Assembly: GCF_028875915.1 (NCBI RefSeq)
Contig: NZ_JAPEHW010000002.1
Span: 62,001-126,000, forward strand
Direction of reading: 5' to 3'
From: Pseudoalteromonas sp. G4
Lineage (GTDB): Bacteria; Pseudomonadota; Gammaproteobacteria; Enterobacterales; Alteromonadaceae
Length of the DNA stretch: 64,000 nucleotides
The notes beneath the pieces were generated by a model. That model saw only the letters and a list, made by a program, of their open reading frames with translations. It ran no database searches and was not told where the DNA came from. Positions 1-64,000 of this stretch are shown here, in pieces. Each line of letters opens with the position of its first letter. Position 1 is the stretch's first letter. A program made the position numbers and the translations under genes.

Positions 1-341
1 AACTTTGCAAGCGTAACCCCAAATGCATACCAGTTTTCAGGAGTTCCTTCGCTTAAATCCAACCATTCAATAACATGGTATGCAAACTCAGTGCTTTGGC
101 CGACTAATATCGAGTCGGCAACATAAAATACACTTTCTGTTGTGAGAGTGTTTAAACATATACGTTCTTGTTCAAACTTATCTAAATAGTCTTTTGTTGC
201 CACTTTTATAAAGAAAGACTGTTTGTCATCACTTAATTTATAAAGTCGTTCTTTACGCGAAGAGGCCAATTGGCTTTTCGTTGCAGATGAGAAATCTCTG
301 TGTAACACAACTGATAATTCATTGAGTAATGAGTTCCACAT
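1..341 (-). CDS. Fructosamine-kinase family protein (YniA-like), partial
   Basis: This is the N-terminal 113 codons of a gene that runs off the left edge. The translation begins MWNSLLNEL and continues with FFIKVATKDYLDKFEQE and a YHVIEWL segment. This resembles the N-lobe of the fructosamine/ketosamine-3-kinase family (E. coli YniA), in which the Lys of the FxVK strand binds ATP. Such enzymes phosphorylate Amadori products so that glycated amines break down. The ATG at 341 follows an AAGGAA ribosome site. An ATG at 418 opens another frame but gives a protein of no recognisable type. The catalytic half is outside the window, so activity cannot be judged. Confidence 0.72.
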   Translation of the reverse strand, partial: MWNSLLNELSVVLHRDFSSATKSQLASSRKERLYKLSDDKQSFFIKVATKDYLDKFEQERICLNTLTTESVFYVADSILVGQSTEFAYHVIEWLDLSEGTPENWYAFGVTLAK

Positions 342-516
342 AGGGGTTCCTTTAACGCTTTAGCATAAAGACCTAATGAAATCGTAAGCATACTTTCACA
401 ACTATATGGTGAATTCATCTAAGCCTGAAGTAGTTGCACAAAGTAACTATAGTCAAGGCAGATAAATTTTGAGCTTTGTTTACAAAAAAGCACATAAATA
501 TGGCGATTATTTGTTT

Positions 517-543
517 TTTGCCTTGCCTAGGGTTAAAGGCAAA
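517..543. other. 8-bp inverted repeat upstream of the DUF445 gene
   Basis: TTTGCCTT at 517-524 is followed after an 11-base loop by AAGGCAAA at 536-543. It lies 46 bases before the DUF445 start codon, in the divergent promoter region. It could be an operator or an mRNA hairpin. No T-tract follows that would make it a clear terminator. Confidence 0.3.
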
Positions 544-589
544 CTTTAAAATAGCCGCGATTTGGATTTAGCTTATTTTGGAGGGTTAG

Positions 590-1294
590 TTGAACAAGCA
601 CGCTATCACCAATGTTGTCGCAGTTTTATTAACAGTTGCTGGTTTTTTCTTGTCGTTACCATGGCTGTTAAGTATTGGTTTATTTGCATTGTCAGGTGCA
701 CTGACAAACTGGCTTGCGGTACATATGCTATTTGAAAAGGTGCCAGGTCTTTATGGCTCAGGGGTTATTCCAAATCAATTTGAACAAATTAAAGACGCGA
801 TAAAGCGCTTGTTTATGTCGCAATTCTTCACACAAGAAAACATTAACAAGTTAATGTCGGCAGAGCTTGATAGTAGTGAAACAGGCATCGACTTTACACC
901 TATTATTGAAAACACCGATTTAAACCCAGCATTTGATTCGTTGGTTGATGTAATCGAAAACTCACAGTTTGGTGCGATGCTTGGTATGTTTGGTGGTACT
1001 GCTGTGCTTGAGCCGATGAAACAACCGTTTATCGAAAAAATGCAATCTTCACTGATTGAAATTAGTAGCTCAGAAGTATTTCATAACACGGTGCAAACAC
1101 AATTAACCTCAAATACCAGTGCCGAGAAGCTACAGTCAAAAATTGAAGCGATTATAGAAGCGCGTCTTGCGGAATTAACGCCTGAACTTGTAAAAGAGCT
1201 TATCCAAAACCTTATCAAGGAACACTTGGGTTGGCTTGTTGTATGGGGTGGGGTGTTTGGTGGTTTATTTGGCCTACTTGCCCATTTTATTTAA
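590..1294 (+). CDS. DUF445 family membrane protein
   Basis: This 234-residue protein has hydrophobic segments at both ends (about residues 8-40 and 213-233) and an amphipathic helical middle. The stretch ALTNWLAVHMLFEKVPGLYGSGVIP near the N-terminus is typical of the DUF445 family (YheB-like), whose biochemical role is unknown. I chose the TTG at 590 because GGAGGG sits at 580-585 and the reading frame begins MNKHAIT directly before the first membrane segment. The gene stands alone and ends just before a strong terminator at 1321. Family assignment is fairly secure, function is not known. Confidence 0.8.
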   Translation: MNKHAITNVVAVLLTVAGFFLSLPWLLSIGLFALSGALTNWLAVHMLFEKVPGLYGSGVIPNQFEQIKDAIKRLFMSQFFTQENINKLMSAELDSSETGIDFTPIIENTDLNPAFDSLVDVIENSQFGAMLGMFGGTAVLEPMKQPFIEKMQSSLIEISSSEVFHNTVQTQLTSNTSAEKLQSKIEAIIEARLAELTPELVKELIQNLIKEHLGWLVVWGGVFGGLFGLLAHFI

Positions 1295-1320
1295 CAGCTT
1301 GCTGTTAGCTTCTTGAGAAA

Positions 1321-1349
1321 ACGGAGGGTTGTCCCTCCGTTTTTTTTTG
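1321..1349 (+). terminator. Rho-independent terminator
   Basis: The stem ACGGAGGG / CCCTCCGT (1321-1328 and 1333-1340) with loop TTGT is followed by nine T residues. It ends the DUF445 transcript. The opposite gene at 1358 converges on it, but the A-tract on the left of the stem is short, so use in both directions is less certain. Confidence 0.9.
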
Positions 1350-1357
1350 TCTCGTCA

Positions 1358-1708
1358 TTACTTACTGCCTGAGATATACACCAATTCTTTTTTTGCCATT
1401 GCTAAATCTTTAATGCTTGTTGATGTACTCACATCTAAATTCATAAACTTACTAGTACGGTTAAGGCCATACACACTTGCAAATTCTGCGAGTGACATAT
1501 TATTGCAAGCTAGTTTGTCATCAATTTGATGCTTTTTAACACGATTGTTCTTAATCGCTTTTTGCATTTTTAACGGTTTATTTGATGCAAACGCCATACA
1601 AAGCTCAGTGCCTGGCGAATTATCAAGTGCCACAAATTGTGTATCTGCTGATGCGTTTGCTGATGCTAGTAGTGTTGCGCTAACTAAGGTTGCAGCTAAA
1701 ACTTTCAT
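1358..1708 (-). CDS. DUF3718 family secreted protein
   Basis: This small protein of 116 residues has a clear signal peptide (MKVLAATLVSATLLASANASA). The mature part carries the pattern ELCMAFASNK..LKMQKAIK..LACNNMSLAEFASVYG, with two cysteines, which matches DUF3718, a family of short exported proteins in Shewanella and Pseudoalteromonas. The two cysteines probably form a disulfide (inference). The start at 1708 is preceded by GAGGAA. A longer frame from 1771 would bury the signal peptide and was not used. Function is unknown. Confidence 0.8.
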   Translation of the reverse strand: MKVLAATLVSATLLASANASADTQFVALDNSPGTELCMAFASNKPLKMQKAIKNNRVKKHQIDDKLACNNMSLAEFASVYGLNRTSKFMNLDVSTSTSIKDLAMAKKELVYISGSK

Positions 1709-1857
1709 GTCAAATTCCTCATTCCAACATTGTTTAAATTTAAAGTGTTCACGTTTTGTTTGAACGTACATATATAGTCGCTGAAATTTAAAAAAATGCT
1801 GTTAACCTAACGTGACAGGGTGTAAAAGAGTATTTCAAATGTGTCGAGGAAATAGAA

Positions 1858-1882
1858 AAAACGCCATTTTTCATGGCGTTAA
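1858..1882 (-). terminator. Terminator of the cobT-cobS-cobO operon
   Basis: The inverted repeat AACGCCAT / ATGGCGTT (1860-1880, loop of 5) is followed on the minus strand by a run of T. It lies about 45 bases past the cobO stop codon. Confidence 0.75.
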
Positions 1883-1926
1883 TATGTGTAGTTTGCAATA
1901 AATTGGGAAAATTATTTTTAAATTAT

Positions 1927-2523
1927 TTACCAGTCGATGCCTTTACGGGCTTTTACGCCGTTATCAAAAGCGTGTTTTACGTTACGCACTTCAGAAACCG
2001 TATCAGCAAGTTCTTCTAATTTTCGATGTGCCGCTCGCCCTGTAACTATCACTGATTGCTCTTTAGGGCGATTACTTATTGCTTCAAGTACATCATCAAG
2101 ATCAATATAGTCGTAGTTGATCATATAGGTGATTTCATCGAGTACCACTAAATCAATCTTGTCATCACTAAGGGATTTTTTAACTTCTTGCCAAACAGCT
2201 TGTGCCGCTGCGGTATCCGAATCGCGGTTTTGAGTCTCCCAAGTAAAGCCAGTAGACATCACGTGGAAAGTAGTGCCTGCACCTTCTAAAAGATTACGCT
2301 CACCGCACTCCCAACCTCCTTTAACAAACTGTGCAACAACGGCTTTTTGGCCATGACCAACAGCACGTGCAACGGTACCAAAAGCGCTGGTGGATTTGCC
2401 TTTACCATTACCTGTAATTACTAGAAAAAGTCCTTTTTCAATGGTGGCCTTTGCCACTTTTTCGTCGACGGCTTTTTTGATTTTTTCTTGACGTTTTTGA
2501 TGTTGTTCGAATTTATCTGACAT
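1927..2523 (-). CDS. cobO: Cob(I)yrinic acid a,c-diamide adenosyltransferase
   Basis: This 198-residue enzyme belongs to the CobA/CobO/BtuR family and transfers the adenosyl group of ATP to the cobalt of corrinoids. The P-loop GNGKGKST lies at residues 38-45. The segments VVAQFVKGGWECGE, VVLDEITYMI and VIVTGRAAHRKLEELAD are characteristic of the family. The ATG at 2523 was chosen over an upstream start inside cobS because it follows the cobS stop by two bases and matches the charged N-terminal helix typical of the family. It is the last gene of the cobT-cobS-cobO operon. Confidence 0.93.
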   Translation of the reverse strand: MSDKFEQHQKRQEKIKKAVDEKVAKATIEKGLFLVITGNGKGKSTSAFGTVARAVGHGQKAVVAQFVKGGWECGERNLLEGAGTTFHVMSTGFTWETQNRDSDTAAAQAVWQEVKKSLSDDKIDLVVLDEITYMINYDYIDLDDVLEAISNRPKEQSVIVTGRAAHRKLEELADTVSEVRNVKHAFDNGVKARKGIDW

Positions 2524-2525
2524 TT

Positions 2526-3293
2526 TTAATCCAAAAAGAGAAGTAACAGGCAATATACAAAGACTTCATAAATTTGTTGAGCTGCGCCCAAGCAATCTCC
2601 GGTATAACCATTAATATGTTTTTTAAACCAACCGATTAGTACGGCTCTTAAAAGAAAGCAGCTCACAATCAAGATGATTAGTTGAGCGATAGTTACGCCC
2701 ACAAATAATATCACTATACAAACGCAAGCAAAGGTTAGCCAAAGTCGTTTCTCTGCACTAATAGAAAGCTGTTTGGCCACTGGTTTTACTTTACTCAGCG
2801 AATCAGCTGTAACGTATGGGCATTTACCAATAATGCTGGTGGCAAATGTTCTACTCAGGGTATGTGCTATAACCAGTAAAAGCAAAATATGGCTGCTTGC
2901 TACTAACACTTGGTATTTAATCGCAAATAACGAAATAAGCGTAAGCGTGCCATAGGTACCCAAGCGAGAGTCTTTCATTATTTCCAGCTTTTTATGAGGC
3001 TCGAAAGCACCACCAAACCCATCTGTAACATCGGCAAGGCCATCTTCATGAAAGCCACCTGTTAGCATATAACCAATTACAATCACCAAAACAACAGCGA
3101 GTTCAACTGGAAATAGTAGCGAAAGAACATAAAAGCTAGCTGCCAGTATTGCCCCGATAAGTGCACCAACTAATGGGAAATAGCCCGTAGCCTCATTAAG
3201 TTTTTCATCTGAGTAATCAGTTATCTTAACTGGAATACGCGTTAAAAAGCTGAGGGCTAATTTAAATAGCGATATTTCATAGGATAGCTTCAT
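2526..3293 (-). CDS. cobS: Adenosylcobinamide-GDP ribazoletransferase
   Basis: This 255-residue polytopic membrane enzyme joins adenosylcobinamide-GDP to alpha-ribazole (or its phosphate), the last assembly step of cobalamin. Signatures seen are FPLVGALIGA near residue 40, GGFHEDGLADVTDGFGG around 80-96 with the acidic metal-binding residues, and MKDSRLGTYG. Several hydrophobic segments follow. Its start overlaps the cobT stop (TAATG), which points to translational coupling. Confidence 0.95.
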   Translation of the reverse strand: MKLSYEISLFKLALSFLTRIPVKITDYSDEKLNEATGYFPLVGALIGAILAASFYVLSLLFPVELAVVLVIVIGYMLTGGFHEDGLADVTDGFGGAFEPHKKLEIMKDSRLGTYGTLTLISLFAIKYQVLVASSHILLLLVIAHTLSRTFATSIIGKCPYVTADSLSKVKPVAKQLSISAEKRLWLTFACVCIVILFVGVTIAQLIILIVSCFLLRAVLIGWFKKHINGYTGDCLGAAQQIYEVFVYCLLLLFLD

Positions 3294-4306
3294 TAAAGGG
3301 ATATCCCTAAATCGTCAAAGCTTGCCATATGATTATAAAAATTAACGGCGGCTTGAATTAAAGGAAGCGAAAGCGCAGCCCCTGTACCTTCGCCAAGACG
3401 AAGCGATAAGTCTAGCAGTGGTTCAACCTTTAAACGTGCTAGCACCTGCTTATGAGCCGATTCATTTGAAACATGGGCAAAAATAAGGTGGCTTTTAATC
3501 TTTGGCTCAATAGCAAGCGCTATTGCTGCAGCAGCGGTGACAATAAAGCCATCGACAATAATTAATTTATTCTTCTTAAAGGCTGTAAGCATTGCAAAAG
3601 CCATTGTTGCTATTTCGAAACTGCCAAGCTCTCTTAAAATATTTTTAGGCTCGGTTGAATCTATTCGTGAAATCGCTTTATCTATAAGACTGCGTTTTAT
3701 AGCTAGCTGATCATTATTGATCCCAGTACCAACACCGACAATATCGTTTGCACTTAAACCAAACAGCTTTGCAAAAATCGCACTCGCAGGGCTGGTATTA
3801 GCGATACCCATTTCACCAAAGCCAATAATATTGGTATTTAAATTAGTAATAATTTGCTCAGCGTTAATTTGGGCTTGTTGAAATTGTGAATCTGATAATG
3901 CAGGGACTTCACTAATATCGCCACAGCAATTACCCAAGCGCGCATTAATTAACTTATTATTTGCTGGCAGCTCCACTTGAATTCCGCAGTCAATAACGTG
4001 TAATTGCCAATCAGTATCTTTAATAAAACTGTTTATAGCAGCTTGGTCGTTGATAAAACAATTAACCATTAAGCTTGTAACATCACTTGGTGCAATACTT
4101 ACGTTGTGTTTTGCAATGCCATGATCGCCTGCAAAAATAAGTAAACTTGGGTTTTGTAAATGGAGTTTGTTATGTGATGGTTCGGTGATTTGAACCCCAG
4201 CTATTTGCGCTGCAAGGCTTTCAATTTTGCCAAGTGAACCAAGGGGTTTAATTTTACCATTGATGGTGTTTTGAATGAGTTGTGTCAAGTCAATGCCAGT
4301 AGACAT
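3293..4306 (-). CDS. cobT: Nicotinate-nucleotide--dimethylbenzimidazole phosphoribosyltransferase
   Basis: CobT makes alpha-ribazole phosphate from dimethylbenzimidazole and nicotinate mononucleotide. The 337-residue product has the expected IFAGDHGIA, GFGEMGIANTSPASAI and C-terminal LRLGEGTGAAL motifs. The last contains the catalytic Glu known for the family. I start it at the ATG at 4306 (MSTGIDLTQLIQ), preceded by TTGGAAAT. An upstream start at 4360 would add residues with no family match. It is divergent from cobU, with 69 bases between them that must hold both promoters. Confidence 0.93.
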   Translation of the reverse strand: MSTGIDLTQLIQNTINGKIKPLGSLGKIESLAAQIAGVQITEPSHNKLHLQNPSLLIFAGDHGIAKHNVSIAPSDVTSLMVNCFINDQAAINSFIKDTDWQLHVIDCGIQVELPANNKLINARLGNCCGDISEVPALSDSQFQQAQINAEQIITNLNTNIIGFGEMGIANTSPASAIFAKLFGLSANDIVGVGTGINNDQLAIKRSLIDKAISRIDSTEPKNILRELGSFEIATMAFAMLTAFKKNKLIIVDGFIVTAAAAIALAIEPKIKSHLIFAHVSNESAHKQVLARLKVEPLLDLSLRLGEGTGAALSLPLIQAAVNFYNHMASFDDLGISL

Positions 4307-4375
4307 CTGGATTTCCAATATTTTTTTAGCTATTGTGCGTGACAAACCCAAGAGGAACAAGGGCTTTTAGAAAGA

Positions 4376-4900
4376 ATGAATAAATATTTAGTGATTGGCG
4401 GTGTGCGTTCTGGCAAGTCACGACATGCTGAAAAACTGGCGGATCAATTTGCAAAAGAGCAAAACACGAATGTAGTTTATGTTGCCACTGCTGAAGCATT
4501 TGATGATGAGATGACAAAGCGAATTGAACATCATAAAGACGCGCGTCCTGATCATTGGCAAACACGCGAAAGCGGCCCTAAGCTCACACATACGCTAGCA
4601 AAAATCGACAATAAAGCGGTTATCCTTATCGACTGTCTAACTGTTTGGCTCAATAACTGTTTGTACTACGAAGAAATTGATTGGCAAAATGAAAAAGCAT
4701 TATTTCTTGAATGGCTTCAAGATACTCAGCACACAGTCATTATGGTAACTAATGAAGTCGGCTTTTCAATTACGCCTGACAACCCTCTAGCAAGACAATT
4801 TGCAGATGAACAAGGTTGGTTAAATCAAGCTGTAGCCGCAATTTCAAATAATGTGACGTTTACCATTGCAGGCATCCCTTATGAGCTCAAAAAAGACTAA
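4376..4900 (+). CDS. cobU: Adenosylcobinamide kinase / adenosylcobinamide-phosphate guanylyltransferase
   Basis: CobU phosphorylates adenosylcobinamide and then adds GMP to give adenosylcobinamide-GDP, the substrate of CobS. The P-loop GGVRSGKS is at residues 8-15. The RIEHHKDARP segment at 49-58 carries the His that is guanylylated in the E. coli enzyme. VTNEVGFSITPDNPLAR is also diagnostic. Length is 174 residues, usual for the family. It overlaps cobC by 20 bases, so the two are co-translated. Confidence 0.95.
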   Translation: MNKYLVIGGVRSGKSRHAEKLADQFAKEQNTNVVYVATAEAFDDEMTKRIEHHKDARPDHWQTRESGPKLTHTLAKIDNKAVILIDCLTVWLNNCLYYEEIDWQNEKALFLEWLQDTQHTVIMVTNEVGFSITPDNPLARQFADEQGWLNQAVAAISNNVTFTIAGIPYELKKD

Positions 4901-5477
4901 TATCTATTTGCTTCGCCATGGTTTACCAGAGGGTGATAATTGCCTTAGAGGCATTACTGACTTTGCAATTACAGAGTTGGGACTTGCGCAAATGGAAGTT
5001 GCTGTAGCCAATTTACAATTTGATGCTGTTATTTCATCGCCACTTAGCCGTTGTGCATACTTTGCAAAGCAATTAGCAACAAAACAACAAGCTAACTTTA
5101 TTGAAAATCCTGATTTAGCAGAAATGAACTTTGGTGATTGGGATGGTCAACTATTGAGTGAACTGTTCGAGGAATCAAACACTAATATAATGCACTTTTT
5201 TGAATGCCCATACGAAGTTACACCGCCAAACGGTGAAACTATGACGCACTTTAATCAACGGGTTATCAAGGTATTTAATAGCTTATGTAAACAATCTTTA
5301 GGCAAGCAGGTGCTTTTAGTAACCCATGCCGGTGTAATGCGTGAAATTGTGCAATTTGTGTTAGGTATTCCACCTCATTTATCTTGTCATCAATCGCTTC
5401 ATTTAGACTATGCCAGTTTAATAAAAATAAGTGTTATTGAAGACAAGGATCAGCTTTATTTCCGATTGCATTTGTAA
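4881..5477 (+). CDS. cobC: Alpha-ribazole phosphatase (histidine phosphatase family)
   Basis: This 198-residue member of the phosphoglycerate-mutase superfamily carries the LRHG motif at residues 11-14, SSPLSRC, and VTHAGVMRE with the second catalytic His. In a cob cluster such a protein dephosphorylates alpha-ribazole phosphate or adenosylcobalamin phosphate. The ATG at 4881 gives MSSKKTNIYLLRHG, the usual short N-terminus. An earlier start at 4866 is possible but poorer. The assignment as CobC depends partly on context. Confidence 0.85.
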   Translation: MSSKKTNIYLLRHGLPEGDNCLRGITDFAITELGLAQMEVAVANLQFDAVISSPLSRCAYFAKQLATKQQANFIENPDLAEMNFGDWDGQLLSELFEESNTNIMHFFECPYEVTPPNGETMTHFNQRVIKVFNSLCKQSLGKQVLLVTHAGVMREIVQFVLGIPPHLSCHQSLHLDYASLIKISVIEDKDQLYFRLHL

Positions 5478-5583
5478 TGTTTACATTTGTTTATGGCAAA
5501 TACGTGTGTGTTTACCGTAAAAGTGTGCAATTGCGGTTTTTATTAGATACATTTAAACAGTATTTTTTCGGAGAATAACAATA

Positions 5584-6966
5584 ATGCAAAGATTTATCCC
5601 TTCTGCGTTAGTTGTTGCGATGTCACTTGGTTTGGCTGCTTGTAACAAACAAGCACCGCAAGGTGAGCATGTATCAATTAACAAAAACCCATACCCGAGT
5701 ACTTATCAACCGTATGAAAGTGCTGAGCTACTAATTAAAAATGCCACAGTATTAACTGGTACTGGTGAGCGCTTAGATAATGCAGATGTATTAATCTTAA
5801 ATGGTAAAATTTCACAAGTTGGTGAAAATTTATCGCATGCAAGTGCACGTGTTATTGACGCAAATGGTAAGTGGGTAACTCCAGGTATCATTGATGTTCA
5901 CTCTCATTTGGGTGCTTATCCTAACCCATCGGTTGAATCGCACCAAGATGGTAACGAAATGACCAGCCCTAACACGGCTTACGTTTGGGTTGAACATTCA
6001 GTTTGGCCACAGGACCCAGGTTTTAATACTGCACGTGCTGGTGGTATTACGTCGCTACAAATTTTACCTGGCTCTGCAAACTTATTTGGTGGTCGTGGTG
6101 TAACACTTAAAAATGTACCAGCGCATACCATGCAAGCAATGAAATTCCCTGATGCACCGTACGGCTTAAAAATGGCTTGTGGTGAAAACCCGAAACGCGT
6201 TTATGGCTCTCGTAAAATTTCGCCATCAACACGTATGGGTAATATGGCGGGCTATCGCAGCGCATGGGCTGAAGCGACTGAATACAAGCGCGCTTGGGAA
6301 AAGTATGATGCTGATCACCAATTAGGTTTAGCTGTTGATGCGCCTGAACGTGATATTAAGCTTGATACCTTACGCGGTGTGCTTGACGGTGACATTATGA
6401 TCCATAACCACTGTTATAAAGCAGAAGAAATGGCAATGATGATTGACCTATCAAAAGAGTTTGGTTATCACGCGGGTACTTTCCACCACGGTATTGAAGC
6501 ATACAAAATTGCAGATTTACTAGCTGATAACGGCAGCTGTGCAGCACTTTGGCCAGATTGGTGGGGCTTTAAAATGGAAGCCTACGACATGGTTCAAGAA
6601 AATATTGCGATTGTTGATGCAGTTAAAAATTCATGTGCCATTGTTCACTCAGATTCTGACACAACTATTCAGCGCCTAAACCAAGAAGCTGCAAAAGTAA
6701 TGTACCGCGCTAATGAAAACGGTTTTGATATCAAAGAAGAGCATGCGATTCGTTGGATCACGCAAAATGCGGCTAAATCGTTAGGTGTTGATGACAAAGT
6801 AGGTAGCTTAGAAACGGGTAAACAAGCTGACGTTGTTATTTGGAACCAAAGTCCTTTCAGCGTATACGCTAAAGCTGAGCAAGTATTTATCGACGGTGCA
6901 AAAGTATATGATCGTTCTGATGAAAAATACCAAGCGAAAAGTGACTTTATGTTAGGCCAGCAATAA
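5584..6966 (+). CDS. Amidohydrolase family lipoprotein
   Basis: This 460-residue metal-dependent amidohydrolase has a lipoprotein signal (LAAC, lipidated Cys at residue 20), so it is probably anchored in the outer membrane. The metal site HSH lies at 106-108 after VTPGIIDV. Further His residues occur in MIHNHCY and TFHHGIE, and the conserved Asp lies in VHSDSD. The C-terminus has the GSLETGKQADVVIW turn of imidazolonepropionase-like enzymes. The substrate is not evident. It sits eleven bases before a second related gene with which it is probably co-transcribed. Confidence 0.85.
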   Translation: MQRFIPSALVVAMSLGLAACNKQAPQGEHVSINKNPYPSTYQPYESAELLIKNATVLTGTGERLDNADVLILNGKISQVGENLSHASARVIDANGKWVTPGIIDVHSHLGAYPNPSVESHQDGNEMTSPNTAYVWVEHSVWPQDPGFNTARAGGITSLQILPGSANLFGGRGVTLKNVPAHTMQAMKFPDAPYGLKMACGENPKRVYGSRKISPSTRMGNMAGYRSAWAEATEYKRAWEKYDADHQLGLAVDAPERDIKLDTLRGVLDGDIMIHNHCYKAEEMAMMIDLSKEFGYHAGTFHHGIEAYKIADLLADNGSCAALWPDWWGFKMEAYDMVQENIAIVDAVKNSCAIVHSDSDTTIQRLNQEAAKVMYRANENGFDIKEEHAIRWITQNAAKSLGVDDKVGSLETGKQADVVIWNQSPFSVYAKAEQVFIDGAKVYDRSDEKYQAKSDFMLGQQ

Positions 6967-6977
6967 GGATGATAACA

Positions 6978-8219
6978 ATGAAACTATTTAAAAAGACCTT
7001 ACTTGCTGCAGCGGTTTTAAGTTCTGCAGGTGCAATGGCGAAAACAACCGCAATTATTAATGCTGATATTCATACTGCAACAGAGCAGGGTGTACTTAAA
7101 AATTACAGCTTACTAATTGAAGATGGCAAAATTGCAGCAATTAGTAACCTTAAACTTGATGCAGATGAGATTATTGATGCTCAGGGTAAAATTGTTACAC
7201 CTGGCTTTATAGGTAGCATGAACCAACTTGGTTTAGTGGAAGTTGGTGCAGTTGCATCATCACGCGATGGTAACGAGAAAAAAGGCGGTATTACATTTGA
7301 TCCGTCACTGGCGTTTAACCCTAAATCAACATTAATTGCTTATGCACGTAAAGGCGGTATTACCCGTGATGTTATCGCACCAAGTTGGGGTGAAAGTCCA
7401 TTTGTAGGTTTAAGCTCTACGGTAAATTTAAGCGGTGAGTTTGGCACGAGCGTTGTTGATAGCCAAAATGCCATTATCGTAAATTTAGGTGGTACTAAAG
7501 ACGGTTCTCGTGCAGCGTCACTTGCTAAGTTCATTGATAAGCTTGAAGGTCAGCAAACGAAACTTGAGAAAAAGTCTGATAAAAAAGACGATAAAGCTGA
7601 GCCTTCAAAAGAAGAAAAGCTATTAACCGCAGCACTTAAAGGTGAAAAGCCGATTGTTGTTCGTGTATCACGTGCCCAAGATATGCTTGAGCTTATTAAA
7701 GTGAAAGAGCGCTTTGGTATTGATTTAGTATTATCAGGTGCAGAAGATGCATTACCGATTAAAGCTGAACTTGCAGCAGCTAAGGTACCTGTTATTTTAA
7801 GTGCAATGGCAAACCTACCTGGAAGCTTTGATTCTCTAAATGCGTCACTCACAACAGCGGGTGAATTAGAAAAAGCAGGCGTTCAAGTTGCGCTAACTAT
7901 TGCAGGTGACAGCAGCCATAATGTATACCAATTACGTTATGATGCAGGTAATGCTGTTGCTTATGGCATGAGCCGAGAAGGTGCGCTTAAAGCAATTACA
8001 AGTAATGTTGCAGACATTTTCAATATTGAAGATGCAGGTAGTATTGCTGTTGGTAAAGCTGCTGATTTAGCAATTTGGTCAGCTGATCCATTTGAAATCA
8101 GTACGACGCTTGAAAAAGTGATGATTAACGGTGTTGCAGTTTCGACAGAATCTCGTCACGATAAACTTCGTGACCGTTACATGGCTGAAAGCAATATGCC
8201 TCGAGCTTACACTAAGTAA
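6978..8219 (+). CDS. Amidohydrolase-like exported protein lacking the N-terminal metal site
   Basis: The 413-residue product has a signal peptide (MKLFKKTLLAAAVLSSAGAMA) and the same fold markers as the gene before it: VTPGFI near residue 75, SREGALKAITSNVADIF, and AVGKAADLAIW near the end. The HxH that binds metal in the family is missing: aligned with VTPGIIDVHSHLG of its neighbour it reads VTPGFIGSMNQLG. The internal HNH segment is also absent. It may be a non-catalytic partner of the upstream enzyme (inference). A lysine-rich stretch (KKSDKKDDK) lies near residue 190. Start ATG at 6978 follows AAGGAT. Confidence 0.82.
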   Translation: MKLFKKTLLAAAVLSSAGAMAKTTAIINADIHTATEQGVLKNYSLLIEDGKIAAISNLKLDADEIIDAQGKIVTPGFIGSMNQLGLVEVGAVASSRDGNEKKGGITFDPSLAFNPKSTLIAYARKGGITRDVIAPSWGESPFVGLSSTVNLSGEFGTSVVDSQNAIIVNLGGTKDGSRAASLAKFIDKLEGQQTKLEKKSDKKDDKAEPSKEEKLLTAALKGEKPIVVRVSRAQDMLELIKVKERFGIDLVLSGAEDALPIKAELAAAKVPVILSAMANLPGSFDSLNASLTTAGELEKAGVQVALTIAGDSSHNVYQLRYDAGNAVAYGMSREGALKAITSNVADIFNIEDAGSIAVGKAADLAIWSADPFEISTTLEKVMINGVAVSTESRHDKLRDRYMAESNMPRAYTK

Positions 8220-8230
8220 ACTCAAGTATA

Positions 8231-8257
8231 AAAAAGGCGCTTAAAGCGCCTTTTTTT
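8231..8257 (+). terminator. Terminator of the amidohydrolase pair
   Basis: GGCGC / GCGCC (8236-8240 and 8246-8250) is flanked by A and T runs on both sides and ends in seven T. It may serve the convergent DUF3010 gene too. Confidence 0.85.
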
Positions 8258-8696
8258 ATACTTTGTTGTAAGTGCGATGTGTCAGTTCGATATACGCAGT
8301 TACAAAAGCCGTTTCTTGAAACTTTTTAAGACCTGTATCCTCAAAATCAATTGGGAGCGGGTTTTTCTTTAATTGCTCTTTCATTTCAGTTGGGTTGAGT
8401 AATACAACACGCATACCGTCGATAAGTTGCAATGCAGCTTCTAATTTGAACCCTTGCGCACTGCCTGCAAATTTACCTTTTTGTTGACGCTCTTTAATTG
8501 CAATCGTATCTACTTGGTAATCTTGCATTAACTTAGCAAAGTCAAATTGAAACTTACGAATTGATTCAGCATCTTTACTATTTGGTAAAACAAAACGCGT
8601 TTGACGTACATCACGAATATCAAATACGTCGTTGTCTTTTGCTAATACACAAATTAAGGCTTCAGAGCCTTTAATTTCAACACCACATGTTCTCAT
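8256..8696 (-). CDS. DUF3010 family protein
   Basis: This 146-residue soluble protein opens MRTCGVEIKGSEALICVL and contains KERQQKGKFAGSAQGFKLEAALQL, a pattern of the DUF3010 family found in gammaproteobacteria. The general layout (short beta strand with acidic residue, then IKERQ) recalls RNase H-like folds, but no function is established. A pair of direct repeats lies just upstream (8742-8791). Confidence 0.8.
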   Translation of the reverse strand: MRTCGVEIKGSEALICVLAKDNDVFDIRDVRQTRFVLPNSKDAESIRKFQFDFAKLMQDYQVDTIAIKERQQKGKFAGSAQGFKLEAALQLIDGMRVVLLNPTEMKEQLKKNPLPIDFEDTGLKKFQETAFVTAYIELTHRTYNKV

Positions 8697-8741
8697 TGGG
8701 GCATTCCTAACTAAAAATTTTGGCTAGTTTACCACAGGGTT

Positions 8742-8791
8742 AGCAAATAACATTAGCGCATAACAAGTAAATGCGTCAGCAAATAACATTA
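8742..8791. repeat. 14-bp direct repeat with 36-bp period
   Basis: AGCAAATAACATTA occurs at 8742-8755 and again at 8778-8791. The second copy runs into an inverted repeat TAACATT / AATGTTA (8784-8798). The pair lies between the nuclease-family gene and DUF3010, upstream of the latter. It could be a regulator binding site. Confidence 0.6.
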
Positions 8792-8795
8792 AATG

Positions 8796-9680
8796 TTAGC
8801 ATAGGGTGATAGTGACCATTGCGTGATCCGTGGTGATATTAATTTCATCTTGGCTTATGTGACTATCCTGCACATTAAAATTAAGTTCTTGTAAATTCAG
8901 CTGACTTAAAATCGATTCAGGGCAAACAATATAATCAAGCACACTGCCATTACCAAAATAATAGTGCGTTGGTTTACGGATTAATAAAGAGCTGAGATAA
9001 AAACTATCGAGTAATTTAAGGTCAACATCTAGGTTATCTTTAAACTCAGTATGTTCGGTAAAGAAAGCTAAGTTAGATTGAATCGCTTGCTGATTAAAAT
9101 CACCCATAATAAAGGTAGCTAAAGGATTAGTAACTTGCTGAGTGATAAAGTCAAAATAAAGCAACCGCCCAATATGTTGAATGCAATCTGTTGGCATAGT
9201 TTGGTAATTTGGATGTTCTTCGACAAAATCAGTGGCACGTTTTGACTTTAAATGTGTGCCATAGAGCCTAATATGACCATATACAGGGTGTTCCATTTCA
9301 CAGTTTATGACTTCTCGCGATAACGGTGCCATTTTCATAAAAGTGGGTTGGTTTATTCTGCGGATATTTGTAAGCGGATATTTTGATGCAATGACCACTA
9401 TTGGCCGTTTAAAGAGGTAAGGGTTATTTGCATCTAACACCGGTTCATCGCAGGTGGCAAAGTGAGAGAGACCCAGTGGCGTAATTAAGTCACGTAATTC
9501 ATTGAGTGAAAAGACTTCTTGAAAACAAACAACATCAGCAGAAGTAGCGTTTAGTAACTCAAAAAGCCAAGATTGTTTTTGCTGCCACTGTGATTTTGTG
9601 TAGCTTGATTCAAAATCATAAAAGCAATAAGGCGGTGCACAATAATTACATAAATTAAGCGTGGCGATGGTCAGTGACAT
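8796..9680 (-). CDS. Endonuclease/exonuclease/phosphatase family protein
   Basis: This 294-residue protein has the layout of the EEP superfamily: IATLNLCNY at the start, VVCFQEVFS with the metal-binding Glu, GTHLKSKR, MGDFNQQ with catalytic Asp and Asn, and a C-terminal TDHAMV with the catalytic Asp-His. Substrate (nucleic acid, phosphoinositide or sphingomyelin-like) cannot be told. I start at the ATG at 9680 (MSLTIATLN) with GAAG upstream. A TTG at 9737 would extend it by 19 residues and lies near a stronger AAGGAG site, so the start is uncertain. Confidence 0.82.
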   Translation of the reverse strand: MSLTIATLNLCNYCAPPYCFYDFESSYTKSQWQQKQSWLFELLNATSADVVCFQEVFSLNELRDLITPLGLSHFATCDEPVLDANNPYLFKRPIVVIASKYPLTNIRRINQPTFMKMAPLSREVINCEMEHPVYGHIRLYGTHLKSKRATDFVEEHPNYQTMPTDCIQHIGRLLYFDFITQQVTNPLATFIMGDFNQQAIQSNLAFFTEHTEFKDNLDVDLKLLDSFYLSSLLIRKPTHYYFGNGSVLDYIVCPESILSQLNLQELNFNVQDSHISQDEINITTDHAMVTITLC

Positions 9681-9819
9681 TAGGGTTACTTCTTCACAAG
9701 ATTGACTTAAGTATGTGGCTTTTGGAAAATTAGTCAATCATTGCGCTTTCTCCTTGTATTTAATAATTTGCTAGTTAAAATAACTGCTTTACTTTCATGA
9801 GCCGAGTATTTAAGTAACC

Positions 9820-9891
9820 ACACTTATTGTAAAAGTGTTTTAAATACTGGACTCACTTTATTAACTGCAAGTGATGCATTGTAGGCATCAC
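9820..9891 (+). promoter_or_regulatory. thrS translational operator: two tRNA-Thr anticodon-arm mimics
   Basis: Hairpin 1 is ACACTT / AAGTGT (9820-9825 and 9833-9838) with a seven-base loop ATTGTAA. Hairpin 2 is GTGATGC / GCATCAC (9871-9877 and 9885-9891) with a seven-base loop ATTGTAG. In both loops the order is U33, then UGU at 34-36, then A37, exactly as in the anticodon loop of tRNA-Thr(UGU). Hairpin 2 ends nine bases before the AAGGA ribosome site. In E. coli, ThrRS represses its own mRNA by binding two similar arms (domains 2 and 4), so the same control is inferred here. Confidence 0.75.
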
Positions 9892-9911
9892 CACTGTAGC
9901 AAGGATTAAAC

Positions 9912-11822
9912 ATGCCAATTATTACTCTTCCAGATGGCTCACAACGAGCATTTGAAAACCCTGTTTCTGTATTAGACGTAGCATCAGATATCGGTCCTGG
10001 CCTTGCCAAGGCAACGATTGCTGGTCGCATTAATGGCGAGCGTGTAGACGCATGCCAACTAATCACCGAAGATAGCCAACTGGAAATCATTACCGCAAAA
10101 GACGAAGATGGTTTAGAAATCATTCGTCACTCATGTGCTCACCTATTAGGTCATGCAATTAAGCAACTTTACCCAGATGTTAAAATGGCGATTGGTCCAA
10201 CAATCGACAATGGTTTTTACTATGACATTGATATGGAGCACTCATTAACAGCGGAAGATCTAGAAAAACTAGAAAAGCGCATGTTAGAACTTGCGAAAAC
10301 AAATTACGACGTTGTTAAAAAAGTTGTGTCATGGCAAGAAGCTCGCGATACGTTTGAAGCGCGTGGCGAAACGTATAAGATGGAAATCTTAGACGAAAAT
10401 ATCAGCCGTGATGACACACCTGGTCTATATCACCACGAAGAATACATTGATATGTGTCGTGGTCCGCACGTACCTAATATGAAGTTCTGTCACCATTTCA
10501 AAATCATGAAAGTAGCTGGTGCATACTGGCGTGGTGATTCAGAGAACAAAATGCTACAGCGTGTTTACGGCACAGCATGGGCAGATAAAAAGCAATTAAA
10601 AGCCTACTTAAAGCGTCTTGAAGAAGCTGAAAAGCGTGACCACCGTAAAATTGGTAAAGCGCTTGATTTATGGCACTGGCAAGAAGAAGCGCCAGGCATG
10701 GTGTTCTGGCATAACGATGGCTGGAGCATTTATCGCGAACTAGAAGATTTCGTTCGTGAAAAACTTCGCGAATATAAGTACGAAGAAGTAAAAGGCCCAC
10801 TGATGATGGACCGTGTACTTTGGGAAAAATCAGGTCACTGGGATAAATATGGCGATGCAATGTTTACCACTGAATCTGAAAAGCGCGAATATGCAATTAA
10901 GCCAATGAACTGCCCAGGCCACGTTCAAATTTTTAACCAAGGTTTAAAATCATACCGTGATTTACCACTTCGTATGGCTGAATTTGGTTGTTGTCACCGT
11001 AACGAGCCTTCGGGTGCACTTCACGGCCTAATGCGTGTACGTGGCTTTACCCAAGATGATGCACACGTTTTCTGTACAGAAGAGCAGGTAATGGAAGAAG
11101 TGTCATCGTGTATCAAAATGGTATACGACACATACGAAACATTCGGCTTTGAAAAAATCGTGGTAAAACTATCGACCCGTCCTGAAAAACGCATTGGTGA
11201 AGACGAAATGTGGGACAAGTCAGAAAAAGCACTGGCTGATGCACTTGATGCAAATGGTATTGCGTTTGAATACCTACCAGGTGAAGGTGCATTCTACGGT
11301 CCGAAAATTGAATTCACACTATACGATTGTTTAGAGCGTGCATGGCAATGTGGTACGGTTCAGCTAGACTTCGCATTACCAGGTCGTTTAGGTGCAACTT
11401 ACGTTGCCGAAAATAACGAACGTAAAACGCCGGTAATGATCCACCGTGCAATTTTAGGTTCAATCGAGCGTTTCATCGGTATTTTAACTGAAGAATATGC
11501 GGGATTATTCCCAACTTGGTTAGCACCAAAGCAGGTTGTGGTAATGAATATTACCGACAAACAGTCTGAATATGTGACAGAAGTTGTAGAAAAATTGAAT
11601 AATCTTGGATTTAGAGCCTGTGCTGACTTGAGAAATGAGAAGATAGGCTTTAAAATTCGCGAGCATACTTTAAAACGTATTCCGTACTTACTAGTTGTTG
11701 GTGATAAAGAAGTAGAGCAACAAGAGCTAGCAGTTAGAACGCGTACTGGCGAAGACCTTGGCAAGTTATCAGTTGATGACTTTATTGCTAAGCTTGCTGA
11801 AGAAGTTAAAAATAGAAAATAA
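9912..11822 (+). CDS. thrS: Threonine--tRNA ligase
   Basis: The 636-residue enzyme charges tRNA-Thr. An N-terminal TGS domain (about 1-61) is followed by the editing domain with H73, H77, C182 and H186, the same four positions as in E. coli ThrRS. The class II catalytic core contains [32 protein letters not shown] and GRLGATYV. The C-terminal anticodon-binding domain begins near residue 535. ATG 9912 follows AAGGA. It leads the thrS-infC-rpmI-rplT cluster and its leader carries a likely autoregulatory operator. Confidence 0.98.
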
Positions 11823-11829
11823 AATAGTG

Positions 11830-11870
11830 CAAGGTGTGTATAAATAATGTACATTACGCACCTTGTTTTT
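11830..11870 (+). terminator. Terminator or attenuator between thrS and infC
   Basis: CAAGGTGTGTA (11830-11840) pairs with TACGCACCTTG (11855-11865) over 11 bp with one G-U, and five T follow. It lies 30 bases before the infC AUU codon, so it may reduce readthrough from thrS or act as partial attenuator. No infC promoter was assigned. Confidence 0.7.
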
Positions 11871-11899
11871 AATCTTGGTATTTCGTGGAGGAACGAACC

Positions 11900-12442
11900 A
11901 TTAGAGGCGGAAAAAAGGGCCCAGCGGCTCAAAAAAATCGTATCAACGAAGAAATTACAGCAAAAGAAGTCCGTTTAGTTGGCTTTGAAGGTGAGCCTTT
12001 AGGCATTGTTAGCCTGCAAGAAGCATTTGATAAAGCAGATGCTGCCGGTGTTGATTTAGTTGAAATTAGCCCAAATGCAGAGCCACCTGTTTGTAAAGTG
12101 ATGGATTTCGGTAAGTTCATCTTTGAAAAAAGCAAAGCACAAAAAGAACAAAAGAAAAAGCAGAAGCAGATCCAGATCAAGGAAATTAAATTCCGTCCAG
12201 GTACTGATATCGGCGATTATCAAGTTAAATTACGCAATTTAACTAAGTTCTTAGAAGCGGGCGATAAAGCAAAAGTTACTATTCGTTTCCGTGGTCGTGA
12301 AATGGCGCACCAAGAAATCGGTATTGATTTATTAAACCGCATTAAAGACGATTTACAAGACATCGCTCAAGTTGAGTCTTTCCCTAAGAAAGTGGAAGGT
12401 CGTCAAATGATTATGATGTTATCACCGATTGCTAAAAAGTAA
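11900..12442 (+). CDS. infC: Translation initiation factor IF-3 (AUU start codon)
   Basis: IF-3 binds the 30S subunit, discriminates start codons and prevents premature 50S joining. Starting at the ATT at 11900 the product is 180 residues, the same length as E. coli IF-3. It reads (M)[18 protein letters not shown] and matches the family throughout ([50 protein letters not shown]). A strong GGAGG lies at 11887-11891, eight bases upstream. A GTG at 11885 overlaps that site and is not credible. In E. coli the AUU start lets IF-3 repress its own translation. The same is inferred here. Confidence 0.95.
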
Positions 12443-12470
12443 TGGTGCAAAGATAAACTAGGTATAAAGT

Positions 12471-12575
12471 GAGGCTTTTAGCCTCCACCTTGTTTAGCCG
12501 GTTAAAGTGAACTTTGTTCCACCGGTAATTGGTAGTAAGTTAGGCCTGCAAAGTGAATGTAAATTCCGCCTACTT
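12471..12575 (+). promoter_or_regulatory. Structured rpmI leader, candidate L20 operator
   Basis: The 170 bases between infC and rpmI hold three possible hairpins: GAGGC / GCCTC (12471-12485), CCGGT / ACCGG enclosing AAAG / CTTT (12498-12525), and AAGTTAGGC / GCCTACTT with one bulge (12537-12575). In E. coli ribosomal protein L20 represses rpmI-rplT translation through a structured site at this place. Homology of the fold was not tested. Confidence 0.4.
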
Positions 12576-12612
12576 GCTGAATATTAAAGCAATATCAATT
12601 GGAGTTATTGCA

Positions 12613-12813
12613 ATGGGCTATAAATTAAAAAGCCACAGAGGTGCTGCAAAGCGCTTCAAAAAGACTGCTTCAGGCGGTTTCAAGCGTAAACAAGCGCACT
12701 TACGTCACATTCTGACTAAGAAATCTTCTAAGCGTAAGCTTCACTTACGTCCTAAGGCTATGGTTCATAAGAACGATATCGGCCTTATCAACCGTATGTT
12801 ACCATTCGCTTAA
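12613..12813 (+). CDS. rpmI: 50S ribosomal protein L35
   Basis: A 66-residue basic protein with the L35 pattern [21 protein letters not shown] and [22 protein letters not shown]. The ATG at 12613 is preceded by GGAG with eight-base spacing. A start at 12553 would add 20 residues that no L35 has. The residue after Met is Gly-Tyr rather than the common Pro-Lys. Followed by rplT after 15 bases. Confidence 0.97.
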
Positions 12814-12828
12814 TAGGGGTTTTTAGTC

Positions 12829-13188
12829 ATGGCAAGAGTTAAACGCGGTGTTATCGCACGTGCACGTCACAAGAAAGTTTTAAAGCAAGCTAAAGGTTAC
12901 TACGGAGCACGTTCACGTGTTTATCGCGTAGCGTTCCAAGCAGTAACTAAAGCAGGTCAATACGCTTACCGCGACCGTCGCGCTAAGAAACGTACTTTCC
13001 GTCAATTATGGATTGCACGTATCAACGCGGCTGCACGTCAGAACGGTCTATCTTACAGCCGTTTCATTAACGGTCTTAAGAAGTCATCTGTTGAAATCGA
13101 TCGTAAGATCCTTGCAGATATCGCTGTATACGACCAAGTAGCTTTCGCAGCACTAGTTGCTAAAGCAAAAGAAGGTCTAGCTGCTTAA
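12829..13188 (+). CDS. rplT: 50S ribosomal protein L20
   Basis: The 119-residue protein opens [21 protein letters not shown] and shows the L20 hallmarks [13 protein letters not shown] and [16 protein letters not shown]20 is essential for early 50S assembly and in E. coli also represses its own operon. It is the last gene of the thrS-infC-rpmI-rplT cluster and is followed by a strong terminator. Confidence 0.98.
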
Positions 13189-13215
13189 TCTTTGATTAAA
13201 ACGCTTTACAGATTT

Positions 13216-13240
13216 AAAGGGAGCTTTTGCTCCCTTTTTT
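13216..13240 (+). terminator. Terminator after rplT
   Basis: AAAGGGAGC / GCTCCCTTT with loop TTTT, ending in a T run. Confidence 0.93.
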
Positions 13241-13260
13241 AATGCTTAGTTCTTGATGAG

Positions 13261-13412
13261 GAATTGTTTTTAACAATTCGTCCATGAAGCTGGGTTACAT
13301 CGGTCATCCTTGACCTCACCTCATTGCACTGCAAGACTTCGGTTACTCCAGGCATCCTGCCTTACACCCTCTGGGCCAGTATTACTGTTCAATAATATTC
13401 CCGATATTATTG
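13261..13412. repeat. Structured intergenic element with two degenerate repeat units
   Basis: Between rplT and the SDR gene lies non-coding DNA with four small inverted repeats: GAATTGTT / AACAATTC (13261-13279), GGTCA / TGACC (13302-13315), AGGCA / TGCCT (13350-13362) and CAATAATAT / ATATTATTG (13390-13412). Two units each begin GGTTAC (13293 and 13341, 48 bases apart) and then carry a small palindrome around the core CATCC. This recalls short dispersed intergenic repeats of marine gammaproteobacteria. Copies elsewhere cannot be checked in this window. Confidence 0.45.
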
Positions 13413-13440
13413 TGGTTACAATTCGCCTGAACCCTGAACC

Positions 13441-14268
13441 CTATCTCGATTTCGTTAAAATGCTGTCCATTAAGCGGGTTGATAAAATACGTTTTAAATA
13501 GCCAAAAAGATAGGTAGGGAAGGTCACATAGTAACGTGGCTTTGCACGTTTTGCTTCAATGGCATGCAGTAACTTTTTATAGACGGCTTCTGGACCAAGT
13601 GTAAATGGCTGTGCTTTACCTTTTACTTCAAGGCGCGCTTGTTGTTTTAAATAGTTTTCATAGTGGGCACTGTTTTCAGCGTCAATCTCAGCACTAAAAA
13701 ATGCGGCTAACGCATTATCACGGAATTTTGATTCAATTGGCCCTGGCTCAATTAAACTGACCTGAATATTAGTTTTTGATAGTTCTTGGCGAAGTGTGTC
13801 GGTTAAGCCTTCTAGTGCAAATTTACTGGCGTTATAGGCACCGCGATAAGGCAAAGTGACTAAACCTAACACAGACGAGTTTTGAATAATGCGGCCTTGG
13901 CCACGCTCACGCATATGTTTTATGGCAAGGCAGGTTAAATGGTGCCAACCAAATAAATTTGTTTCAAATTGCGTTCTCAGCGCTTGTGTTGGTAAATCTT
14001 CCACGGCACCAGGCTGACCATAAGCACCGTTATTAAACAGCACATCAATATGACCTAGTATATCGAGAGCTTGGCGGTAACCACTTTCAATACTGGCTTC
14101 ACTTGCAAGATCAAGCTGTACACTGTGAATGCCTTCTTGTTGTAGGCGCGAAACATCTTCTAATTTACGGCAACTGGCGACAACCTTATAGCCACGTTCA
14201 ACGAGCGCTTTTGCACAGTAATAGCCAATGCCGCTTGAACTACCTGTTATTAGTACTGTTTTAGTCAT
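13441..14268 (-). CDS. Short-chain dehydrogenase/reductase (SDR)
   Basis: A 275-residue classical SDR. The cofactor motif TGSSSGIG is at residues 9-16, NNGAYG at 79-84, an active-site Ser near 131-132, and YNASK with Y145 and K149. The order of motifs and the length resemble E. coli YbbO and related NAD(P)-dependent oxidoreductases. The substrate is unknown. The gene is divergent from the M14 peptidase gene. Confidence 0.9.
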   Translation of the reverse strand: MTKTVLITGSSSGIGYYCAKALVERGYKVVASCRKLEDVSRLQQEGIHSVQLDLASEASIESGYRQALDILGHIDVLFNNGAYGQPGAVEDLPTQALRTQFETNLFGWHHLTCLAIKHMRERGQGRIIQNSSVLGLVTLPYRGAYNASKFALEGLTDTLRQELSKTNIQVSLIEPGPIESKFRDNALAAFFSAEIDAENSAHYENYLKQQARLEVKGKAQPFTLGPEAVYKKLLHAIEAKRAKPRYYVTFPTYLFGYLKRILSTRLMDSILTKSR

Positions 14269-14374
14269 AAGTTCTGATTTTAAAGAATAATTGGCCCTAC
14301 CTTAACGCGTTCAATTGCAAATTCAAGTTAATTTGATTACCGTAAAGCCAAATTATTATAAAGAAATAACATGC

Positions 14375-16132
14375 ATGTTTTTAAACGCTTTATTACTGAC
14401 GGCGAGCCTTTCTGCAGTTGACCACTTACCGCCACTTACATCATGGCAAGGGCAAAGTGAACGCCTATTACAACCGACTAATCCACTGGCAACACAATTT
14501 GAACGTTCAGGTGGTATGGAATCCCCTAATTATCACGATACCATGGTGTATCTCGATAAACTGGTTGAGGCAAATAGTAAGCAGTTTAAAATCGAGTCGA
14601 TTGGTACCAGTGACGCGGGTCGGCCAATAAAAATGCTTATCGCCAGTGAAACAGGTCAAATCGATAAGAATAAAGCGACTATTTTGCTACAAGCGGGTAT
14701 TCACTCTGGTGAAATTGATGGCAAAGATGCCACCTTTATGTTGCTGCGTGATATTGCTCAAGGGCAGCGAAATGATATTTTAAAACGCGTAAATTTATTG
14801 TTTATTCCGATTTTAAATGTTGATGGCCACGAGAATGCCAGCCGTTTTAACCGCATTAATCAGCGTGGCCCTGAGGTCATGGGATTTCGTACTAATGGTC
14901 GCAATTTAAACTTAAACCGAGATTACACTAAGCTTGAAACGCTGGGTGTTCAAGCAGTTATGCGTGTGATTAATCAATATCAACCGGATATGTATGTTGA
15001 TATGCATGTTACAGACGGCGCTGATTATCAATACGACATTACTTATGGCTCGACGCCTAAGTTTGCTTCAGACTCACCAAAAATTGCCGCGTTTATTGAA
15101 GATAAAATTAATCCTGTAATTGACGCTAAGTTGTCACGTTTTGGCCATACCCCGGGGCCATTAGTCTTTGTTATGAACAAACGAGAGTTAACTGAAGGTC
15201 TGGCAGGCTGGGTAGCAACACCTCGTTATTCAAATGGTTGGGGCGACCTTAATAATTTACCGACCATTTTGTTAGAGAACCATTCACTCAAACCATATAA
15301 ACAGCGTGTACTTGGTACTTATGTGTTTTTAGACGGTGTTATTGATGCAGTATCAAGTAATCTAACCCAATTGCGCCGTGTTATTAAAATAGAAAAAGAT
15401 TTTATGCCGCGTGAGCTTGTGGTTGCACGAACTTATAGCAAAACGCCTAAGCATATTGATTTCTTGGGAATTGAGTACGAGAAATTCTTCAGTGAGTTAA
15501 GTAATCAACAAGAAGTACGCTACACAGGTAAAGCCAAAACTTACGCTAAATTACCCATATTTTGGCGTGAGCAAGTGGTTGAAAAAGTGAAGGTGCCTAC
15601 TGCGTATTATTTACCAAAGTCATGGAGCAACATAGCTGCAAAATTACAAAACCATGGCATAAAATTGGAACGTGCTTATGGTGTTGTTGATCACTTAAAA
15701 CAAATTAAAGTGGTCGATCATCAATTTGCCAAAGCACCATTTGAAGGCCGATTACAAGTATCTGGTAAATTCGATTATCAAAACCTACCCAGTGTCGATT
15801 TAAGTCAATATTTTAAGATAAGCACAGCACAAATCAGTGGTAAACTTGCAGTGCACTTGTTACAGCCAGAAGCTGAAGACTCATTTTTTAGCTGGGGTTA
15901 CTTTAATAGTATTTTCCAGCGTACTGAGTATTCAGAAAACTATGCGCTTTTGCCATTTGCTGAAAAAATGCTGGCAGAAAATGCTGTATTAAAAAGAGAG
16001 TTTGAAGATAAGCTGGCAGCAGATAAAGAGTTTAAAAATAGCCCGAAAAAACGTTTAGAATGGCTTTACAGTAAAACCCCATTCTATGATGGTGGTTATT
16101 TACATTACCCAGTATTAATTGATTATGAGTAA
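14375..16132 (+). CDS. M14 family zinc carboxypeptidase-like protein
   Basis: The 585-residue product begins with a hydrophobic segment (MFLNALLLTASLSA) that may be a signal peptide. The peptidase domain (about residues 50-330) has AGIHSGEIDGKD, matching the HxxE zinc motif of M14, then NLNRDYTKLE and DMHVTDG with the third zinc His. VFVMNKRELTEGLAGW and ILLENHS follow. The C-terminal third (about 350-585) is not recognisable. I chose ATG 14375 over 14315, which would place 20 polar residues before the signal. Substrate unknown. Confidence 0.83.
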   Translation: MFLNALLLTASLSAVDHLPPLTSWQGQSERLLQPTNPLATQFERSGGMESPNYHDTMVYLDKLVEANSKQFKIESIGTSDAGRPIKMLIASETGQIDKNKATILLQAGIHSGEIDGKDATFMLLRDIAQGQRNDILKRVNLLFIPILNVDGHENASRFNRINQRGPEVMGFRTNGRNLNLNRDYTKLETLGVQAVMRVINQYQPDMYVDMHVTDGADYQYDITYGSTPKFASDSPKIAAFIEDKINPVIDAKLSRFGHTPGPLVFVMNKRELTEGLAGWVATPRYSNGWGDLNNLPTILLENHSLKPYKQRVLGTYVFLDGVIDAVSSNLTQLRRVIKIEKDFMPRELVVARTYSKTPKHIDFLGIEYEKFFSELSNQQEVRYTGKAKTYAKLPIFWREQVVEKVKVPTAYYLPKSWSNIAAKLQNHGIKLERAYGVVDHLKQIKVVDHQFAKAPFEGRLQVSGKFDYQNLPSVDLSQYFKISTAQISGKLAVHLLQPEAEDSFFSWGYFNSIFQRTEYSENYALLPFAEKMLAENAVLKREFEDKLAADKEFKNSPKKRLEWLYSKTPFYDGGYLHYPVLIDYE

Positions 16133-16780
16133 ATGATGTTAGACGTATTTACAAATCCAGTGACACCGTTTGCACAAAATGCAAATCTACTTGTGTGCCA
16201 GACAACAAAGCAGGCAGTTATTGTTGATCCAGGTGGTGATATTGAAAAGTTAGTCGCAGCAGTAGACGCTGCAAATGCCGAAGTTAAAGCTATTTTGCTA
16301 ACCCATGGTCATCTAGATCATGTTGGTGCGGCAAAGCAATTATCAGAAACATTCGATATCGATATTGTTGGACCACATCTTGGCGATAAGTTTTGGCTCG
16401 ATGCATTACCAAGACAAAGTGAGATGTTTAATTTCCCGATGGCCGAGGTGTTTACACCAACGAAATGGTTGGAAGCGGGTGATAGCTTTACTTTTGGTGA
16501 TGTAACACTTGAAGTGCGCTTTACCCCTGGCCACACGCCTGGCCATGTTATCTTTGTCGAACACACAACAAAACGTGTATTTGTCGGTGATGTACTATTT
16601 AAAGGCTCTGTTGGCCGTACTGACTTTCCTGGTGGAAACGCCGCACAATTAAAAAATTCGATTGAATCTGAAATATACAGTTTGCCAGATGACTATACGG
16701 TATTTCCAGGGCATGGACCTTGCACAACTGTCGGTTATGAAAAACAAACTAACCCATTTACTAGTGGTCGTTTTGGCTAA
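16133..16780 (+). CDS. gloC: MBL-fold hydrolase, type II hydroxyacylglutathione hydrolase (GloC/YcbL-like)
   Basis: A 215-residue metallo-beta-lactamase-fold protein. LTHGHLDHVG gives the THxHxDH zinc motif, FTPGHTPGHVIFV the next His, VFVGDVLFKGSVGRTDFPGG the bridging Asp, and VFPGHGP the last His. These and the short length match YcbL/GloC, which hydrolyses S-lactoylglutathione. The gene follows the peptidase stop directly (TAA then ATG), so the two are co-transcribed. A second ATG at 16136 is equally possible. Confidence 0.85.
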   Translation: MMLDVFTNPVTPFAQNANLLVCQTTKQAVIVDPGGDIEKLVAAVDAANAEVKAILLTHGHLDHVGAAKQLSETFDIDIVGPHLGDKFWLDALPRQSEMFNFPMAEVFTPTKWLEAGDSFTFGDVTLEVRFTPGHTPGHVIFVEHTTKRVFVGDVLFKGSVGRTDFPGGNAAQLKNSIESEIYSLPDDYTVFPGHGPCTTVGYEKQTNPFTSGRFG

Positions 16781-16808
16781 ATATAAATAAATTGGCAGAC
16801 GAGATCTG

Positions 16809-16825
16809 AATAATATAGTATTATT
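16809..16825. promoter_or_regulatory. Palindrome upstream of the Lrp-type regulator
   Basis: AATAATA / TATTATT with a TAG spacer, 33 bases before the regulator start. AT-rich palindromes of this type are typical targets of Lrp/AsnC proteins, so autoregulation is possible. This is inference only. Confidence 0.35.
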
Positions 16826-16857
16826 TAATCCTTAATGAGTTAATTTAAGAATAAGCT

Positions 16858-17316
16858 ATGTCATTAAACCAAGTAGATCGTCAAATACTCGCATTAATTC
16901 AAAAAGACGCGAGCTTATCAACGGCAGAAATTGCTGACAAAGTAGGATTGTCGCAATCGCCATGTTGGCGCCGTATATCTCGTTTAGAGCAAGAAGGGTA
17001 TATTAAAGGCAAAGTCGCCATTTTAGAGCCTAAAAAGCTAGGCTTTGATATGTTGGTATATGCACATGTCAGACTTTCAAGCCATGGGCGTACGCAATTA
17101 GCCGAGTTTGAAGAGCTTATCCAAAGTTATGATGAAGTGACAGAGTGTTACACTATGGCAGGTACTATGGACTTTATGCTTCGTATTATTTCAAAAGGCA
17201 TTGAAGGTTATGAGCTGTTTGTACGTGATAAGTTATTAAGCTTGGATTATGTGCAGGAAGTTCATTCAAATGTGACTATGACGTGTGTAAAACGCTCAAC
17301 ATCGTTACCAATTTAA
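16858..17316 (+). CDS. Lrp/AsnC family transcriptional regulator
   Basis: A 152-residue regulator with an N-terminal winged helix-turn-helix (ILALIQKDASLSTAEIADKVGLSQSPCWRRISRLEQEGYIKG, about residues 10-50). A C-terminal RAM ligand domain contains VTECYTMAGTMDFMLRI. The WRR in the recognition helix and SLSxAEIA place it with Lrp-type amino-acid responsive regulators, but the ligand is unknown. It stands alone between the gloC-like gene and a terminator. Confidence 0.9.
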   Translation: MSLNQVDRQILALIQKDASLSTAEIADKVGLSQSPCWRRISRLEQEGYIKGKVAILEPKKLGFDMLVYAHVRLSSHGRTQLAEFEELIQSYDEVTECYTMAGTMDFMLRIISKGIEGYELFVRDKLLSLDYVQEVHSNVTMTCVKRSTSLPI

Positions 17317-17340
17317 TAACATATCGCGTTTTATCTTTTT

Positions 17341-17367
17341 AAAAGCCGCCATTTAGGCGGTTTTTTT
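17341..17367 (+). terminator. Terminator after the Lrp-type gene
   Basis: CCGCC / GGCGG (17346-17350, 17356-17360) extended by A/T pairs and followed by seven T. Confidence 0.85.
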
Positions 17368-17488
17368 GTGAATTTTATTAAATTGTTATAAACCGCTCAT
17401 TCTGCTAAAATTCGCGCCCTCAAAATAGACTAAAATAAAGTCATAACAGCAAATTTTGCTCAATGTTGTGCGATTCAATGGGAGATCC

Positions 17489-19045
17489 ATGTTTAACTTA
17501 TTATCCAAAGCCCCCAAGTCGGCTAAAAACGATATTTTATCAGGTCTGACAGTTGCGTTAGCCCTTGTACCAGAGGCTGTTGCGTTTGCATTCGTTGCCC
17601 ATGTTGAACCGCTTGTTGGTTTATATGCCGCATTTATTGTTGGCTTAATCACAGCTGTATTTGGTGGGCGCCCTGGCATGATCTCAGGTGCAACAGGTGC
17701 CTTAGCCGTTGTAATGGTGAGCTTGGTAGTGACCCATGGTGTTGAATACTTATTTGCAACGGTGCTCTTGATGGGTATTTTGCAAATCCTAGCTGGGGTA
17801 ATGAAGCTTGGAAAGTTTATCCGCATGGTGCCACACCCGGTAATGCTTGGTTTTGTGAACGGGTTAGCAATTGTGATTTTCTTAGCTCAGCTTGGCCAAT
17901 TTAAAGCGCCTGATGCAAATGGTGAGATGCAATGGATGACTGGTGAGCCAATGTATATTATGGCTGGTCTTGTTGCGCTAACTATGGCTATTATTCACTT
18001 TTTACCTAAATTAACATCGGCTATTCCTTCGTCACTTGCTGCGATTGTGGTGGTAACGGGTTTAGTGATTGGTTTAGATTTAGAAGCACGTACAGTAGTC
18101 GATTTCTTAAAAGATATGACAGGTGATGCAAATGCAACAATGGCTGGCGGTTTACCTGAATTCCATATTCCGAACGTACCAATGACACTTGAAACACTAT
18201 GGATTATTTTCCCATACGCGTTAGTGCTTGCCGCGATTGGTTTAATTGAATCATTATTAACGCTGACACTTATTGATGAAATTACTGAAACTCGTGGTAA
18301 TGGTAACCAAGAATGTATCGGCCAAGGTGCAGCAAATGTTACTTGTGGCTTTTTTGGTGCGATGGGTGGCTGTGCGATGATCGGCCAATCAATGATTAAT
18401 ATTAATTCTGGCGGTCGCTCGCGATTATCAGGCATTACTGCAGCGTTAATGTTATTAATGTTTATTCTGTTTGCTGCAAGCTTAATTGAAATGATCCCGC
18501 TTGCGGCGCTTGTTGGTGTAATGTTTATGGTAGTACTTGGTACATTTGAATGGTCAAGCTTCCGTATTATGAACAAAGTACCTAAAACAGATGCATTTGT
18601 AATTGTGTTGGTATCGGGTGTTACGGTTATTTCTGACTTGGCGGTAGCGGTGTGTGTTGGTGTGATTGTATCTGCATTAGTGTTTGCTTGGGAGCATGCG
18701 AAACATATCTACACAACTTCTTATATTGATGAAAATGGCTCGAAAGTATATGAACTTCATGGTCCTGTATTCTTTGGTTCAGTTAAGAACTTCTTAGAAT
18801 TATTTGATGTGAAAAATGATCCACAAGATGTGATTGTTGAGTTCAAACACAGCCGCGTTGCTGATCACAGTGCAATTGAAGCAATCGACAGCTTAGCTGA
18901 GCGCTATTCTAAGCAAGGTAAAAAGTTACATTTACGTCATGTTTCTAAAGATTGTCAAAAGCTATTAAGTCGCGCTAATGATTTAGTGGAAGTAAATGTA
19001 ATTGAAGATCCAACATATAAAGTTGCATCTGATAAATTAGGTTAA
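17489..19045 (+). CDS. SulP family anion transporter with STAS domain
   Basis: The 518-residue protein has about 10-12 membrane segments and a C-terminal STAS domain (roughly residues 420-510, with [20 protein letters not shown]). SulP signatures seen are [24 protein letters not shown] and [13 protein letters not shown]. Members carry sulfate, bicarbonate or other anions. The substrate is not evident. ATG 17489 lies close to GGGAG (4-base spacing). A TTG at 17456 would add 11 residues. A second, only distantly similar SulP gene lies at 47389-49050. Confidence 0.9.
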
Positions 19046-19062
19046 TAATTAACCTTTAAGAT

Positions 19063-19090
19063 AAAAAGCTGGCAACTGCCAGCTTTTTTT
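19063..19090 (+). terminator. Terminator after the SulP gene
   Basis: AAAAAGCTGGC / GCCAGCTTTTT with loop AACT and a T run. Confidence 0.9.
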
Positions 19091-19099
19091 ATGGAAAAT

Positions 19100-19163
19100 T
19101 GCAACTGTCATGCGATGAGTTGCACGTAAAGCAGGATGGCTATCAGTGCCTTTCTTGAGGCAC
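19100..19163 (+). other. Two hairpins in the leader of the LytS-type kinase gene
   Basis: TGCAACT / AGTTGCA (19100-19106, 19118-19124), with an inner CAT / ATG pairing, is followed by GTGCCT / AGGCAC (19146-19151, 19158-19163). Neither is followed by a T run. They may be protein-binding palindromes or leader RNA structure. Confidence 0.4.
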
Positions 19164-19192
19164 ATTCTTATAATAAGCGTTACTAAAGATAT

Positions 19193-20272
19193 ATGAATGT
19201 AAGAATTTTGAACTGGCAAAGACTAGTAGAAGATAGACAAAAGTTTTTTTGGGTATTACAAATCGCCGGATGGGTAGGTTATGCCTTAGTAAACTATATT
19301 GGTTCACGTGTTTTCGAAATGCGTGACATCTATGTATTTGTTATCGTGCTAAATGCCTATGCTGGTTGCTTACTCACCATTCCACTTCGATATTTGTATC
19401 GTAAAATTTGGAATGCAAAACCGCTATTACTAATCTTCATTGTATTTGTTGCATCCTATGTGATTGGTACGACTTGGTCTGTTATTCAAAAGTTTAATCT
19501 ATGGGAAATATACCGCCACGGTTATCGCCCAGATGAGTGGTTTTACTATTTTAAACAAGGCTTAGATTCAGTTTACATTGTGCTGTGTTGGAGTGGTTTG
19601 TACTTTGGTATTAAATATTATCAATTGCTACAAGGTGAAAAACAAAACGCACTTAAAGCGAATACCATGGCACATGAAGCGCAACTTAAAATGTTACGCT
19701 ATCAGTTGAACCCACATTTCTTATTTAACACACTTAACGCGATTTCGACTTTGATACTGGTTGAAGAAAATAAAAATGCCAATCAAATGGTATCAAAACT
19801 CAGTGAATTCTTGCGTTACACACTCAATACCGACCCAATTAAGCGGGTGCCATTTGAGCAAGAGTTACATGTATTAGGCTTGTATCTTGATATCGAAAAG
19901 GTCCGATTTGAAGACCGCTTAAGCATTGAAATTGATGTGACAGACGAGGCGAAACATGCCTTAGTACCCAGCATGATTTTACAGCCACTTATTGAAAACT
20001 CGATTAAATATGCCATCGCAAATTTAGCTAGCGGTGGATTGATCTCGATTAAAGGGCAAGTATTTGCCAACGAATTACTATTAGAAGTATCCGATAACGG
20101 TCCAGGCACTGATATAAAGAATGGTGCGTTAGTAAAAAGTTCTGGAGTTGGTCTAGCAAATACGCAAGATCGCTTAAAGACGCTTTACGAACATAACTAT
20201 TCATTTGTATTATCTAGCAACCAGCCGCAAGGTCTTGTTGTTAATATTCGTATACCGTTTGAAAAAGGATAA
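19193..20272 (+). CDS. LytS/YehU-type sensor histidine kinase
   Basis: The 359-residue membrane kinase has four predicted membrane segments in its first 150 residues. These are followed by a His_kinase (PF06580-type) domain with LRYQLNPHFLFNTLNAIS, where the His is the phospho-acceptor. The C-terminal ATPase domain has LQPLIENSIKYA (N box) and VSDNGPG (G box). No periplasmic sensor domain is present, so the membrane region may sense the signal. It is two bases upstream of its response regulator. Confidence 0.9.
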   Translation: MNVRILNWQRLVEDRQKFFWVLQIAGWVGYALVNYIGSRVFEMRDIYVFVIVLNAYAGCLLTIPLRYLYRKIWNAKPLLLIFIVFVASYVIGTTWSVIQKFNLWEIYRHGYRPDEWFYYFKQGLDSVYIVLCWSGLYFGIKYYQLLQGEKQNALKANTMAHEAQLKMLRYQLNPHFLFNTLNAISTLILVEENKNANQMVSKLSEFLRYTLNTDPIKRVPFEQELHVLGLYLDIEKVRFEDRLSIEIDVTDEAKHALVPSMILQPLIENSIKYAIANLASGGLISIKGQVFANELLLEVSDNGPGTDIKNGALVKSSGVGLANTQDRLKTLYEHNYSFVLSSNQPQGLVVNIRIPFEKG

Positions 20273-20274
20273 CC

Positions 20275-21099
20275 ATGAACACAATAAAAACACTTATTGT
20301 TGATGACGAACCTCTTGCACGAAAAGGGTTATCAATAAGGTTAAGAGATTTCCCACAAATTGAAGTAGTGGGCCTTTGTAAAAACGGTGAAGAAGCGTTG
20401 GCTGAATGTAAAAGCCAACAAGTAGATTTAATGTTCTTAGACATTCAAATGCCGGGGTTGTCGGGTTTAGAAGTAGTAAAACAACTTTCTGAGTCGGCGT
20501 TAGGGATCCCCGCCATTGTGTTTGTTACTGCATTTGACCAATACGCTGTAAAAGCGTTTGAAATTCATGCATTAGACTACCTTCTGAAACCAGTAGATGA
20601 CGACAGATTGAAGAAGGCGGTAGAAAAAGTGCAAACATATTTAAAATCACAAGAAGATACAAGCCATAAACGTAAACTTGCCAGCTTTGTTGCGGGTATT
20701 ACGGGTAACAACTGTGAAGAAATTCTTAAAAAGCTTGCTGCTGGTGATAAATTAGAAGAAACCCGTTTCCCAGAATCAATTGCTGTAAAAGAGCAGGGCG
20801 AAATTGTACGTGTGCAAGTAAGCAGTATTCAATGGGTTGATGCTGCAGGCGATTATATGTGTTTACACTGTGCCGATGGCAAAACACACATTCTACGCAA
20901 AACAATGAAAGAGCTTGAAGCAGAACTTGATCCGAAAGAGTTTGTACGTGTGCACAGAAGTGCTATTGTAAACAGCAAACAAATCAATAAATTAGTAACA
21001 CAAGTAAGTGGCGAATATTTACTTGTGCTAGAAAATGGTCAAGAGCTGAAAGTTAGCCGCAGTTATCGCGATAAAGTGAAGGCGGCACTGGCCAGTTGA
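20275..21099 (+). CDS. LytTR-family response regulator
   Basis: The 274-residue protein has a receiver domain (1-120) with the acidic DDE near residue 10, phospho-acceptor Asp in MFLDIQMPG, and LDYLLKPVDDD. A LytTR DNA-binding domain (about 170-270) shows IQWVDAAGDYMCLH, LRKTMKELEAEL, FVRVHRSAIVN and LKVSRSYRDKVK. It forms a pair with the upstream kinase. LytTR proteins usually bind short direct repeats. The target genes are not visible here. Confidence 0.93.
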   Translation: MNTIKTLIVDDEPLARKGLSIRLRDFPQIEVVGLCKNGEEALAECKSQQVDLMFLDIQMPGLSGLEVVKQLSESALGIPAIVFVTAFDQYAVKAFEIHALDYLLKPVDDDRLKKAVEKVQTYLKSQEDTSHKRKLASFVAGITGNNCEEILKKLAAGDKLEETRFPESIAVKEQGEIVRVQVSSIQWVDAAGDYMCLHCADGKTHILRKTMKELEAELDPKEFVRVHRSAIVNSKQINKLVTQVSGEYLLVLENGQELKVSRSYRDKVKAALAS

Positions 21100-21102
21100 T
21101 TT

Positions 21103-21129
21103 AAAAAAGCGCGATTTACGCGCTTTTTT
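21103..21129. terminator. Bidirectional terminator between the LytTR gene and pfkA
   Basis: AAAAAAGCGCG / CGCGCTTTTTT around a five-base loop. The A and T runs let it serve both convergent genes. Confidence 0.9.
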
Positions 21130-21130
21130 A

Positions 21131-22123
21131 TTATCCCAAATTGAAGTTAAGCTTATTTAAACGCCTAATAATGGCTTGGTTATAAGTATTACTGTAACTG
21201 GTAGCACTTAGTGCAATCTCATTGAGTGAGTTATTTAGCATTCCCACCATTATGTCGGTTTTATTCTCTTTTACCGCATCGACAGCAGCAACTCCCAGTT
21301 GTGTTGCAAGTACACGATCTGATGCAACAGGGCTGCCACCACGCTGAATATACCCCAAAATTGCGGCTTTGCTATCAACGCCTGTATAGCGTTCAATTTT
21401 TTTACTTAATTCGTGAGCGCTAAAACTTAACGAATTCTCTGCCATAACAATAATATAGCTATCTGTACGGTGATTTTTAATGGCTTTGTTGATATTAACG
21501 AGTAAGTGATCAATAAATTGCACTTCATCTTCTATTATTTCTTTACACACAATATGTTCAGCCCCTGAGCCGATTGCGGATTCAACAGCAAGAAAACCGC
21601 AATTTCGTCCCATCACTTCAACGATAAAAATACGCTCAAAGGCATTTGCCGTATCACGAATTTTATCTATGCTGTCGAGCGCGGTTTCAACTGCAGTCCA
21701 AAATCCAATGGTTTGATCGGTACCATTGATATCGTTATCAATAGTACCCGGAATACCAATAATGTTGCCTTGCCATATGGCACTAATCGCTTGGCATCCT
21801 TTAAAGCTACCATCACCGCCAATTACAATTAATGCATCAATATTATTGACGTTAAGTGTATCTACAACTTGATTTGGGCCGCTTGGATTTAACATTTCTT
21901 TGCAGCGGGCTGACTTTAAAATGGTGCCACCTTTACGGATAATATCGTCAACACGATGGCAATTTAAATCGATAAAATGGTTGTCAATAAGGCCGTTATA
22001 ACCACCGATAAAACCGAGTACTTGGTAGTGATGCTTTTCTGCTTGCAGGGTGACGGCTCGGATCGCGGCATTCATGCCTGGTGCATCGCCGCCAGAGGTG
22101 ATGAGTGCAATTTTTTTATTCAT
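21131..22123 (-). CDS. pfkA: ATP-dependent 6-phosphofructokinase
   Basis: The 330-residue enzyme phosphorylates fructose 6-phosphate in glycolysis. GGDAPGMNAAIRA at the start, GGDGS at residues 102-106 (the Gly at the position that separates ATP- from pyrophosphate-dependent enzymes) and PGTIDND with catalytic Asp near 129 are all present. The segment KSARCKEM replaces the usual TARFPEF. VMGRNCGFLA and GYIQRGGSPVASDR are also conserved. Monocistronic, between terminators. Confidence 0.93.
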   Translation of the reverse strand: MNKKIALITSGGDAPGMNAAIRAVTLQAEKHHYQVLGFIGGYNGLIDNHFIDLNCHRVDDIIRKGGTILKSARCKEMLNPSGPNQVVDTLNVNNIDALIVIGGDGSFKGCQAISAIWQGNIIGIPGTIDNDINGTDQTIGFWTAVETALDSIDKIRDTANAFERIFIVEVMGRNCGFLAVESAIGSGAEHIVCKEIIEDEVQFIDHLLVNINKAIKNHRTDSYIIVMAENSLSFSAHELSKKIERYTGVDSKAAILGYIQRGGSPVASDRVLATQLGVAAVDAVKENKTDIMVGMLNNSLNEIALSATSYSNTYNQAIIRRLNKLNFNLG

Positions 22124-22211
22124 ATGAAGATACTAAGTGGCTGCGCATAATGCTCAATACTAGTAAAAAATCTACTCAAATTAAATAGTTGATAACTTTA
22201 TTTCAAGCAAT

Positions 22212-22240
22212 AAAAAAAGGAAGCCTACGCTTCCTTTTTT
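22212..22240 (-). terminator. Terminator after ttcA
   Basis: GGAAGC / GCTTCC with loop CTAC, flanked by A and T runs. On the minus strand it lies just past the ttcA stop. Confidence 0.88.
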
Positions 22241-22263
22241 AAACAGATAACAACGAAAACAAT

Positions 22264-23166
22264 TTAAAGTTGAATAATGTTGACGTCTTGCTCTTCTATT
22301 TCAAGGCCAACTGGTACTGCTGGTACTTCTGGCTTATCAAGGGCAATATCACCTTCAGTTATTTGCGAATCTTTGTTCAGCTCAGCAAAGTTGAAAATAG
22401 AAGGATCAGCCAAGTGTGACGGCACCACGTTTTGCATTGCAGTAAAAATAGTTTCTACGCGACCTGGTTGCGTTTTATCCCACTCATTAAGCATTGCTTT
22501 AATGTGTTTGCGTTGTAAGTTCTCTTGTGAGCCACATAAATTGCAAGGAATGATTGGGAACTCTTTGGCTTCTGCATATTTTACAATGTCTTTTTCTTTA
22601 CAATAGGCAAGTGGGCGGATAACCATATGTTGGCCATCATCACTTAATAACTTAGCAGGCATGCCTTTTAATTTACCACCGTAAAACATGTTTAAAAACA
22701 TGGTTTCAATCATATCGTCACGGTGATGGCCTAGTGCGATTTTAGTTGCGCCCATCTCTTTCGCTGTACGGTATAAAATACCACGGCGTAAACGTGAGCA
22801 CAGGGAACAAGTCGTTTTACCTTCAGGAATAATATCTTTAACAATACTGTAGGTATCTTCTTCTACAATTTTGTATTCAATGCCCAATGAATCAAGATAT
22901 TCAGGCAGAATATGCTCTGGGAAACCAGGCTGTTTTTGATCTAGGTTAATCGCAAAAAGCTCAAAGTTAACAGGCGCTGAGCGTTGTAGGTTTTGCAAAA
23001 TATCAAGCAGTGTGTAGCTATCTTTACCGCCTGATAAGCACACCATTATACGGTCGCCTTCTTCAATCATATTGAAGTCTGCAATCGCTTGGCCGGTAAA
23101 ACGACGAAGTCGTTTCTGTAACTTATTAAGGTTATATTTCGCTTTAGCTTCTGCTGAATGCGACAT
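22264..23166 (-). CDS. ttcA: tRNA 2-thiocytidine(32) synthetase
   Basis: TtcA thiolates C32 in some tRNAs using ATP and an iron-sulfur cluster. The 300-residue product has the PP-loop SGGKDS at residues 45-50. The cysteines C120, C123 ([11 protein letters not shown]) and C211 (CNLCGSQE) match the three known cluster ligands. The start at 23166 gives [17 protein letters not shown]. The C-terminal tail is acidic and variable. Single gene, followed by a terminator. Confidence 0.95.
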
Positions 23167-23224
23167 ACAAATACGCCCCTAAAACAAATAAAGGGGCGTA
23201 TTATAGGTGAAAATATTAGCGAGG

Positions 23225-24154
23225 TTAAGACTTATCTAATGGACTTTTATAACCTTGTGGTTTAAGTGCCAATACATCACAGTTTAAGCTATCAATCACG
23301 TGCTCAGCAGTGTTGCCGATAAGCGCAGCGCTAATACCAGTACGTCCAACAGTACCCATTACAACGAGCTCTGCATCTAACTGATTTGCTACTTGCGGCA
23401 ATACATCTTCAGGAAGACCTTCGTTAATATAACAGTGACTGCCATCCACATGGTACTGCTCCGCAAGTTTATGCGTTGCTGCAATATGGTGTGCCTTTAC
23501 GGATTCACTGTATTGACCAGCATCAAATTCTGGGATTTCAATTGCAATATTTACAGGAGTTCCCGGGTAGGCATTAACAACATTAAGGTTGCCATCAATT
23601 AAATCTGCAAGATAAGCCGCTTCTTTTAAAATGGTGTGATTAAGTGCTTGATGTGTTTCTTCTTCACTTGAAGCGTTGACTGCTGCTAAGATTTGGCCGC
23701 CTGCAGGCCAGTCATGCTCTTTTACAAGCAATAGTGAAACAGGGCATTTACGGATCAAATGCCAATCAGTGGGTGTAAAAATAACGGACTTTAAAGTGTC
23801 ATGTTGATGGGTACCTTTTACAACAATATCGTATTCTTGCTCTAGCACGGTTTCAATTATCGATTCAAAAGGGCGGTTATGCCAAACCACCTGACAATCA
23901 ACGTTTAAGTCGCCAGCCTGTTGTTCAATAAGTGAATTTATCCATTCTTTTCTATCATTTATCACAGCATCACGCATTGCATCACGTTCTTCGCGACTCA
24001 GCATGGTGGTCATTTCATAAGAAAAATCGTAAATAGATAAGAAAGCAGTAATTTGTGCGCCGGACTTCCTGGCCAACTCAAATGATCGGTTTAACGCAAT
24101 TTGTTTTTCTTTACTTGGGTCAATTACCGCAAGTATTTTTTTGATGGTATTCAT
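23225..24154 (-). CDS. uspE: Universal stress protein UspE
   Basis: The 309-residue protein is made of two tandem Usp domains. The first begins KKILAVIDPSKEKQ. The second begins near residue 155 (GGQILAAVNAS) and ends with the nucleotide-loop motif VVMGTVGRTGISAALIGNTAE. Length and the position next to fnr match E. coli UspE. ATG 24154 follows GGGAGG. An FNR-like site 70 bases upstream suggests oxygen control. Confidence 0.92.
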   Translation of the reverse strand: MNTIKKILAVIDPSKEKQIALNRSFELARKSGAQITAFLSIYDFSYEMTTMLSREERDAMRDAVINDRKEWINSLIEQQAGDLNVDCQVVWHNRPFESIIETVLEQEYDIVVKGTHQHDTLKSVIFTPTDWHLIRKCPVSLLLVKEHDWPAGGQILAAVNASSEEETHQALNHTILKEAAYLADLIDGNLNVVNAYPGTPVNIAIEIPEFDAGQYSESVKAHHIAATHKLAEQYHVDGSHCYINEGLPEDVLPQVANQLDAELVVMGTVGRTGISAALIGNTAEHVIDSLNCDVLALKPQGYKSPLDKS

Positions 24155-24224
24155 AAAAACCTCCCAAAGTATAAATCCAGTGTAATGGATCTAAACTAAT
24201 TTGAAAGGTTTCTAATAGAATATT

Positions 24225-24238
24225 TTGTTTTAGATCAA
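24225..24238 (-). promoter_or_regulatory. FNR-like site upstream of uspE
   Basis: On the minus strand the sequence is TTGAT-CTAA-AACAA, nine of ten consensus positions of TTGATNNNNATCAA. It overlaps the stop codon of the fnr/etrA gene. It would let Fnr act on uspE, 70 bases downstream. No -10 box was assigned with confidence. Confidence 0.55.
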
Positions 24239-24966
24239 GACTTAATAGAAGCGACTTTGAATAATTCGTCAGCATTAAGAATGGTAATAAACTTACCTTC
24301 AACCTTAATGATTTCCGCTTTTTGGAAGCGACTTAATAAACGGCTGATGGTTTCAACAGTTAAACCAAGATAATTACCTATCTCACCACGAGTCATTGTT
24401 AAGCGGAATTCTTTTTTACTAAAGCCGCGTTCACCAAAACGTGTAGAGAGATTTGCTAAAAATGCAGCTAAACGTTCTTCAGCGCTCTTTTTGTTAAGCA
24501 TCAATAACATTTCTTGGTCGTAATTGATTTCATTACTCATCATACGCATGACCTGATGGCGTAATTTAGGTAATTTGCCAGATAAGTCATCAAGGGTGGT
24601 AAATGGAATTTCACATACCATGGCAGTTTCCATTGCCTGCGCATAGCTTCTGTGGCTCATGGTGCTAATACCATCAAAGCCAACAATATCACCGGCTAAA
24701 TGGAAACCTGTGATTTGTTCTTCACCGCTTTCAGTTAATGTGTAAGATTTGAATGAACCTGAACGCACAGCGTAAATTGAGCGAAGCGGTTGACCTGCTT
24801 CAAACAAGAAATCACCTTTGTGTAGCGGTTTTTTACGCTCGATGATGTCATCTAATTTACCCATTTCTTCACTGTTTAACGAAACAGGGATACACAGTTG
24901 ACTTATACTACAATCCTGACACTTAATAGCGCAGTTTTTTGACACCGATTTTTTGCTCAATTCCAT
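24235..24966 (-). CDS. fnr: Oxygen-sensing transcriptional regulator Fnr/EtrA
   Basis: The 243-residue CRP/FNR-family regulator carries the four cysteines that hold the oxygen-labile [4Fe-4S] cluster: C16, C19 and C25 in [14 protein letters not shown], and C118 (VCEI), at the same spacing as E. coli C20, C23, C29 and C122. The helix-turn-helix [18 protein letters not shown] has the Glu, Ser and Arg that read TTGAT half-sites. It sits beside the cbb3 oxidase genes and uspE, both plausible targets. It is called EtrA in Shewanella. Confidence 0.96.
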
Positions 24967-25013
24967 GACACACCTAGAGAAAACGTAATACCAGAATAAT
25001 GTATAATAAAACC

Positions 25014-25676
25014 TTATAATAACGCAATTATCAAAAGGTATAAACCGTAGAAAATGAAGATGTTACCAAACATCATTCGAACGAAATTATGGTTAAGTAT
25101 TTGTTTAAATTTATCTGCTGCAAAAGCAAGTCCAACCATCGCCGGTAAAGTACCGAGTGCAAACAACAACATAAAGGTTGCACCATAAATAGCCGATTGT
25201 GTTGATATGGAGAATAATAGGGCTGAATAGACTAAACCACAGGGTAACCAGCCCCAAAGTATACCGTACGCAAGCGCTTTCCCATTGGTATTAACCGGTA
25301 ATAAACGCTTATTAAATTTAACTAGATGTTGCCATATCGCATATTTTCCAACTTTTTCTATCCAGTTAAGAGAAAATGTTAAGCGCATAATGTAAAGACC
25401 AACCAAGATCATAAACACGCCGCTTAATATTGATAAAACAAATGAAAATGTGGTTGAGCGAGATGCAAACTGTTGACTAATGCCAGCTGCAAGCGCACCT
25501 GCAACGCAATAACTTAAAATGCGACCAAGATTGTAGAGTAGGGTGTAGCGTTTAACTAACGCTTTATCTTTTACTGCAAGCGTAAGAGATGACGCAACAC
25601 CACCGCACATTGCTAAACAGTGCCCACTGCCTAGCAATCCCATAATAAGTGCGGATATCAACTGACTAGTTGTCAT
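25014..25676 (-). CDS. TauE/SafE-like (DsbD_2-type) membrane protein
   Basis: This 220-residue protein has about six membrane segments. The N-terminal [16 protein letters not shown] and the internal [13 protein letters not shown] are the Cys motifs of the family often annotated as sulfite exporter TauE/SafE or urease-accessory-like proteins. Its place just after ccoS, overlapping it by 11 bases, suggests a role in copper supply or assembly of the cbb3 oxidase (inference). The ATG at 25676 was chosen. An in-frame start at 25754 would add 26 polar residues. Confidence 0.85.
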
Positions 25677-25836
25677 TACTTTTTTTGTGTTGTTCTTTAT
25701 CGTCTTCGAACAAAATGCTGTGGGCTTGTTTGTCGAGATTATTAAATTGGTCACTGCGCACAGCCCAAAAGAAAATGCCGATTGCTACAATAACCAATAA
25801 TATTGCAATTGGTATTAATACATAAATGATGCTCAC
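25666..25836 (-). CDS. ccoS: cbb3-type oxidase assembly protein CcoS
   Basis: A 56-residue single-span membrane protein (VSIIYVLIPIAILLVIVAIGIFFWAVRSDQFNNLD). The helix followed by FWAV.SGQFDDLE-like sequence is the CcoS pattern. CcoS is needed for cofactor insertion into the cbb3 oxidase. The GTG at 25836 places the start right before the membrane helix and follows AAGGGG. The alternative ATG at 25878 lies inside ccoI. Confidence 0.88.
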   Translation of the reverse strand: MSIIYVLIPIAILLVIVAIGIFFWAVRSDQFNNLDKQAHSILFEDDKEQHKKSNDN

Positions 25837-25849
25837 AACTAAGTGCCCC

Positions 25850-28222
25850 TTACTTAAGTAATCGTAATGAGTTACCAATTACGATAAGTGAACTTGCGGA
25901 CATACCAATTACTGCAACCCAAGGTGGAACTAATCCCATCGCAGCTAATGGTAGAATAGAGCCATTGTAACACAGCGAAATTGTCAAATTTTGCTTAATT
26001 ACGCGGCGTGTTAGTTTAGCTGTTTCAAAAAGCCGGCTGATGCCATTGATCTCACTGTTGAGTAGAACAACGTCTGCCGTATTTTTGGAAATATCTGCAC
26101 CAGATGCCATTGCGATGGAGAGGTGCGCACTATTAAATACAGGACTATCGTTAACGCCATCGCCTACCATTGCAACAATTTTGCCTTTGCTTGCAAGTTG
26201 CTCGACAACGTTTTGTTTATCTGATGGGCTACAGCCAGTTTGGATATTGTTTATACCCAAACTATGAACCAACTCTTTTCCAGCAGTCGATGGATCGCCC
26301 GTTAATACCTGTAATGCTAGATCACTTTGTTTAAGCTCGTTTAATGTCGACTTAGCATGATCGCGGATTTTGTCTTGTAGTTTGAAGCCAGCAATTACTT
26401 GGTTATTGATGTATAAGAAGACGTCAAAACCCTCTTCATCAAACTGACAAAACCAATTAGCCTTACCAATTGCAACGGCTTGTTTGTTATAAATGGCAGA
26501 AATGCCTTTACCTGTTTCAATAACCACATCACTTAACTCAACTGGTGCCACATTGAGATCCATAAAAGCCTTGCTGATTGGGTGCTCTGAATAATTTTCA
26601 AGCGTCTTTGCAATTGCATAGACTTCATCGAGAGAATAATCAGCATTAAACAATTTTGTATTTAGTAATGTGAATTTGCCTTCGGTTAAGGTACCAGTTT
26701 TATCAAAAGCAATATCTGTGACTTTGGTCAGGGTTTCTAATACATGCGCTTGTTTTATTAACACCCCTTGTTGGGTTAATTTTGCCACTGCGCAGGTGAG
26801 CGCTGTGGGAATTGCCAAACTGAGTGCGCAAGGGCAGGTAGCGACCAATACGGCGATAGTCACCCAAAATGCATGTTCGGGCTCAATGTGATACCACGAA
26901 AAAGCGGTAATTGATGCAAAGATAAGTAAACATGCAACAAACCACTGTGCGACTTTGTCGGTAATTTCAGCAATTTTAGGGCGAGAAGTAAGCGCTTGAT
27001 GTTGTAAACGAACAATTTGATTAATTAGTGTGTCTTGCCCAATTTGATTAACACAAATAGTAATTACACCATCGTGATTTACCGTGCCAGCGTAAACTTG
27101 ATCACCTTTAGATTTGCCCACTGCTGCGTGCTCACCGGTCATCATTGCCTCGTCTACAGAGGTTTTACCGTCAATTAAAATACCATCAGCTGGAATGGTT
27201 TCACCGGCTTTGATCATCACCTTGTCATTTAATTGAAGGCGTTTTGCCGCAATGATTTCTTCTTCATTGTTGTTTATCAAGCGAGCGGTAAGCGGCAACA
27301 ATTTTTGTAAATTGGCAGTAAATTCAGATGCTTTCAAACGGGCGCGGAATTCAAGGTATTTACCCAACAATAATAAGAAGGTAAACATACAGATGGATTC
27401 AAAATACACTTCACCTGTTTCAAAGATAGTTGCCCAACTGCTTGCGGCATAGGCACCAAAAATGGCAAGTGATACGGGTAAATCCATATTAAGCTGTTTG
27501 GCTTTTAAACCACGCACTGCCGAGGTTAAAAACGGTAGCGCTGAATAAAGAATTACAGGCGTGGCTAAAATAAAGCTGATCCAGCGGAAATACTGTTCAA
27601 AGTCCTCATCCATGCCAGAAAACATGCCAAAATACATAGCAAAAGCGAACATCATCACCTGCATTGTCATCAGGCCAGCGACACCTAAGCGTCTGACATA
27701 AGATTTAGCGGTTTGCTTTTTTTGTTGTTCTTCGTGATCTTGTTGGAAAGGGTAAGCACGATAGCCAATCCGTGCTAAGGATTCTATAATGGTACTCAGT
27801 TTTAGTTTTGACTGATCCCATTTAATCATAGCGCGATAAGTAGATGTATTAACATCAACGCGCACCACATGGCCTAAATTGAGTAACTGTTTTTCAATAA
27901 GCCATGCACAAGCTGCACAACTTATTCCTTCAACACTTAATAGAATTTCAGCAATATCGCCTTGCTTAACTAAAAACTCTGATTGAATATCTTCGTCATC
28001 ATAACTTTGGAACATTTTAATTTGTTCCGGTACTAGCTCTTGAACTTTGCCAGCACTCTCTGTGCGGTACTTATAGTAATCCGACATGCCTTGTTCAATA
28101 ATGGCTTCAGCGACTGCTTGACAACCCAAACAGCACATCGGCTTAGCTTCATTTTCAAATTCAATGCTTAGCGAGATACCGCTTGGAATAGGCTCCAAGC
28201 AGTGAAAACAGTTTTTGGCCAT
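25850..28222 (-). CDS. ccoI: Copper-transporting P1B-type ATPase CcoI (FixI)
   Basis: The 790-residue ATPase delivers copper for the cbb3 oxidase. The N-terminus has a Cys-rich zinc-finger-like region (CFHCLEPIP, CCLGCQAV), then a heavy-metal domain with GISCAACAWLIE. Membrane motif CPC appears in ATCPCALSLAIP. The phosphorylation site is DKTGTLT and the hinge GDGVNDSP. The double-Cys N-terminus plus place in the cco cluster separate it from CopA. It lies three bases after ccoH and leads into ccoS. Confidence 0.95.
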   Translation of the reverse strand: MAKNCFHCLEPIPSGISLSIEFENEAKPMCCLGCQAVAEAIIEQGMSDYYKYRTESAGKVQELVPEQIKMFQSYDDEDIQSEFLVKQGDIAEILLSVEGISCAACAWLIEKQLLNLGHVVRVDVNTSTYRAMIKWDQSKLKLSTIIESLARIGYRAYPFQQDHEEQQKKQTAKSYVRRLGVAGLMTMQVMMFAFAMYFGMFSGMDEDFEQYFRWISFILATPVILYSALPFLTSAVRGLKAKQLNMDLPVSLAIFGAYAASSWATIFETGEVYFESICMFTFLLLLGKYLEFRARLKASEFTANLQKLLPLTARLINNNEEEIIAAKRLQLNDKVMIKAGETIPADGILIDGKTSVDEAMMTGEHAAVGKSKGDQVYAGTVNHDGVITICVNQIGQDTLINQIVRLQHQALTSRPKIAEITDKVAQWFVACLLIFASITAFSWYHIEPEHAFWVTIAVLVATCPCALSLAIPTALTCAVAKLTQQGVLIKQAHVLETLTKVTDIAFDKTGTLTEGKFTLLNTKLFNADYSLDEVYAIAKTLENYSEHPISKAFMDLNVAPVELSDVVIETGKGISAIYNKQAVAIGKANWFCQFDEEGFDVFLYINNQVIAGFKLQDKIRDHAKSTLNELKQSDLALQVLTGDPSTAGKELVHSLGINNIQTGCSPSDKQNVVEQLASKGKIVAMVGDGVNDSPVFNSAHLSIAMASGADISKNTADVVLLNSEINGISRLFETAKLTRRVIKQNLTISLCYNGSILPLAAMGLVPPWVAVIGMSASSLIVIGNSLRLLK

Positions 28223-28225
28223 GGC

Positions 28226-28717
28226 TTACTTATATTCTGGTTTAATTTTAAACGCGTTTTCGTAAGGTAAGGTGATGTTTTCTTTAAGTTTCCATTCACC
28301 GTTAATTGGTTCGATAAATACAGTATAGCGGCCATCCTCAAGTAGCTCTGTTACACCAGAATAATCACCATTAGCATTTGGTGTTAGCGTTACTTCAACA
28401 TCTTTATCTTTAAGCGTTGTGTGATAAAAAGATGTTTTAAGGGCTGGGGGATTAAGGGAATCACCCTTAGTGAAGCTCACTTTAACAACCCCATCATTAA
28501 TGAATAAATCAGCATGTAGGTAAAGCGACTTTGAACGGTCAAATTTAGACAATTCTAGGTTAATGGCTTTTCCTTTTTTGTAATAGTCATCAACGACCAT
28601 TGAAGGGCCTTTGTCAGACATATAAACGAGTAAAGTGATACAGGCGACGATGGTACCGGCAGGAATGAAAATAATAAACCAAGGCCAAAATTGTTTATAC
28701 CAAGGGGTTGTAGACAT
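28226..28717 (-). CDS. ccoH: cbb3 oxidase assembly protein CcoH (FixH)
   Basis: The 163-residue protein has a single N-terminal membrane segment (WFIIFIPAGTIVACITLLVYM, residues 13-33) and a periplasmic beta-rich domain with VVDDYYKKGKAINLELS, typical of FixH/CcoH. It is the first gene of the assembly set ccoH-ccoI-ccoS and is separated from ccoP by a terminator. The ccoG gene commonly found here is absent. Confidence 0.9.
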   Translation of the reverse strand: MSTTPWYKQFWPWFIIFIPAGTIVACITLLVYMSDKGPSMVVDDYYKKGKAINLELSKFDRSKSLYLHADLFINDGVVKVSFTKGDSLNPPALKTSFYHTTLKDKDVEVTLTPNANGDYSGVTELLEDGRYTVFIEPINGEWKLKENITLPYENAFKIKPEYK

Positions 28718-28778
28718 AGCGACTTATCATTAAAAACAAAAGTTGCGTTATTCTACTTGAAGTGCTGAAAAAAAGGTA

Positions 28779-28808
28779 AAAAAAAGCTCCCAAATTGGGA
28801 GCTTTTTT
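28779..28808 (-). terminator. Terminator after ccoNOQP
   Basis: GCTCCC / GGGAGC around AAATT, flanked by A and T runs. On the minus strand it lies between ccoP and where ccoH is transcribed from. Confidence 0.85.
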
Positions 28809-28877
28809 GATCTAGATTCGTACTCTTAAGGGCAATTTAAAAATAGTTTAAAAAACCCATTAAGTATAACTAATCAA

Positions 28878-29831
28878 TTACTTATCTTGAGATAAGCTGT
28901 AAACGTATGCAGTAAGAATGTGCACTTTATCTTCGCCAAGAATGTCTTTCCAAGCAGGCATTACACCGGCACGGCCATTGCGAAGCGTTTCTTCTACAGC
29001 ACGTTGTGAACCACCGTATAACCAGATGTTATCTGTTAGGTTAGGTGCACCAAATGCGTAGTTACCTTTACCATCCATACCGTGACACGCTGCACACATT
29101 GCAAACTTAGCTTGGCCAGCTGCTGCGTCTTTTTGGTTAACTGTACGACCTGAAAGGCTAAGTACGTAAGCAGTCATTTCTTGAATGCCTTGATCACCTA
29201 GCGCATCTTGCCATGCTGGCATAGCTGCAATACGACCGTGTAGTAGTGACGCTTTAATTGCATCAGGCGTACCGCCGTATAACCAGTCATTGTCAGTCAG
29301 ATTAGGGAAGCCTTGGCCACCACGTGCATCTGAACCGTGACACTGAGCACAGTTTTGCGAGAATAAACGCTGACCGATTTCTAACGCTTCTTCATTAGTA
29401 GCAAGGTCTTTAATATCTTGCTGTGCGAATTGTTGGAAAACAGGACCAAAACGCTCATCCGCATTACGGATTTCTTGGTCAAGTTGAACACGTTTACCTG
29501 CAGCTTCGTTATCAATTACAGCTTGTTTTGATTCTGCAATTGATTTGATGCCTTGGTTTGAACTTGTCCACTTAGAAATACCTTCAAAGTTACCCATACC
29601 AGGATAAAGAATCAGGTATACCACACCCCATGCGAAAGTAGCGAAGAACATAATTGTCCACCACTTAGGAAGTGGGTTGTTAATTTCTTCGATGCCATCA
29701 AACTCATGGCCACATGTTTCATTTTCTTCAACGCCTACGTAGTTCTTTAAGTTCCAAACTAGTAGTCCGAAGCAGATTGCTAAGCATGCTATGGTTAATA
29801 CAATAACCCAAATGCTCCAAAACGTAGTCAT
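28878..29831 (-). CDS. ccoP: cbb3-type cytochrome c oxidase subunit III (dihaem)
   Basis: The 317-residue subunit has two N-terminal membrane segments (about 8-26 and 58-76) and two c-type haem sites, CAQCH and CAACH, in tandem cytochrome domains. Each domain has a distal Met in MPAW. It passes electrons from the bc1 complex to CcoO/CcoN. It overlaps ccoQ by four bases (ATGA). Confidence 0.97.
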   Translation of the reverse strand: MTTFWSIWVIVLTIACLAICFGLLVWNLKNYVGVEENETCGHEFDGIEEINNPLPKWWTIMFFATFAWGVVYLILYPGMGNFEGISKWTSSNQGIKSIAESKQAVIDNEAAGKRVQLDQEIRNADERFGPVFQQFAQQDIKDLATNEEALEIGQRLFSQNCAQCHGSDARGGQGFPNLTDNDWLYGGTPDAIKASLLHGRIAAMPAWQDALGDQGIQEMTAYVLSLSGRTVNQKDAAAGQAKFAMCAACHGMDGKGNYAFGAPNLTDNIWLYGGSQRAVEETLRNGRAGVMPAWKDILGEDKVHILTAYVYSLSQDK

Positions 29832-30016
29832 TTCTCAGACTCCTTTTTTTCCTTTTCGCCAACTGTATTGTTATGTACGTTTTCGTCTTCGAAAATCGCG
29901 TTTGCTGCTTCATCAAAGTTCTTTTTAGAACGTTTGCTGTAAGCCCACAGTACAATGGCAATAAAAAGTACTAATAATACCAGAGTAAATATGCCTCTGA
30001 ATGTGCCGTAATCCAT
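29828..30016 (-). CDS. ccoQ: cbb3-type oxidase subunit CcoQ
   Basis: A 62-residue protein with one membrane helix (TLVLLVLFIAIVLWAYS) followed by a charged tail starting SKRSKKNFDEAAN. This pattern marks CcoQ/FixQ, a small subunit that stabilises the complex. It lies between ccoO and ccoP, as usual. Confidence 0.93.
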   Translation of the reverse strand: MDYGTFRGIFTLVLLVLFIAIVLWAYSKRSKKNFDEAANAIFEDENVHNNTVGEKEKKESEK

Positions 30017-30022
30017 AGTGGT

Positions 30023-30673
30023 TTACTTTAAGTGAGTACCAAGCTGTTGAAGGTACGCAATTAGCGCTTCCATTTCAGTTTTGCCTTTAATGGAATCAAC
30101 ATCAGCTTGTAGTTCTGCATCACTGCCGTAACCACGACCTGGATACGCTTCTTGGTTAATGCCGAAGTTATCACGGAACACTTGTAGTTTTTTAAGTGTA
30201 TGCGTGGTGTCAACTTCGTTTTTCGCTAACCAAGGGTAACCTGGCATGTTTGACTCTGGAACTACGTCACGTGGGTTTACCAAGTGCGCATAGTGCCAAT
30301 CATCTGAGTAACGACCACCTACACGAGCTAGATCTGGACCAGTACGCTTAGAACCCCACTGGAATGGGTGATCCCAAACACTTTCACCAGCAACAGAGTA
30401 GTGACCGTAACGCTCAACTTCGTCACGGAAAGGGCGAATCATTTGTGAGTGACAGTTGTAACAACCTTCACGCACATAAATGTCACGACCTTCCATTTCT
30501 AACGCAGTTAGTGGGCGTAGACCATCTACAGGCTCAGTAGTGTCTTTTTGGAACATTAGTGGTGTAATTTCCACAAGTGCACCAAAGCTGATTGCGAAAA
30601 CAGTCAGGATAGCCATAAGGCCAACGTTCTTTTCAACAATCTCGTGTTTATTTTGTGAATTATTCTGACTCAT
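30023..30673 (-). CDS. ccoO: cbb3-type cytochrome c oxidase subunit II (monohaem)
   Basis: The 216-residue subunit has an N-terminal membrane segment, a CYNCH haem c site followed by [15 protein letters not shown], and [16 protein letters not shown], all standard for FixO/CcoO. It transfers electrons to the catalytic subunit CcoN, whose gene precedes it by ten bases. Confidence 0.97.
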
Positions 30674-30683
30674 ACATTACTCC

Positions 30684-32084
30684 TTACGCAGGCTGAGCTT
30701 CAGCTTGTAATGCACCTTTTTCAGCTGCAACAGTTTTAACAACGTTGTATAACATGATGAACATACCAACAACGATGAATACACAAGACGCTTCTAGTGA
30801 CTGAACAAAGCTGTACATTAATGTACCGTCAGAGTTAACTGCACGCCACATTAGACCTTGCATAACACCAGAGATCCACATTGCTACGATGTACAGAACA
30901 ACACCCACTGTGTGTAACCAGAAATGTGTGTTAATTAATTTAGTGCTGTACATACGAGCCTGACCAAATAGGTTAGGGATTAAGTGGTAAACCGCACCGA
31001 TTGATACCATCGCTACCCAGCCTAACGCACCAGAGTGAACGTGACCTACAGTCCAGTCAGTGTAGTGAGATAATGCGTTTACAGATTTAATCGCCATCAT
31101 TGGACCTTCGAACGTTGACATACCGTAGAACGATAGTGAAACAACTAAGAAACGAAGGATTGGGTCGTGACGAAGCTTATGCCATGCGCCAGAAAGTGTC
31201 ATGATACCGTTGATCATACCACCCCAAGATGGAACAAATAGAATTACTGACATTACCATACCTAAAGACTGAGTCCAGTCAGGAAGTGCTGTGTAATGTA
31301 AGTGGTGAGGACCTGCCCAAATATAAAGAGAAACAAGTGCCCAGAAGTGAACTACTGATAAACGGTAAGAGTAAACTGGACGACCAGCTTGCTTAGGAAC
31401 GAAGTAATACATCATACCTAAGAAACCTGCAGTAAGAAGGAAACCTACCGCGTTGTGGCCATACCACCACTGAACCATTGCATCTACTGCACCCGCGTAG
31501 ATTGAGTATGATTTAGTTAATGAAACTGGAATTGCCATGCTGTTAACAATGTGAAGAACAGCAACAGTGATAATGAAACCACCATAGAACCAGTTAGCAA
31601 CATAAATATGCGACACTTTACGCTTGATCAAAGTACCAAAGAACACAACCGCATAAGCAACCCAAACAACTGTAATAAGAATGTCGATTGGCCACTCTAG
31701 CTCTGCGTATTCTTTACCACTGGTAAAACCAAGAGGCAGTGTAATTGCTGCTAGAAGAATAATAAGCTGCCAGCCCCAGAAGGTGAAAGATGCAAGCTTA
31801 TCTGAGAATAAACGCGTTTGACATGTACGCTGAACAACGTAATAAGACGTTGCAAATAGTGCACTTGTACCAAATGCGAAAATAACTGCGTTCGTATGTA
31901 ACGGACGTAGACGAGAGTAAGTTAACCATGGAATGTCGAAGTTTAACGCAGGCCATACTAGCTGAGCTGCGATGAAAACCCCTGCACCCATGCCAACAAT
32001 GCCCCAAATCACCGTCATGATGGCGAATTGGCGTACAACTTTATAGTTGTATTCTGTTTGTGATGCTACTGTTGTTTGGCTCAT
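30684..32084 (-). CDS. ccoN: cbb3-type cytochrome c oxidase subunit I
   Basis: The 466-residue catalytic haem-copper subunit has about 12 membrane segments. Histidine ligands appear in [11 protein letters not shown] (low-spin haem), [10 protein letters not shown] (copper B), [13 protein letters not shown] and HVHSGALGW. Start ATG 32084 (MSQTTVASQ) is used because the in-frame extension to 32132 is polar and has no ribosome site. It leads the ccoNOQP operon. An FNR-like sequence lies about 240 bases upstream. Confidence 0.97.
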
Positions 32085-32316
32085 TTTCCGGTTTCCGCTG
32101 CAATAAATTGCATTAAGAAATGAATTTCCCAATTCTAATTAAAGAAATGGGGCCTCTAAAAATTTACCAAATTCGTTACCTTACTTACTCGAACTTTTGC
32201 CATCAAATGATGTCAGAGTTTGAGTTAGCAAGAAAACCAACCCGGTAAAACCCTTTTTTTGCATGAGAAATGATAAAATTTTTGCTTTTAAAAAGATAGC
32301 GCATTTGCCCAAAATT

Positions 32317-32330
32317 ATGACCTCAATCAA
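32317..32330 (-). promoter_or_regulatory. FNR-like site upstream of ccoN
   Basis: On the minus strand the sequence is TTGAT-TGAG-GTCAT, a full left half-site and three of five positions of the right half. A TATCTT that could be a -10 box follows after 18 bases, a little closer than the usual class II spacing. The stretch 32085-32418 between ccoN and the divergent lipoprotein gene holds no other feature I can support. Confidence 0.4.
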
Positions 32331-32418
32331 ATATTCTCAGTGAGTGTGATTTATTTTTGTGCAAATTTAGTCTAAATTCGCGACCAATGTTTAAACACGC
32401 CTAATAAAAGAGTAATAG

Positions 32419-32811
32419 ATGCGGTTTTTCCTAGTTATTTTTTCAGTACTAATTATTTGTGGTTGCGATGATTTAAATAGCAGACCATCAGCCAAGTTAT
32501 CAGGGTTGCAGTCTTCTTCATTGTTAAAAATCATAGATGAATCAGTAATACCAGAAACTGAGTTTAGTATCGTTTTTACCCCTGACAGTGAAGTTGAAAT
32601 AATTGATGCACATATTGAGGGAGTGGACATGTATATGGGGAAAATCCCTTTGTTTTTTTCTCGTAATAAGCAAATGCAATATACTGCAAGCGGCATGGTT
32701 GGCGTGTGCAGTAAAAAAGAAATGGTATGGCGTATTTATTTACATTACCGCAAAAATGGCTCTCAAGAGGGTAAAATTGCCACACTCAACTTTGTAGTAA
32801 CAAATACTTAA
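32419..32811 (+). CDS. Putative lipoprotein, unknown
   Basis: A 130-residue protein with a short lipoprotein signal (FSVLIICGC, lipidated Cys near residue 16). The mature part is predicted mostly beta and contains FSIVFTPDSEVEIIDAHIEGVDMYMGKIPLFF, then two further Cys-poor strands. I recognise no family. It is divergent from ccoN and shares its upstream region, so oxygen-linked control is possible but unproven. The ribosome site is weak (AAAGAG). Confidence 0.65.
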   Translation: MRFFLVIFSVLIICGCDDLNSRPSAKLSGLQSSSLLKIIDESVIPETEFSIVFTPDSEVEIIDAHIEGVDMYMGKIPLFFSRNKQMQYTASGMVGVCSKKEMVWRIYLHYRKNGSQEGKIATLNFVVTNT

Positions 32812-33209
32812 CCGAGCATCTACAGTTGTAGCGTGATTACAATTGATTACATCTAGTAACGCACGAAAACGAGTATCAATAAAAAACATATGTAGAACCT
32901 TAAGTATCTGATTTTAATGAATTAGTTATGTTATTACTGTTAATAATTAAATAACAAATGGCGCAATCTAAGCGCCATTTTTTGTGCCTGAATAAAAGCT
33001 GAACACTCATTCAGTTTTCGTTCATTTTCAGAAGCCTAGTTTGCAGCGTCCGTTGTAAGATTTCTCCTTGGTTTTTTATCCGAAGCCACGTTTCTCATGT
33101 GATACAAGAAACACAAAGTCACTTTCTTAGAACGGGTAATGCAACAAGTTATTCGCTTTAGTTGATGTGGATTCAACTAATCGGGTTATACAACTAATAA
33201 AGGTTTATT
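32812..33209. other. Intergenic region before the TonB receptor gene
   Basis: These 398 bases hold no gene I can support. A terminator lies at 32958-32984. Downstream, the sequence around 33006-33031 repeats TTCA three times. GTTTC / GAAAC (about 33090-33111) forms a loose inverted repeat. The last 60 bases contain a TTATAC that could be a -10 box for the receptor. Confidence 0.5.
32958..32984 (+). terminator. Terminator downstream of the lipoprotein gene
   Basis: AATGGCGC / GCGCCATT with a seven-base loop and a T run. Confidence 0.85.
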
Positions 33210-35798
33210 ATGAATAAAACTAAATTGGGTTTAGCTATTGCTACCGCGTTACCGTTGTTTTCAGCAACAAATGCAATCGCAGCAGAAACCTCAGCAGACG
33301 CCGTAGAGCGAATCGAAGTAACAGGTTCTCGTATTAAGCGTGCCGATATGGAGACGGCAAGCCCAGTAACAGTAATTGGTGCAGAGGAAATTCGTGCTTC
33401 AGGTGCGACATCAATTGATTCAATTTTACAAGATATGACAGCTGCTGGCGGTGCGATGGTAAACCCAGGCATTAATAATGGCTCTGGTGGTAATGCAAGC
33501 ATGAACCTACGTGGTTTAGGTTCACAGCGTACTCTAGTACTAGTAAACGGTCGTCGTATGATCAACTCAGGTACAGGTGCTGCGTCAACTGTAGACTTAA
33601 ATACCATTCCTGTATCGATGATCCAACGTGTTGAAGTGCTTAAAGATGGTGCATCAGCAGTATACGGTACTGATGCAGTTGCAGGTGTTGTAAACATTAT
33701 TCTTAGAAAGGATTTTGAAGGCCTAGACATGAATGCTCAAACGGGTATTTCAGGTGAAGGCGATGCGGAAGAAAGCTCTGTAGATTTCACTGTTGGTACT
33801 TCATTCGATAAAGGTAACATTGTACTTGGCGTACAATACATGGATCGTGGTGAAGCGTCTCAAGCAGACCGTGATTTCTCTTCATGTCCTGTATCAGAAC
33901 GCACAAATGATTCGGGTGCGATAGAGTTATATTGTGGTGGTTCTAGCTACACACCTTACGGCCACATTTGGTCAGGCGATGAGTCACTGCAAGGTAACCC
34001 AGACAACTCATGGCATGACTTTGGTGATGATGATAAATTCAACTATTCAGAAGATAGTTACTTATTCACACCAATGAAGCGCTTAAACCTTACCGGTCTT
34101 GCGACTTACGAACTATCTGACGATACCATGCTATTCGCTGAAAGCATGTACTCAAAGCGTTGGTCTGAGCAACAAATGGCACCACAGCCAGTGTGGTTCG
34201 ATTTCACTTACCAAGATTGGATGGGTGATTCACTAGTTGAACACGGTGTTAACTACGGTGACGAGATTTCTTACGGTCGTCGTATGAGCGATACAGGTAC
34301 ACGTGACTTCTCTCAAGTTGTTGATACAGTACGTGTTGTGATCGGTGCCGAAGGTGTTTTATCAAATGATTGGTCATGGGATGCGGCATTAAACTTTGGT
34401 CGTAATGACTCTGTTGACCGTTTATCAAACCTTCATAACATGGGGTCAATCCAAGAAGATATCGAGTTAGGTGAATTTAACCCGCTTGATCAAACTTCAT
34501 GGCAATACGATAACATGCAAGGTTACCTATACACTGAGCAAAACACTGGCGGCAGCCAAATGTTAATGTTTAGTGGTTCACTTGCAGGAGAATTATTTGA
34601 ATTACCAGCAGGTTACTTAGGCTTTGCAGCTGGTGTTGAACACCGTTCTGAAAAAGCATGGTACATTCCTGATTCACTAACTGCACAAGGTCTTGCTAAC
34701 GACCCTAAAGTTGAACCAACTGAAGGCCGTTACGATGTAAACGAAGCGTTCGTTGAACTAGCTATCCCAGTACTTGCAGACAAAGCATTTGCAGAAAACC
34801 TAGAGCTAAGCGCTGCTATCCGTGCATTTGACTACTCAACATTCGGTAGCGATGCAACATGGAAGTTAGGTTTTACTTGGAAAGTGAACAGCGACATCAT
34901 GTTCCGTGGTGTAGCGTCTACTGCATTCCGTGCACCAACAGTTGATGAGCTATACGGTGGTAAATCACCTTCGTTTAACCAAGTATCTCACCCAGTAGGT
35001 CAAGATCAAGCAGAAGTAACTGTTGGCGGTAACGCAGCATTAACACCTGAAGAAGCTGAAACACTAACGGTTGGTTTCGTTTATGAGCCAAGCTGGTTAG
35101 ATGGCGCTTCAATGACGGTTGACTACTACGATATTTCAATTGAAAACTCAATTGCAACTGTAGATAACCAGTACATTGTTGACAACTGTTTAGATGCTGC
35201 AGGTACACCAATCAATACAGATTCTGCGCTTTGTAAATCTGCTGATATCTCAATGGATAACTCTCGTCGTATTTCATTCAACAACCAATTACAAAACATT
35301 GGTGCTGAAACTGCGAAAGGTATTGACTTAAACTTAGCATACTCATTTGAAGCACTTGGTTTAGATTGGCGCACTGCACTAGACACAACTTACCTAATGG
35401 AAACAACAGTTACATTAACTGATGAAACAGTAGATTATGTTGGCTTAATCACATCTGGTTCAGGTGGTTATGCTGATATCAAATCAAACCTATCTGTTTC
35501 TGTTAAAGGAGATGCGTGGGATGCTAACTATAAAGCACGCTACATCTCAGGTATGGACAGCTATTCATGTCTAGATAACCCAGCTAAATGTTACGCACCA
35601 AGCACAGGCTCTGTTGTGTATCATGATATCGGTGGTGCATACCACGTATCAGAAACTGTAAAAGTATCTGCGGGCATCAATAACTTATTTGATAAGCAAC
35701 CGCCATACTATTCAGGTAACAACGATTCAAATACTGACCCATATACATACGATGTATTAGGTCGTTATTTCTACGCTGGTGTTAATGTTAAATTCTAA
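33210..35798 (+). CDS. TonB-dependent outer-membrane receptor
   Basis: The 862-residue receptor has a signal peptide ending ATNAIAAE. It is followed by a TonB-box-like VERIEVTGSRIKR, a plug domain (about 45-165: ETASPVTVIGAEEIRASG, MNLRGLGSQRTLVLVNGRRM, EVLKDGASAVYGTDAVAGVVNI) and a beta barrel to the C-terminal aromatic Phe (RYFYAGVNVKF). INNLFDKQPPYY is the usual last-strand motif. This subtype is abundant in Alteromonadales and often takes up peptides or saccharides. No neighbouring enzyme points to a substrate. Confidence 0.95.
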   Translation: MNKTKLGLAIATALPLFSATNAIAAETSADAVERIEVTGSRIKRADMETASPVTVIGAEEIRASGATSIDSILQDMTAAGGAMVNPGINNGSGGNASMNLRGLGSQRTLVLVNGRRMINSGTGAASTVDLNTIPVSMIQRVEVLKDGASAVYGTDAVAGVVNIILRKDFEGLDMNAQTGISGEGDAEESSVDFTVGTSFDKGNIVLGVQYMDRGEASQADRDFSSCPVSERTNDSGAIELYCGGSSYTPYGHIWSGDESLQGNPDNSWHDFGDDDKFNYSEDSYLFTPMKRLNLTGLATYELSDDTMLFAESMYSKRWSEQQMAPQPVWFDFTYQDWMGDSLVEHGVNYGDEISYGRRMSDTGTRDFSQVVDTVRVVIGAEGVLSNDWSWDAALNFGRNDSVDRLSNLHNMGSIQEDIELGEFNPLDQTSWQYDNMQGYLYTEQNTGGSQMLMFSGSLAGELFELPAGYLGFAAGVEHRSEKAWYIPDSLTAQGLANDPKVEPTEGRYDVNEAFVELAIPVLADKAFAENLELSAAIRAFDYSTFGSDATWKLGFTWKVNSDIMFRGVASTAFRAPTVDELYGGKSPSFNQVSHPVGQDQAEVTVGGNAALTPEEAETLTVGFVYEPSWLDGASMTVDYYDISIENSIATVDNQYIVDNCLDAAGTPINTDSALCKSADISMDNSRRISFNNQLQNIGAETAKGIDLNLAYSFEALGLDWRTALDTTYLMETTVTLTDETVDYVGLITSGSGGYADIKSNLSVSVKGDAWDANYKARYISGMDSYSCLDNPAKCYAPSTGSVVYHDIGGAYHVSETVKVSAGINNLFDKQPPYYSGNNDSNTDPYTYDVLGRYFYAGVNVKF

Positions 35799-35816
35799 TA
35801 ACATTTAACCAGTATA

Positions 35817-35846
35817 AAACCGCACCTTTTGGTGCGGTTTTTTTTT
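35817..35846 (+). terminator. Terminator of the receptor gene
   Basis: AAACCGCACC / GGTGCGGTTT with loop TTTT and a long T run. Confidence 0.93.
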
Positions 35847-35856
35847 GCATTAAATA

Positions 35857-35889
35857 AATTGACACTTAAATGTCATATTAATGTCAATT
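35857..35889. promoter_or_regulatory. Inverted repeat with three TGTCA motifs
   Basis: AATTGACA (35857-35864) and TGTCAATT (35882-35889) form an 8-bp inverted repeat. A further TGTCA at 35871 pairs with the first half as TGACA-CTTAAA-TGTCA. It lies 148 bases before the gene at 36037 and just past the receptor terminator. Probable operator (inference). Confidence 0.4.
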
Positions 35890-36036
35890 CAGTCGATTAA
35901 AAAAAGATAAAAAGGAGTGTTTAAGGCTTTTAATTTAAGTAATTAAGTTGTTTCATTAAAGCGTCATAGTTCTGAAAAGTAATTGTCACCCATTCATTCT
36001 ATTCTCTCGGCAAATTGTTAACTGAGTTGAAAGTAA

Positions 36037-37146
36037 ATGGGTATCATCAGGAATAGAAATTTAATCAGTCGTATTAAACAGCAAGATAACCGCGTATATG
36101 TACCGGCTGATGCAAGGGACAACCAATACATTATCGCTGAACTTGTAATAAACGATAATTTAATCGCACAACTTTCTGACAAAACACTTAATCCAACGCC
36201 AAAAGAACTACTAAGTTTACTATTAAACAAAGTACGTCGTGTGATTGCTCAGCATGATATCGACTTTGTCGCGTTATTTGCTTCGAATAAATTTATACGA
36301 GTGCGCTATGGTGTGGATAATGAGATTAACACCACCCAAGAGCAGCACATTGTTTATTTCAACCCTGAAAAGAGCAAAGGGGTCATTGGTATTTGCCCAG
36401 AAGGCACCGAATCACTTAAATCAATTCGTTTAGTGTGCTTTGCAACAGGCAATAACCTGCGTGAAAATGCGGCATTATTTCATCAAAAAGTAGTTAACTT
36501 AGTATCTGAAATTAAACAGTCATTTAATTATATTGATGGAATAAAACTACAAGATCATCAACATATTAGCTTTAGCTTAGAAAAGCATTCATCAGCGACA
36601 CAATCAAAAGCCCATGGTTTTAGAGTGATTGAAAAGCGCTATGAAAGTTCAGGTTTAATGCTGCCAGAAGAGCGAAATAGCAAAGCGTTTATTGTTGTAA
36701 AAGCTAATTTTAGCGACCTTTTAAATGAAAAGGTCCTAAGCCAAAACTATGAAGTGAGTCAAATGCATGCAGAGATCTCACATCTGCTTATTCAGCTTGC
36801 ACAAGAAGTGGGAATTAATCATTTAGCTTACGTTGCATCAAATCGTTATCCAGTCGTTAAATCGAATTTCGTCACTGGCAGTGGGAATCAAAAAGGTGAA
36901 TTGGTGAGTTTAAATTTTGGCAACACTGAGCATGAAGTGATTCAAATTATTGAAGATGAATATACCAATAGTGCAGCTCATATTGTATTTTATATGTCTG
37001 AATCGACGTCGGTTAAATTTGGCTATGCGGTTTACATCAATAAAGTAATCAAATTACTCGATAAGTTAGGTCAAAAATTACAACTTACAGAGTATGATCA
37101 AGCTATGCTACTAAGGTTTTATCAACACTTTAGCTATAAAGCTTGA
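36037..37146 (+). CDS. Conserved protein of two similar halves (possibly DUF3083)
   Basis: The 369-residue soluble protein has no signal or membrane segment. Residues about 30-162 and 216-347 look like copies of one domain: LLNKVRRVIAQHDIDFVALFASNKFIRVRY aligns with LLIQLAQEVGINHLAYVASNRYPVVK, and RLVCFATG..HQKVVNLVSEIKQ with HIVFYMSE..INKVIKLLDKLGQ. Length and phylogenetic setting suggest the DUF3083 family, but I am not certain. No catalytic motif is evident. It lies 55 bases upstream of the isocitrate-dehydrogenase-like gene and is probably co-transcribed with it. Confidence 0.75.
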   Translation: MGIIRNRNLISRIKQQDNRVYVPADARDNQYIIAELVINDNLIAQLSDKTLNPTPKELLSLLLNKVRRVIAQHDIDFVALFASNKFIRVRYGVDNEINTTQEQHIVYFNPEKSKGVIGICPEGTESLKSIRLVCFATGNNLRENAALFHQKVVNLVSEIKQSFNYIDGIKLQDHQHISFSLEKHSSATQSKAHGFRVIEKRYESSGLMLPEERNSKAFIVVKANFSDLLNEKVLSQNYEVSQMHAEISHLLIQLAQEVGINHLAYVASNRYPVVKSNFVTGSGNQKGELVSLNFGNTEHEVIQIIEDEYTNSAAHIVFYMSESTSVKFGYAVYINKVIKLLDKLGQKLQLTEYDQAMLLRFYQHFSYKA

Positions 37147-37161
37147 ATCTCAGGCTGTTAA

Positions 37162-37209
37162 TTTGTCATAGTGTAAATCAAAAAGAGCAATAAATTACAC
37201 TATGACAAA
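37162..37209 (+). promoter_or_regulatory. 15-bp perfect inverted repeat over the start codon of the IDH-like gene
   Basis: TTTGTCATAGTGTAA (37162-37176) is the exact complement of TTACACTATGACAAA (37195-37209). The right arm contains the ATG at 37202 and the 18-base loop contains the only ribosome-site-like AAGAG. In the mRNA the start codon would be paired. As DNA it could be an operator. No T run follows, so it is not a simple terminator. Confidence 0.7.
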
Positions 37210-38302
37210 CAGCAACACATTAAACTACACAGTACCCTATGTTGAAGGTGACGGTGTAGGTCCAGAGCTTATCAACTATGCCCGTAAAATTGCCGACAAG
37301 GTGATGCTTAATTGTTATCACGGCAACAGGAAAATTGAATGGTTAGCTGTGTTGTGTGGTGAAAAAGCGGCTTTTGAATATCAAGGGGATTGGTTTCCAG
37401 AACACACCCTCAATACTATTGAGCAACAAAAATGTGCGCTGATTGGGCCTATTACCGCACCCATTGGCTATGGCTTTAAATCTCTAAACGTTGCGTTACG
37501 CCATGAACTTGGTCTTAAAACATCTTACACCCGTTATCAAACCAATAATCAAAATGATATTTATGTGCTGCGAGATAATAGCGAAGATTTACCTGTAAAA
37601 CTTGAATGGCAAACAGCATCGTTCGACGGCAAGCTACTTGCTAATTTCTTAAAAGATGAACTTGGTGTAAATAAAGTAGCGCTAGCCGAGCAAAGTGTTA
37701 TGGCACTTAAATATTTGTCACAAAATAGTATAGAACAGCTTCTAACATCTGCGATTGCGCTTGCAAAATCAAGAAACGTTAAAAAAATAATTATAGTCCA
37801 TCATGCCAATAGTTTACCGATTTCAGAGGGAAGTGTGGTGCGCTGGGCGTTGGCATCACTCAATAGCCAAGGTACAAATGATGACAGTGAAACATTGCCA
37901 AAATACGTAGATGATATTGCAGTTGATGTGTGTTCACTGCTTCAATTTTTTAGCCATCAAAACACAGCATCAGAAGACACCATTTTTGTGTGTGCAAATT
38001 ATCTAGCAACCATTTTAAATGAGTATTTTACGGGAAGTTTAGGCTTGATTAACAAGGTGAGCCAAACTAACTATGGCAATAATATTTGTATTGTTGAGCC
38101 AAAACATGGCCCGCTTCACGCGCTTGTGGGGCAAGATGAAATAACACCCGTCGCTTTACTCAATGCGGTTGTTTCGCTGTTTTATCATTTAAAGTGTGAC
38201 GAGGCTGCAAGGTGCCTTTCTAAGGCTTTGTTTGAGGTAGAAAAAAGCTTAAAGGATAAACCGATATCCTTTAAGCAGTTTCAAGAAACATTGGTGCTGT
38301 AA
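37202..38302 (+). CDS. Isocitrate/isopropylmalate-dehydrogenase-like protein lacking catalytic residues
   Basis: The 366-residue product aligns along its length with dimeric isocitrate dehydrogenase: VPYVEGDGVGPEL, GPITAPIGYGFKSLNVALR, LRDNSED, and EPKHGPLHALVGQDEITP. Substrate-binding S94, N96, R100 and R124 are kept. The catalytic pair is lost: E. coli Tyr160 corresponds to P131 and Lys230 to H201. Metal ligand Asp307 corresponds to T270 and Asp311 to E274. It is therefore probably not an active dehydrogenase, and may bind a substrate or regulate. A complete monomeric Icd is encoded at 60267-62495. Confidence 0.82.
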   Translation: MTNSNTLNYTVPYVEGDGVGPELINYARKIADKVMLNCYHGNRKIEWLAVLCGEKAAFEYQGDWFPEHTLNTIEQQKCALIGPITAPIGYGFKSLNVALRHELGLKTSYTRYQTNNQNDIYVLRDNSEDLPVKLEWQTASFDGKLLANFLKDELGVNKVALAEQSVMALKYLSQNSIEQLLTSAIALAKSRNVKKIIIVHHANSLPISEGSVVRWALASLNSQGTNDDSETLPKYVDDIAVDVCSLLQFFSHQNTASEDTIFVCANYLATILNEYFTGSLGLINKVSQTNYGNNICIVEPKHGPLHALVGQDEITPVALLNAVVSLFYHLKCDEAARCLSKALFEVEKSLKDKPISFKQFQETLVL

Positions 38303-38755
38303 TTAAGCCGATAACTTAAGTTGTGCTTGATAAAATGGGCGTAAGTAATTGACACATTGCTGAAAAATAGTGGCAAGCTTGGTTGGTACTTGCGATGTAT
38401 CTACCACTTGTGCGGAGCCAGAAGCAGCGATAAATGCAGCAAAAACAAGTGTTGGTGTAGGGCAGCTGTATTTATCTTTAATTTCAAGTGTTTCACCTGT
38501 TAATAAACGCTCAGTAATTAATGGTGTTGAAATACTGGCAAGTTCACATAAGCTTTCGTTACCAATTGTTTGAGTATTTGTTTCATTGATTGTTTTTCTA
38601 ATTTGACCACCAAACTCTTTTAATAATTTAATATAATTTTCAATAAATTGTGCCTGGCATTCTGGGTTTTCTAAATGATATGTTTTAGTTAATTGATTGA
38701 ATAAGTTTTCTTCAATGTATAAAAATTGATGCTTATGAAATTGACCTGTACTCAT
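38303..38755 (-). CDS. Hypothetical protein, 150 residues
   Basis: A soluble, mainly helical protein of unknown family. It begins MSTGQFHKHQFLYIEENLFNQLTKTYHLENPE and has a small hydrophobic stretch TPTLVFAAFIAASGSAQVV near residue 100-118. A good ribosome site (GAGGAA) precedes the ATG at 38755. Its stop codon abuts that of the IDH-like gene with no gap, and no terminator separates them. It lies just downstream of the LysR gene on the same strand. Confidence 0.65.
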   Translation of the reverse strand: MSTGQFHKHQFLYIEENLFNQLTKTYHLENPECQAQFIENYIKLLKEFGGQIRKTINETNTQTIGNESLCELASISTPLITERLLTGETLEIKDKYSCPTPTLVFAAFIAASGSAQVVDTSQVPTKLATIFQQCVNYLRPFYQAQLKLSA

Positions 38756-38771
38756 TGTAATGTTCCTCGTT

Positions 38772-38805
38772 CTTTTTGATAAAAGGCATTTGCCTTAACA
38801 AAAAG
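38772..38805 (-). terminator. Hairpin between the LysR gene and the 150-residue protein gene
   Basis: CTTTTTG / CAAAAAG (38772-38778, 38799-38805) encloses AAGGC / GCCTT. On the minus strand the inner stem is followed by TTTT, so it may end LysR transcription. The outer arms and a TATAGAT / ATCTATA palindrome at 38854-38870 suggest additional regulatory use. Confidence 0.5.
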
Positions 38806-38879
38806 AGTATCGAACAACATCACAATTTAAAAATTGAATAATTCAATTGTAGTTATAGATACTATCTATAATGTGTTAT

Positions 38880-39824
38880 TTAACTCGCTAACGTGGTTGC
38901 GAACTCACTAAGTTGTTGCCGTAACCATGTATGGGCAGGGTCGTAGTGTTTTATTGGGCTCCACACCATAGATATTTCTTGCGGTACCATTTGAAATGGC
39001 AACGGCAATGTGACTAAGTTATCTGTCTGAAAGCTAGAAATTGCCAATCTATTTGGAATACTGAGTAGTAAACTAGGCGATTGTTCAATTAACTTTTGCG
39101 CTTGAAAATGGCGCGTAAAAACTTGAATATTGCGGCGTTTCTCTAATTGCCATAGCGCTTCATCGAGTTCTCCTAGTTTATTTGGATGGCTATCTTTTGA
39201 GATACGGTTTTCACTCGTGATACCACTTCTACTTACCCAAATGTGAGGCTGTGATAAATAGCTCTCGAGTGTTGGTGATGTTGCAAACGGGTTGTCTTGA
39301 TGGCAAATAACACGAAAATTATCTCGCCATAAACGTTTTTGATGAAAAGAGGTGGGGGCTTGTTTAAAGCGATTAATTGCGAGATCAACACTGCCTTCTT
39401 GTAGTTCAGTTAGCTGGGTATCGCCTGGCGAAGTGATATTGTAGCTAAGATTTGGGTAATTACTTGCAGTACTTGCAATAAAAGGAAAAAGCAAGCAACT
39501 TTCAATGTAATCATTTGTAAGAATTTTAAAAGTATAAGTTGCTGATGTTGGATCAAAATGGCTGTCAGATTGAGTAATTGATTCACTTAAACGAATAAAT
39601 TCGCTGATCTGAGGTTTTAATGCTAACGCCTTTTCCGTTGGCTGCATACCACCAGATGTTCTAACCAATAGCGGGTCTGAAAAATACTCTCTTAATCTTT
39701 TTAATGCTGCACTTACGGTAGGCTGTGTTAATGCTAGTTTATTAGCTGCACGAGATACACTTTTTTCTTCAAGTAAAACGTTAAGGTATACCAGTAAATT
39801 GAGATCAATATTGCGAATATTCAT
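38880..39824 (-). CDS. LysR family transcriptional regulator
   Basis: The 314-residue regulator has the N-terminal winged helix DLNLLVYLNVLLEEKSVSRAANKLALTQPTVSAALKRLREYFSDPLLVR (residues 6-56) and a C-terminal substrate-binding domain (about 92-300). The DLNLL opening places it in the NodD/LeuO-like group. LysR proteins often control a divergent or neighbouring gene. Here no divergent gene lies next to it. The 150-residue gene and the pseudo-IDH locus are nearby candidates. Confidence 0.92.
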   Translation of the reverse strand: MNIRNIDLNLLVYLNVLLEEKSVSRAANKLALTQPTVSAALKRLREYFSDPLLVRTSGGMQPTEKALALKPQISEFIRLSESITQSDSHFDPTSATYTFKILTNDYIESCLLFPFIASTASNYPNLSYNITSPGDTQLTELQEGSVDLAINRFKQAPTSFHQKRLWRDNFRVICHQDNPFATSPTLESYLSQPHIWVSRSGITSENRISKDSHPNKLGELDEALWQLEKRRNIQVFTRHFQAQKLIEQSPSLLLSIPNRLAISSFQTDNLVTLPLPFQMVPQEISMVWSPIKHYDPAHTWLRQQLSEFATTLAS

Positions 39825-39875
39825 AAGTGATTGTACAAACTAAAATTTGATTTAGAGTACAACGTATTGAAAAAT

Positions 39876-39903
39876 AAAAAAAGCCGATAGATTCGGCTTT
39901 TTT
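39876..39903. terminator. Hairpin between the small lipoprotein and LysR genes
   Basis: AAAAAAGCCGA / TCGGCTTTTTT with loop TAGAT. On the minus strand it lies after the small lipoprotein gene. Confidence 0.85.
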
Positions 39904-39922
39904 ATTGTGTAAAAAAGTCTGA

Positions 39923-40171
39923 TTACAGGCCTTTTTCTGAATACAAAGTAACTTTGCCGCCAACAAATGTAACTTTAATGTTGGTGCTATCATTTCCCCA
40001 AGTACAATCAGTGTGCATGGTTTTCTCTTCACATTTTGATGCGCCACCTAAAATTGCTTCAATTTCTTCTTTGTTCTGACCTACTTTGATTTTTTCGTAG
40101 TTTTCTAAAGTCACTTTTGAACAAGCAGTAAGTGTAAGCAGTGCCGCAGCAGTGATTAGTAGTTTTTTCAT
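39923..40171 (-). CDS. Small lipoprotein, DUF3862/SmpA-like
   Basis: An 82-residue lipoprotein (LTLTAC lipobox, Cys at residue 17). The mature part KVTLENYEKIKVGQNKEEIEAILGGAS..C..CTWGNDSTNIKVTFVGGKV resembles the small DUF3862 / BLIP-like fold also seen in SmpA/BamE. Two cysteines around residues 47 and 56 may form a disulfide. It is located ten bases after csiV. Function unknown. Confidence 0.8.
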   Translation of the reverse strand: MKKLLITAAALLTLTACSKVTLENYEKIKVGQNKEEIEAILGGASKCEEKTMHTDCTWGNDSTNIKVTFVGGKVTLYSEKGL

Positions 40172-40180
40172 GGCTATTCC

Positions 40181-41254
40181 TTAATGGTTATAACGTCGAA
40201 TTTGCATAATCACACCGAGCCTTGGATGGTCGAAATAATGAATTTCTGAACTTATCACACGGCGAAATTGTGAAAAACGATCTGTTTTTAATACGGTTTC
40301 AGTAAGCTGCTCTGCAGAAAATGCATTTTGATTTTGCTCAAAATTTATTTGTTCTACAGTTTGCTCAGTTAAATCATTTAAGTCAAAATCAGCTTCGATA
40401 TTTAGGTAGTTGTGGCGAATAAACACTTTGAACTTACCTTCTAACTGCCAAGTTTGCTTAGCTAAAATGGATTTTTTAGGGGCGTTATCAATTGCAGGTA
40501 TTGCTTGATGAAGCGTTTCAGTAGAAGACTCATCAATTCCATAATCCATTTCATATGAAGTATCGAATTGCGTGTATTCTTCTAACATTTGCTCTAATGA
40601 CTGTGCTTTTTCTGTTTTATTAACAACAGCAGATAAATTTTTACCACCGTAAAGGTACATTGGAGTTGCATTACGGACATTGCTTTCAGGCTGACGCCAA
40701 CCTGTGTGTAATAACGGTTTTAAACCACGCTGTTTTAATCGTGCTACTGTTGCTTTCAGTTCGAGTTGTTCTTCTGAAAGCAAGTAAATATAATCTGTAT
40801 GCTCATGAGTAATGGCTTCAGGTGTTAACGGGAGTGCTTCGAGTGCAGTAATGTCGATGTCTTTTTGACACGCTAGTTGCTCGTCGTCGAATTCAGTCGG
40901 GGCATCTTGCTTTGGTATCACTTCAGCAGTAGTTTGCATTTCAGGCTCTGTTACAGTGCGTTCGAAACGCTGCTCACCGGTCAAAGAGGCTTCTTCCTGA
41001 TTAACCGTAATGTCTAATTCACCAGTGCATTCTTTATATTTAATTTTTTGAATTTCTTGGTATGCATCTGCGATGATATCTTTGGTTTTGCTGTAGTCTA
41101 TTGCAGCAAGATCATCAGCGGATAAGTCTTCTTTTAATTCACTATCAAGTTGTCTTTCAAAAAAGATCAATTCAATATCAAACCAACGTAAATTGGCATT
41201 TGCCATAAAACTTGCGCTTAGCAGCGTAAATAGCAAAACGTATTTTATTATCAT
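40181..41254 (-). CDS. csiV: CsiV family protein
   Basis: The 357-residue exported protein has a signal peptide (MIIKYVLLFTLLSASFMANA) followed at once by LRWFDIELIFFER, the opening of the CsiV family (cell shape integrity in Vibrio, PF10972). The conserved C-terminal part has LEGKFKVFIRHNYLNIEADFDL and SSEIHYFDHPRLGVIMQIRRY. In Vibrio CsiV affects peptidoglycan assembly. Position directly after mfd, overlapping by one base (TAATG), is typical. Confidence 0.88.
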   Translation of the reverse strand: MIIKYVLLFTLLSASFMANANLRWFDIELIFFERQLDSELKEDLSADDLAAIDYSKTKDIIADAYQEIQKIKYKECTGELDITVNQEEASLTGEQRFERTVTEPEMQTTAEVIPKQDAPTEFDDEQLACQKDIDITALEALPLTPEAITHEHTDYIYLLSEEQLELKATVARLKQRGLKPLLHTGWRQPESNVRNATPMYLYGGKNLSAVVNKTEKAQSLEQMLEEYTQFDTSYEMDYGIDESSTETLHQAIPAIDNAPKKSILAKQTWQLEGKFKVFIRHNYLNIEADFDLNDLTEQTVEQINFEQNQNAFSAEQLTETVLKTDRFSQFRRVISSEIHYFDHPRLGVIMQIRRYNH

Positions 41255-44200
41255 TATTTCAAAACCTTTTGTGCAAAGTCTTTCAGCATTGCCGTTACAA
41301 GTTTTAAGCGTTCTTGATTATTCTTTTCTTCAATCATAAAACGCAACTTACTTGCACCTTCCATTTTATAAAACTGTGGGCTCGATTGTAGTAACCCGAT
41401 AATGAAACTCGGATCAACCTTGGTATCTTGGCTAAATTCAAAATAGCCGCCTTTAATATTGGCATCAATTTTTGTAATGCCTATTTCACCTGCCGTAATT
41501 TTGAGTTGCTGAATTGCAAACAAATTTTGTAATGCTTCAGGTAGTAAACCAAATCGGTCAATTAATTCAACTGTTAACTCGTCCATTGTATCTTTATCGG
41601 TACAGCTTGCAATACGCTTATACATGCTTAAACGTGTGTTTACATCATGAATGTAGTCATTTGGAATAAGCGCTGGGATTTTTAAATCGATATCACTTTG
41701 TTTACGCAATAAATTGTCAAGGCTTGGCTCTTTACCTTGTTTTAATGCTTCAACTGCTTGGTCGAGCATTTCCATATAGAGGCTAAAGCCAATGCTTTCA
41801 ATTTGACCACTCTGTTCATCCCCAAGTAGTTCACCTGCACCGCGGATCTCTAAATCATGAGTTGCTAGGGTAAAACCAGCACCTAAATCTTCTAAAGACG
41901 AGATAGCTTCAAGGCGTTTTTTGGCATCTTTACTTAATAGCTTTTCGTGTGGCGTTAATAAATATGCGTAAGCCTGATGGTGGCTTCGTCCAACACGACC
42001 ACGCAACTGGTGTAATTGCGCTAAACCAAAACGATCAGCTCTATCGATAAGAATGGTATTTGCAGTTGGAATATCAATACCAGTTTCAATAATTGTGGTA
42101 CACACAAGTACATTGAATTTTTGATGATAAAAATCTGACATTAAAGATTCGAGCTCTTTTTCACGCATTTGTCCGTGAGCGAATTGCACATTTGCTTCAG
42201 GTACTAACGCGGCGATATCGTTTGCGAAGCTTTCAATAGTTTCAACATTATTATGTAAGAAATAAACTTGACCACCGCGTTTAATTTCACGAATGATGGC
42301 TTCTTTTGTCAGTTCATCATCATTTTGGCGAACAAAGGTTTTAACTGCCAAACGTTTAGCAGGTGGCGTTGCAATAATAGATAGATCACGCATGCCACTC
42401 ATCGCCATATTAAGCGTTCGAGGAATTGGCGTTGCAGTAAGCGTTAAAATATCTACATCAGCTCTTAACGACTTTATTTTTTCTTTTTGGCGTACACCAA
42501 AGCGGTGCTCTTCATCAACAATAAGAAGCCCTAAATCGTCAAACTTAATGTCTTGCTGAAGTAACTTATGAGTACCAACAACAATATCAATTTTGCCTTC
42601 AGCTAAGCCTTCAAGGGTTTGTTTTTGTTCTTTTGCTGTTTTAAAGCGAGAGAGCAAAGCAACTTCAACCGCCGAATTGGCAAATCGGTCTTTAAAATTT
42701 TCAAAATGTTGTTGAGCAAGTAGGGTGGTTGGTACCAATACAGCAACTTGCTTTGAGTCATTTACCGCAACAAAAGCGGCGCGCATGGCAACTTCTGTTT
42801 TACCAAAACCAACATCACCACACACAAGTCTGTCCATCGCTTGCGGTTTTTGCATGTCATTAAGCACGGCACCAATGGCATTTTGTTGGTCATCAGTTTC
42901 TTCAAACGGAAAGCTATCGGCGAATTGACGGTATGCTTTGCTATCGTGATTAAAAGCATAACCCGGTTTTACTTCACGCTGAGCGTAAATATCTAATAAT
43001 TCAGCGGCGACATCGCGGACTTTTTCAGCAGCTCGACGCTTGGCTTTTTCCCATGCTTCAGAGCCGAGCTTATTGAGCGGTGCTGTTTCTAAATCACCGC
43101 CTGAATAACGCGACAGTAAATGCAAAGAGGCAACTGGAACATAAAGCTTAGCTTCATTAAGGTAGTGAATTGTCACAAATTCAGTTGTAACACCACCGGC
43201 ATCAATGGTTTCTAAGCCTTGATAGCGACCAACACCATGATCTAAGTGAACAATAGGTTGACCAATTTGTAACTCAGCAAGATTTCGGATAATAGCGTCT
43301 TGGCTCACTTCGTATTTGTGTTTACGGCGACGACGCTGAGAAATCTTTACACCCAGTAACTCTTGCTCAGTAATAATTGTGAGCTTTTCAGTGTGTAATG
43401 AAATGCTTTGCTCAAGTGGCGATACAATCAGACCAACGTCACTGTTACTGTTCAAAAAGTGCGATAGATTATTAAATTCCGCTAGTTTAAGACCGGTTGG
43501 CTTTAGTAATGTTAATAATGATTCACGACGGCCATCACTTTCGACACTAAATAAGATGCGGTGATTATCCGATTTAAGCGCTGAAATATAATTTAACACC
43601 AACTCAAACGGTTGTTTCAGTTGATGATTTACACGAATATCAGGAAGCTCGAGGAGTGCAATGTTGTGATTAGCTGCCTTGGTACCTAACTTGCCTTGTG
43701 ATAACGCAATGCGAGGCGACTCATTGAGTTTAGAAAATATATTCTCAACATTTAGATAAAGTTTGTTGGGTTCTAAAAGCGGGCGTAATGGGTCGACTTT
43801 ACGATTTTCAAAACGTTTTTCTATATCAAGCCAGGTTTCGCGGCAACTGTGTTCAATATCGCCTAATGTGAAAATTACATTATCTGAGGGTAAGTAATCA
43901 AACAGAGTCGCTGTATTATCAAAAAAGAGCGGCAAGTAGTATTCAATACCCGCTGGTAAACTACCTTGACTCACTTGAGAATAAATCGAACCTTTTTCGT
44001 GTGCTAAACCAAATGCTTCGCGGTAATTAATACGGAATCGCTCAATATCATCTTCGTCTGTGCCAAACTCATGGGCAGGCAATAAGTCGATTTCTTGAAT
44101 GTTGTCGCGCGAGCGTTGTGTTTCAGGGTCGAATTGACGAATTGAATCAATTTCATCGTCGAATAAGTCAATGCGTAGTGGCGTATCACTGCCCATTGGG

Positions 44201-44721
44201 AATAAATCAATAATCGACCCACGTATCGCAAATTCACCATGCGCCATTACCTGTTGCACATTAATGTAACCAACTGATTCGAGGGCACTGCGAAGCGTCA
44301 TACTATCTAAGGTATCACCAACACTGTACTTAATTGCTTTGCCATAAATAAATTCACATGGCGCAGTACGTAACATCAAACCGGCAATTGGCACAATTAG
44401 CACGCCGTTATGCTGATTACGCAGTTGACTAAGCAGGCTTAAACGCTGCGAAATAATGTCTTGATGGGGTGAAAAATGGTCATAAGGCAGTGTTTCCCAG
44501 TCAGGAAATAAATTGACCGGGACATCTGGCACTAAATAAGAGAGCTCAGCCTCAAGTTTTAAAGCTTGTTGCGTACTTTGAGTGACAATTAATTTAAATC
44601 CAGTATGGCTTTGTACTGCATCTGAAATTGCTAAACTTAGGGCCGAACCAACTAAATTGCCCCAGGCAATTTTGTCATTACGTGTTTTAACCCAAGGTAA
44701 GTTAAGCCACTGACTTTGCAT
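41254..44721 (-). CDS. mfd: Transcription-repair coupling factor
   Basis: Mfd removes stalled RNA polymerase and recruits UvrA. The 1155-residue product has the UvrB-homology region, the polymerase-interacting domain (VHLDHGVGRYQGLETI), the RecG-like translocase with GDVGFGKTEVA and VDEEHRFGV, and the C-terminal UvrA-inhibitory domain. The ATG at 44721 follows AAGGAG with eight-base spacing. A GTG at 44730 overlaps that site. Confidence 0.97.
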   Translation of the reverse strand: MQSQWLNLPWVKTRNDKIAWGNLVGSALSLAISDAVQSHTGFKLIVTQSTQQALKLEAELSYLVPDVPVNLFPDWETLPYDHFSPHQDIISQRLSLLSQLRNQHNGVLIVPIAGLMLRTAPCEFIYGKAIKYSVGDTLDSMTLRSALESVGYINVQQVMAHGEFAIRGSIIDLFPMGSDTPLRIDLFDDEIDSIRQFDPETQRSRDNIQEIDLLPAHEFGTDEDDIERFRINYREAFGLAHEKGSIYSQVSQGSLPAGIEYYLPLFFDNTATLFDYLPSDNVIFTLGDIEHSCRETWLDIEKRFENRKVDPLRPLLEPNKLYLNVENIFSKLNESPRIALSQGKLGTKAANHNIALLELPDIRVNHQLKQPFELVLNYISALKSDNHRILFSVESDGRRESLLTLLKPTGLKLAEFNNLSHFLNSNSDVGLIVSPLEQSISLHTEKLTIITEQELLGVKISQRRRRKHKYEVSQDAIIRNLAELQIGQPIVHLDHGVGRYQGLETIDAGGVTTEFVTIHYLNEAKLYVPVASLHLLSRYSGGDLETAPLNKLGSEAWEKAKRRAAEKVRDVAAELLDIYAQREVKPGYAFNHDSKAYRQFADSFPFEETDDQQNAIGAVLNDMQKPQAMDRLVCGDVGFGKTEVAMRAAFVAVNDSKQVAVLVPTTLLAQQHFENFKDRFANSAVEVALLSRFKTAKEQKQTLEGLAEGKIDIVVGTHKLLQQDIKFDDLGLLIVDEEHRFGVRQKEKIKSLRADVDILTLTATPIPRTLNMAMSGMRDLSIIATPPAKRLAVKTFVRQNDDELTKEAIIREIKRGGQVYFLHNNVETIESFANDIAALVPEANVQFAHGQMREKELESLMSDFYHQKFNVLVCTTIIETGIDIPTANTILIDRADRFGLAQLHQLRGRVGRSHHQAYAYLLTPHEKLLSKDAKKRLEAISSLEDLGAGFTLATHDLEIRGAGELLGDEQSGQIESIGFSLYMEMLDQAVEALKQGKEPSLDNLLRKQSDIDLKIPALIPNDYIHDVNTRLSMYKRIASCTDKDTMDELTVELIDRFGLLPEALQNLFAIQQLKITAGEIGITKIDANIKGGYFEFSQDTKVDPSFIIGLLQSSPQFYKMEGASKLRFMIEEKNNQERLKLVTAMLKDFAQKVLK

Positions 44722-44739
44722 TAATGTCACTCCTTAGTA

Positions 44740-45627
44740 TTAATCTCGGTATAATTTCGTTAGATCTTGGTAATGGTCGATACGACGGTCACGTAAATAC
44801 GGCCAAATACGGCGAACAGATTCACTGCGAGCGCGATCGATTTCGGCATAAAGGATTTCGTCGTCATTATCGGTAGCATGAGCTAAAATTTCACCTTGTG
44901 GACCAGTGATAAAACTGTTACCCCAAAATTGAATTCCCTTAGATTGACCACTCGGGTCGGCTTCATGACCTTGACGGTTGCAAGCTATTACTGGCAAACC
45001 ATTCGATACAGCGTGAGCGCGCTGTGCGATTACCCATGCATCAAGTTGGCGTTGTTGCTCAGCTTTTTCATCATCTAAATCCCAACCAATTGCTGTTGGG
45101 TATATTAAAAATTCAGCACCTGCCATTGCCATCAAGCGAGCAGCTTCTGGGAACCATTGATCCCAACATACTAATACGCCTAATTTACCTATAGATGTTT
45201 CAATTGGTTGAAAACCTAAATCACCTGGAGTGAAGTAAAACTTCTCATAAAAACCTGGGTCATCAGGAATATGCATTTTACGATAAGTACCTGCGATTTC
45301 GCCGTCAGTATCAAGCACTACAGCGGTGTTATGGTATAAACCGGTTGCACGTTTTTCAAAAAGCGACGTCACAATAATAACATTCAGCTCTTTTGCTAAC
45401 TGGCCATAGAGTGCTGTGCTCGGGCCCGGAATAGGTTCAGCAAGATCAAAATTTTCAGTGCTTTCTACTTGGCAAAAATACAAACTACGGTGTAATTCTT
45501 GAAGTACAATTAGCTTTGCGCCATTTTTGGCCGCTTCTTTGATACCAAGAACCGTTTTATCTTGGTTATGTTGTAAATCACCGCTATTAGAATGCTGAAT
45601 CGCAGCAACTTTAATTGTCTGAGACAT
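44740..45627 (-). CDS. aguB: N-carbamoylputrescine amidase
   Basis: The 295-residue nitrilase-superfamily enzyme hydrolyses N-carbamoylputrescine to putrescine. The catalytic triad is E44 (LQELH), K117 (YRKMHIPDD) and C154 (VCWDQWFPE). FYEKFYFTPGD and the C-terminal RRIWPYLRDRRIDHY are specific for the AguB group. It follows aguA after two bases, so agmatine is converted to putrescine by one operon. Confidence 0.95.
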   Translation of the reverse strand: MSQTIKVAAIQHSNSGDLQHNQDKTVLGIKEAAKNGAKLIVLQELHRSLYFCQVESTENFDLAEPIPGPSTALYGQLAKELNVIIVTSLFEKRATGLYHNTAVVLDTDGEIAGTYRKMHIPDDPGFYEKFYFTPGDLGFQPIETSIGKLGVLVCWDQWFPEAARLMAMAGAEFLIYPTAIGWDLDDEKAEQQRQLDAWVIAQRAHAVSNGLPVIACNRQGHEADPSGQSKGIQFWGNSFITGPQGEILAHATDNDDEILYAEIDRARSESVRRIWPYLRDRRIDHYQDLTKLYRD

Positions 45628-45629
45628 GA

Positions 45630-46667
45630 TTAGCTCCGTAAAAAACCGTTAGGTAATTGCATGGTAATACAATGTAAACTGCCAAATTGGTGAATTAATG
45701 GCAGACAGTCAATTCCCACAATTTGATGCTCTGGATATGCTTTAGCAATAACATCAAGTGCAGCTTGGTCGTTAGCATCTTGATATGTAGGAACTAACAC
45801 TTTGTTATTGATAATAAGGTAATTGGCATAAGTTGCCGGCAAGCGATCACCTTCATCATTAAATTTTGCACTTGGCCAAGGTAGGGCATGTAAAGTGTAT
45901 GCATCGCCGCTAGGAGTTTTAAGCGTTTGTAATTGCAAAGCCATGTTTTGTAATGCGTTAAAGTGTTCATCATCACTGTCATCACAGGCAACATAAACCA
46001 AAGTATCATTTGGCGCAAAACGCACTAATGTATCAATGTGACTATCTGTATCGTCACCAGCAAGATACCCATGATCAACCCAAAGGAAATGATCAACACC
46101 TAATACTTCACTGAGTTTGGCTTCAAGCGCTTCTTTAGAAAGATTGTTTTCACGGTTTTCGTTTAACAAACACTCACTGGTAGTAAGTAATGTTCCTTTA
46201 CCATCAGTTTCAATGCCGCCACCTTCAAGTGCCAGTTCAACTTTGCTACTTGATGCATCCGCCGCAAGCACAGAGTTAAAAAGCTGCTGGTTTATCGCGT
46301 TATCAAGATCTGCTTGGTACTTATTACCCCAACCATTAAAGGTAAAATCAAGCGCATGCAAGCTATCACCTTTATATGTGCAAATAGGGCCATGATCACG
46401 TGCCCAAGTATCGTTAGTTGGGCAAACAACAAAATGAAGGTTATCTGTAGCTACTTTGTTATCAATAAATAACTGGCTAATATGTGCTTTAAGTGCGTCG
46501 TTATGCGCCACAATGATTAAGCTTTGTTCAGATAAAATTTCACGTGCAATAGCAACATAGGTTACTTCTACTGAATCTATTATATTTACCCAGTCAGTAC
46601 CTTTATGCGGCCATGTTAAAAGAACGGCATCTTGTGGAGCCCATTCTGCAGGAAAAACTGTTTTCAT
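45630..46667 (-). CDS. aguA: Agmatine deiminase
   Basis: The 345-residue enzyme converts agmatine to N-carbamoylputrescine and ammonia. It shows PAEWAPQDAVLLTWPH, TNDTWARDHGPI, ALEGGGIETDGKGTLLTT, WVDHGYLAGDDTDSHIDT and the catalytic Cys in GSLHCITMQLP (C333). First gene of aguA-aguB. Confidence 0.96.
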   Translation of the reverse strand: MKTVFPAEWAPQDAVLLTWPHKGTDWVNIIDSVEVTYVAIAREILSEQSLIIVAHNDALKAHISQLFIDNKVATDNLHFVVCPTNDTWARDHGPICTYKGDSLHALDFTFNGWGNKYQADLDNAINQQLFNSVLAADASSSKVELALEGGGIETDGKGTLLTTSECLLNENRENNLSKEALEAKLSEVLGVDHFLWVDHGYLAGDDTDSHIDTLVRFAPNDTLVYVACDDSDDEHFNALQNMALQLQTLKTPSGDAYTLHALPWPSAKFNDEGDRLPATYANYLIINNKVLVPTYQDANDQAALDVIAKAYPEHQIVGIDCLPLIHQFGSLHCITMQLPNGFLRS

Positions 46668-46727
46668 AATGTTTTACAAAGGGAATTTTGGCCAATACTA
46701 TCAAATGGGCGCGTTATTTATTAGTGT

Positions 46728-47309
46728 TTAATTGATGTTTTTCTTTGTTTGCTTCTTTTTTAACACTTTTGCTTGCGCATGTAGACTCGCCCTTACCATA
46801 AGCTCTTGATCTTGCTCTCGGATGTGACTAAAAATAAAGCGAGTTTTAAAATTTCCTTCACCAGATTGTGAATCAACCACTTGCGCAAAACAAAATACGG
46901 CTGCGGCTTCATCTGCTAAAAATAATTTACAACGATAAAACGCATTAGCTTGATATTGCTCAGTTGTTTTGAGTACAAAACCACTGCCACCAAAACTATG
47001 GGTTTCAAGTTGGTCTTCTTGCTGATTTTCACTAGCTAAAATATGCGACAGGATCAAATCAATTTTACGGGATTGTAGTTTAAGGTACTGGGCTAAATCT
47101 TCAGCCACATCACCTAGTTGACGAAGTGGTCTAAGGGCTGTTTGTTCAAGTATATTGACTTCATTGGCGAGTAAAAAAAGTGGGGGAATGATTTTATCTA
47201 TGTCGCTATCGTCTTTTGGCAAGTTAGCTTCTTCGACTGGTTCTAAATTAACACTAATCGCGTGTTCAATTTGAAAGTATTGATTAAATTGCTCGAGCAG
47301 ATAAGACAT
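46728..47309 (-). CDS. PilZ-domain-like protein
   Basis: A 193-residue soluble protein. A helical N-terminal half (residues 1-95) is followed by a beta-rich region with ETHSFGGSGFVLKT (about 101-114), which resembles the second c-di-GMP motif (D/N)xSxxG of PilZ domains. The RxxxR motif that should precede it is not visible, so binding of c-di-GMP is doubtful. The C-terminal tail is very basic (KVLKKKQTKKN). Family assignment is tentative. Confidence 0.6.
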   Translation of the reverse strand: MSYLLEQFNQYFQIEHAISVNLEPVEEANLPKDDSDIDKIIPPLFLLANEVNILEQTALRPLRQLGDVAEDLAQYLKLQSRKIDLILSHILASENQQEDQLETHSFGGSGFVLKTTEQYQANAFYRCKLFLADEAAAVFCFAQVVDSQSGEGNFKTRFIFSHIREQDQELMVRASLHAQAKVLKKKQTKKNIN

Positions 47310-47345
47310 AACGTAAGCTGTTTGACTAAATAATTTAATATCTTA

Positions 47346-47367
47346 GCCTGAACATGTAAGTTCAGGC
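47346..47367 (-). terminator. Perfect 8-bp hairpin after the BicA-like gene
   Basis: GCCTGAAC / GTTCAGGC with loop ATGTAA. No strong T run follows on the minus strand, so termination efficiency is unclear. Confidence 0.5.
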
Positions 47368-47388
47368 AAAGAATTTATTATTTTTCAG

Positions 47389-49050
47389 TTAGCTGCCTGT
47401 AAAAGGTACGTTTTCAACTACCTCTAATGATTGGTTGAGTGCATCTAATCGGGTATTTACAAAGCGTTCTTTTCCGATTAATTCATCAATGCCGAGACGC
47501 TCTAACTGATATTTTGCATCTTGATTTGGGCAGTATAAGAAAACTTCACAGTGCGCTTCAATGGCATCTTTTATTGCATTTTCAAGGGCGAGACCTACTG
47601 TCATATCAATCATTGGTACATCACTTAAATCGAGTATCATCGCTTTATATTTATGCACAGAGGTATGCTGCCTAGATATCGCTTTCGATACACTGAAAAT
47701 CATTGGCCCTGATAAATAGAAAAATAGAATTTTACCTTTCGCTTTATCTAAAATCGCACGCTCATCATTATTAAGTGGCACATCGTCATCGTCGGCGTCA
47801 CTAATTGCTTTTACCTGTTTTGCTTGTTCGCGGCTTAAGCGTTCAATCACAATAATATTCGAAATAAATACACCAAGGCCTACAGCAATTAATAAGTCTA
47901 CAAAGACCGTCAATAACATAACGCCATACATAATCGCTGTTTGTTGCATACTTGCTTTGTGAGCACGTTGTAAAAAGCTCCAATCAAGAATAGAAATACC
48001 AACATAGAGTGCGATACCTGCAAGGACAGCCATTGGAATTGGTTCGATTAAGCTCCCGGCAACCAGAACGACAAGCATTAAAATAATTGCACGAATGATT
48101 GCAGCAGCAGGGGAGCGAGAGCCTACTTGAATACTCACAACCGTTCCCATTGTGGCACCTGCACCAGGTAATGCGCCAAACAAGCCTGAGATCATGTTCG
48201 CAATACCTTGGCCTTTTAATTCTTTATTTGAATCGTGTTCTTGGCGCGTAAGTGAATCAGAAATAACCGCAGTTAAAAGAGTGTCGATACAACCAAGCGT
48301 ACCAAGTACCATGGCTTCAATAATCATGGTCACGAATTGATCAGAGGTAAACGTAGGGAATACCATATTCGGTAAACCTGTAGGGATTTCACCAATACGA
48401 CGAATGCCCTCGTCAGTGAATAGAATCACAGAAACTAAGGTAATTGCGATTAATGCAACTAATTGCGCAGGAATATATTTTCGATACTTTTTAGGAAAGT
48501 AAAACAAAATAGCTAATGTAGCGAGACCTAAAAAGAGCTCTGAGAAATGAAGGTTGGCAATTAAACTTGGTAATTCAGATAACGTACCAACGACGCCGCC
48601 AGACGGAGGTTTATGGCCGAGTAGTGGGGCAAGTTGTAAAATAATTAAGATAACACCAATGCCAGACATAAAGCCTGAAATAACACTGTATGGCATTAAG
48701 GTGACATATTTCCCGAGTTTTAAAGACCCCAGTAAAAACTGAAAAGCACCTGCCATCATGACTACGGTAAACGCCATGGCCATTCCTTGCTCAGGGTGTT
48801 TAGCCATCATGGCAGTAAGCACAGCTGTCATAATAACGGTCATTGGACCGGTAGGTTCTGAAATAAGCGAGTTTGAACCACCAAAGAGGGCTGCAAATAA
48901 ACCGACTAAAATAGCACCCCAAATACCTGCTTCAGCGCCGGCTCCAGAAGCAACACCAAATGCAAGGGCGAGTGGTAATGAAATGATTGCTGTAGTGACA
49001 CCACCAAATAAGTCACCACGAAGTTGAAAATGCTTAAATCGCTCAATCAA
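47389..49050 (-). CDS. SulP family transporter (BicA-like)
   Basis: The 553-residue protein has about 12-14 membrane segments and a C-terminal STAS domain (about 435-540, with AMILDLSDVPMIDMTVG). Sequence features such as TTAIISLPLALAFGVASGAGAEAGIWGAI, FGGSNSLISEPTGPMTVIM and GQGIANMISGLFGALPGAGATMGT are those of the BicA group of sodium-dependent bicarbonate transporters, but sulfate transport cannot be excluded. The TTG at 49050 is taken as start (GGGG eight bases upstream). No ATG lies nearby in frame. Confidence 0.88.
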   Translation of the reverse strand: MIERFKHFQLRGDLFGGVTTAIISLPLALAFGVASGAGAEAGIWGAILVGLFAALFGGSNSLISEPTGPMTVIMTAVLTAMMAKHPEQGMAMAFTVVMMAGAFQFLLGSLKLGKYVTLMPYSVISGFMSGIGVILIILQLAPLLGHKPPSGGVVGTLSELPSLIANLHFSELFLGLATLAILFYFPKKYRKYIPAQLVALIAITLVSVILFTDEGIRRIGEIPTGLPNMVFPTFTSDQFVTMIIEAMVLGTLGCIDTLLTAVISDSLTRQEHDSNKELKGQGIANMISGLFGALPGAGATMGTVVSIQVGSRSPAAAIIRAIILMLVVLVAGSLIEPIPMAVLAGIALYVGISILDWSFLQRAHKASMQQTAIMYGVMLLTVFVDLLIAVGLGVFISNIIVIERLSREQAKQVKAISDADDDDVPLNNDERAILDKAKGKILFFYLSGPMIFSVSKAISRQHTSVHKYKAMILDLSDVPMIDMTVGLALENAIKDAIEAHCEVFLYCPNQDAKYQLERLGIDELIGKERFVNTRLDALNQSLEVVENVPFTGS

Positions 49051-49252
49051 AAGTTTTACCCCAATTTTTCAGACGCGGTATTCTAACCAGACTGTACAAT
49101 AAGTTACAGTAGCATGACGTTATTTAAAGCATAAAACTGTACTGATCAGATCTGTTATGTAACAAAACAATTCGTGTACTAGAAAAAAATACAATTATCC
49201 TTAAGAAGTGTTAAACTTCCTGAAAATTACACTTATTAAACAATCATTAATC

Positions 49253-50449
49253 ATGTTTCAGCCAGTTAGTTTGTTTATTGGCATGCGCTATGCGAAATTA
49301 GCCAAAGGCAATGGCTTTATCTCTTTTATTTCATTTTTCTCGATAGCCGGTATTATCCTAGGCATGATTGCGCTTATTTGTGTCACCAGTGTTATGAATG
49401 GCTTTGAAAACCGTTTAAAACAATCCATGCTTCAAATTGTTCCTCATTTAACCTTATCTCTGAATAGTGATAATCAACACACAGTAATTGAAGCTCTCAG
49501 TAGTAATGCGCACGTGAACGCGATTTCGAAATTCAAAAGCAGTGAAGGGCTTGTTGTTTCGAACAGTAAATTACTTGCAGCACAAATATATGGCGTGGAG
49601 AAAGAACAACAAAACCCACTCAAAAACATGTTAAATCCAAGCGTTGTTGAAGCACTCAGCAACACCAAATATGCCGTTGCGATTTCGCGCCGTTTAGCCA
49701 CACAGTTAGATGTTGCTGTAGGTGATAAAGTGCGTTTGATGCTACCTAGTGTGACTACGTTTACACCCGTAGGTCGCATGCCATCGCAACGTCTCTTCAC
49801 GGTTGCTGTATTGATTGATAATCCAGCTTTCCATTCCCAAGTTATTTTAACTAGCACTAATGATTTACTTCGCCTTAATAGAGTGAAACCGAAAGACTTT
49901 AATGAAGTCGCCGTTTATCTTAATGACCCATTTCAACTTGAAACCCTATTAACTGAGTTACCTCAATTACAGCCACTCAAAGTAGGCGATTGGAAAGACA
50001 GCCAAGGCTCGCTATTTTCAGCGGTTGCAATGGAAAAACGCATTATGAGCTTATTGCTTGGTTTAATTATTTTAGTAGCCGTTTTTAATATTCTTTCAGC
50101 ACTTACAATGATGGTTTCTGAAAAACAATCAGAAATAGCGATATTGCAGACCTTAGGGTTAAGCCCAAGTGGTGTGTTACAAGTTTTTATGGTGCAAGGA
50201 CTATATAACGGTTTAGTAGGAAGTGTATTAGGCGTTGTGCTTGGCTTGAGTGTGGCAATTAATATTAATGAAATACTGGCACAAATAGGCGTTCAAATTA
50301 TCGCAGGCATGCAATTACCAGTAGATGTATCTTGGTTTCAAGTTACTGTAATTTTTTCTTTAAGTATTATTATGAGTTATTTAGCTACTTTTTACCCCGC
50401 AACCCGCGCAGCTAAATTAGCCCCAGCACAGGTATTACGCTATGAATAA
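49253..50449 (+). CDS. lolC: Lipoprotein-releasing ABC transporter permease LolC
   Basis: The 398-residue inner-membrane protein has four membrane segments: one N-terminal (about residues 27-50) and three C-terminal, with a large periplasmic domain between. FIGMRYAKLAKGNGFISFISFFSIAGI and SEKQSEIAILQTLGLSPSGVLQVFMVQG are typical of LolC. With LolD and LolE it extracts outer-membrane lipoproteins and passes them to LolA. ATG 49253 gives the standard N-terminus. It overlaps lolD by eight bases. Confidence 0.93.
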   Translation: MFQPVSLFIGMRYAKLAKGNGFISFISFFSIAGIILGMIALICVTSVMNGFENRLKQSMLQIVPHLTLSLNSDNQHTVIEALSSNAHVNAISKFKSSEGLVVSNSKLLAAQIYGVEKEQQNPLKNMLNPSVVEALSNTKYAVAISRRLATQLDVAVGDKVRLMLPSVTTFTPVGRMPSQRLFTVAVLIDNPAFHSQVILTSTNDLLRLNRVKPKDFNEVAVYLNDPFQLETLLTELPQLQPLKVGDWKDSQGSLFSAVAMEKRIMSLLLGLIILVAVFNILSALTMMVSEKQSEIAILQTLGLSPSGVLQVFMVQGLYNGLVGSVLGVVLGLSVAININEILAQIGVQIIAGMQLPVDVSWFQVTVIFSLSIIMSYLATFYPATRAAKLAPAQVLRYE

Positions 50450-51125
50450 TCACGTTGTTGTTAAATGTGAGCATTTAACTAAATCATACCAAGATGGCGA
50501 AGTGCAACTCGACATCTTAAATGACCTTAATTTAGATCTTGAAGCGGGTACAACATTAGCGATTGTGGGCAGCTCTGGTTCTGGCAAAAGTACCTTACTG
50601 CATTTACTAGGAACACTTGATAAACCAAATCAAGGTACGATAAAAATCAAAGGGGTTGATACCACGGAGCTCAATCGCAAACAACAGGCTGAGTTTCGTA
50701 ACAAACACATAGGCTTTATTTATCAATTTCATCACTTATTGATGGAGTTTAGTGCGCTAGAAAATGTGATGCTGCCATTGTTAATCGGCGGTGTTGCTAA
50801 AAGTGATGCAAAATTGCAAGCGACTGAGATGTTACATAACGTGGGTTTAAGTCATCGTGTGTCACATAAACCTGATCAACTCTCTGGTGGTGAGCGTCAA
50901 CGTGTTGCAATTGCTCGTGCTCTCATAACAAAACCAGCATTAGTATTGGCTGATGAGCCAACAGGTAATTTAGACAAAGAAAACGGTGAGAAAATTTACG
51001 AACTCATTAACCAATTAAAAGTCTGTCATAACACGGCATTTATTGTTGTTACACATGATTTAGAGTTGGCGGCAAAACTTGATAAAACCATGTTTATTAA
51101 ACAGGGGCAATTGGTAAGCCAATGA
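50442..51125 (+). CDS. lolD: Lipoprotein-releasing ABC transporter ATPase LolD
   Basis: The 227-residue ATPase has Walker A GSSGSGKST (residues 43-51), the Q loop, signature LSGGERQRVAIARAL and Walker B LVLADEPTG. GFIYQFHHLLMEFSALENVMLPL is the LolD-specific region. It powers LolCE. Confidence 0.96.
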   Translation: MNNHVVVKCEHLTKSYQDGEVQLDILNDLNLDLEAGTTLAIVGSSGSGKSTLLHLLGTLDKPNQGTIKIKGVDTTELNRKQQAEFRNKHIGFIYQFHHLLMEFSALENVMLPLLIGGVAKSDAKLQATEMLHNVGLSHRVSHKPDQLSGGERQRVAIARALITKPALVLADEPTGNLDKENGEKIYELINQLKVCHNTAFIVVTHDLELAAKLDKTMFIKQGQLVSQ

Positions 51126-52348
51126 GTTTAAGTGTTTATTTGGTAAAAGGGTTTAGGCGAGGCAAGGGTGAAAAATCCGTTAGTGGGTTTTTTAGTAAAT
51201 CGTCAACCATTGGTATTTCGTTAGGTGTTGCCGTACTTATTCTGGCACTGTCGGTGATTAATGGCTTTGAATTTGCTCTAAAAGACCGCTTACTCAGTGT
51301 AATACCGCATATTGAATATTATGCACCATCAAAACCGCTCAATAATTTTACTCACCATCAACAGCGTTTATTAACGCATCCCGAAGTAAAAGCAGTTGCA
51401 CCTTATATCAAATTAAACGCAATGGTGTCGCACAAAGGCAAAATGCATGGGGTTGTACTTAAAGGCATCAATCCATCACTTGAGCAAACGGTGTCTAAAA
51501 GTGCTGATTACATTACACCAAAATCCAGTATTAATTTAGCCGATGGCGAAGTTGTTTTAGGCAAAGCATTGGCTGAAAAACTGGCACTATCTCTAGGTGA
51601 CACGGTAACTGTACTATTACCCGAGCCAGGTACGCAATCACTCGCCAGTATTAATCGTATCAATTTAACTCTAGCAGGTACGATAAACTTAGGTGGTCAA
51701 TTAGATATGAATTTTGGCCAAATTACCTTAGGAAAAGCGCAGCAACTAAAGCGTTTTTCAAATGCTGAATTCGATGGCTTACAAGTCAAAGTAGCTGATG
51801 TGTTTGCTGCAAGGCAAAGCGCTTTGTCTATTGGGCAATCACTCGATGAATTGGTTTACATTGAAACTTGGTACCGTTCGCAAGGTAACCTATATCAAGA
51901 TATCCAAATGGTACGGCTTATTGTCTATATCACCGTATTTTTAATTGTGGCGGTGGCAAGTTTTAATATTGTTTCTACACTGGTGATGGAAGTTAAAGAG
52001 AAGCAGTCTAGCATCGCTATACTCAAGACCATGGGTGCCAATGATAACACCATTATTAAATGCTTTTTGTTACAAGGCATCTATCAAGCAGCGCAAGGGT
52101 TATTTTTTGGACTCTTGTTTGGCATCTTATTATCGCTAAGTATCAGTGACATCTATGAAATGATTTCAAGATTAAGTGGTAATAATGTGCTATCTGGTGT
52201 TTATTTTATCGACTATTTACCGAGCCAATTAAAATGGGTTGACCTACTGATCACATCAGCTATAACATTCCTAATGGCAATTATTGCATGTATTTTTCCC
52301 GCAATAAAAGCAAGCAAAACGGACCCTGCTAAAGTTTTAGGACACTAA
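51122..52348 (+). CDS. lolE: Lipoprotein-releasing ABC transporter permease LolE
   Basis: The 408-residue partner of LolC has the same four-helix layout: SKSSTIGISLGVAVLILALSVINGFEFALKDRLLSVIPHI and EVKEKQSSIAILKTMGANDNTIIKCFLLQGIYQ. Its start overlaps the lolD stop (ATGA). The whole lolCDE set is translationally coupled. Confidence 0.93.
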   Translation: MSLSVYLVKGFRRGKGEKSVSGFFSKSSTIGISLGVAVLILALSVINGFEFALKDRLLSVIPHIEYYAPSKPLNNFTHHQQRLLTHPEVKAVAPYIKLNAMVSHKGKMHGVVLKGINPSLEQTVSKSADYITPKSSINLADGEVVLGKALAEKLALSLGDTVTVLLPEPGTQSLASINRINLTLAGTINLGGQLDMNFGQITLGKAQQLKRFSNAEFDGLQVKVADVFAARQSALSIGQSLDELVYIETWYRSQGNLYQDIQMVRLIVYITVFLIVAVASFNIVSTLVMEVKEKQSSIAILKTMGANDNTIIKCFLLQGIYQAAQGLFFGLLFGILLSLSISDIYEMISRLSGNNVLSGVYFIDYLPSQLKWVDLLITSAITFLMAIIACIFPAIKASKTDPAKVLGH

Positions 52349-52351
52349 ACA

Positions 52352-53557
52352 ATGGTTTTAGATGAACGGACCACATTAATGACAGCCATTGTCGTTTACT
52401 TTTTAGGTAAATGGCTAAATCGTCGTTTTAAGGTGCTACAACAGTTTAATATTCCTGAAGCGGTGACTGGGGGCATTTTAGCAGCCTCGATTAGCGCTTT
52501 TTTATACTATCTTTTTTCTTTAGAAATTACCTTTTCTTTGGCATCTCGTGACCTATTCCTGATTGTTTTTTTCACTACTATCGGCCTTAATGCGAAAATT
52601 TCGAGTCTAGTGAAAGGGGGCCAAAGCTTATTATTATTACTCATACTAGCAGTGATGTTCTTAGTGGTTCAGAATATTATTGGTGTGAGTGTGTTTAGCT
52701 TTTTTGGTATGCCTGCTATTAGTGGCTTGTTAGGTGGTTCGATTTCATTAAGCGGAGGTCATGGTACAGCGATCGCTTGGTCTTCAGAGTTTCATGAGCA
52801 GTACGCCATTTATGGCGCATTAGAATTGGCACTTGCCTGCGCCACATTTGGCTTAATTTTTGGTGGTATTCTCGGTGGTCCAATTGCTAAATACCTGGTC
52901 GAAAGACATAAACTTAAACCTACGGTACGAAGTGCAAAACCGCTCGCGGTTGGTGTGTCATATCGTAACGCCAAGTTTGCAAGTGTAAATATAGACCAAT
53001 TTTTAATAAGTATTTTTATTATTTTAGCGGCGATTGGTTTGGGCCATCATTTAGCCGTTTTATTACAACATCTAAATTTTGAATTACCCTTATTTGTATG
53101 CTGCTTATTTGTGGGCATTATACTGAGCAATACAGTACCTTACTTATTCAAAATTCGTTCTTGGCCGAGTGATAGTGCATCGCTTTCGTTTATTTCTGAC
53201 CTCTGTCTTGGTTTATTCTTGGCGATGTCTTTGATGAGTATTCAACTCTGGACATTAACAAGTTTGGCACTTCCTTTTGTTGTATTGCTTGTTTTTCAAG
53301 TGATAGCGACGATGTTGTATGCAACCTTGGTGGTGTTTCGCGTGTTAGGAAAAGATTATGACGCGGCGGTAATGGCATCCGGTTATGCAGGTTTAACTTT
53401 AGGCGCTACACCTACTGCAATTGCAAATATGACGGCAGTGACGCAACACTATGCACCTTCAACTAAAGCATTTATTGTAGTGCCACTAGTCGGTGCGTTT
53501 TTTATTGATATTTTAAATGCATTGGTTATAAGTCAATTTGTTAGTTGGTTAGGGTAG
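52352..53557 (+). CDS. gltS: Sodium/glutamate symporter
   Basis: The 401-residue membrane protein has about 10-12 helices and the GltS motifs NIPEAVTGGILAA, FFTTIGLNAKISSL, LLGGSISLSGGHGTAIAW and GYAGLTLGATPTAIANM. It imports glutamate with sodium. It follows lolE by three bases, an unusual neighbour, and may simply share its transcript. Confidence 0.93.
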   Translation: MVLDERTTLMTAIVVYFLGKWLNRRFKVLQQFNIPEAVTGGILAASISAFLYYLFSLEITFSLASRDLFLIVFFTTIGLNAKISSLVKGGQSLLLLLILAVMFLVVQNIIGVSVFSFFGMPAISGLLGGSISLSGGHGTAIAWSSEFHEQYAIYGALELALACATFGLIFGGILGGPIAKYLVERHKLKPTVRSAKPLAVGVSYRNAKFASVNIDQFLISIFIILAAIGLGHHLAVLLQHLNFELPLFVCCLFVGIILSNTVPYLFKIRSWPSDSASLSFISDLCLGLFLAMSLMSIQLWTLTSLALPFVVLLVFQVIATMLYATLVVFRVLGKDYDAAVMASGYAGLTLGATPTAIANMTAVTQHYAPSTKAFIVVPLVGAFFIDILNALVISQFVSWLG

Positions 53558-53568
53558 AGAGGGAAATG

Positions 53569-54099
53569 ATGTCTTGGCAAACGGTTTATTCTTTTTGGTT
53601 CGAAACACTCACTGCTAAACAATGGTTTAGTGTGTCACAAGAGGTAGATGACGCTATAAAGCAGCAATTTGAAACTACCCTGCTTGCGGCGAAGCAAGGT
53701 GAGCTTCATCATTGGCGTGAAACAGCAAAAGGTGCACTTTGTGAGATTATTGTGCTGGACCAGTTTTCGCGTAATATTTACCGTGACTTACCTGATGCAT
53801 TTTCGCAAGACCCACAAGCACTCGTTTTAGCCCAGTGGGCAATTGCACGTGGTTTTAATAAACAGCTATCAGAAGAAGAAGTCGGATTTATGTATTTGCC
53901 TTTTATGCACAGTGAAAGTAAACAAATTCATGAGGTAGCTGAACAACTTTACCGCGGTCACCCAAATTATGATTTTGAAGTCGCTCATAAAAACATTATT
54001 GATCGCTTTGGTCGCTATCCGCATCGCAATGAAATTCTTGGTCGAGTGTCGAGTGAACAAGAATTAACATTTTTGACACATCCCAATTCATCTTTTTAA
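53569..54099 (+). CDS. DUF924 family protein
   Basis: The 176-residue all-helical protein has VYSFWFETLTAKQWF, LCEIIVLDQFSRNIYRDLPDAFSQDPQAL and FMYLPFMHSESKQIHE, the hallmarks of DUF924 (TPR-like fold, function unknown). Start ATG 53569 is six bases after GAGGG. An adjacent ATG at 53566 is possible. It is 11 bases after gltS and probably in the same transcript. Confidence 0.88.
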   Translation: MSWQTVYSFWFETLTAKQWFSVSQEVDDAIKQQFETTLLAAKQGELHHWRETAKGALCEIIVLDQFSRNIYRDLPDAFSQDPQALVLAQWAIARGFNKQLSEEEVGFMYLPFMHSESKQIHEVAEQLYRGHPNYDFEVAHKNIIDRFGRYPHRNEILGRVSSEQELTFLTHPNSSF

Positions 54100-54167
54100 C
54101 GTTACCGCTTGCTTTGCCGTTGTTGAATCAGTAGAGTGAGGCAATTGAAATTTTCTAAAGATGTATT

Positions 54168-54608
54168 ATGGAAAACCAAGAACAAAAACCACAACCAACT
54201 CAAGCTGAAATTGAAGCAGCGCATAATCAATGGACACGTGAAACACTTGATCGTGCAAATAAACACTTAGCAGAAAAGGGCATTTTACCAAAAACGATAT
54301 TAGACAAAGAAAGTCGTTATCTCGTGCCTATGTGTGCTATTTGGAAAATTAAAAGTCAGCAGGGAAAAACATACTGGGTAGTTTCGGGTAATTTACCAAC
54401 AGATCATGTTGAAGTAACTGCTGCATCTAATGCTCGAGATGCGTTACGCTATTTTTCATTTCAATGGCAAATGAAAGCAGAAGAAATTATGAGCACAGGC
54501 GCACGTGAAAAAGCCCAAGTGGACTTTGCTAATTTACTGGTAAATAGAGCTCAGGGATTATATGAGCTCTACAATAATGAAAAATTGTGGGCTAGTGAAC
54601 CAGCGTAA
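54168..54608 (+). CDS. DUF4826-like protein
   Basis: A 146-residue soluble protein: AHNQWTRETLDRANKHLAEKGILPKTILDKESRYLVPMCAIWKI..YWVVSGNLPTDHVE. This pattern resembles DUF4826, small conserved proteins of Shewanella and Pseudoalteromonas. Function unknown. Its 3' end overlaps the convergent acetyltransferase gene by 17 bases. Confidence 0.72.
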   Translation: MENQEQKPQPTQAEIEAAHNQWTRETLDRANKHLAEKGILPKTILDKESRYLVPMCAIWKIKSQQGKTYWVVSGNLPTDHVEVTAASNARDALRYFSFQWQMKAEEIMSTGAREKAQVDFANLLVNRAQGLYELYNNEKLWASEPA

Positions 54609-55050
54609 AAGGTTTTGGGTCAAAACGCGACAAAGGGCATGCTAGTCTTTGTCGCGGTATACCCGCTTCCATAAACACATTACCTCTTGCAGCATAACCA
54701 CACTGTGTAAACTTATCTTTTTCAATCAAATTACAATTGAAAGACAATTCATCTGCACCTAGTTGCTTTACACAAAGGGCTATTTGCTGAAATATCAAAT
54801 TATAAAACTCATTGGTACGATACGCTTGAAGTACTGCTACTCGGCCAATTTCACCTTGGTTGTTTATCCGAGCGGTAGCAATACTATTACCTTGATGATC
54901 AATACCAAGCAAATGTTGGCAGTTTAAATCACAGTTATCAAATTCAATATCAATAGGTATATGGTATTCATAAACAAATACTTTTTCCCTAACTTGTTTT
55001 AATTCTTTGCGTTTTTCGCGCCACGTCACTTGCTTAAATGTAAAGCTCAT
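54592..55050 (-). CDS. GNAT family N-acetyltransferase
   Basis: The 152-residue protein resembles ElaA/YjcF-type GNAT enzymes: REKVFVYEYHIPIDIEFDNCD, ATARINNQGEIGRVAVLQAYR (the beta4/alpha3 acetyl-CoA region, though the RxxGxG/A loop is altered), and EKDKFTQCGYAARGNVFMEAGIP. Acceptor unknown. ATG 55050 follows GAGG. Three residues of overlap downstream involve the next convergent gene. Confidence 0.8.
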   Translation of the reverse strand: MSFTFKQVTWREKRKELKQVREKVFVYEYHIPIDIEFDNCDLNCQHLLGIDHQGNSIATARINNQGEIGRVAVLQAYRTNEFYNLIFQQIALCVKQLGADELSFNCNLIEKDKFTQCGYAARGNVFMEAGIPRQRLACPLSRFDPKPFTLVH

Positions 55051-55061
55051 CAATGCCTCAA

Positions 55062-56231
55062 CTAATCAAAATACCAATAGCCCTCATTTAAAAGATTAGT
55101 AAAGTTTTGTATAAAGTGTGAACAACTTGTGGAACTTTTTATCTGATCGGATGTCATAGACACGTTCTCACAAAGTGTTTTCACCCACGCTAAGCAGTCA
55201 TTTGGCAGGGTTAATACGTCACCGTTCACTGCAAATAACAACGTATCTTCTGTTGATAAATAAAAGCAACGAAGGCCACCTAAACGATGAATTTCAATAT
55301 CTTGTTTTAGTAATTCATGCACGTAATCTTCATCAAATTGATCTTCAACTGGCGCTAAATCTAAGTCGTGTTTAGCTTCGCTGAGACTTTGTAAAAGCCA
55401 CAAATTAAAGTCTTTAGCGTTATTAAGCGCATTTATCATTTGTGTTTTAATGTCGTTAACTTCATTTTGTAAAAATTTTCCAGGATTGTTTCGAAGTTGA
55501 ATTGATGGATCGCTATAACGTTTATTACCCGAATCATTATCGATTAAATAGTCTGAAAATGACGACAATAATTCGCGCTGGTTTGGTGCTCTAAAGCCAA
55601 CCGAATAGTTCATGGCGTTTTCGACTGCGTAACCTTCGTGCGGGCAGCCAGGTGGAATATATAAAATATCGCCAGGTTCAAGTACTTCATCAATACAGGC
55701 ATCAAACCCGTCAATTTGCAGCAGATCTTTACACGGAATCACTTCATTGAAGGTTTGCTTAGATTCGCCAACGCGCCAATGTCGTTTACCTTGTCCTTGA
55801 ATAATAAATACATCGTATTGGTCTAGGTGAGGCCCAACGCCACCATCGGGCGTTGAGAAGCTGATCATCAGATCATCAATACGCCAGTTTGGAATAAAGC
55901 GAAACGGTTCGATTAACTCGGCAGCCTCAGGATGCCAGTGGTCAACGGCTTGCACAAGAAGTGTGCTGTTTTTTGGTGTTAATAATTCGAAATCTTCAAA
56001 CGGGCCATGGTGTGCTTGCCATTCATTGTTGTGATTAGAAATAAGACGCGACTCAATGCATTCCTCCATCGCAAGGCCGGCAAGTTCATCAGGACTTATT
56101 GGATCAGCAAAATCAGCAAAACCTGACTTAATTAATGCTGGTTTTTTTTGCCAATACTGATTGATAAACTCTTGCTGTGAGAGTGTAATTATTCCATCTG
56201 GCGTTTTGATATTAAAGCTGAGCTGATACAT
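55062..56231 (-). CDS. roxA: 50S ribosomal protein L16 arginine hydroxylase (JmjC-type)
   Basis: The 389-residue 2-oxoglutarate/Fe(II) oxygenase has the iron ligands H135, D137 (GPHLDQYD) and H198 (CPHEGY) within a double-stranded beta helix. The C-terminal winged-helix/dimer region fits YcfD/RoxA, which hydroxylates an Arg of ribosomal protein L16. WRIDDLMISFSTPDGGVGPH is characteristic. It is followed after 11 bases by the acetyltransferase gene. Confidence 0.9.
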   Translation of the reverse strand: MYQLSFNIKTPDGIITLSQQEFINQYWQKKPALIKSGFADFADPISPDELAGLAMEECIESRLISNHNNEWQAHHGPFEDFELLTPKNSTLLVQAVDHWHPEAAELIEPFRFIPNWRIDDLMISFSTPDGGVGPHLDQYDVFIIQGQGKRHWRVGESKQTFNEVIPCKDLLQIDGFDACIDEVLEPGDILYIPPGCPHEGYAVENAMNYSVGFRAPNQRELLSSFSDYLIDNDSGNKRYSDPSIQLRNNPGKFLQNEVNDIKTQMINALNNAKDFNLWLLQSLSEAKHDLDLAPVEDQFDEDYVHELLKQDIEIHRLGGLRCFYLSTEDTLLFAVNGDVLTLPNDCLAWVKTLCENVSMTSDQIKSSTSCSHFIQNFTNLLNEGYWYFD

Positions 56232-56254
56232 AACTGTCTCTGAAAATTAGTATT

Positions 56255-56292
56255 AAAAAAGCGAAAGATATTAAAAATACCTTCCGCTTTTT
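56255..56292 (-). terminator. Terminator of purB, stronger on the minus strand
   Basis: A 17-bp imperfect inverted repeat. On the minus-strand RNA the two mismatches become G-U pairs, giving a continuous stem AAAAAGCGGAAGGUAUU with a short loop and U run. Confidence 0.7.
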
Positions 56293-56322
56293 ATTCAAGT
56301 AAAAACGTTTTTTAATTAACGT

Positions 56323-57714
<1,392 letters not shown>

Positions 57715-57721
57715 CTAGAGA

Positions 57722-58321
57722 TTAACAATACTGTTTTGCAATTTTGACAATTTTACCTTTGCCAAAAAAGAAGTGGCGGCGTTTACCACCAACTTGGCGC
57801 CATAATACTGCGGCGCGTATACCAGCTAACAACAGGGCGCGAATACGATGTTGCACCGATTTTTGTTGTAGCAATGCTGGTTTACCAAATACTTGAATAC
57901 GTTGTCCAAGCGGACTAATTACATCTGAATAAATATCTGCAAGGCTTGCAATAATGGCGTCATCTGAAATTGATAAATGTGCCAATCGTGCGTCGATTGA
58001 ATTAATGCGCGAGCCAAGTTCATTTAATGCTTTGGGGTTTGCGTTTAAAGAACGTTCTAACTGAATTAAACCACCAACGTACTTTACAAGTTCAATGCTT
58101 TTATTTTGGCCAGATTCCAGTTGTTCAACAACTAATTGATAACCTTGGCGTAAATCCATATCACGAAATACATCTGACGGTACATCTGGATTAGTTACTA
58201 AAATACCCGAAAGTAGTTGCTGCATTTCATAATCGGTAATTGAACCGGTTTGCGCAACTTTTTGCACTGCTTTGGTAATTTGGCACATGGCGGCAAGCGC
58301 CATAACCTGATTTTTATCCAT
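57722..58321 (-). CDS. hflD: High-frequency lysogenization protein HflD homologue
   Basis: A 199-residue mainly helical protein: AAMCQITKAVQKVAQTG..LLSGILVTNPD and LLAGIRAAVLWRQVGGKRRHFFFGKGKIV. HflD binds the CII protein of lambda in E. coli. Its host role is unclear. Its start overlaps the mnmA stop by one base. Confidence 0.93.
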   Translation of the reverse strand: MDKNQVMALAAMCQITKAVQKVAQTGSITDYEMQQLLSGILVTNPDVPSDVFRDMDLRQGYQLVVEQLESGQNKSIELVKYVGGLIQLERSLNANPKALNELGSRINSIDARLAHLSISDDAIIASLADIYSDVISPLGQRIQVFGKPALLQQKSVQHRIRALLLAGIRAAVLWRQVGGKRRHFFFGKGKIVKIAKQYC

Positions 58322-59421
58322 TAGCGGATCACCGAGTCAATAATACCGCCACCTAAACATGTTTCATTTAGGTAAAATACCGCAGACTGACCAGGGGTAA
58401 CGGCTTTTTGCGGCTCATCAAATAATACGCGTGCAACACCGTCTTCACCGACAAGTAAGGTACACGGGATATCCGTTTGGCGATAACGGGTTTTTACTGT
58501 ACAACGTAATGTTGATTGAGGGCCTACACGGTCAACCCAGTGCAGCTGATTGGCCATTAAACCGTTTGAATATAGGCGAGGGTGATCTTTGCCTTGGCCA
58601 ACCACAAGCACATTACGTGCGATGTCTTTATCAACAACATACCAAGGTTCACCTGAGCCTTCTTTCATACCACCGATTAGTAAGCCTTTGCGCTGACCGA
58701 GCGTGTGGTACATTAAGCCTTCGTGTTCGCCTACATGGTTACCTTCGCAATCTTCAATGCTACCCGGCTGCGCTGGTAAGAATTTCTGTAAGAAGTCTTT
58801 AAATTTACGCTCACCAATAAAACAGATACCTGTACTGTCTTTCTTATCGTGCGTAATTAGACCTTGTTCTTCAGCAATACGGCGAACTTCAGGTTTTTCA
58901 ATTTCACCAACAGGGAATAAGGTTTGTGCTACATGCTCGTGGCTTAATGTATAAAGAAAATAGCTTTGATCTTTATTGTCATCAAGGCCGCGAACTAACG
59001 TCGCTTTACCGTCTATTTCAGCGCGGCGAACGTAGTGACCTGTTGCAATATAGTCTGCGCCAAGCGCTTCTGCAGCAAACTCTAAAAATGCCTTAAATTT
59101 AATTTCTTTGTTGCACATGATATCTGGGTTAGGCGTACGACCTGCTTTATATTCAGCGAGGAAATACTCAAATACGTTGTCCCAGTACTCTGCAGCAAAG
59201 TTTACCGTGTGTAATTCAATGCCCAGTTTTTCACAAACTGCTTGAGCATCTTTTAAATCTTGTGCAGCAGCACAATATTCATCAGTATCATCTTCTTCCC
59301 AGTTTTTCATAAACAAGCCTTCAACCTGATAGCCTTGTTGCTTCAGTAGATAAGCTGAAACTGAAGAGTCTACACCGCCAGACATGCCAACGATGACTTT
59401 GATGTTACTGTTGTCACTCAT
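58321..59421 (-). CDS. mnmA: tRNA-specific 2-thiouridylase
   Basis: MnmA thiolates U34 of tRNA for Lys, Glu and Gln. The 366-residue enzyme has the PP-loop SGGVDSS at residues 14-20 and catalytic cysteines C103 (IMCNKEIKF) and C200 ([10 protein letters not shown]). [17 protein letters not shown] is also conserved. First gene of mnmA-hflD, with purB 28 bases after hflD. Confidence 0.96.
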
Positions 59422-59508
59422 AGTATTGAATTGCTCCGAAAATTTGAGGCGCGAATTATATCATAGCTGTTTTAATAAAACATGTTCTAAAATGTCTACG
59501 CGTAATGC

Positions 59509-60177
59509 TTAATTATTCTCTGTTATAAGTCTATATTCGCCATTTTCAATACCGTCCAAGGTATATTTACCAATGGCATAACGAATTAAGCGTAACGTCG
59601 GAAAGCCAACATGTGCTGTCATACGTCTTACTTGGCGATTTTTACCTTCTGTGATGGTGATTGATAACCAAGTTGTAGGAATTGCTTTGCGCTCACGAAT
59701 CGGTGGGTTACGGTGCCAAACGTTGGGCTCATTGATGCGCTTAACGTTTGCAGGTAGGGTTTTACCATCTTTCAGTACAACGCCTTGCGATAGGGCGTTT
59801 ATTGCCTCTTCTGTTACATCACCTTCTACTTGGACCCAGTAGGTTTTCGGTGATTTATGTTTAGGTGACGCGATTTTGTGTTGTAGCTTACCGTTATTGG
59901 TAAGCAGTAATAATCCCTCACTGTCTCTATCGAGACGACCTGCTGCATACACATCTTTAATGTCGATAAAATCAGCCAGTGTTTTGCGATTACCTTCATC
60001 GGTAAATTGGCTTAGCACATCAAAAGGCTTGTTAAATAGAACGATATGAGTTGGCCCTTGATGTGGCTTTACATCACGAGTTTTGATGTGTTTTTTAGCT
60101 GTGCTAACACGTTGTTTATTTAGTCGTGTTGGCTTTTTAGTAAGTTGTGCAGATTTAGGTTTAGATAATCGAGTCAT
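59509..60177 (-). CDS. rluE: 23S rRNA pseudouridine(2457) synthase
   Basis: A 222-residue RsuA/RluB/E/F-type enzyme without an S4 domain. It begins with a basic tail (residues 1-40), then [18 protein letters not shown], catalytic Asp in [19 protein letters not shown], and [25 protein letters not shown]. Length and lack of S4 favour RluE. Monocistronic. Confidence 0.9.
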
Positions 60178-60220
60178 GACTTTGATTAATTACAAGCAAG
60201 GTAGACATTGTAGCAAATAA

Positions 60221-60248
60221 AAAAGGGCAACAACATGTTGCCCTTTTT
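60221..60248 (-). terminator. Terminator after icd
   Basis: AAAAGGGCAACA / TGTTGCCCTTTTT with loop ACA, placed just past the icd stop on the minus strand. Confidence 0.88.
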
Positions 60249-60266
60249 CTTATTCAAACAGTACGA

Positions 60267-62510
<2,244 letters not shown>

Positions 62511-62557
62511 TTAAATGCCATTTAAACTCGGCGTTCAATACTTACATTGAAAGGGGT

Positions 62558-62575
62558 GTGATTTTGCTAAATCAC
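62558..62575. promoter_or_regulatory. Palindrome upstream of icd
   Basis: GTGATTT / AAATCAC with spacer TGCT. A second, TTCAAT / ATTGAA, lies at 62534-62551. Both are in the leader or promoter of icd. Regulator unknown. Confidence 0.35.
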
Positions 62576-62715
62576 AAAAATTGAATGTAATTGACTTAGT
62601 CTAGCGTTATTTTTATTGCTGACAATTGGCCGATAGTATAGCAGGGCTAGTTTAAATAAAAAGAATTAGCAATCACAAAATGTTCAATTGACAAGGATAA
62701 GCTGTTTTTTAGGCA

Positions 62716-62739
62716 TAAAAAAAGCGGGCGATCCGCTTC
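62716..62739 (-). terminator. Terminator of cspD
   Basis: AAGCGG / CCGCTT (62722-62738) followed on the minus strand by seven T. Confidence 0.8.
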
Positions 62740-62771
62740 TTTATTATTATAATTTGTTTAAGGGAAACCCT

Positions 62772-62987
62772 TTAAACTTCGCCTTCAGTTGGCGCAATAT
62801 TGGTCGCGTGTAGGCCTTTTGGACCTTGTTGCAACTCAAATGTTACATCTTGGCCGGCTTTAAGTGTTTTGTAGCCATCCATTTGAATGGTTGAAAAATG
62901 AGCAAAGATATCCTCTGTGCTACCTTCTTCTACGATAAACCCAAACCCTTTTGCGTTATTGAACCATTTGACTTTTCCGCAAGCCAT
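62772..62987 (-). CDS. cspD: Cold-shock domain protein CspD
   Basis: A 71-residue single-stranded nucleic-acid-binding protein with RNP1 (KGFGFI) and RNP2 (DIFAHFS). The divergent position opposite clpS is the standard place of cspD, a stationary-phase replication inhibitor in E. coli. Length is close to that of E. coli CspD. Confidence 0.92.
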   Translation of the reverse strand: MACGKVKWFNNAKGFGFIVEEGSTEDIFAHFSTIQMDGYKTLKAGQDVTFELQQGPKGLHATNIAPTEGEV

Positions 62988-63244
62988 ACCTCAACATCCT
63001 TCTATAAGTTGACTAAAATCATGTTATTCTACATGGTAAATTATATACCAAGGCTAAAACGAACCAGTGCTGCGGATTACACAAGCTAACGTTCGTAAAT
63101 TGCTTAGTAAATAATCACCTATTGACTGTAGTTTATATGAACAAACAGTCAAGTGTTTTTTAATTGTTTTTAACAATTTAAATAAATTTTTAATTTTTAA
63201 GACTCAAAGTTGCTTGAGTTTACAAGAGATGACTATATTAAATT

Positions 63245-63562
63245 ATGAGTGGTACACAATTTTCAGATTTAGTAGACAACCAAAAGGAAAAGCAGCGACA
63301 AAGCATTAAACCGCCGCGCAAGTATAAAGTCATTTTAAATAACGATGACTACACGCCGATGGATTTTGTTGTTGAAGTTCTAGCACGTTTTTTTAATATG
63401 GATTCAGACAGGGCGACTGAAATCATGTTGAAGGTACATTACGATGGCAAAGCTGTGTGTGGTATTTACAGCGCGGAAGTTGCAGAAACAAAGGTAGCGC
63501 AGGTTAATCAATATGCGCGTGATAATGAACATCCACTGTTGTGTAGTTTTGAGCCCGAATAA
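63245..63562 (+). CDS. clpS: ATP-dependent Clp protease adaptor ClpS
   Basis: The 105-residue adaptor delivers N-end rule substrates to Clp[47 protein letters not shown] and the flexible N-terminal tail are typical. It precedes clpA by 24 bases. Confidence 0.97.
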
Positions 63563-63586
63563 AAGAAGTTATGAGAGGAGTTTATT

Positions 63587-64000
63587 ATGCTAAATAAAGA
63601 CTTGGAAATTACCTTAAACTCCGCATTCAGAGAAGCGCGTAGTCGCAGACATGAATTTATGACTGTGGAGCACTTATTGTTAGCCCTGCTAGATAATCCG
63701 TCAGCCATTGATGCATTATCTAGTTGTGGCACAGATCTACAATCACTAAAAATTGCGTTGTCAGATTTTATTGATGAAACAACGCCAATCATTCCAGAAT
63801 TGGAAGATGAACGAGAAACACAACCAACACTTGGCTTTCAACGTGTATTGCAACGCGCTGTTTTTCATGTTCAATCATCAGGAAAAAGTGAAGTAAATGG
63901 TGCCAATGTTCTTGTTGCAATTTTCAGCGAACAAGAAAGTCAGGCGGTGTATTTACTTAAAAAGAGCGATATTACTCGACTTGATATTGTTAACTACATT
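63587..64000 (+). CDS. clpA: ATP-dependent Clp protease ATP-binding subunit ClpA, partial
   Basis: The first 138 codons of clpA, cut by the right edge. MLNKDLEITLNSAFREARSRRHEFMTVEHLLLALLDNP is the ClpA N-terminal repeat domain that binds ClpS. The ATG at 63587 follows GAGAGGAG. The AAA+ modules lie outside the window. Confidence 0.95.
   Translation, partial: MLNKDLEITLNSAFREARSRRHEFMTVEHLLLALLDNPSAIDALSSCGTDLQSLKIALSDFIDETTPIIPELEDERETQPTLGFQRVLQRAVFHVQSSGKSEVNGANVLVAIFSEQESQAVYLLKKSDITRLDIVNYI

What the first reader, a model, noticed from the sequence alone, without database searches (positions are those of the whole stretch)
9820..9891. Two tandem hairpins before thrS mimic the tRNA-Thr(UGU) anticodon arm
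Both hairpins have seven-base loops (ATTGTAA and ATTGTAG) with U33, UGU at 34-36 and A37, on 6- and 7-bp stems. The proximal one ends nine bases before the ribosome site. In E. coli ThrRS binds two anticodon-like arms (domains 2 and 4) of its own mRNA and uses CGU. Here both arms show UGU and both are near-exact anticodon loops. This points to conserved ThrRS feedback control with a different isoacceptor as model.
Basis: partly seen in the sequence, partly recalled or inferred. Interest (0 to 1): 0.72.

Follow-up and report, generated by a model that had tools for sequence, protein, structure and literature searches.

The report
Two-arm thrS feedback operator, Pseudoalteromonas
The leader of this bacterium's threonyl-tRNA synthetase gene carries two hairpins that imitate the anticodon arm of threonine tRNA, very probably the same self-limiting switch known from E. 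coli; relatives show that only two of the three imitated anticodon letters are kept, and that a small internal loop nearby is kept almost as strictly.

Summary
In detail: in 64 kb these are the only two hairpins (6 bp, 7-nt loop) with UUGUA at loop positions 33-37. The proximal arm (9865-9899) is homologous to domain 2 of the E. coli thrS operator: 90.2% of pair cells paired and 11 of 12 pairs with two-sided changes in 92 distinct leaders. A covariance model finds one clear site in this genome; in a class sample 89 of 97 hits lie just before thrS, the other 8 being weak. The distal arm is conserved in the genus, statistically supported in the order, not outside it. ThrRS feedback is the best reading. 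'A different isoacceptor as model' is not supported: on a ThrRS tree base 34 changed at least 22 times, G35 and U36 never; E. coli's own distal loop carries UGU. New here: class-wide distribution, no Rfam match, apparent one-arm forms outside the order, and a nearly invariant CAC internal loop, one base of which coincides with a leader mutation reported in E. coli. No binding data exist for this species.

The parts
9798..9855 (+). Distal arm, whole hairpin (domain-4 counterpart): lower helix 9798-9803/9805-9814 with 9839-9855, 5-nt bulge 9815-9819, tip stem-loop 9820-9838
   Evidence: MFE and centroid fold; letters
9820..9838 (+). Distal anticodon-like stem-loop: 6-bp stem, loop ATTGTAA with UGU at 34-36 (9828-9830)
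   Evidence: genus counterparts
9856..9864 (+). Unpaired A/U-rich linker between the arms (counterpart of the E. coli linker by position)
   Evidence: fold; bipartite RBS with a U-rich stretch upstream of the hairpin described for E. coli in a passage of PMC3858243
9865..9899 (+). Proximal arm (domain-2 counterpart): outer 5-bp helix, 1x3 internal loop, 7-bp stem, 7-nt loop
   Evidence: alignment A1 and pair counts, selection-free check; R1 hit G000:C102:71865-71899, E 3.8e-12
9878..9884 (+). Proximal anticodon-like loop ATTGTAG; G35-U36 (9881-9882) kept in relatives, base 34 (9880) free
9892..9894 (+). CAC of the internal loop; with the following U (9895) nearly invariant in the leaders that have the arm
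9901..9905 (+). Shine-Dalgarno sequence AAGGA, predicted unpaired
9912..11822 (+). thrS, 636 aa: TGS, tRNA_SAD, class II core, HGTP anticodon-binding domain

Best explanation
This is the translational operator of thrS. Shown: two anticodon-like arms with G35-U36 in their loops flank a linker that is unpaired in the predicted fold, directly before the ribosome binding site; the proximal arm is conserved in sequence pattern, structure and position in a good part of the Gammaproteobacteria, and the E. coli operator is one of its members. Inferred: free ThrRS dimer binds the two arms with the anticodon-binding domains of its two subunits and its body keeps the 30S subunit off the linker and Shine-Dalgarno region; tRNA-Thr competes, so thrS is translated more when ThrRS is engaged with tRNA. 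Only G35 and U36 need to match; base 34 is probably not read. The CAC internal loop below the anticodon-like stem is probably a second, non-tRNA determinant: it may set the bend of the arm on the enzyme, be contacted directly, or serve the ribosome.
For: Stem covariation with controls: 90.2% paired against 26-50% when partners are slid, 11 of 12 pairs with two-sided change, 0 of 500 shuffles as high on any of five measures. Because A1 rows were picked by a scan that rewards pairing, I repeated it without: anchored on C[AG]CT alone, 119 distinct leaders have 92.6% of inner-helix cells paired against 23-48% slid. A scan blind to loop and tail finds a hairpin in 166 of 169 leaders; 162 have GU at 35-36 and 161 of these have C[AG]CT after the stem. 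Tree of 125 ThrRS rows: changes at 34: 22, at 35 and 36: 0, at the two C's of CAC and the following U: 0, at its A: 1; three stem pairs 19-25. Specificity: one site in this genome, next best E 0.48; 89 of 97 hits in 274 class genomes lie before thrS and the 8 others have E 3e-5 or worse. Distal arm: GU-loop arms 25-60 nt upstream of the proximal arm in 70 of 163 non-redundant leaders against a mean of 9.9 for the other 15 dinucleotides, no excess at 0-24 or 97-140 nt. E. coli operator biology from passages of PMC9976931, PMC3858243 and PMC6542539. ThrRS has the full domain set. A leader SNP reported in E. coli strains of a ceftazidime-borrelidin A evolution study (borrelidin A inhibits ThrRS) falls on invariant column 30 (passage of PMC13148393); its authors only hypothesise a regulatory effect.
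Against: No binding, toeprint or expression data for this species. The distal arm is not universal: 4 of 26 non-redundant leaders outside the order (mean of other dinucleotides 2.5), 7 of 23 in the rest of the family, so 'two arms for two subunits' cannot hold everywhere. U33 is replaced by G or A in 34 of 165 arms, so not all loops are canonical anticodon loops. 179 of 274 class genomes gave no R1 match at E 0.01 (strict filters). Six of 169 leaders have no such arm with its tail; one of them, L161, has a GU loop but not CAC. Covariation of the genus distal arm rests on 15 similar sequences, and one of its five measures is no better than shuffles (295 of 500).
Confidence: 0.88

Rival explanations
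1. Isoacceptor-specific sensing: the arms copy tRNA-Thr(UGU) and the operator reports on that isoacceptor.
For: The distal loop ATTGTAA differs from the genome's own tRNA-Thr(UGU) loop CTTGTAA only at position 32; two tRNA-Thr(UGU) genes and one tRNA-Thr(GGU) gene were found.
Against: Base 34 of the proximal arm changed at least 22 times on the tree and takes all four letters, including A in 11 of 165. The arms of one leader differ at 34 in 52 of 70 cases. A review table (passage of PMC9976931) lists G34, G35 and U36 as bacterial threonine determinants; a role of G34 would favour GGU, not UGU.
Confidence: 0.04
2. Only the proximal arm is the operator; the distal hairpin of the window is a passive structure (mRNA 5' stabiliser or standby-site element) whose GU loop is left over.
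For: Outside the order the distal arm is not supported, so one arm can suffice. The distal arm moves and is interrupted by bulges; in L069, L091 and L159 the GU-loop arm is followed by a run of T, as in a terminator.
Against: In the genus 62 of 63 leaders have a distal arm with GU kept through changes of stem and of loop length; order-wide excess of GU at the right distance.
Confidence: 0.15
3. The hairpins act through something other than ThrRS, e.g. a ribosomal protein, an RNase, or transcription attenuation or a T-box.
For: None direct; protein binding has not been measured here.
Against: No Rfam match at gathering score in the window and only two sub-threshold matches on the other strand (E 2.4 and 9.5) for 9700-9960; no terminator-like site at 9650-9960; strong hits of the element are restricted to thrS.
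Confidence: 0.04

Closest known systems
Escherichia coli thrS translational operator (domains 1-4)
   Same: Gene, position, proximal arm with 7-nt loop and GU, 1x3 internal loop with CAC, outer helix, unpaired SD, long distal hairpin with a GU loop; mechanism in E. coli as in passages of PMC9976931, PMC3858243, PMC6542539.
   Different: Base 34 (U in both arms here; C proximal and U distal in E. coli), distal loop 7 nt here and 8 nt in E. coli and in most of the genus, short linker (9 nt between outer helices here). No experiment in this genus.
Autoregulatory anticodon mimics of yeast synthetases (AspRS, HisRS and others)
   Same: A synthetase binds an anticodon-like hairpin of its own mRNA (passages of PMC6542539 and PMC9976931).
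   Different: Eukaryotic, unrelated sequences and enzymes; independent inventions by inference.
T-box leaders of thrS/thrZ in Bacillus
   Same: Feedback control of a thrS gene by tRNA-Thr (recalled; PMC2494555 seen as a listing, PMC3997798 as passages on leader processing).
   Different: A T-box reads uncharged tRNA directly and acts by antitermination (recalled); no T-box or other Rfam match here.

Membership tests
E. coli-type thrS translational operator | Lies directly upstream of the thrS start codon | tested here: met
   9865-9899, ATG at 9912
E. coli-type thrS translational operator | Proximal anticodon-like arm (domain 2): stem with 7-nt loop carrying G35-U36 | tested here: met
   E. 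coli row L004 in A1 aligns without gaps
E. coli-type thrS translational operator | Second anticodon-like arm further upstream (domain 4) | tested here: met
   9798-9855; genus 62 of 63; order-level excess
E. coli-type thrS translational operator | Single-stranded linker and single-stranded ribosome binding site | tested here: inconclusive
   Unpaired in the predicted fold; no probing
E. coli-type thrS translational operator | ThrRS with N-terminal domains and anticodon-binding domain | tested here: met
   Pfam TGS, tRNA_SAD, core, HGTP_anticodon; best PDB sequence match 1qf6, full length
E. coli-type thrS translational operator | ThrRS binds the leader and represses; tRNA-Thr competes | not testable with these tools
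   needs binding, toeprint and reporter assays
T-box leader | Match to the T-box model in Rfam | tested here: not met
   no Rfam family at gathering score in the 64-kb window; no T-box among the two matches at E up to 10. That Rfam holds a T-box model is recalled.
Known Rfam cis-regulatory family | Any Rfam 15 family matches the leader | tested here: not met

The most novel reading that the evidence does not exclude
The thrS operator of Gammaproteobacteria has two separate recognition elements: the anticodon-like G35-U36, borrowed from tRNA, and a CAC internal loop with no tRNA counterpart that is kept almost as strictly. The ancestral operator had one arm; the symmetric two-arm operator known from E. 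coli is a later elaboration in the order of the window's genome, its second arm recruited repeatedly and sometimes from terminator-like hairpins of the upstream gene.
Probability: 0.45. Interest if true: 0.65.

Novelty: new member of a known kind. Interest (0 to 1): 0.47.

Why it matters
The E. coli thrS operator is a textbook case of an mRNA copying a tRNA. The comparison turns it into an RNA family: it outlines its host range, says which letters selection has kept and which it has ignored, shows that identity rules (G35, U36) rather than a particular isoacceptor are copied, and points at an internal loop that deserves an experiment. The apparent one-arm operators ask how a dimeric repressor works on a single site. 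Four naturally occurring letters at position 34 are a ready-made test of what ThrRS reads on mRNA.

Tried and rejected
Chance hairpins: rejected. UGU as the conserved feature: rejected. Terminator or attenuator: no terminator-like site. Rfam family: none. Trans targets: in this genome the second-best R1 hit has E 0.48; in the class sample 8 hits do not precede thrS (L206-L210, L215, L216, L219), all weak and not pursued. Four hits outside the class (family f190) were fetched as L273-L276; the frames that begin within 150 nt downstream are not ThrRS and the hits look like chance, so the sample of 249 genomes of the phylum gave no support outside the class. An ACCA-like reading of CACCAC was considered and dropped: the first CAC belongs to the covarying stem.

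Rows left out before counts. Leaders: all 60 genomes of the genus sample, but of the family sample (118 genomes) only the 30 loci returned, plus E. coli K-12 and the 80 loci returned out of at least 588 candidates. A1 holds 92 of 116 distinct proximal arms, near-duplicates dropped by hand; 8 of 169 leaders lacked the fixed geometry (L071 and L088 have 8-nt loops; L161, L164, L167, L169-L171 have no such arm with its tail). A2 holds 15 of 21 distinct genus distal sequences; L061, whose arm looks different, and five near-duplicates were left out, and L060 was not found by the scan. The tree (FastTree) used 125 rows with long enough ThrRS and distinct protein plus arm; rows without the arm and tail are not in it, so 'never changed' holds for leaders that have the arm. 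Clade labels were typed by hand from kinship codes and record titles. In some searches arms were located with a score that rewards pairing, GU and CACTG; others (blind to loop; blind to loop and tail; and anchored on tail without pairing) are the checks on that. In some searches 8-nt loops are read in two registers, so CG and TG are raised by the same CGU and UGU loops (e.g. CG 10 in the genus). In one search the hit and thrS places were copied by hand; the list was cut, so 17 hits were resolved from fetched loci instead.

Full report
WHAT IS THERE. Between a divergent endonuclease/exonuclease/phosphatase-family ORF (its longest frame begins at 9737, minus strand; Pfam PF03372) and thrS (9912-11822) lie 174 bases. 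The MFE and centroid folds of 9790-9940 agree and contain both. The distal one is the tip of a longer hairpin (9798-9855) and the proximal one stands on a second helix (9865-9869/9895-9899) across an internal loop of A9870 against CAC 9892-9894. AAGGA (9901-9905) and the 9-nt linker are unpaired in the prediction. In the whole 64-kb window, both strands, 150 hairpins pass a simple cut-off (6 bp, 7-nt loop, pairing score); only these two carry UUGUA at 33-37. The genome is most likely a Pseudoalteromonas: a genus-mate in the search, G017, has a contig of the same length (88,517 bases) as P. luteoviolacea H33-S contig NZ_AUXY01000061.1, with thrS at the same place (inference).

PROXIMAL ARM. I collected 169 thrS leaders: 62 of the genus by search, further loci of the family, E. 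coli K-12 and 80 named contigs. A scan that ignores the loop (stem of at least 6 of 7 pairs, then C.CT) finds the arm in 163 of 169 and all 163 have GU at 35-36 (161 with 7-nt, 2 with 8-nt loops). The six without it are an Anaerobiospirillum, a Thiomicrospira, a Nitrosomonadales, a Sterolibacterium and two Prochlorococcus contigs. A scan that ignores both loop and tail, and takes the best 7-bp/7-nt hairpin ending 12-35 nt before the start codon, finds one in 166 of 169; 162 have GU at 35-36, and 161 of the 162 have C[AG]CT after the stem (CACTG 157, CGCTG 3, CACTA 1); the exception is L161, Anaerobiospirillum; two of the four without GU are the 8-nt loops read out of register. Of 116 distinct arms 92 were aligned (A1). 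With the structure taken from the fold, 90.2% of cells are paired against 26-50% when partners are slid; 11 of 12 pairs change on both sides; none of 500 shuffles reaches any of the five measures. The inner 7-bp helix is paired in 98.4% of cells, but rows were picked by a scan that rewards this. Without it, anchored only on C[AG]CT (164 of 169 leaders, 119 distinct), 92.6% of inner cells are paired against 23-48% slid. In the outer helix, which no selection used, the three pairs next to the internal loop are good (0, 0 and 8 of 92 not paired) and the two outermost poor (40 and 50 of 92).

WHAT IS KEPT. Over 165 distinct arms from 240 leaders, loop position 34 is G 68, C 66, U 20, A 11; 33 is U 131, G 21, A 13; 35 is G 165 and 36 is U 165. 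Counting events rather than sequences, on a FastTree tree of 125 ThrRS proteins, position 34 changed at least 22 times, 33 16 times, 37 17 times, three stem pairs 19-25 times each, and 35, 36, both C's of CAC and the U after it never; the A of CAC changed once. So what is copied from tRNA-Thr is G35-U36. A review table read in a passage lists G34, G35 and U36 for bacterial threonine identity (PMC9976931); the operators do not hold 34 to G.

WHERE IT OCCURS. Covariance model R1 was built from A1. In this genome: one hit at E 3.8e-12, next 0.48. In 274 genomes of the class: 95 with a match at E 0.01, 97 matches. The same sample was searched for ThrRS: 256 of 274 with a match at E 1e-100. Of the 97 hits 75 lie 4-25 nt before the matched start of thrS, 9 more by the reading frames in fetched loci and 5 more: 89 of 97. 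The 8 others have E 3.2e-5 to 0.008. In one search all 79 loci looked at (29 from the class sample, 50 from the phylum and order samples) precede a ThrRS-like N-terminus; none of these loci was a row of A1, though a few (e.g. L183, L230, L234) come from genomes of the family sample. Order sample: 109 of 148 genomes. Phylum sample: 43 of 249, of which 39 in the class; the 4 others do not precede thrS. Genomes of 0.3-1.1 Mb listed without a match in the order (G552, G696, G713) suggest loss with genome reduction (inference). The filters used above 40 genomes lose weak matches, so absence is not shown for any one genome.

DISTAL ARM. Leaders were thinned to 163 by shared 7-mers. Arms with GU at 35-36 in a 7-, 8- or 9-nt loop occur in 95 of 163 within about 160 nt, against 22.3 on average (maximum 31 of 30 sets) in dinucleotide-preserving shuffles; the next dinucleotide reaches 45. 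By distance from the proximal arm: 25-60 nt, 70 of 163 against a mean of 9.9 for the other 15 dinucleotides (next: TG 22, CG 20, both raised by the same loops read in a second register); 61-96 nt, 24 against 8.3; 0-24 nt, 3 against 4.9; 97-140 nt, 7 against 7.7. By clade at 20-65 nt: genus 13 of 14, rest of family 7 of 23, other Alteromonadales-like 7 of 18, rest of the order 41 of 82, class outside the order 4 of 26 (other dinucleotides 1.3, 1.3, 0.9, 6.1 and 2.5 on average). In the genus it was found in 62 of 63 leaders (missing: L060); by loop, 56 have CGU, 3 GGU (L052, L058, L063) and 3 UGU (window L001, sister L005, and L061, whose arm looks different) (counted). The usual genus loop is 8 nt (ATTCGTAA); the window and L005 have 7 nt. 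Pair counts on 15 of 21 distinct genus sequences: 95.8% paired, 3 of 8 pairs with two-sided change (3 of 500 shuffles reach this), slid controls 38-54%, but the number of pair types is no better than shuffles; this is supporting, not strong.

ISOACCEPTORS. A search with E. coli thrU found two tRNA-Thr(UGU) genes and, beside one of them, a tRNA-Thr(GGU) gene; other tRNA-Thr genes may exist.

HOW IT PROBABLY WORKS. In E. coli, by passages of PMC9976931, PMC3858243 and PMC6542539, ThrRS binds two hairpin motifs of the leader, hinders 30S binding and thus represses; the specificity can be switched with tRNA identity rules. I read no original operator paper (PMC452390 is not held); domain names and the competition by tRNA beyond those passages are recalled. 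The window's ThrRS has the same domains and its best solved-structure match by sequence is the full-length enzyme 1qf6; 1kog, recalled as the complex with the operator, is listed among the core structures. The parallel is close enough to expect the same mechanism. Steps shown: anatomy, conservation, place. Steps inferred: binding, repression, competition.

THE CAC INTERNAL LOOP. It is kept almost as strictly as G35-U36, though I know of nothing like it in the tRNA anticodon arm. Independent hint: a study of laboratory E. coli evolved with ceftazidime and borrelidin A reports a single-base change in the thrS 5' leader at genome position 1,802,589 (passage of PMC13148393), which its authors propose acts through the operator. 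That place is 19 nt before the start codon and is column 30 of A1, the second C of CAC, invariant in 92 of 92. One paper search for 'bulge' or 'internal loop' with thrS and operator listed 4 papers, which I did not open for this question. Older subscription papers may well have described the loop; I cannot tell.

NOVELTY. The element is a member of a known kind. In eight searches of the held library I noticed no paper on its distribution; I saw the listings, and passages of seven papers (PMC3858243, PMC9976931, PMC13148393, PMC2659441, PMC6542539, PMC10082850, PMC3997798). PMC2659441, a survey of cis-regulatory RNAs in Shewanella, has no occurrence of thrS in its main text.

Noticed in passing
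window 11900-12442: infC (IF3 domains) appears to start at ATT 11900, 8 nt after GGAGG; the non-standard AUU start recalled for E. coli infC seems to be kept. Gene order thrS, infC, a short ORF at the place of rpmI (not tested), rplT, as in E. coli.
   Followed up: partly
L280 (G033), L281 (G044), L282 (G022): Three genus members carry a second, shorter ThrRS-like protein (42-46% identity, residues ~240-631 only, without TGS and editing domains). R1 finds the operator in these genomes only at the main thrS (E below 1e-9; other hits E 0.17 or worse), so the second copy appears free of this control.
   Followed up: partly
L159, L069, L091, upstream of the proximal arm: The best distal GU-loop arm is a GC-rich hairpin followed by a run of T, i.e. 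looks like an intrinsic terminator of an upstream gene whose loop doubles as an anticodon mimic.
   Followed up: no
G011:C29:588728-590634: thrS of this genus member matches in two overlapping frames (residues 1-314 and 311-636), a frameshift or sequencing error.
   Followed up: no
L206 (G401:C8:71089-71123): Best R1 hit not before thrS (E 3.2e-5): strong stem, loop TTTGTAT, 10 nt before an ATG of a 444-codon open frame of unknown identity; may be chance.
   Followed up: no
proximal loops of L067, L068, L075, L083, L091, L097: Loop AGAGTAG: G at 33 and A at 34, an AGU 'anticodon' that, as far as I recall, bacteria do not use for threonine; a natural departure from a canonical anticodon loop.
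   Followed up: partly
L161 (Anaerobiospirillum sp. contig), just before thrS: A hairpin with loop TTCGTAG (CGU) but AAGGT instead of CACTG after the stem: possibly a divergent operator without the CAC loop.
   Followed up: no
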